Shown: in pieces, positions 1 to 23,579 of the stretch
Position numbering within the stretch: position 1 is the stretch's first letter
Layout: each line of letters begins with the position of its first letter
Origin: a virus
Direction: 5' to 3' (one strand)
Virus record (IMG/VR): IMGVR_UViG_3300007516_000155
Span: 1 to 23,579 of that record
DNA length: 23,579 nt
Made by a program: the position numbers and the translations under genes
Notes under the pieces: generated by a model
Told to the model about the DNA's origin: nothing
Database searches by the model: none
The model's input: the letters and a program-made list of their open reading frames with translations, nothing else

Positions 1-141
1 AACGGGTGGCGGCCGTGGTTCGCTTCAGACGGGTCGTGCCCGTAACAGCGGTTAGACACTCCACCCCGGCCTTCTCTGTGACACTCGGAGAGTACGGTTG
101 GTCATACACACACACACACACACACAGAAAGCACACACACA
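1..141. other. Left-edge region without a clear gene
   Basis: Nothing here can be assigned firmly. Frame 1 stays open from the left edge to a TAA at 43-45, so bases 1-45 could be the last 14 codons of an upstream gene, but frame 3 is also open through the region and neither can be confirmed. From 106 to 126 there is an uninterrupted AC dinucleotide run, and from 132 to 141 a second CA run that touches the first ATG at 142. I see no convincing promoter hexamers. Confidence 0.4.
106..141 (+). repeat. (CA)n dinucleotide tract touching a start codon
   Basis: An AC run of 21 bases (106-126), the interruption GAAAG (127-131) and a CA run of 10 bases (132-141) lie directly against the ATG at 142. 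Shorter ACACACA stretches recur just before the polymerase gene (about 2091-2101) and before the primase-helicase gene (AGCACACA then ATG at 3930). The tract could lengthen or shorten by replication slippage. It leaves the first gene without a well-placed purine-rich ribosome binding site; the only candidate, AGAAAG, is about ten bases upstream of the ATG. Confidence 0.85.
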
Positions 142-1146
142 ATGACTGATGAATTCTGGGACGGCTTCGCAGGCCGGACCGACTCCGCAACCTTTCAGCG
201 GCACCCGACGAGCGGTGCGCCGTACGTCAACCACCCGACGAAGCGGACCCTGAAAGGTCTGCCGTCTCGGGTCCAGTACGGCCGACCGAGCTCGGCGTAC
301 GCACAGATCGACCAGCGGTTCAACCTTGAAAAGTGGAGCCAGCGAGAGGTGCTCGTTGGGGCTATCACGATGCTGATGACCGGTGAGATCCTGCCCGACG
401 ACCTCGGCATCATCTCCGAGTTCAATCGCGACGACGTCGACCACAAGAAGGCGCTCGATCGTCTCTGCGTGATGGCCAAAGACCGCAGCGGTTCAATGAT
501 CGCAGCGGAGCACGGCACTCACCATCACCTCACGACCGAGGACGGCGACAACGAGGTCGACATCATCGGGCGACTTCGTGCCGGGGAGCGGCTGGGTGTC
601 AGTGCCTCCGTCACCGAGGCCGTGCTCCGAGCCTGGGACCGTTTGATCGATGAGTACGATCTGGAGATCCTGTCGGTCGAGCAGCCCGTGGTCGACGACG
701 AGTTCAACCTCGCTGGCACCCTTGACCGTACCGCCAGGCTCGGACGCGATCTCACGTTCCAGACCGACGACGGGCCCGTCACGATCCCCGCCGGTACTGT
801 GATCGTGCTCGACCTCAAGACGGGCAAGCTCAAGGTCGACCGCAACGATCGACCGATGTACTGGCACGGTTACGCCGTGCAGGTGGCCAGCTACGCCAAG
901 TCCAGGCCGTACACCGTTGGCACCGAGGAGCGGGCCCGCTGGTCACGCCGACCGTCGCGGAAGCACGCACTGATCGCCCACCTGCTCGTGTCCGACGACA
1001 GGGTCGAAGCGAGACTTATCTACGTCAACTTGAGCGCCGGGATATCGGCGCTCCACATCATCAAGCGGGCCAAGGCGTACGCCAAGCGCAACGACGTGTT
1101 CAGCCACGCCGGGCCCGCTCTCGTCACCGAGTCGGTGGCGTCATGA
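142..1146 (+). CDS. PD-(D/E)XK exonuclease (Cas4/RecB-like)
   Basis: This 334-residue protein has the signature of PD-(D/E)XK nucleases of the RecB/Cas4 type. GTLD (about residues 192-195) supplies the first acidic residue, VIVLDLKTGK (about 220-229) is the D-x-K catalytic motif, and a QVASYA segment about 20 residues later matches the Q-x3-Y motif. In phages such enzymes resect DNA ends for recombination or replication, in the cytoplasm of the infected cell. I see none of the cysteines that would form a Cas4 iron-sulphur cluster. The ATG at 142 directly follows a CA repeat and has no strong ribosome binding site. The gene overlaps the next one by 4 bases (ATGA), so they are translationally coupled. 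The fold assignment is fairly sure; the exact biochemical role is inferred. Confidence 0.8.
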   Translation: MTDEFWDGFAGRTDSATFQRHPTSGAPYVNHPTKRTLKGLPSRVQYGRPSSAYAQIDQRFNLEKWSQREVLVGAITMLMTGEILPDDLGIISEFNRDDVDHKKALDRLCVMAKDRSGSMIAAEHGTHHHLTTEDGDNEVDIIGRLRAGERLGVSASVTEAVLRAWDRLIDEYDLEILSVEQPVVDDEFNLAGTLDRTARLGRDLTFQTDDGPVTIPAGTVIVLDLKTGKLKVDRNDRPMYWHGYAVQVASYAKSRPYTVGTEERARWSRRPSRKHALIAHLLVSDDRVEARLIYVNLSAGISALHIIKRAKAYAKRNDVFSHAGPALVTESVAS

Positions 1147-1373
1147 GCTTGATGACAGGCCGCCAGGCCGCAGGCCAGGTAGATAAAGCGTTCGAGGCTG
1201 GGCGCACCGCTGGCGCAACCACCCCGCTGACGGACAGCAACTACAACCCGTACGCCGATTACACACGGTGGGAACAGACGCTCAACCGTGAGTGGAGCGC
1301 TGGGTATCAGAGGGGCCGCCGGGAACGTCGGGACGAGATCACCGCAGCATGGACGGAACTCGACGACTCATGA
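1143..1373 (+). CDS. Rmf/CrpP-like small protein
   Basis: The 76-residue product contains a GRQAAGQVDKAFEAG segment, then NPYADYTRW and a closing W-x2-GY-x2-GR. This spacing (A-x3-AF-x2-G, then NPY, then W-x2-G-[YW]-x2-G) resembles the ribosome modulation factor/CrpP family, small proteins that are common in phage genomes. Their phage role is not established; they have been linked to ribosome binding or to nucleic-acid metabolism. The start is the ATG overlapping the stop of the exonuclease gene, and the end overlaps the next ATG (ATGA at 1370). It therefore sits in the replication operon. The family call rests on the motif pattern only. Confidence 0.5.
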   Translation: MSLMTGRQAAGQVDKAFEAGRTAGATTPLTDSNYNPYADYTRWEQTLNREWSAGYQRGRRERRDEITAAWTELDDS

Positions 1374-1942
1374 CCATCGACGCATTCTTCTCAGCGGTGC
1401 CAGACAGATCAGACTGTCACGCCTGCGACGGAACGGGCACAGATCTTCTCTTCGGGGACGACTGTGCTATCTGCAAACAATCACCGGAGCAGCAGATCTC
1501 CGAACCACGGGACACGCCACCGGCAAACGCCGACGCCTCTGCCCCAAACCAAACAAAGAAGGAAGTAACAACAATGCCTAATTTCTGGGACGACGCAGAA
1601 GTGCAGAAGGCCGCAACGAGCGGTTCCTACATCAAGTTCATCACCGAGGGCGACAATAAGTCGGGCGTAATCGGCAACCTCAGCACACGGGTGTTCGACT
1701 TTGACACGGCTAACGAGCGGACGGCGGTCGAGATCGCGTTTACGGACGGATCGATCTTGACCGCTGGTCAAGTCAAACTGATGCAGGTGCTCTCCGAGCT
1801 GCGGCCCGCTCACGGCGATCACATCGAGATCACTCTCGGCCGTATCGAAAAGCGTGGGAACAAGACCCTGAAGCACTGGATCGTCACGCACACCAACAGC
1901 GATGGTGAGGCATTTACCATCGATCAAACAGCAGAGGGCTGA
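1370..1942 (+). CDS. Zinc-finger plus putative ssDNA-binding protein
   Basis: From the ATG at 1370, which overlaps the previous stop, the product is 190 residues. Residues 15-37 carry CHACDGTG and then CAIC, a four-cysteine zinc ribbon of DnaJ type. A Pro/Thr/Gln-rich linker follows to about residue 68. The last 122 residues (from M69, ATG at 1574) look like a compact beta-rich domain (SGSYIKFITEGD, TAGQVKLMQVL, KRGNKTLKHW) similar to small OB-fold-like proteins encoded beside phage polymerases. The ATG at 1574 has its own ribosome binding site (GAAGGAAG, 1558-1565), so a short product from 1574 may be the main or a second product. DNA binding is inferred from the domain pattern and from the polymerase downstream. 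Confidence 0.6.
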   Translation: MTIDAFFSAVPDRSDCHACDGTGTDLLFGDDCAICKQSPEQQISEPRDTPPANADASAPNQTKKEVTTMPNFWDDAEVQKAATSGSYIKFITEGDNKSGVIGNLSTRVFDFDTANERTAVEIAFTDGSILTAGQVKLMQVLSELRPAHGDHIEITLGRIEKRGNKTLKHWIVTHTNSDGEAFTIDQTAEG

Positions 1943-1952
1943 TCAGCTCTCC

Positions 1953-1982
1953 GCCCCGTCGACGGTCGAACGTCGGCGGGGC
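1953..1982 (+). terminator. GC-rich hairpin after the SSB-like gene
   Basis: The arms 1953-1964 (GCCCCGTCGACG) and 1971-1982 (CGTCGGCGGGGC) pair over 12 positions with one T-G wobble around a GTCGAA loop, starting 11 bases after the stop codon. No T-tract follows. It may act as an attenuator or an mRNA-stabilising hairpin rather than a full intrinsic terminator. It is the only clear structure in the 171-base gap before the polymerase gene. Confidence 0.5.
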
Positions 1983-2113
1983 ACCGTGCACGCCACCTCG
2001 GCCAGCAATCGCCGGTCGTGAAGCCTCTGCAGCGAACCCCTCGCCGTCCGTCTTGTCGTGTCGGGACTGACTTCGATGTCATGCGAGGGACCACACACAC
2101 ATGGAGAGTGCAC

Positions 2114-3907
2114 ATGAACAGCTACACCGCCAGTTTCGGAAAGATCGACGGCGACCAGTCGACGTACACGGTCGGCGATGGTGACGCCGCTGTTCGCCTC
2201 GTCCGATCAACGCCCTCGGTCGCCGTCGACATCGAGACGGCCGGGCTCGGTATCGACGCCCACAACATCAAGGCCGTCGTGATCTCGTCGACCGACCACG
2301 CACATATCCTCAACCCCGTCGCCAACAAGCGGGCCATCGTGTCGTGCCTGCTGGAGGCGAGCGAGATGTCGTTCCACAACGCACCGTTCGACGTTCCCCT
2401 GCTGGTTGCAGCGGGGCTGATGAACATCGACCGCATCGACCGAGTGTTCGACACCCTTGTGGCGGCCCGAATGGCCATGCCGGGGTTCGCGTCCAAGGGA
2501 CTCGGAGCGACTTGCGAGCGTCACCTCGGCGTGGGGTACGTTCTCGCCAAGGACCAGCTCGCCGCATCGTTCAGGGCCCTGACCGGCAAGTCAAAGGCAG
2601 TGATGTTCAAAGAGCTCGGAATGTTCAGCGACCCCTACTGCAGTTACGCCGGGTTCGACGGGATCATGACCGCTCGGCTACGCACCGTTCTGCCCGATGC
2701 CGTGCACGCCTGGACACACGACCACTCGTTCAACCGAACAGACGTCGACGCCTACGCCCTGCTTGAGCGTGAGCAGATCGTCAACAGACTGCTCGTTGCT
2801 CGGGCCTCTGTGGGCATCGAGATCGACTATGAGGTGGTCGACGAGCTGCAGGCAGAGATGCGCTCCACGATGCACCGGTGCGACGCCGTGCTCGCTTCGT
2901 ACGGCATCGACACCGACCTGAGTCGCGACGCCATCAAGAAGGCGGCGATGTGGGCGCTCGACCGAGAGGGCAAGATCGGCAAGGGCCACCGCCGACTGAG
3001 CGACCATCAGCCCTCGGCCGACAAGAAGTTCCTGGAGCGCATAGACCACCCGATCAGCGATGCACTCTCGGAGCGCTCAAGGGCGGCCCGGTTCCACGAC
3101 GACTACGCCGAGAAGCTCAGCGACCTCTCACAGTTCGACAACAGGATCCGCCCCACCGTCAACGTGATGGCCGCCGTAACGGGCCGCATGTCTATCGGCA
3201 ACCCGCCGCTACAGCAGTTCCCAGGAAACGTCCGGCGCATGATGCGCTTCGACGCACCCGTCACCAGCATGGACTGGTCGAGCATCGAGCCTGTGTTCGC
3301 CGGGAACGTGTTCGGCGAGAAAGAGTGGATCGCCGGGTTCGAAGCCGGTGGAGATCTGTACACGCCCGTGGCCGAGGCGGCCGGGGTCGACCGCAAGACG
3401 GCCAAGGTCATTCTGCTCGCCCAGCTTTACGGTCAGGGCCACACGTCCCTCGGGGTAGCGCTCGGAGTTTCGCCCGAGGACGCCAAGACGCTCATCTCAA
3501 GGGTCATGGAGCCTCTATCGGGCATTACGGCGGGTAGCGAGGCTCTCAGGACCGTCTCAGAGCGTTTTGGCAAGGTCCAGACCGTGAGCGGGCGCATCGT
3601 GCCACAGCCCGTCGACCACGCCACCGGCAACAACCGGTTCAAGGGCTACATCGGCACGAATCACTTCGTGCAAGGGAGCTGCTACGACCTACTGTCCGAG
3701 TCGATCGCCGCAATGCACCGGGCCGGGCTCGGTGGGGAACTCCACATGGCCGTGCACGACGAGCTCGTCGTGTCGACCGACGCCGCCGACGAGGTTGAGC
3801 AGATAATGCTCAAGCCGCCGCCCGAGTTCGTCGAGATGGCGGGCCGGGCCCCGAAGCTGCGCGTCGGCCGTGTCGACCTCGGCCACCACTGGGAAGACAC
3901 ACACTAA
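2114..3907 (+). CDS. Family A DNA polymerase with 3'-5' exonuclease
   Basis: The 597-residue protein is a DNA polymerase I-type replicase. VAVDIETAGL (D39, E41) is the first motif of a DnaQ-like 3'-5' exonuclease domain. The polymerase motifs follow in order: motif A SMDWSSIEP (D387), motif B DRKTAKVILLAQLYGQG (K431, Y439) and motif C VHDE (D549). There is no room for the 5' nuclease domain of bacterial Pol I, as is normal for phage enzymes. The frame is open upstream to 2018, but I chose the ATG at 2114 because GGAGAG lies just before it and the upstream codons read as non-coding. The genes for a single-strand-binding candidate and a primase-helicase flank it, so it is very probably the phage replicative polymerase. 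Confidence 0.93.
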   Translation: MNSYTASFGKIDGDQSTYTVGDGDAAVRLVRSTPSVAVDIETAGLGIDAHNIKAVVISSTDHAHILNPVANKRAIVSCLLEASEMSFHNAPFDVPLLVAAGLMNIDRIDRVFDTLVAARMAMPGFASKGLGATCERHLGVGYVLAKDQLAASFRALTGKSKAVMFKELGMFSDPYCSYAGFDGIMTARLRTVLPDAVHAWTHDHSFNRTDVDAYALLEREQIVNRLLVARASVGIEIDYEVVDELQAEMRSTMHRCDAVLASYGIDTDLSRDAIKKAAMWALDREGKIGKGHRRLSDHQPSADKKFLERIDHPISDALSERSRAARFHDDYAEKLSDLSQFDNRIRPTVNVMAAVTGRMSIGNPPLQQFPGNVRRMMRFDAPVTSMDWSSIEPVFAGNVFGEKEWIAGFEAGGDLYTPVAEAAGVDRKTAKVILLAQLYGQGHTSLGVALGVSPEDAKTLISRVMEPLSGITAGSEALRTVSERFGKVQTVSGRIVPQPVDHATGNNRFKGYIGTNHFVQGSCYDLLSESIAAMHRAGLGGELHMAVHDELVVSTDAADEVEQIMLKPPPEFVEMAGRAPKLRVGRVDLGHHWEDTH

Positions 3908-3929
3908 TGACACAACAAGGGAGCACACA

Positions 3930-6680
3930 ATGACACGCATCTTCACTGACATCTTCGGTATGGGGTCGCCGGTCCCCGGCGAGGGCCCCGAGATCGACAT
4001 ACGACGAGTGGCCATGGAGGCCACGAAGCACGGCTACGGCATCGTGCCGGTCAAGCCCCTCGGCAAGAAGCCGCTCTGCACGCTGACACGTATCGAGCGC
4101 AAGAAGAACGGCGCAGCGCACAACTGCTCGACCTACCACGCCATCACCGACCCGAGGGATGCCGACCGGGTATTCGCCAGAATGCAGCGCGAGATCCACA
4201 AGGGCGATCCCGGCCTGAACATCAACCTCGGCATCGTGGCCGGGCCGTCGCGTCTGATCAACATCGACGCCGACACGCCCGAGTCTGTTGCAGCGTTCCA
4301 GGAGCTGTGGCCGGGAGCGCCGAACGTACGCACGCCGGGCGCATTTCGCGATGGCGTGTGGAAACACTCGGACGGCGGCCACTGGTATTTCGATCTGCCC
4401 GAGGGCGTCGTCCTGCCGTCCCTGACCACGAAGCACCGCTACGAGGGCGCTGACATCCGCTGGGGCATGCAGATGGCCGTAGCACCGCCCAGCGTGCGTG
4501 AGGAGGGCCCGTACCGGGCGCAGGGAGACATTCCGAACGTACCGGCGTTCCTGCTTGAGATGATCGCTGACATCGACGCCACCGCCCGGCGTAAGCAGGC
4601 CGATCTGTCCGACAGGTTCGTCAACGACAAGGTCGCCAGCTGGTCGGTCATCACGCCGTGGGCGCATCTCCTGGTGCCTGATGGCTGGGACGCCACCGGC
4701 AAGGACGATATGACCTGTGGGTGCCCGGTGTGGGAGAAGCCGGGCGGTGGGTCCACCAGTGACCGCTCGGCCGTGGCGCACGGTGTCGACTGCCGCTCGG
4801 AGCGGTACGAGAACGTCGAAGGCCACGCCCCGCTGCACTGGTTCACTGACGAGCCGCCCCCCGGCCTCACTGCGTACAGCGCCGTCAACGGGTCGAGTCA
4901 GACCGTCACCAAGCTGCAGTACGTGGCCTGGATGCACCACGGTGGCGACATCGACAAGGCCAAAGTGGCCCTCGGATTGACCAACGATACGACCTCATTC
5001 TGGTTCGATTCGAACATGCGTTCTGCCACGTATCATGACACTAACGTGCCAGTTGATCCAGTAGCTGTAAAACCCCTGCTAGATCCACGTATTTCACGTA
5101 TATACGTGGAATCGTACGTGGACGACCCCTCAGTACGTGAAAAACCCCTGCTAGATGCACCTATTTCGACCCCAATATCACGTACGAGGCACCCTGAAAT
5201 ACCCCCCTTTAACCCCCCATTCGTACGTGAAGGCATCCCCGTCCTGGACCAGGCCCTGGACGAGGGCCCCCTGCTAGATGCGGGCGACATCGGTGACTTT
5301 GTCCAGGAAAGCCTTGTCAAACGTTTCGCCCAGCTTGGTAGGCCCGTGACCGAAGAGCTGTTGAGGGAGACCATGGCCCTCGCTGCGGTTCACCTGACTA
5401 ATCGGGTGGTCAAGGGAGCGCTCGACGACGCCGAACGTAGGAAGTTGACCCCGGCTCGTCACGAGCCGACGATGCTGGAGGCGTGGGACTGTGACGTCGA
5501 GGAGGCGACCCCCAGCATCCTGCAGATCGACGGTTCGCACCTGCTCTACCGTGGGCGCACCAACCTGCTGTTCGGTCGGAGAGGGTCGTGCAAGACGTGG
5601 GTAGCGATGTTGGCGTGCCTGGACGGGATCAGGCAAGGTGGCCGGTCGTGCTACATCGATCTGGAGGACACGCTCCCGGCGATGCGTTCGCGGTTCGAAA
5701 CGACCCTGGGCATCGACATGCGCCCCGCCATCGAAAGGGGCCAGTTCCTGTGGCGTCGGCTCCCTTCGCTGGATTCAGCGTCGATGCCCGATCTCATCAA
5801 CGAGCTGGCCGCTTACGACGTCGTCGTGTTCGACGTGTTGTCTCGGATGGTCGGCCGTCTCGGTGGCGACGTCAACACGGGCAACACCGAGACGATGGCA
5901 CTGTTCGACCAGTTGTTCGATCCCCTTGCCGATCGCGGTGTGTGTGTGCTCATTCTGGCGCACCCCAACAAGGCCGGTCAGAAGAAGTCTGTCGACATCG
6001 AGGAGCTAGAGCCCGCCGGTGGCGCAAAGACGATGGACAACCTGAGCGGGCACGCCATTGCCCTACGCCCGATACGTCAGCTCACCAAGGAGAATTCGAC
6101 GAACGCCGAGATCCACTTGATCTCTAAGAAGGACCGCTCGGGCAACTTCATCGAGGACGCCGTCATCGGGGCGCTGCGCTCTAGCGCCGGGGTCAGCGCC
6201 GGGCGAGTCTGCACCGATCTCAAGATCACCCGTAACGTGACCTCGGCGGAGGATCTCTCCATCAAGGCCGGGGAGGCCGTCATGGAGCTCCTGGAGGGCC
6301 ACACAACGATGCCGGTGCGTGTGATCGATATCGAGCTGCCGGGCTACCTGTCCGATCTTCGAGGTGTGGCGCTCAGGGCGCTCCACGACAGCGGCCGGGT
6401 GGTGCTGTACGGTGACACGGTGATGTTGGTGGGGGCTTCGATCGTGACGCACGACATTCCGGTGCAGACGCGTATCGTTGACGGCCTTATGAAGAAGCCG
6501 GGCGAGTGGTACGCAACGAGCGATACGCGCTCCCTGGCCGGTTCCCGCAACGGCAGTCCGGTGATAAACGACGCCATCAACCTTCTCGTTCAAATGGGCG
6601 TAATTGAATCTCGTACCATCGAGATATCTGGGGGCCGGGAGGGCGTCCAGTACCGATACAAGCAAGAGGAGCAGACATGA
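3930..6680 (+). CDS. Primase-polymerase/helicase fusion protein
   Basis: This 916-residue protein joins an archaeo-eukaryotic-type primase-polymerase domain (residues about 20-220; GIVPVKPLGKKP near the start and INIDADTPES with D113/D115 as the probable metal ligands) to a RecA-like ATPase of the hexameric helicase type. Its Walker A is GRRGSCKT (549-556) and Walker B is VVVFD (D635), with a helix-rich, winged-helix-like C-terminus. The start at 3930 has AAGGGAG just upstream; an earlier in-frame ATG at 3870 overlaps the polymerase gene and is less likely. A linker at about residues 366-450 is AT-rich, repetitive and poor in recognisable fold; its DNA carries the candidate origin described separately. 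The protein probably primes and unwinds phage DNA for the adjacent polymerase. The stop overlaps the next ATG. Confidence 0.88.
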   Translation: MTRIFTDIFGMGSPVPGEGPEIDIRRVAMEATKHGYGIVPVKPLGKKPLCTLTRIERKKNGAAHNCSTYHAITDPRDADRVFARMQREIHKGDPGLNINLGIVAGPSRLINIDADTPESVAAFQELWPGAPNVRTPGAFRDGVWKHSDGGHWYFDLPEGVVLPSLTTKHRYEGADIRWGMQMAVAPPSVREEGPYRAQGDIPNVPAFLLEMIADIDATARRKQADLSDRFVNDKVASWSVITPWAHLLVPDGWDATGKDDMTCGCPVWEKPGGGSTSDRSAVAHGVDCRSERYENVEGHAPLHWFTDEPPPGLTAYSAVNGSSQTVTKLQYVAWMHHGGDIDKAKVALGLTNDTTSFWFDSNMRSATYHDTNVPVDPVAVKPLLDPRISRIYVESYVDDPSVREKPLLDAPISTPISRTRHPEIPPFNPPFVREGIPVLDQALDEGPLLDAGDIGDFVQESLVKRFAQLGRPVTEELLRETMALAAVHLTNRVVKGALDDAERRKLTPARHEPTMLEAWDCDVEEATPSILQIDGSHLLYRGRTNLLFGRRGSCKTWVAMLACLDGIRQGGRSCYIDLEDTLPAMRSRFETTLGIDMRPAIERGQFLWRRLPSLDSASMPDLINELAAYDVVVFDVLSRMVGRLGGDVNTGNTETMALFDQLFDPLADRGVCVLILAHPNKAGQKKSVDIEELEPAGGAKTMDNLSGHAIALRPIRQLTKENSTNAEIHLISKKDRSGNFIEDAVIGALRSSAGVSAGRVCTDLKITRNVTSAEDLSIKAGEAVMELLEGHTTMPVRVIDIELPGYLSDLRGVALRALHDSGRVVLYGDTVMLVGASIVTHDIPVQTRIVDGLMKKPGEWYATSDTRSLAGSRNGSPVINDAINLLVQMGVIESRTIEISGGREGVQYRYKQEEQT
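5027..5229. repeat. Cluster of eight CACGTA/TACGTG sites (candidate origin)
   Basis: CACGTA occurs at 5027, 5086, 5095 and 5179 and its complement TACGTG at 5103, 5115, 5134 and 5224, eight copies in 203 bp where chance predicts about 0.1. Several extend to GTACGTGA/TCACGTAC. The copies fall in different codon phases of the primase-helicase gene (TAC GTG, GTA CGT G, CA CGT A), so protein sequence does not explain them. The surrounding 100 bp (5031-5130) has 47% GC by hand count, well below the neighbouring genes. The likely role is binding of an initiator, perhaps the encoded protein itself; this is inference. Confidence 0.65.
5069..5281 (+). repeat. Direct repeats CCCCTGCTAGAT in primase-helicase linker
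   Basis: A 27-bp unit at 5069-5095 is repeated at 5141-5167 with two mismatches, 72 bp apart. A shorter third copy sharing CCCCTGCTAGATGC lies at 5268-5281. All three are in the same codon phase and encode KPLLDPRIS, KPLLDAPIS and GPLLDAG. They alternate with the CACGTA sites and may be part of the same candidate origin. A repeat selected at the protein level cannot be ruled out for this set. Confidence 0.75.
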
Positions 6681-6766
6681 AATTAGTAACGGCCTTACTG
6701 GCCACGGTGGGCGTCGTAGGGGTCGTCCTGAGCGCTGTGTTCGTCTACGAGCTGCTGGCACCGTGA
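6677..6766 (+). CDS. 29-residue single-pass membrane peptide
   Basis: The ATG at 6677 overlaps the primase-helicase stop (ATGA) and is preceded by AAGAGGAG at an ideal distance. The product starts MKLVTALLATVGVVGVVL and consists almost wholly of one hydrophobic segment (about residues 3-25) with a lysine at the N-terminus and ELLAP at the C-terminus. Its stop overlaps the GTG of the next gene (GTGA). The tight packing on both sides supports real translation. Function is unknown; small membrane peptides of this type are common in phage operons. Confidence 0.6.
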   Translation: MKLVTALLATVGVVGVVLSAVFVYELLAP

Positions 6767-7143
6767 ACACGCACACAAAGGGCAGTGTGTGGCGTAGGGC
6801 CACACAGCAATGGCTCAACGAGCTGGGCGCTCACACAAGGTTCCGCTCCATCGGCGAGGCGGGGGACGACATCACGGCCAAGCTGGGAGATACCGAATAC
6901 AGCGTGGAATGCAAGAACGTGAAGAGCATCACGCTGTCGTCGTTCGTTGACCAGGCGAACGGTAACGCTCTGGCCCACCAGGTGCCGGTGGTCTTCATCA
7001 AGCGGAGGGGCCGGGTGGGTGTGGGTGACGGCTATGTTGTGATGAGCGCCGATCATTGGGCTAGGATGGCGCTCGTGTGTGCTACCGCACCGCCCCTCGC
7101 TCCCCCAGGCGATGTGGGCGGTGCTGGGGCCGGGGGGTCATAG
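6763..7143 (+). CDS. Holliday-junction-resolvase-like PD-(D/E)XK nuclease
   Basis: Starting at the GTG at 6763 that overlaps the preceding stop, the product has 126 residues. KGSVWRRATQQWLNELG is the N-terminal helix typical of Hjc-like resolvases, GDDI supplies the first metal-binding aspartate, and VECKN gives the E-x-K motif. DQAN then comes before the strand VPVVFIKRRG. This order matches small archaeal-type Holliday junction resolvases and related phage nucleases. It would cut branched intermediates before packaging or during recombination. The C-terminal 20 residues are Pro/Gly/Ala-rich and probably disordered. The reading frame is open further upstream, but that part lies inside the primase-helicase and membrane-peptide genes. 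The stop TAG overlaps the next GTG. Confidence 0.7.
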   Translation: MNTHTKGSVWRRATQQWLNELGAHTRFRSIGEAGDDITAKLGDTEYSVECKNVKSITLSSFVDQANGNALAHQVPVVFIKRRGRVGVGDGYVVMSADHWARMALVCATAPPLAPPGDVGGAGAGGS

Positions 7144-7421
7144 TGCCCGCCCTCGACCGTAGCCATTACAGCGGCACGTTCCAGAAGGACGCTAGGCGTG
7201 TACGCAAGGCTGCGTACGCCGATCCCTCCACCGTGTGCCCCACCTGCGGCTTGACACTGGAGCAGGCCCAGGTGGGGGCGCGTACCCCCGTCACATGGGA
7301 CGCTGGCCACATGCTCGATGGTGTTAAGGGCTCACCGCTGATCGCTCAGCACTCAAGCTGTAATCGAAGGGCCGGAGCGCGTGCCGGAAACGCCAAGCGG
7401 GGCAGCGGATACGGCTGGTAG
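7143..7421 (+). CDS. HNH endonuclease
   Basis: The product is 92 residues from the GTG at 7143, which overlaps the previous stop (TAGTG). It contains CPTCG (residues about 37-41), WDAGH with the catalytic histidine, and the terminal HSSCNRRAG in which H and N complete the HNH motif; the two CxxC-type pairs would bind a structural zinc. HNH proteins encoded next to terminase genes often assist cleavage at cos sites, and the terminase genes follow after a non-coding gap. A role in packaging is therefore the favoured inference, with a role in recombination as the alternative. Confidence 0.82.
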   Translation: MPALDRSHYSGTFQKDARRVRKAAYADPSTVCPTCGLTLEQAQVGARTPVTWDAGHMLDGVKGSPLIAQHSSCNRRAGARAGNAKRGSGYGW

Positions 7422-7542
7422 GTAGGGGTAGGTAGGGGTGGGTAGGGGCGGGTACGCATGGAGCTGTGTGGTGATCCGTCATCGGCGAATGGCCACCTAC
7501 CACCACCTACCCCTACCTGTCCCTACCTGTCCCTACCCGCCC
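7417..7542. repeat. Inverted arrays of ten-bp-phased GGTAGG repeats
   Basis: GGTAGG occurs at 7417, 7421, 7431 and 7441, the last three as tandem decamers GGTAGGGGTA, GGTAGGGGTG and GGTAGGGGCG. After a spacer of about 45 bp the complement CCTACC occurs at 7496, 7506, 7512, 7522 and 7532, mostly 10 bp apart (two identical CCCTACCTGT decamers). The two arms could fold into a long imperfect hairpin (a 22-bp stretch matches at about 18 positions), and the G-rich strand could form quadruplexes. Ten-bp phasing puts each copy on the same face of the helix, as expected for cooperative protein binding. Confidence 0.9.
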
Positions 7543-7587
7543 GGTGCCCCTCAGGGCCCCCGTGGTCATTCTCAGAAATATCGTGAT

Positions 7588-7607
7588 CTCACCGAAAGTG
7601 AGTTTTT
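7588..7607 (+). terminator. Small intrinsic terminator
   Basis: CTCAC (7588-7592) and GTGAG (7598-7602) pair around a CGAAA loop and are followed at once by TTTTT (7603-7607). The stem is short, but the T-run is the clearest in the window. It could end transcription of the replication operon before the head genes. Confidence 0.5.
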
Positions 7608-7826
7608 AGAGGGGCACGTCGCCAGGAGCACCCCGATTGGATTACGTATTCTTATGAGTCCCCGGAAACCCTTGTGATATATGGCTTTCCCGAGGTCGTA
7701 ACGCCTCAGAAAGTGACCTTCAGCGGTACAGAAAACCTCACGTAGAGAGGTCATTCTCAATACGGCCGGATATCGGCAGATACGACCAAGATTCGTCACG
7801 GTATGTGCGTGTATCGCTGAGTACGC

Positions 7827-7832
7827 TACTAT
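7827..7832 (+). promoter_or_regulatory. Candidate -10 box, leaderless terminase transcript
   Basis: TACTAT lies 8 bases before the ATG at 7841, so transcription would begin at or next to the start codon. There is no purine-rich ribosome binding site in front of this ATG, which fits a leaderless mRNA, a common arrangement in actinobacteria. I find no matching -35 element. Confidence 0.4.
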
Positions 7833-7840
7833 TTGACCGC

Positions 7841-8179
7841 ATGAAGCTCCCCGCCACCGTTGAGGCCCTGGTACGACTTCGTGACCAAGTCAACGCCGCC
7901 CTCGCCGAGGCCGGTTACGAGCTCGACGAGCGTGCCGAGCTCGTTCGGGTTCGTGAGTCCATGTGGGTTCACCTCGACGCAGAGACGGCGGTCGGCACTC
8001 AGAAGCTGGGCGTCGGTGCGATCGCTGGGCAGCTCGTTAAGACCATCCAGGCCATCGCCCAGCTAGACCGAGCGAGCACGGCCGAAACCGTGAAGGAGCC
8101 GACACTTGCAGACGCTCTCGCCGCTGCTCGGAAGTCAAGAACCGAGCGCCAAGCACAGTCCAGTCGACGCAGTTCGTAA
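7841..8179 (+). CDS. Putative small terminase subunit
   Basis: The product has 112 residues, is helix-rich (PATVEALVRLRDQVNAAL near the N-terminus, then AIAGQLVKTIQAIAQL) and ends in a basic Arg/Ser-rich tail. I recognise no diagnostic motif. The assignment rests on position: it is the first gene of the head module and overlaps the large terminase gene, where the small subunit that recognises the packaging site is normally encoded. An earlier in-frame GTG at 7805 is possible, but a candidate -10 box sits between it and the ATG. The gene appears leaderless. A different small head-module protein cannot be excluded. Confidence 0.45.
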   Translation: MKLPATVEALVRLRDQVNAALAEAGYELDERAELVRVRESMWVHLDAETAVGTQKLGVGAIAGQLVKTIQAIAQLDRASTAETVKEPTLADALAAARKSRTERQAQSSRRSS

Positions 8180-9575
8180 CCCGCTCACCGACGCCGCACT
8201 CGACCTCGTCGAGATGTGCGGGCTCCATCTCTTTGACTGGCAGCTCGACGTTCTCGTCGACTCGATCAAGGTCCGAGCGAGCGACCCGACCAAGTTCGCC
8301 GCCACCGAGACGGGCCTCGTCGTGGCCCGTCAGAACGGGAAGGGCTCGATCCTTGAGGCGCGCCAGCTCATCGGCCTCTTTGTCTTGAACGAGCCGTTGC
8401 AGATCCACACGGCGCACGAGTACAAAACCGCCATGGAGCACTTCCTGCGTATCAAGTCGCTTGTCGAGGGGTCTCGCATGTTGATGAAGGACGTCAAGAT
8501 CATTCGAACGGGTGCGGGCGACCAGGGGATCATGCTCAGGAACGGATCACGCCTCAAGTTTCTCGCTCGCAACGGAACGAGCGGTCGCGGGTTCAGCTCC
8601 GACACGCTTTACCTCGACGAGTCGTTCGTTCTGTCGAACGTGACTATGGGTGCCGTTCTGCCGACCATGATGGCCCGAGAGAATCCGTCGATCTGGTACA
8701 CCTCGTCGGCACCGCACAAGGATTCTCCCGTTCTCCGAAAGGTGATGAACCGAGGCCGGGCCCACGAGGGCGGCCGCTTGCTGTATTACGAATGGGGCAA
8801 CGACGCCGACGTCACGCCGTCGGACCGCTCGTCGTGGTGCCGGGCCAACCCGTCTCTCGGCCTCATCATCGACCCCGACCTCATCGAGATGGCGTTCGCC
8901 ACGCTCGACCCCGCCGAGTTCGCAAGAGAGCACCTCGGTGTCCCCGAGGACGAGGGCGTTCAGGCTGACGTTCCGATCCCTCTCGACGTGTGGGAGACTC
9001 TGACCGATGGTAAATCGATGGCGGTCGACGAGGGTGTCCGCCTGGCGCTCGACGTCTCACCTGATCGGCAGTGGTCGACGTTCGGTATCTCTGGTCACCG
9101 CAGCGATGGCCTCCGCCATGTTGCGGTCAGAGATCGCCGCCCTGGAACGGACTGGGTACTCGCCCGTGCGCGTGAGCTCGCTGAGGGTCACAAGACGTCC
9201 ATCATTATTGTGGCGGGTAGTCCGGCCGGTGCGTTCATCGACTCATTCGCTGCCGCCGTGCCACCGATCCCGGTTGACGTCATGTCGACGGCCGACTACA
9301 CGGCCGCCACCGGTCGGTTCATCGACGCTACACGCGGGGAGGCACCGCAGCTCCGGCACCGAGGAGATCCGAATATCCGGTTGGCGTTGGCCGCTGTGAA
9401 GCTCAAGAATCACAGCGACGGCGGGCAGTACTGGAGCCGAAGGTCGAGCGAGATCGATATAACACCTTTGACGACGTCCACTATGGCACACGGCCGTCTT
9501 GATACCCTAAGTGAAGCCACCGAGTACCTCGGCGGCGTGACGTCGCTGGACGACTGGCTGGAGGATGACGAATGA
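8106..9575 (+). CDS. Terminase large subunit
   Basis: This 489-residue protein is the packaging motor. The ATPase has a Walker A-type VVARQNGKGS (residues 73-81) and Walker B LYLDE (D171, E172); YTSSAPH (about 200-206) follows as the coupling motif. The C-terminal RNase H-like nuclease starts with LALDVS (D316). The variant P-loop ARQNGKG is typical of large terminases in many actinobacteriophages. The start is a TTG with GAAGGAG (8092-8098) seven bases upstream, giving a 74-base overlap with the small subunit gene; no ATG or GTG nearer the stop of that gene preserves the N-terminal FDWQ segment with a comparable binding site. The stop overlaps the next ATG. Confidence 0.93.
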   Translation: MQTLSPLLGSQEPSAKHSPVDAVRNPLTDAALDLVEMCGLHLFDWQLDVLVDSIKVRASDPTKFAATETGLVVARQNGKGSILEARQLIGLFVLNEPLQIHTAHEYKTAMEHFLRIKSLVEGSRMLMKDVKIIRTGAGDQGIMLRNGSRLKFLARNGTSGRGFSSDTLYLDESFVLSNVTMGAVLPTMMARENPSIWYTSSAPHKDSPVLRKVMNRGRAHEGGRLLYYEWGNDADVTPSDRSSWCRANPSLGLIIDPDLIEMAFATLDPAEFAREHLGVPEDEGVQADVPIPLDVWETLTDGKSMAVDEGVRLALDVSPDRQWSTFGISGHRSDGLRHVAVRDRRPGTDWVLARARELAEGHKTSIIIVAGSPAGAFIDSFAAAVPPIPVDVMSTADYTAATGRFIDATRGEAPQLRHRGDPNIRLALAAVKLKNHSDGGQYWSRRSSEIDITPLTTSTMAHGRLDTLSEATEYLGGVTSLDDWLEDDE

Positions 9576-9709
9576 CCGGAGCACTGTTGCAGGCCCTCGG
9601 CCTGATCGGTCTGCCCGTGAGTGGGTTCCTAGTCGCCGATGTCGGCGGCGGGATGATCGGACTATCACTGGCACTGGTGTACGCCGGTCTTGCGATGGAG
9701 ACGCGCTGA
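9572..9709 (+). CDS. 45-residue membrane protein between terminase and portal
   Basis: The ATG overlaps the terminase stop and the TGA overlaps the portal ATG, so the gene fits exactly between them. The product starts MTGALLQALGLIGLPVSG and has two hydrophobic stretches (about residues 4-22 and 26-41) separated by a Gly-rich turn with one Asp, ending in METR. It may form a helical hairpin in the membrane. Function is unknown. A similar tiny membrane protein between terminase and portal is seen in other siphoviruses with this gene order, but I cannot check homology here. Confidence 0.55.
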   Translation: MTGALLQALGLIGLPVSGFLVADVGGGMIGLSLALVYAGLAMETR

Positions 9710-10875
9710 TGCTGGGCCTACGCAGAACCGATCAACCCGAAGAGAGGAGCACGACCTGGTCGTGGTTCACCGACGGATCCGACGACGTTGCGTCGGGCAT
9801 GGCCGTCACGGCGACGACCGCCATGCAGCTCATGGCCGTGCACGGCTCGGTGCGTATGATCTCTGAGTCGATCGCCACGATGCCGATCGACACATACCGG
9901 CAGCAGGGCGAGGAGCGCGTAGCTACCGAGCCGCCGCTGTGGCTCTATCGTCCGTCGAACGATCTCGATTGGTTGTCGTTTGTTTCGCAGGTGCTGACCG
10001 CTCTGCTTCTCTACGGCAACAGCTACATCGCTTTGACGTTCGATTCTGATGGGCGCTTGCGTGAGCTCATTCCGATCGCCGACGAGAAGGTGGCCGTCAC
10101 CGCCGAGGGTAGGCGCAAGGTCATTCGCGTTGAGGGCCGGGTCCGCACCAACGTTCTCCACATAGCAGGCATGATGCTCCCCGGTGAGCTCGTCGGCCTC
10201 TCGCCGATCGAGCACGCCCGCCAGACGATCGGCCTCGGCCTCGCCGCCATGGAGTTCGGATCGAACTTCTTCAACGCCGACGGCAACATGCCGGGCGTCA
10301 TCGAGCTCCCACGCATCGCACAGCCCGCCACGAAGCGCGCCATGGCGATGCAGTGGAAGAAGATGCGATCGCGATCAGGCAAGGGCATGCCCGGCGTCAT
10401 CGACGACGGCGGTACGTGGAAACAGACCGGCGTTAACTCCGAGCAGATGCAGTTCCTCCAGACGCGCAAGTACTCGGCCGCCGAGATCGCTGGTCAGTTG
10501 TTCCTGCTGGATCCGACCGACCTCGGCATCCCGATCGATGGGTCGTCGATCAGTTACGCCAACCTTGACCAGCGCAACGTGCGCCGGGTCCAGGTCACGT
10601 TCATGCCGTGGATCGTGCGTCTTGAGAAGGCGTTCAGTGAGCTCCTTCCGAGGAAGCAGTTCGTAAAGTTCAACGTGAACAGCACGCTGCGCGGCGACAC
10701 GAAGAGCCGCTACGACGCCTACAAGCTCGGTCTGGAGCAGAAGTTCATCACGGTCGACGAGGTCCGTCAGTTGGAAGAACTTCGCCCGCTGACCCAGGCC
10801 GAGAAGGACGAGATGAACCCGCCGCCCGAGGCACCGGCGGATCCCGGGGTCGACCCCAACGAGGGGGCCCCGTGA
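9709..10875 (+). CDS. Portal protein, HK97 family
   Basis: The 388-residue product begins MLGLRRTDQPEERSTTWSWF and then has the HK97-type portal core: AVHGSVRMISESIATMPI (about 43-60), a PSNDLDWLSFVSQ segment, LLYGNSYIAL and the later FNADGNMPGVIELP. It forms the dodecameric ring through which DNA enters the prohead. The C-terminus is Pro/Glu/Asp-rich. The open frame continues upstream to 9565, but the ATG at 9709 overlapping the preceding stop gives the usual N-terminus. The stop overlaps a GTG (10872) that opens a 28-codon ORF. Confidence 0.92.
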   Translation: MLGLRRTDQPEERSTTWSWFTDGSDDVASGMAVTATTAMQLMAVHGSVRMISESIATMPIDTYRQQGEERVATEPPLWLYRPSNDLDWLSFVSQVLTALLLYGNSYIALTFDSDGRLRELIPIADEKVAVTAEGRRKVIRVEGRVRTNVLHIAGMMLPGELVGLSPIEHARQTIGLGLAAMEFGSNFFNADGNMPGVIELPRIAQPATKRAMAMQWKKMRSRSGKGMPGVIDDGGTWKQTGVNSEQMQFLQTRKYSAAEIAGQLFLLDPTDLGIPIDGSSISYANLDQRNVRRVQVTFMPWIVRLEKAFSELLPRKQFVKFNVNSTLRGDTKSRYDAYKLGLEQKFITVDEVRQLEELRPLTQAEKDEMNPPPEAPADPGVDPNEGAP

Positions 10876-10958
10876 CGGCCGACCCGCACGTCATAGACGT
10901 TCGCCACGCTTCTCACGACCAGAAGTCTCACGGTCGCGGCGGCGGCGGCGGCGGCTGA
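10872..10958 (+). CDS. 28-codon ORF with HxSHxQKSHG motif, ends in TGA
   Basis: A GTG overlapping the portal stop opens a frame of 28 codons containing DVRHASHDQKSHGR followed by six glycines and TGA (10956-10958). The very next codon, in the same frame, is the GTG that opens the 893-residue ADP-ribosyltransferase/kinase gene. The DNA of this ORF is a near-copy of 12183-12242 inside that gene (56 of 60 bases). It is either a remnant left by insertion of the ADP-ribosyltransferase segment, a short coupled leader peptide, or the true N-terminus of the long protein reached by stop-codon readthrough. Translation is plausible but unproven. Confidence 0.5.
   Translation: MTADPHVIDVRHASHDQKSHGRGGGGGG
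10878..10937 (+). repeat. 60-bp direct repeat, copy 1
   Basis: This copy matches 12183-12242 at 56 of 60 positions. It encodes ADPHVIDVRHASHDQKSHGR in the same frame as copy 2. The distance of 1,305 bp is a multiple of three, so recombination between the copies would remove the ADP-ribosyltransferase segment and leave an open frame. Confidence 0.92.
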
Positions 10959-13640
10959 GTGCCGGTCGACGGGCTCACGGGCGAGGGTGCCTACCGGGCA
11001 GGATCGGGCGGAGGCAACCCGCTGCTTAGCGAACTGGCCGGTGGGTACATCAAGTCGGCCGGTTCGATCGAGACGGCGAACCGCCTGTCCGACCGAGAGA
11101 AGCAGGCGGTCGCCGACGAGCTGAACGCTCAGCCGTACGGTCGGATCTTTGGCGACCTCGGCGCTACCAACGAGGCATTGGTCAACTTCGGCCTCCCGTC
11201 GGCAACCGCCGCCGAGGTCAACGAAGCGGGGCTGCCCGTCGGCGGATCGCTGCCTTCGATTCCGCTCGGCGTGCGTATGCAGATCTCCGACGTTGAGACG
11301 CAGATGAACATCCGCCAGAAGAACACACCACCGGTAAACGCGTTCTCGTCACCGGACCAGGTCGACGCCGCCGCCGCCAACCGTGACTCAAAAGAGGCCG
11401 TGTTCCAGGCCGTGCGAGAGTTCAAGGGCGAGCGCGAGACGGCCGGGCTCCCGGCCGTCGGCGACGTTAAGTTGCTGTCGGCCCGGCTGGAGGCAGCGAC
11501 AGGCGTCAGCCCGGCCTCGGCACTGATCTCCAACACCAACAGCGCATGGGCCCTCTCCTCGCAGTCCACTGTGTCGGTCGCCGCTCAGCTTGAGGTCGCA
11601 GCGCACCGCGGCGATAAGACGTTCAAGGCCAGCACCCCCAACGGGTCACTGACCGTTCCCGTTTCGATGGGCTGGATCCCCTCGGGCCACCTAAACAGCG
11701 CCGCCGCTCTCCGCAACACGTTGCCGACTTCGTTCAGCGCAGTCCGCGAAGCGACGCAGCGCCAGACCGCCAGCGTGATGTCGAAGAGCGGCATCGAGCC
11801 GACCGATCTGGTCACGCTGTACCGGGGCTCGGGATCGTCGACCATCTCAAACGTTGGCGGGCAGAACGTGTCGATCAAGACCAACCCGCTCAGCTCGTGG
11901 TCAGAGTCGAAGACTGTAGCGGCCTCGTTCGGCGGCAGCACAATCACGATCGACGTCCCGGCGTCACAGATATACGGCGTCTCGACGTGGTCGGGCAACG
12001 GCTCAATTATTGAGCGCGAGGTCGTGCTGTACGATAGCCCGACCAACTTCGTCGACTTCGCCGTCACCAACCGCTCGGAGAACGCCGTGACCATCAACAT
12101 TGACGAGGCCGAGCACGACTGGATCAAGCAGGTGAGGATGCCCGGCACTGAGGACGCCGACATCAGGGGCGCTCACACCCTGGCCGACCCGCACGTCATA
12201 GACGTTCGGCACGGTTCTCACAACCAGAAGTCTCACGGCCGCCCGGCCGGGTTCGACGTGTCGCGTGGCGGCAAGGGCAAAGTGCTCAAGGGGCTGGGCC
12301 CCGGCGAGTACTTCACCACGCCGGAAATCGACGCAGCGTACGCTTCAGGAAAATCATCAACAGGCGACGTCACTACTCGCCACAGCTATGGGAGGTCCAA
12401 CGGGATGAGCCGGGAAATAATCAGCATCGGGGTGTCGACCGACTCCGATGGTCAAGACGTCAGTGAGTCCCTCTTCGCTGACGGCTCTGAAGACGTGGAC
12501 CTGCTGGCGCTTGAGGCGCTCTCCGAGGCCAACGAGTGGCTGGTTCCCGAGCGCAGCGCCGTGCGCCACGGCGGTCACTCTCCGCAGTCTGTTCACGGTC
12601 GACGTAAAGGTAGTGCGACGGGCGGCGGCTTCGACTCTCAGGCCGCAAACTCGACGATCGGCGATGACGGGCGACGCACGTACAGCGCCGGGCGCGTATC
12701 GGACGTTCACGACCCGTTCGTCAGCGGTCAGATGGCCGGGGTCACACCGAGCGCCAACAAGACCCTCACGATCATGGGCGGGGGATCCGGTGCGGGCAAG
12801 GGCACGCTCCTCAGTACCGGCCTCGTCAAGACCGACAACGCCGTCAAGTCTGACAGTGACGAGGCCAAGGCCGCTCTGCCCGAGTACCAGGCCCGCCTGA
12901 AGAAGGGCGACACCAGCGCCGCCGCTTACGCTCACGAAGAATCGTCAGACATGGCGTCTCGACTGGTCGCCGAGTCTCTCGCTGCGGGCAACGACACGAT
13001 CCTTGACGGGACCGGCGACTCGTCGATCGCAAAGATTGAGGCCAAGGTCGCTGCAGGCCGGGCGTCAGGGGCCCGAGTCATCGCCGAGTACGCCACGATC
13101 TCAAAGGACGAGGCGTTCAAGCGGGCCACCGATCGGGCCGAGCGAACCGGTCGAAAGGTTCCGGCAGAGAACATCGAGAACACTCACAACTCTGTGAGCG
13201 ATGTCGTGCCCCAGGCCGTCAAGCTCAAGCTCTTCGACGAGATCCGAGTGTGGGACATGACGTCCACGCCGAGGGTCATCTTCGAACAGAAGAACGGAGT
13301 CGACAACGTGATCGATCCTGGGGCGTGGGAGTCGTTCAAGAACAAGGGCAGTCAGCCCTCTATCGTTCCCCGGTCAGACAGCGTAGGTGCCGGTGAGAAT
13401 GTCGTAAGCGGCCGGATCGGCGATCTCCTTCGAGGGATCAACGATGTACCCAGCGGCGGCGATCTCCGCAACCTGTACGACGAGTCGGTCCCACGAAGCG
13501 CCGAGCTCGGCGGACTTCCCCGCAACGGCGGACTCGGACTTGGCGAGTCCTCGCCCGATCTCGGCGGTCATCCTGATGCTGTCGTCGGAGCTAATCATGG
13601 TCGAGACGCTATCACGTCGCCCCGAATGAGCGTGCCCTGA
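10959..13640 (+). CDS. ADP-ribosyltransferase/zeta-toxin-kinase multidomain head-module protein
   Basis: The 893-residue ORF has three parts, the second and third each introduced by a His-rich motif. Part 1 (to about 408) ends in an R-S-E-type mono-ADP-ribosyltransferase: LYRGSGS (R289), NPLSSWSES (312-317) and the E-x-E motif IIEREVVL (E352, E354), which suggests arginine as acceptor. Part 2 (429-534) follows the motif VRHGSHNQKSHGR and is unrecognised. Part 3 follows VRHGGHSPQSVHGR and is a zeta-toxin/PezT-type kinase: P-loop GGGSGAGKGT (607-616), KSDSDE (D632, D634), LPEY and the HEESSD segment. Known zeta toxins phosphorylate UDP-N-acetylglucosamine; the substrate here is unknown. The GTG start has no ribosome binding site and directly follows an in-frame TGA. 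The last 75-90 codons lose normal codon bias and overlap an antisense gene. Injection with the DNA or assembly into the head is inferred. Confidence 0.8.
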   Translation: MPVDGLTGEGAYRAGSGGGNPLLSELAGGYIKSAGSIETANRLSDREKQAVADELNAQPYGRIFGDLGATNEALVNFGLPSATAAEVNEAGLPVGGSLPSIPLGVRMQISDVETQMNIRQKNTPPVNAFSSPDQVDAAAANRDSKEAVFQAVREFKGERETAGLPAVGDVKLLSARLEAATGVSPASALISNTNSAWALSSQSTVSVAAQLEVAAHRGDKTFKASTPNGSLTVPVSMGWIPSGHLNSAAALRNTLPTSFSAVREATQRQTASVMSKSGIEPTDLVTLYRGSGSSTISNVGGQNVSIKTNPLSSWSESKTVAASFGGSTITIDVPASQIYGVSTWSGNGSIIEREVVLYDSPTNFVDFAVTNRSENAVTINIDEAEHDWIKQVRMPGTEDADIRGAHTLADPHVIDVRHGSHNQKSHGRPAGFDVSRGGKGKVLKGLGPGEYFTTPEIDAAYASGKSSTGDVTTRHSYGRSNGMSREIISIGVSTDSDGQDVSESLFADGSEDVDLLALEALSEANEWLVPERSAVRHGGHSPQSVHGRRKGSATGGGFDSQAANSTIGDDGRRTYSAGRVSDVHDPFVSGQMAGVTPSANKTLTIMGGGSGAGKGTLLSTGLVKTDNAVKSDSDEAKAALPEYQARLKKGDTSAAAYAHEESSDMASRLVAESLAAGNDTILDGTGDSSIAKIEAKVAAGRASGARVIAEYATISKDEAFKRATDRAERTGRKVPAENIENTHNSVSDVVPQAVKLKLFDEIRVWDMTSTPRVIFEQKNGVDNVIDPGAWESFKNKGSQPSIVPRSDSVGAGENVVSGRIGDLLRGINDVPSGGDLRNLYDESVPRSAELGGLPRNGGLGLGESSPDLGGHPDAVVGANHGRDAITSPRMSVP
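12183..12242 (+). repeat. 60-bp direct repeat, copy 2
   Basis: This copy lies between the ADP-ribosyltransferase part and the middle part of the long ORF and encodes ADPHVIDVRHGSHNQKSHGR. It differs from copy 1 (10878-10937) at four positions. A third, diverged protein-level copy of the motif (VRHGGHSPQSVHGR) is encoded at 12561-12602, just before the kinase domain. Confidence 0.92.
13374..13598 (-). CDS. 74-residue protein antisense to the kinase ORF end
   Basis: This is the only convincing minus-strand gene. The product starts MISSDDSIRMTAEIGRGLAK, is mostly helical and has balanced charge with no recognised domain. Evidence for coding is the base composition: over this stretch the + strand frame has only 45 of 73 G/C third positions (62%) but 79% G/C first positions, the reverse of the genome's habit, whereas the minus frame has GC-rich third positions. 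A TAGCGT hexamer 7 bases before the ATG could be a -10 box for a leaderless transcript. Antisense expression into the kinase gene, or an inhibitory partner for the kinase, are possibilities only. Confidence 0.5.
   Translation of the reverse strand: MISSDDSIRMTAEIGRGLAKSESAVAGKSAELGASWDRLVVQVAEIAAAGYIVDPSKEIADPAAYDILTGTYAV
13606..13611 (-). promoter_or_regulatory. Candidate -10 box for the antisense gene
   Basis: On the minus strand TAGCGT ends 7 bases before the ATG at 13598, the same geometry as TACTAT before the ATG at 7841. No ribosome binding site lies in between, consistent with leaderless translation. No -35 element is visible. Confidence 0.3.
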
Positions 13641-13667
13641 TCCGCGGGTCTATGCGGATGATGCGAC

Positions 13668-13673
13668 TATGAT
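13668..13673 (+). promoter_or_regulatory. Candidate -10 box for protease-capsid genes
   Basis: TATGAT lies in the 56-base gap between the kinase ORF and the protease gene, followed by AGAGGAGG (13682-13689) and the ATG at 13697. A start point near 13680 would give a short leader. There is no recognisable -35 element, so this is tentative. Confidence 0.35.
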
Positions 13674-13696
13674 CCCAACAAAGAGGAGGCACCCCC

Positions 13697-14359
13697 ATGA
13701 TTGATGTGAACGATCGACGAGCACGAACCGGTGGTCAAGAGATCCGCACTTACACCATCGATGATCTTGAGATGCGTGACGGGGGCGGAGCCATCACGTT
13801 TGACGGTGTCGCATCTGTTGTCGGTGTCGGCTACGCCGTGCGCGACAAGTTCGGTGAGTTCGAAGAGGAGATCCACAAGGGGGCGTTCCATCGCACCATT
13901 GCTCAGCGGTCCGACGTTCGACTTCTCAAGAACCACGACGCCAGCAACGTGTTCGCTCGGACCAAGTCCGGCACGATGACGTTGTCTGACGACCCGCACC
14001 TCCGAGCCCACGCACCGAGTCTCGACCCGTCGAACCCGGCCGTCCAGATTCTCCGCTCCGAGCTGAAGCGTGGCGACATCGACCAGATGTCGATCGGCAT
14101 GCGAGTGCTCGACGACGAGTGGAACGCCGACATGACGCACCGCACGATCAGAGAGATCTCGCTCGCCGAGGTGTCGATCGTGGCGTTCCCGGCGAGTCCG
14201 ACGACTAGCGCTACGGTCCGATCGCTCGACACGTTCATGACCGAGATGCTCGCCAATGATGTCGACCCCGACGAACTACGCCGGGCGATCGACGGCCTGA
14301 CCCGGTCACCATCGGCCGTTGACGAGCTCATGCGTCAGCACATGATGAGGCGCAACTAG
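13697..14359 (+). CDS. Prohead maturation protease, HK97 family
   Basis: The 220-residue product has the features of the HK97 prohead protease (peptidase family S78, herpesvirus-assemblin-like fold). Catalytic His is H80 in LLKNHDAS, and Ser is S132 in DQMSIGM. The downstream strand REISLAEVSIVAFPA is the most conserved part of the family. It would cleave the N-terminal scaffold region of the capsid protein, and possibly other head proteins, inside the prohead. The ribosome binding site AGAGGAGG is strong. The C-terminal 45 residues are probably dispensable and helical. The capsid gene follows after 112 bp with no other gene in the gap. Confidence 0.93.
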   Translation: MIDVNDRRARTGGQEIRTYTIDDLEMRDGGGAITFDGVASVVGVGYAVRDKFGEFEEEIHKGAFHRTIAQRSDVRLLKNHDASNVFARTKSGTMTLSDDPHLRAHAPSLDPSNPAVQILRSELKRGDIDQMSIGMRVLDDEWNADMTHRTIREISLAEVSIVAFPASPTTSATVRSLDTFMTEMLANDVDPDELRRAIDGLTRSPSAVDELMRQHMMRRN

Positions 14360-14471
14360 ACCTACCCGTCGGACTCGGAACAGGGACTCGGAGCCGCCCA
14401 GCGGCCACCACGACCGTCACCACGTCGACAATCCATGCAATTCAACTTCAAGTTCCGAGGAGGAACAACTC

Positions 14472-15785
14472 ATGAACATTCTGGAACGGGCGCAAGCCCT
14501 CAACGCAACCCGCAACACCGTGTGGACCGAAGCCCAAGGCTTTCTTTCTGACCTCCCCAAGGGTGAGGAAATGTCGATGGAGCAGCGGACCCAGTGGGAC
14601 CGCTACAACGCACGCATCGACAGCCTCGGCTCAGAGCGCGACGAACTGATCGAGCGGGCCCGCATCGATGGCGAGAACGAGGGCATCCGAAACGCCCAAG
14701 AGATCGCATTCGGTGCCGACGTCGACCCCGACGCAGCACGCTCCGACGCCAACGTCGAGATCCGCTCCTTCCTTCGTGGCGAGAAGCGCTTCGATACGCA
14801 CGACGATGACGGCAAGCCCGTCAACGCCATTCGTGCCGACGTCATGGCCGTTGCCCGTGAGCGCGATCTTCTCCGCATGGGCGCAAGCCCGTCCGAGATC
14901 AGGGCCCTCGCATGGGACACCGGCTCGGTCGCTTCAGCGGTCCCGACCGTCATGGCGCGTTCGCTGTACGAGATCCTGGAGGCGAACATCGCAGCGCTGC
15001 GTATGCCGACCACTCGGATCACGTCCGGCTCCGGCGAGCCGATGACCTTCCCGAAGGTCACGGCGCACTCCATCGCCACGCAGGTATCCAGTCAGGGCGT
15101 CGCCTTCGCTGGAACCGACCCGACGTTCAACCTGCTCAGCTTGACCCCCAACAAGTACGGTGAACTGGTCAAGCTTGCTAACGAGGTCGTCAGCGACACG
15201 GGAGTCGACATTGTCGGCTTCGTGTCACGCGACATCGGACGCGCTGTCGGCCGCCAGATCAACACCGCCATCATGACGGACCTCATCGGGAGCGCCTTCA
15301 CGGGTGCCGCCGGTACGGCCGCTACCGGTGGATCGCTCGTTGGTCCGACGTTCAGCAACCTGGTTGACCTGGAATACTCGATCAACGACGCCTATCGCAG
15401 CTCAAGCTCGGCAGGTTGGTTGATGAAGGACAGCACCGCTGGTGCGGTACGCAAGCTGCGTGACGGTGCCGGTGGCACCGAGGGCGCACCGCTGTGGCAG
15501 CCGTCCCTCCAGGGCGGCATCGCTGGCCTCCGCACGCCGGACACGTTGTTCGGCTACCCGGTGTTCACCGACCCGAACATTGCAGCGTTGGCGTCCAACT
15601 CCAAGTCCATCTTCTTCGGCGACTGGGCGGGCTACTACGTCCGCACGGTCGGCAGCCTGATGATCGAGCGCAACGACTCGGTCTTCTTCGCTACCGACGA
15701 GGTCGGCTTCAGAGGAAAGTGGCGCTCGGCATCGGGCGCTCAAGACCTCACGGCGATCAACGTCATGAAGTCAAGCGTGAGCTGA
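14472..15785 (+). CDS. Major capsid protein, HK97 fold
   Basis: The 437-residue product starts with a charged helical region (residues 1 to about 120) matching the delta/scaffold domain that the protease removes. The shell domain follows: SVASAVPTVMARSLYEILEA, the N-arm and E-loop region with MTFPKVTAHS, then LVKLANEVVSDTGVDIVGFVSRDIGRAVGRQIN (spine helix) and GYPVFTDPNIAAL in the A-domain. It is the shell-building protein. AGGAGGA lies seven bases before the ATG. The exact cleavage site cannot be read from the sequence. Two hairpins downstream suggest that transcription is attenuated after this highly expressed gene. Confidence 0.93.
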   Translation: MNILERAQALNATRNTVWTEAQGFLSDLPKGEEMSMEQRTQWDRYNARIDSLGSERDELIERARIDGENEGIRNAQEIAFGADVDPDAARSDANVEIRSFLRGEKRFDTHDDDGKPVNAIRADVMAVARERDLLRMGASPSEIRALAWDTGSVASAVPTVMARSLYEILEANIAALRMPTTRITSGSGEPMTFPKVTAHSIATQVSSQGVAFAGTDPTFNLLSLTPNKYGELVKLANEVVSDTGVDIVGFVSRDIGRAVGRQINTAIMTDLIGSAFTGAAGTAATGGSLVGPTFSNLVDLEYSINDAYRSSSSAGWLMKDSTAGAVRKLRDGAGGTEGAPLWQPSLQGGIAGLRTPDTLFGYPVFTDPNIAALASNSKSIFFGDWAGYYVRTVGSLMIERNDSVFFATDEVGFRGKWRSASGAQDLTAINVMKSSVS

Positions 15786-15791
15786 GAATCT

Positions 15792-15811
15792 CCCCGCTGT
15801 CGACAGCGGGG
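15792..15811 (+). terminator. Perfect 10-bp palindrome after the capsid gene
   Basis: CCCCGCTGTC and GACAGCGGGG are exact inverted copies, giving an 8-bp stem with a TCGA loop, 6 bases after the capsid stop. No T-run follows, so on its own it is a weak terminator. It may protect the capsid mRNA 3' end. Confidence 0.55.
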
Positions 15812-15839
15812 GGCCATTCACCCGGCAAGGTGAAGCAAG

Positions 15840-15871
15840 CGGGGCGTCCCTTCAGCGGGGATGCCCCGTTT
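15840..15871 (+). terminator. Second hairpin with short T-run
   Basis: CGGGGCGTCCC (15840-15850) pairs with GGGATGCCCCG (15858-15868) over 11 positions with one G-T wobble, followed by TTT. Together with the palindrome at 15792 it forms a double hairpin separating the capsid gene from the decoration cassette. Confidence 0.6.
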
Positions 15872-15931
15872 CGCGTCACGGGTGTGTATTGTGGTGCTCT
15901 AACACCCACCCATCTTGCCGAGGAGAAACGC

Positions 15932-16096
15932 ATGCCAAGCTACTTAATCGATGTCGACCAGTTCGACCATCTCGCACTGGATCTTGCCCGACGGAATGAT
16001 CCCGAGGTCGTCGTGGCCGTGTTCAAGTCCGGCGGCCGCTACGAGGTTCTGACGGTTCCCAGCGCTGTTGAGTACGACATGCGTGACGCATCATGA
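15932..16096 (+). CDS. 54-residue protein of unknown function
   Basis: The ATG is preceded by GAGGAG at a good distance. The product (MPSYLIDVDQFDHLALDLAR and onward) is acidic, with a beta-strand-like segment VVVAVFKSGGRYEVLTV. I do not recognise a family. It is the first gene after the post-capsid hairpins, and its TGA overlaps the ATG of the glycosyltransferase gene, so it seems to open the decoration cassette. A small head or decoration protein is possible, as is a regulator; nothing in the sequence decides this. Confidence 0.65.
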   Translation: MPSYLIDVDQFDHLALDLARRNDPEVVVAVFKSGGRYEVLTVPSAVEYDMRDAS

Positions 16097-17910
16097 AGTT
16101 CTTGATCCATTCAAACAGTCCGACCGTGAGCACCGGCTACGGCGTGCAGTGCAGGCATCTCGCCGACCTTCTCGCTGACGCCGGTCACGAAGTCGCCGTC
16201 GGGTCGACCTACGGCCAGCAGGGCGAGGTCGGCCAGTGGACGTCCCCGAGGGGCCACAAGATCCGCATCTACCCGTCCGGCTACTTCACCAACAGCCCCG
16301 ACGTGATCTCGCAGAACGCTATGCACTTCTTTGAGGGCGACCCACAGGGTGGTGTGATCATTCCGCTTCTCGACGTGTGGGTGCTCAGCAAGAACCGAGA
16401 GCTGGCCGACTTTCGAGTTGCTGCGTGGGCCCCGGTCGACCACTACCCGGTCCCGAAGCAGGTGCTGGAGTTCTTCCACACCACCGGCGCTATCCCGATC
16501 GCCATGTCGAAGTTCGGCGAGGCGGGCCTACGTCAGGCCGGGCTCGACCCGCTGTACGTTCCACTTTCCGTCGACACCGACGTGTTTAAGCCCACGCCGA
16601 TCGTGACCACCGGCGACGGAACGTCCGTCACCGGTCACACACTGTTCGACGTCCCCTCGGACGCCTACGTGGTGGGCATGGTCGCCATGAACAAAGACCC
16701 ACAGGACCGCAAGGGGTTCAACGAAGCGTTCCGAGCGTTCGGGCAGTTCTGGAAGGGCCACAACGAGGCCGTGCTGCTGGTGCACTCCGACAAGCTGGGA
16801 GCCGCCGGTGGACTTGATCTGGTCGAGCTCGCCACGCACTGCGGGATCCCGAACCACGCCCTGATCTGGACCGACCAGTACGCCTACCGTCTCGGGCTCC
16901 CCGACGAGATGATGGCGGCGCTGTACTCGACGATGGACGTGCTGCTGGCACCTAGTCACGGCGAGGGGTTCGGCGTGCCGCTGATAGAGGCTCAGGCGTG
17001 CGGGGTTCCCGTGATCGTGTCCGACTTCAGCTCGCAGTCCGAGCTGGTCGGTTCGGGGCACCTCGTAGACGGACAGCTCATCTGGGACCAGTCGCAGTCG
17101 TCCAGTTACATCATGCCGTACACGGTCAACGTGCTGGAGGCCCTGGAGGGCGCTTACAAGCTGTCGGCCGAGGGCGCTGCCGTCGACCATCGCCGGTTCG
17201 CCATGGGCTACGACTACCGCACCGTGTTCGCCGAGAACTGGGTGCCCGTGCTCAACGAGCTGTGCCCACCTCCGCCGCCGCTCAAGCCGAAGATGATCGA
17301 CGTCGACGTCATCGTCCCCGCAATGCGTGAAGGTAACTCCAAGCGGTTCTTCGACTCGCTCGGGTCTACCTTCAAGGTGCACCAGGGGTCGATCGACAAG
17401 ACCTACGCCCAGAACGTCAACGAGCTGGTGAGCCGTTCAGATAGCGACTGGGTACTCATCGTCGGCGACGACGTGGAGTTCACGCCGGGCTGGTTCGAAG
17501 CCGCCGCCGCCGTGTCTGAAGAGTGCGACATCATCGGGACCAACGACTCGGAGCCCGGCCGTGTCCGCAACCCCGACGTCGCTGCCGGTCGTCACGCTGA
17601 CCACTTCTTCGTTCGTCGTGACTACATCAACGATGTGGGCAGCTCGCTCGACGGGCCGGGCGTCACGATGCCCGAGTGCTACCGGCACTGGTTCGTTGAC
17701 AAAGAGGTGATCGGCCTGGCCAAGGCCCGAGGCGTCTTCAAGTTCGTCGAAGACTGCCGCATCATCCACCACCACCCAGGATACGACGGCGACGAGTCCG
17801 CCCGACAGGCCGACACGCTGTACACGCGAGCGGTCAGCCACAGCGAGTCCGACGAGGCCACGTTCATGCAACGGGCCCCGCTCATCGCCATGCACAAGGC
17901 GGGGCGATGA
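16093..17910 (+). CDS. Two-domain glycosyltransferase (GT-B plus GT-A)
   Basis: The 605-residue protein fuses two transferases. Residues 1 to about 390 are a GT-B enzyme of GT4 type: MKFLIHSNSPTVSTGYG at the N-terminus and SHGEGFGVPLIEAQACGVPV (288-307), the sugar-nucleotide binding motif. After a run of prolines, residues 401-605 are a GT-A/GT2-like domain starting IDVDVIVPAMRE, with GDDVEFTPGW (D459, D460) as the metal-binding DxD equivalent and HHHPGYDG near the end as a further metal site. The gene overlaps both neighbours by 4 bases. Two transferases in one chain could add two sugars in succession to a virion protein or other acceptor. The acceptor is unknown; the position beside capsid and connector genes suggests virion glycosylation. 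Confidence 0.85.
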   Translation: MKFLIHSNSPTVSTGYGVQCRHLADLLADAGHEVAVGSTYGQQGEVGQWTSPRGHKIRIYPSGYFTNSPDVISQNAMHFFEGDPQGGVIIPLLDVWVLSKNRELADFRVAAWAPVDHYPVPKQVLEFFHTTGAIPIAMSKFGEAGLRQAGLDPLYVPLSVDTDVFKPTPIVTTGDGTSVTGHTLFDVPSDAYVVGMVAMNKDPQDRKGFNEAFRAFGQFWKGHNEAVLLVHSDKLGAAGGLDLVELATHCGIPNHALIWTDQYAYRLGLPDEMMAALYSTMDVLLAPSHGEGFGVPLIEAQACGVPVIVSDFSSQSELVGSGHLVDGQLIWDQSQSSSYIMPYTVNVLEALEGAYKLSAEGAAVDHRRFAMGYDYRTVFAENWVPVLNELCPPPPPLKPKMIDVDVIVPAMREGNSKRFFDSLGSTFKVHQGSIDKTYAQNVNELVSRSDSDWVLIVGDDVEFTPGWFEAAAAVSEECDIIGTNDSEPGRVRNPDVAAGRHADHFFVRRDYINDVGSSLDGPGVTMPECYRHWFVDKEVIGLAKARGVFKFVEDCRIIHHHPGYDGDESARQADTLYTRAVSHSESDEATFMQRAPLIAMHKAGR

Positions 17911-18059
17911 CCCGCCCACTTCCCGAGGGTGCGCCGACCCGGTGCATCTGGTGCCCGAACGAGTACCCGTTCCGCAGCAGTAAGAAATACTGCAGCCGGG
18001 AGTGCCAGGTTCACGGCTACAACGAGCTCAAGATATTCAGGAAATGGAACGTCCGATGA
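17907..18059 (+). CDS. 50-residue zinc-finger protein
   Basis: The ATG overlaps the stop of the glycosyltransferase gene and the TGA overlaps the ATG of the next one. The product has CIWC (13-16) and YCSREC (28-33), a Cys4 arrangement CxxC-x12-CxxxC typical of a treble-clef or zinc-ribbon fold, and a basic C-terminal helix (ELKIFRKWNVR). It is too short to be an enzyme. It may bind nucleic acid or one of its cassette partners. The exact 4-base overlaps on both sides make translation likely. Confidence 0.6.
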   Translation: MTRPLPEGAPTRCIWCPNEYPFRSSKKYCSRECQVHGYNELKIFRKWNVR

Positions 18060-18865
18060 TCATCGACAGCTTTATGTTTTTCAATGAGTTTGACGTTCTT
18101 GAGATGCGCCTCATGGAGCTCTACGACGTCGTCGATCACTTCATTATTGTTGAGGCCGACGTCGACCACCAGGACCACCCCAAGCCGTACCACCTCTCCG
18201 AGTACCTCGCTCAGGGCGGCGAAAGGTTCGACCGGTGGGTCGACAAGCTAACTATCGTGCGGGCCACCGGCCTCCCCACGGCCGCCGACGCCCCCGACTC
18301 ATGGGAGCGAGAGCACGCCCAGCGCGAGTTCATCGCTGCGGGTCTGGCCGACATTAACGCCGCCGCCACTGACACCCTGATGCAGTCCGACGTCGACGAG
18401 ATCCCGAGGGCGATCGTCGTGCGTAACTTGAGGCCGGGCGGTCGTCTGATCGTTATCGGCATGCGTGGCCACTTCTGGGCGGTCGACTGGTTCTATCCGA
18501 TCAAGTGGTGCGGGACCGTCGTCGGCACGGTGTCGGCGGTTATGGCGGGGCACCCCAGGATGCCGTTCACGCACATGCGTGACGTACGAACCTCGGCACA
18601 CTGCCCGATCACCGACGGCGGGTGGCACTTCAGCTGGCTCGGCGGGCCCGAGCGGGCGGCCGAGAAGCTCGGCGCTTTCTGCCACCCCGAGGTGGCCGAC
18701 AGGATCTCGGCGGGCATCTCCGACGGACTCTCGTTCTGGCGCGACGGGGTTCACAGCGACGGCGTCAAGATGGAGCCGGTCGACATCGACGCCGGTTGGC
18801 CCGAGTTCATCACGGCGGGGCACTGTCCTGACACGTGGTTCCGCCCGAGAAAGGCGACGTCATGA
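18056..18865 (+). CDS. GT17-like glycosyltransferase
   Basis: The 269-residue product begins MIIDSFMFFNEFDVLEMRL, the hallmark N-terminus of glycosyltransferase family 17 (beta-1,4-N-acetylglucosaminyltransferase type). HFIIVEAD, KPYHL, REHAQREFI, QSDVDEIPR and GGWHFSWLGG then follow in the family order. SDVDE should bind the metal and sugar nucleotide. I chose the ATG at 18056, which overlaps the previous stop; ATGs at 18044 and 18002 are in frame but lie inside the zinc-finger gene. Family members transfer N-acetylglucosamine; donor and acceptor here are unknown. It probably works with the neighbouring transferases on the same glycan. Confidence 0.85.
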   Translation: MIIDSFMFFNEFDVLEMRLMELYDVVDHFIIVEADVDHQDHPKPYHLSEYLAQGGERFDRWVDKLTIVRATGLPTAADAPDSWEREHAQREFIAAGLADINAAATDTLMQSDVDEIPRAIVVRNLRPGGRLIVIGMRGHFWAVDWFYPIKWCGTVVGTVSAVMAGHPRMPFTHMRDVRTSAHCPITDGGWHFSWLGGPERAAEKLGAFCHPEVADRISAGISDGLSFWRDGVHSDGVKMEPVDIDAGWPEFITAGHCPDTWFRPRKATS

Positions 18866-19404
18866 AAGACCTGCTGTCTCAGTACCGTCAAGTGATCGGC
18901 GAGCCGTCAGACATTCAGGGCCACCTCGCCTCGTTCGTCGAGATGGTGCTGCACACCGACGCCAAGGTCGTGATCGAGCTCGGAACCCGCACCGGAGTGT
19001 CGACCATAGCGTGGCTCCACGGGCTCTCTCAGACGGGCGGGGGCCTCTGGTCGGTTGACATTGACGAGGTGCCCCCAATCGGCGAGCACCCGAACTGGAC
19101 TTTCATTCAGGGCGACGACCTTGACCCGGTCATCGTTGCCCAGTTGCCGAGGCCCGCCGACATCGTGTTCATTGATACGAGCCACCTCTACGATCAGACC
19201 GTCGCCGAGATCGAGCTGTATCAGCACCTCGTCAGGCCGGGAGGACTCATGGTGTTCCACGACACAGAGCTCGCTCGACCCGAGGGCGCACCGGCGCGCC
19301 CGATGTACCCGGTGAGGGTGGCCGTTCAGGAGTACGCTGCAGCAGAAGGTCGGCAGTGGCATAACGCTACGCACTGCAACGGACTCGGTATCATCCAGAT
19401 GTAG
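18862..19404 (+). CDS. Class I SAM-dependent methyltransferase
   Basis: The 180-residue product has a Rossmann-type methyltransferase core: VIELGTRTGVSTIAWL (motif I, about 45-60), LWSVDID (motif II acidic residue), IQGDD, ADIVFIDTSHLYDQ (motif IV) and LVRPGGLMVFHDTE. The IDxSHxYD and PGG-x4-HD pattern is typical of methyltransferases that modify sugars or small molecules (Methyltransf_24 and cephalosporin-hydroxylase-like groups). The ATG overlaps the stop of the GT17-like gene. It is the last gene of the cassette and may O-methylate the added glycan. Substrate is inferred from neighbours only. Confidence 0.8.
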   Translation: MKDLLSQYRQVIGEPSDIQGHLASFVEMVLHTDAKVVIELGTRTGVSTIAWLHGLSQTGGGLWSVDIDEVPPIGEHPNWTFIQGDDLDPVIVAQLPRPADIVFIDTSHLYDQTVAEIELYQHLVRPGGLMVFHDTELARPEGAPARPMYPVRVAVQEYAAAEGRQWHNATHCNGLGIIQM

Positions 19405-19415
19405 AGGAGTGCGAC

Positions 19416-20024
19416 GTGTCAATCACAAACGGGTACATAACGCTGGCAACACTGAAGGCCGAGCTCCAGATAGACGACGGCCTTGACGACGTTCGACTTG
19501 AGCTCTCCGTCTCCTCTGCGTCACGCCAGATCGACGCACACTGCGGCCGGGTGTTCTGGTCCGAGTCCGAGCTGGCAACCCGCTTCTACAACGTTGCCGA
19601 GCCGATGGTCGCCGACGTGCTTGACATCGCTTTGCGAACCGGCCTCGTTGTCTCCATTGACGAAGACGACGACGGAGGGTTCTCAACCACCCTCACCGAG
19701 ACGATCGACTTCATTCTTGAGCCTCTCAACGCCGAGTACCTCACGCCAAGACAGCCGTGGGACCGCATCACCCTGGTCGACAACTACCGTTACCCGATGA
19801 AGCGCCGACCAGGGCTCCGAGTGACGGCGGTTCACGGTTACCCGGCCGTCCCCGACGCCGTATCCTCGGCGTGTCTGATCCAGGCCAAGAACATCTACAA
19901 GGTCACAGGTTCGGGCGTGTTCGGATCGATGCAGATCAGTGTCGACGGGATCCCGATGCGGATCCCGGCGCTCGACTACGTGGCCATCGGCCTACTTGAG
20001 CCGTTCAGAAAGATGGAAGTATGA
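19416..20024 (+). CDS. Head-tail connector (HK97 gp6-like adaptor)
   Basis: The 202-residue product starts at a GTG with GAGGAG just upstream (19404-19409). The N-terminal part, TLATLKAELQIDDGLDDVRLELSVSSASRQIDAHCGRVF, has the two-helix pattern of gp6/gp15-like connector proteins that dock under the portal. The middle is strand-rich, and PDAVSSACLIQAKNIYK is the third helix seen in this family. It should form the adaptor ring of the neck. It overlaps the next ATG by 4 bases. The family call rests on pattern and gene order. Confidence 0.65.
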   Translation: MSITNGYITLATLKAELQIDDGLDDVRLELSVSSASRQIDAHCGRVFWSESELATRFYNVAEPMVADVLDIALRTGLVVSIDEDDDGGFSTTLTETIDFILEPLNAEYLTPRQPWDRITLVDNYRYPMKRRPGLRVTAVHGYPAVPDAVSSACLIQAKNIYKVTGSGVFGSMQISVDGIPMRIPALDYVAIGLLEPFRKMEV

Positions 20025-20425
20025 CAACCATTGCCGAGGCACGAGACTCGCTCGCCGGGGCCATCACCACGGGGGCCGGGCTCCGAGCGATCCCGTACCT
20101 GTCGAGTACGATCGCCCACCCGTGCGCCCACGTCCGTCTGGGGGCGTACGACCCTCGCATGGTCCTCGGAAAGTCCAGGGCGGAGTACCAGTTCAGCGTC
20201 TCTGTGTTTGTCGGTGTCGCCTCGGAGAGGTCTGCTCAGGCCCGCTGTGACGTGCTCCGAGAGCCGTCCGGTTCCGGTTCACTTGTGGCGGCTATCGAGG
20301 ATGGCGCACTCTGGGCAGCTAACGTGGACTACGCTCAGGTCATCCTCGTCGGGGAACCGACCGAGGTCGTCATCGCAGAGGAAACACTCATGATGTTTGA
20401 GGTCGACGTGGAGGTCGTGTTCTAA
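20021..20425 (+). CDS. Putative tail terminator or neck protein
   Basis: The 134-residue product (MTTIAEARDSLAGAITTGAG at the N-terminus) has a helix followed by strands, including YQFSVSVFVGVASERSAQARCDVLRE and a GSGSLVAAIED segment. That layout (N-terminal helix, central sheet, SERxAQ helix) resembles tail terminator proteins of siphoviruses, which cap the tail tube and join it to the neck. It lies between the connector and the first tail-tube gene, the usual place. The ATG overlaps the connector stop and the TAA overlaps the next ATG (TAATG). A head-tail stopper is the alternative. Confidence 0.5.
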   Translation: MTTIAEARDSLAGAITTGAGLRAIPYLSSTIAHPCAHVRLGAYDPRMVLGKSRAEYQFSVSVFVGVASERSAQARCDVLREPSGSGSLVAAIEDGALWAANVDYAQVILVGEPTEVVIAEETLMMFEVDVEVVF

Positions 20426-21135
20426 TGGCAACAACGCCCGGTTACAAGTCCAGAATCCTGGCAGGTTCGCTGAACCTTTCTGCCCAGGTACGCACGGCGT
20501 CACTCAACTCGGCAACCGAGCTGATCGACGTCACCGTGCTGTCCGACACTCACAAGACGTTCCTCATCGGGCCCGAGTCGGGGGCGTTCAGCGCATCGGG
20601 GCCCCTTGATGTGCTGTCTTCTACCAACGAGCCGTTCGACGTGTACGCATCTTGGCGTTCAGACTCGGCCCCGATCACGTTCATGATCGAGGGGTCAGAC
20701 ATCGGCAGCGGTGCGTGGCTCATCGAGGGCGTGCAGTCCTCGTTCGATACGACGGCACAGCAGGGCGGGACCGCCGACTACTCGATCAGTTCTGAGAGCA
20801 CGGGACGTGTGGGGTTCGGCTTCAGCGCCGGGCACGACACGCTGACCACTACCACGACGTCGGCCAACGTAGACCTCGGAGCGGCCGGTACTGTCGGCGC
20901 ACTGGTGCACCTACACGTCACCTCGCTCACCGGTATCACGTCCGACACAGTTCTCGTCGAGCACTCTGCTGACGGGTCAACGGCCTGGACCACTTTGGCG
21001 TCGTTCACGGCCGCCACCGGCGTGACGTCGCAGCGCATCGAGTTCAGTGGTAGCACCAAGCGGTACGTACGTGTCACCGACACGATCGTCGGCACGGGCA
21101 GCACTGTCCGCGGCGTGGCGGTCGCAAAGCTGTAA
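20425..21135 (+). CDS. Tail tube protein with C-terminal extra domain
   Basis: The first 130 residues of this 236-residue protein match the pattern of the next gene's product: PGYKSRI near the start, then ELIDVTVLSDTHKTFLIGPESGAFSASGPLD, against ETIDVSVLGTVSKAFIAGMQDGSISISGPYD in the neighbour. This is a tail-tube-like fold. From about residue 145 a beta-rich domain follows (GTVGALVHLHVTSLTG, then VEHSADGSTAWTTLASF and YVRVTD), resembling an exposed carbohydrate-binding or Ig-like domain. It may be a decorated tube subunit or a tail completion protein. The ATG overlaps the preceding TAA. Confidence 0.65.
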   Translation: MATTPGYKSRILAGSLNLSAQVRTASLNSATELIDVTVLSDTHKTFLIGPESGAFSASGPLDVLSSTNEPFDVYASWRSDSAPITFMIEGSDIGSGAWLIEGVQSSFDTTAQQGGTADYSISSESTGRVGFGFSAGHDTLTTTTTSANVDLGAAGTVGALVHLHVTSLTGITSDTVLVEHSADGSTAWTTLASFTAATGVTSQRIEFSGSTKRYVRVTDTIVGTGSTVRGVAVAKL

Positions 21136-21168
21136 CCTCTACATCAGAAATCAACAAGGAGAAACAAC

Positions 21169-21591
21169 ATGGCATTCAGTCCCGGCTACAAGGGCGACTT
21201 CCGGCTGGACAATGCCGCTGGATCGCTCACCAACCTTCAGCCCTACATCGACACGGTTAGCGTCTCGCAGCCGACCGAGACTATCGACGTTTCGGTGCTC
21301 GGAACGGTCAGCAAGGCGTTCATCGCTGGCATGCAGGACGGATCGATCTCGATCAGCGGTCCGTACGACCCGACTCTCGCTACCCACCTGACCAACCTGA
21401 AAGCCGCCCAAGCTGCTGGCACGGCCGGGTTCTCGTTCCAGTGGGGCCCCGGCGGATCCGTCGTCGGTCAGGCCAAGGTGACCGGCGAAGCGTTGCTCAC
21501 GTCATTCGACCTGAGCACCGGCGTCAGTGGGCGCTCCGAGTACAGCGCTTCACTTCAGATCACTGGTGCTGTAACCAACGCATCGTTCTGA
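21169..21591 (+). CDS. Major tail tube protein
   Basis: The 140-residue product (MAFSPGYKGDFRLDNAAGSL at the start) is a compact all-beta protein with IDVSVLG, SISISGPYD and a final SGRSEYSASLQITG strand, the general pattern of siphovirus tail tube subunits. AAGGAG eight bases before the ATG is a strong ribosome binding site, fitting a highly expressed structural protein. It is a shorter paralogue of the preceding gene. The assignment as the main tube subunit rather than the longer paralogue is inferred from its minimal size and strong initiation site. Confidence 0.65.
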   Translation: MAFSPGYKGDFRLDNAAGSLTNLQPYIDTVSVSQPTETIDVSVLGTVSKAFIAGMQDGSISISGPYDPTLATHLTNLKAAQAAGTAGFSFQWGPGGSVVGQAKVTGEALLTSFDLSTGVSGRSEYSASLQITGAVTNASF

Positions 21592-21599
21592 TGTAGATC

Positions 21600-22178
21600 G
21601 TGCCTAAAGCCTCGCTCAGCGGGCCCTCCATTCCCGATCTCATGGGTCGTCTGGGCGGGGCTATTAAGGCCGGATCAACGGAGACCATGCACAAGGCCGC
21701 CGCTGAGGCCAAGAAGATACACACGAAGCAATTGGCCAAGGCCATCGGTCCTGATCTCCGCATGTCTAACGTCGGTAGGAAGGGCGCTCGCCTATCCATC
21801 TACTACAAGGTCGATACGAGGGGCGAAGTAGCCTCGGCGACCGTAGCTATTCGCGGCCCGGCGCATCTCATCGAACGACCGACCAAGCCGCACGGGATCT
21901 ACCCCAAGGGCAGCCGGGGCGTCAGTCGCCGAAAGACCGAACGCAAGCTAGTCGGGCCCGTCGTTGTCAACACGAAGACCGGCAAGTCGAACCTGATCAT
22001 GCCGCCCGCCCGCGGGTATCGGCGCTCGGCCATGCACCCCGGCACCAAGGGCGAGTACCCGTTCGCACTCGGACAGAAGGCGGCCGAGGGCGCTGTGCTG
22101 CGAATAGTTAGAGGCAACATCTTCGCAGTCATCAAGAGCGGGGCGGGCGTTCGAATGCAGTATGTTGGTAAGTCATGA
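21600..22178 (+). CDS. HK97-gp10-like tail completion protein
   Basis: The 192-residue, basic product starts at a GTG (PKASLSGPSIPDLMGRLGG follows) with only a weak binding site; the frame is unambiguous but the start is less certain. After an N-terminal helix rich in Lys (AAAEAKKIHTKQLAKAI), the segment GPAHLIERPTKPHGIYPKGS and later HPGTKGEYPF match the G-x2-HxxE-x2-TKPH-x-I-x-P ... HPG-x-KG pattern of HK97 gp10-like proteins, which complete the neck-tail junction. In most phages that gene precedes the tube genes; here it follows them. The stop overlaps the ATG of the next gene. Confidence 0.6.
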   Translation: MPKASLSGPSIPDLMGRLGGAIKAGSTETMHKAAAEAKKIHTKQLAKAIGPDLRMSNVGRKGARLSIYYKVDTRGEVASATVAIRGPAHLIERPTKPHGIYPKGSRGVSRRKTERKLVGPVVVNTKTGKSNLIMPPARGYRRSAMHPGTKGEYPFALGQKAAEGAVLRIVRGNIFAVIKSGAGVRMQYVGKS

Positions 22179-22546
22179 CACACACAGACAATAAGACCTG
22201 GACCATTACTTGGAAGGGCAAGACCTACAGCGAGGCCGACATCACGGGCGGCCACTTCGCCATCCTTGTGATGCTCACTGGTCGCGACGACATCTCGATG
22301 ATCGACCTTGATCCGCTCGTTTACGACGAGTCGGGGGCCGTGTCCGATGTTCACGGCATGGTACTCATGCTGCTGATCCAGATGTTCCTGTCCGCCGACC
22401 TCGCCGAGGCGGCCGACACGGGCACCGGTGAGGACGTCGACGAAGTGACTCGGGCGGTAGCAACGTGCATCGCCCAGGCCGTCAACGAGGTTCGCAGCGC
22501 ATCAATGGCTGATGTAATCCTGCCAGCGCTCAGCTTCGGGGAGTAA
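22175..22546 (+). CDS. Tail assembly chaperone
   Basis: The 123-residue product (MTHTDNKTWTITWKGKTYSE at the start) lies directly before the tape measure gene, where siphoviruses encode the tail assembly chaperone that coats the tape measure during tube growth. It has an N-terminal strand pair and then helices with an acidic stretch (AEAADTGTGEDVDEVTR). I recognise no sequence motif beyond this pattern and position. A second reading frame in the short gap downstream suggests the usual frameshifted longer version, described separately. Confidence 0.65.
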   Translation: MTHTDNKTWTITWKGKTYSEADITGGHFAILVMLTGRDDISMIDLDPLVYDESGAVSDVHGMVLMLLIQMFLSADLAEAADTGTGEDVDEVTRAVATCIAQAVNEVRSASMADVILPALSFGE

Positions 22547-22619
22547 CCTCCCCCAAGAGGCTGTTGCATTTGCAATGACCTGGCCGACCGTAGAGGAGCC
22601 TGCCCGTGGCAACGATTAG
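22538..22619 (+). other. Candidate +1 frameshift extension of the chaperone
   Basis: The chaperone ends TTC GGG GAG TAA. If the glycine tRNA slips one base on GGGG (22538-22541), reading continues AGT AAC CTC and on to a TAG at 22617-22619, adding 25 residues that include AVAFAMTWPTVEE. This frame opens only at 22518, has no credible start codon of its own before 22578, and overlaps the tape measure start by 14 bases. The -1 frame gives only 11 codons of unlikely sequence. Chaperone frameshifts are usual in siphoviruses, but this one would be +1 (or -2) and short. Confidence 0.4.
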
Positions 22620-23579
22620 TGAACGCCTTCAGTATCTGCTGAGGCTCGACGCCGCTCAGGCCATCAAGGCCGTCGACCAGTTCGGCAAGCAGGCTGGGGA
22701 CGCTATCGACGGGAGCAGTGGCAAGCTCGATCGTCTCGGCGGCAACATGATGAAGTTCGGCGCTGGCGCTATGGCCACCGCTGGTGTCGCTGGTAAGGCG
22801 CTCTGGTCGATCGGTGCCGGTGCCAGCGACTTGAACGAGTCGATCAACGCTGTCGAGAAGACGTTCGGCGACGCCGCCGAGGGTGTACTCGCTCTGGGCG
22901 AGAACGCCGCTAAGTCGATCGGTCTGAGCCGCACCGAGTTCGCTCAGCTCGCTACCGGGTTCGCCAGCTTCGCAAGCACCGTGGCGGGCGAGGGTGGAGA
23001 CGTTGTCGCCACCGTCCAGGAGATGACGACCCGCGCCGCCGACTTCGCCTCGGTCCTGAACATGGACGTCAGTCGGGCCGTGGGTCTGTTCCAGACCTCA
23101 CTCGCCGGTGAGGCCGAGGCCATGCGCCGGTTCGGCATCGACGTCTCGGCCGTCACTGTCGAGCAGTACGCACTGGCGAACGGTCTGGCCGCTTCAAAGA
23201 GTGAGCTGACCGAGTCCATCAAGGTGCAGGCCCGGTACGGCGTCATCATGGCGGCCACAGAGAGCATGGCCGGTGACTTCGCCGACACCTCCGACGATCT
23301 CGCCAACAGTCAGCGGATACTCGCTGCGGACATGAAGAACCTGAAGGACAACGTCGGTGCGGGACTTCTCCCGGCGATGAAGTTCCTGGTGACAACAGCG
23401 GGCGACGCCACCAACGCCTTCAGCAACATGAGCCCCGAGTTCCAGAAGCTCATCGGCGGAGCGGCGGGTGCCACGGTCGGGATCCTGGCGGTCGGCGGCG
23501 CTGCGTCGTTCATAATCGGGTCGCTCATCAAGATGCGGACGAACCTCAAGTTGGCGCAAGCCGCCATGGTGACCTTCTC
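22606..23579 (+). CDS. Tape measure protein, N-terminal part (runs off window)
   Basis: A GTG at 22606 with TAGAGGAG (22591-22598) opens a frame that stays open to the right edge, 324 codons so far. The product starts ATISERLQYLLRLDAAQAIK and continues with long Ala/Gly-rich helices, hydrophobic patches (MMKFGAGAMATAGVAG) and FQTSLAGEAEAMRRFGIDVSAVT, a segment typical of TP901-1-type tape measure proteins (PhageMin_Tail). The full protein sets tail length and is usually much longer than 324 residues, so most of it lies beyond the window. The chaperone encoded just upstream should bind it during assembly. Confidence 0.88.
   Translation, partial: MATISERLQYLLRLDAAQAIKAVDQFGKQAGDAIDGSSGKLDRLGGNMMKFGAGAMATAGVAGKALWSIGAGASDLNESINAVEKTFGDAAEGVLALGENAAKSIGLSRTEFAQLATGFASFASTVAGEGGDVVATVQEMTTRAADFASVLNMDVSRAVGLFQTSLAGEAEAMRRFGIDVSAVTVEQYALANGLAASKSELTESIKVQARYGVIMAATESMAGDFADTSDDLANSQRILAADMKNLKDNVGAGLLPAMKFLVTTAGDATNAFSNMSPEFQKLIGGAAGATVGILAVGGAASFIIGSLIKMRTNLKLAQAAMVTF

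Follow-up and report, generated by a model that had tools for sequence, protein, structure and literature searches.

The sequence analyzed here, referred to as the window, is the entire 23,579 bp of IMG/VR virus record IMGVR_UViG_3300007516_000155, an incomplete contig that returned no match to known phages when the whole contig was compared by megablast. From left to right, its genes encode an exonuclease, a family A DNA polymerase, a Prim-Pol/RecA-like ATPase protein (the primase-helicase), a RusA-like resolvase, an HNH-position protein, a terS-position protein, the large terminase, the portal and head proteins (Table 1). A (CA)n run of about 35 bp lies at 106-141, right before the exonuclease gene. 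Between the portal and the head protease, an 893-aa protein (10959-13640) contains a Zeta-toxin-like kinase domain (Pfam, 9e-23) together with a weak ADP-ribosyltransferase-like match, and is possibly a protein carried in the head. Further along the head gene region, a 605-aa protein (16093-17910) weakly matches glycosyltransferase family 4. Scanning the window for Rfam families and tRNAs gave nothing.

Table 1. Features of the window considered in the text, with positions counted from its first nucleotide.
Feature	Position	Strand	Remarks
Family A DNA polymerase gene	2018-3907		directly upstream of the Prim-Pol/ATPase gene
Prim-Pol/RecA-like ATPase gene, 936 aa	3870-6680	+	GTG start as listed; ATG at 3930
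Outlying YCACGTAY site	4920-4925	-	107 bp ahead of the cluster
DNA encoding the disordered linker, residues 373-451	4986-5222	+	AlphaFold2 pLDDT about 30
YCACGTAY site 1	5027-5032	+	
In-frame 37-bp direct repeat	5059-5167	+	5059-5095 and 5131-5167; spacing 72, 86% identical
Inverted arrangement of sites 2-5	5084-5122		potential hairpin; folding z about -2.5 to -2.9
YCACGTAY site 2	5086-5091	+	
YCACGTAY site 3	5095-5100	+	
YCACGTAY site 4	5103-5108	-	
YCACGTAY site 5	5115-5120	-	
YCACGTAY site 6	5134-5139	-	
YCACGTAY site 7	5179-5184	+	
YCACGTAY site 8	5224-5229	-	
Small HNH-position protein	7143-7421		HNH by eye and by position; without family match
Ten CCTACC words in two inverted blocks	7417-7537		five minus, then five plus; intergenic; potential long hairpin, fold z -2.7
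Probable cos (genome end)	7630-7645		contig L011 starts at 7638; HNH-cos-terS-terL layout
Large terminase gene	8106-9575		

Inside the primase-helicase gene, eight exact copies of CACGTA or its complement TACGTG are found within 203 bp (5027-5229), four per strand and in all three codon phases. This cluster was the subject of the original prediction, which put its chance expectation at about 0.1; shuffles yield 8.3 copies per contig, or about 0.07 in 203 bp, and thereby confirm the estimate. The concentration of the word is equally clear from the rest of the contig, which holds only eight other copies. All eight cluster sites fit the longer word YCACGTAY, with pyrimidines at 16 of 16 flanking positions, and nine of the ten YCACGTAY sites of the contig fall within 4920-5231 (the cluster plus the outlying site at 4920). 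The maximum in 300 third-order Markov simulations was three YCACGTAY per 205 bp, and a pattern scan of IMG/VR for three clustered sites of the YCACGTAY type returned four unrelated chance matches and no other such CACGTA array. The claim that protein coding does not explain the sites also holds: when the 70 residues are recoded at random with synonymous codons, according to the codon usage of the contig, CACGTA occurs 0.94 times on average and at most five times in 100,000 trials, and permutation of the region's own synonymous codons (mean 2.7) reaches eight once in 20,000. Coding repeats are present in the same DNA, including the direct repeat listed in Table 1 and a 14-mer, CCCCTGCTAGAT[GC]C, that recurs at 5073, 5145 and 5268, always in one codon phase. 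An origin of the sites through coding duplication was considered and rejected, as no two intact sites are copies of each other via the local 72-bp in-frame duplication. The reading of the cluster as a putative array of binding sites within the primase-helicase gene, on which selection acts at the DNA level, is well supported.

The AT-richness described for this region was likewise recovered: the GC content, 63% in the contig as a whole, falls to 45% in the 100 bp starting at 5005 and to 48% in the 200 bp starting at 4977. The region ranks among the three GC-poorest 200-bp segments of the contig and belongs to its least stable DNA. It encodes the central part of a protein that matches Pfam Prim-Pol (4e-15) and AAA_25 (1.5e-7), both above the cut-offs, as well as PHROG 906 DNA polymerase/primase (1e-60), and in which D133/D135, H171 and the P-loop residue K575 are invariant across 20 sequences. 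Judged from these matches, the protein combines an N-terminal Prim-Pol domain with its catalytic motifs and a C-terminal P-loop ATPase, the two features of the Prim-Pol/RecA-like ATPase replication proteins of actinophages, a family whose members are annotated as 'DNA primase/polymerase/helicase' or 'RepA-like helicase'. The unstructured linker that had been proposed between the two domains is also predicted by AlphaFold2 (Table 1), and the segments in which codon adaptation is poorest, compared across the main genes, begin at 4950-5130. Since the linker tolerates almost any peptide, its DNA would be free to carry sites. A C-terminal winged helix was considered and set aside: the secondary structure is suggestive only, and the AlphaFold2 model of the C-terminal domain is of too low confidence.

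Close relatives of the primase, the polymerase and the portal in IMG/VR amount to a single contig, L011, whose start lies past the primase-helicase region, and a class-wide genome search for nearer prophages gave four weak matches in 395 genomes. Every primase-helicase relative found is less than about 45% identical to the protein of the window, and the linkers are not alignable. Each relative was scanned for any clustered 6-7-mer at a cut-off of P 1e-9 (the lowest P among 25 trials with simulated loci was 6e-9). Among about 70 testable loci, in which a few array carriers are near-copies (L121/L133), an array of the genome's own word is present near the stop of the same gene in 27, or about two fifths. 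Of these, 25 pass the cut-off with array starts between -41 and +147 bp from the stop codon, and L101 and L111 were added with a 250-bp window, the latter at 5e-9, slightly weaker than the cut-off. The arrays, which directly follow the Prim-Pol/ATPase genes in viral contigs as well as in actinobacterial prophages (L058, L059, L061-L063, L066, L067, L069, L071 and others), span about 60-250 bp and comprise 6-13 copies of a 6-7-mer, nearly always on both strands (in L067 the listed word occurs on one strand only) and often as inverted blocks around AT-richer DNA. An iteron origin next to its initiator gene is built in this way, and the arrays may be regarded as a family of candidate origins with a putative role in replication initiation. 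Because the large terminase lies about 2-21 kb away, the arrays go with the primase-helicase gene and not with the packaging genes.

The array words differ between genomes, and protein pairs that are 95% and 74% identical have the same word. Among five relatives of one clade that are 57-95% identical, the ATPase half hardly differs; variation is found in the linker and in the C-terminal tail, and that of the tail roughly parallels the variation of the word. As tail and word vary together in these few cases, they point to the C-terminal tail as the putative reader of the array word. In a phylogeny built from Prim-Pol domains, the window is placed in a supported group of five (98/92), and the other four members all have a downstream array; the exact place of the window is unsure because its branch is long. 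No array follows the stop codon of the window's own primase-helicase gene. Conversely, an intragenic array in mixed codon phases, as would be expected of a lambda-type intragenic origin, was found in no relative examined, all of them distant. Two linker repeats were rejected as such arrays, namely that of L053 (a 9-bp tandem coding repeat in fixed codon phase) and that of Trine (likewise a coding repeat, tandem and acidic). An array is not a requirement of the gene family, since many distant relatives, e.g. of the mycobacteriophage cluster B type, show none in the 6-7-mer scan.

A second array in the window, absent from the original prediction, is formed by the CCTACC words between the HNH-position gene and a probable cos. 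L011, which is 99.97% identical, starts at 7638. The closest match found for the large terminase is that of the Arthrobacter phage BaileyBlu, in which 158 bp separate the end of the HNH gene from the right genome end and position 464 is the start of the large terminase; in the window, 217 bp on the side of the HNH-position gene and 468 bp on the side of the large terminase flank 7638. Based on the start of L011 and this BaileyBlu-like layout, 7638 is probably cos, which the window would thus span. Between HNH and terS at this presumed genome end, the CCTACC array has the position expected of a cos-associated element. No CCTACC-like array is present at the right ends of BaileyBlu and CallinAllBarbz. 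In both of these phages, an array of ATGACGG/CCGTCA words is located right after the serine integrase gene (L091 7747-7876 for BaileyBlu and L092 8177-8357 for CallinAllBarbz), possibly as attP or recombination sites.

Given that relatives carry own-word arrays right after the same gene, a replication origin becomes the leading explanation for the array of the window, and given that such an array is absent after the window's stop and present inside the gene, the CACGTA cluster is the most likely place for it. The eight copies of a short word, spaced at 9, 8, 12 and 19 bp where they are closest, the adjoining DNA of 48% GC and the location inside the gene are all properties of an iteron origin near or within an initiator gene. 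We estimate a probability of roughly 0.5 that the cluster represents initiator-binding iterons that form the origin, or its core, inside the initiator gene. The intragenic origin suggested originally is thus strengthened by the selection on the DNA and by the arrays of the relatives, and weakened by the competing CCTACC array; it gains no support from the GC skew, for which a minimum near 5.1 kb had been suggested as a check. The cumulative skew of the window reaches a local minimum at 5256; however, a switch from minus to plus at the array was seen in none of the 17 relatives checked. In 16 of them the DNA upstream of the array (mostly the helicase half) already has clearly positive skew, and in the remaining one the value is close to zero. 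The minimum at 5256 therefore does not serve as origin evidence.

In the proposed mechanism, the Prim-Pol/ATPase protein, perhaps through its C-terminal part, would bind YCACGTAY on both strands within the DNA that encodes the linker, the AT-rich stretches separating the sites would melt, the ATPase domain would be loaded, and the Prim-Pol domain would prime synthesis by the DNA polymerase whose gene lies directly upstream. We infer the three propositions behind this mechanism: the word is recognized by the protein, the cluster is where replication begins, and the arrays of the relatives act as origins.

The main competing explanation places the origin, bound by the primase-helicase, at the CCTACC array and assigns the CACGTA cluster to another DNA-binding protein. 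With ten copies in two inverted blocks, the CCTACC array resembles those of the relatives; it lies 737 bp past the primase-helicase gene, in the more usual intergenic place, and DNA of 48% GC begins 26 bp after it. The idea stays alive because L099 and L103 also have their arrays 1.6-2.8 kb downstream of the gene. On the other hand, the CCTACC array is located beyond the RusA-like and HNH genes and about 100-220 bp from the probable cos end, so a hairpin related to packaging or to the genome end is equally likely, and the junction between the primase gene and the RusA-like gene that holds the array in L023/L115 is empty in the window. Moreover, an origin at CCTACC leaves the coding-independent CACGTA cluster unexplained, and we consider this arrangement rather unlikely. 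Alternatively, the cluster may consist of partition (parS-like) or regulatory sites for a ParB-like protein or a repressor that came to lie in the linker by chance. The parS loci of cluster A mycobacteriophages, with eight copies of an 8-bp motif, are similar in count and size (PMC7157519). Yet about 20 proteins of the incomplete contig were scanned with no match to a ParA/ParB or repressor family, the cluster shows no sigma-70-like promoter, and the YCACGTAY sites lack the contig-wide spread expected of operators or stoperators, which makes this explanation improbable. A cluster devoid of DNA-level function, produced by chance, by local AT-rich composition or by a duplicated peptide, would agree with the 72-bp in-frame duplication in the linker DNA and with a local codon bias that favors CACGTA-type words, but it is very improbable given that none of the 100,000 synonymous resamplings reaches six copies, that no site pair arose by the duplication and that the pyrimidine flanks are invariant.

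For an origin within the CACGTA cluster, the precedent named in the original prediction is lambda gene O. The O genes of lambda and lambdoid Shiga-toxin phages contain internal iterons, and the lambda origin, like the putative origin of the window, combines repeated initiator-binding sites and AT-rich DNA inside an initiator coding sequence (PMC7466680). The parallel is apt in layout; lambda differs in having four longer iterons and a non-enzymatic O protein, whereas the window has eight 8-bp sites on both strands, in a primase-ATPase gene whose product is their putative ligand. In plasmid pRN1, an essential origin element is located just 3' of the Prim-Pol/helicase gene (PMC4234260). Here, as in phage BIP-1 as proposed, a protein with Prim-Pol and helicase parts (ORF904) has its required origin element by its own gene, which resembles the putative arrangement in the window, and the position of the pRN1 element is the same as that of the relatives' arrays. 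The element of pRN1 is a 100-nt stem-loop 3' of the gene and its helicase is of the SF3 type, whereas in the window the ATPase is RecA-like and the sites, located inside the gene, are iteron-like. In functional terms, pRN1 is nevertheless the closer parallel to the putative origin of the window. SaPI/PICI modules provide another comparison, in which element-specific iterons flank an AT-rich stretch by the rep gene and are read by the variable domain of Rep; their proteins belong to different families, and SaPI origins are not known to lie inside rep. Among mycobacteriophages with RepA plasmid-prophages, an origin beside or within repA has been suspected and compared with lambda by the authors, although their RepA is of a different family and no repeats were found at repA (PMC7157519).

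How the cluster came to lie inside the gene may tentatively be explained by a move of the family's iterons, elsewhere located just after the gene, into the linker, so that the protein would find its target in the same stretch of DNA that codes for its linker. Prim-Pol phages would then have acquired an intragenic origin of the lambda type independently, in a family in which iteron word and initiator change together between phages. If true, the window would be an independent example of an origin built into the code of a protein linker, where constraints on peptide and DNA can be cleanly separated because the linker tolerates change. A limited search of open papers found largely no mapped origins for actinobacteriophages with Prim-Pol/ATPase replication proteins, and the arrays of the relatives provide a family-wide prediction of origin positions and of the words read by these proteins. 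From such natural word-protein pairs, the recognition code of the initiators could be worked out. In L013 (4001-4402 and 4998-6251) and L057 (4001-4549 and 4835-5731), one Prim-Pol-like segment is followed in tandem by another, so that the primase domain appears to be duplicated.
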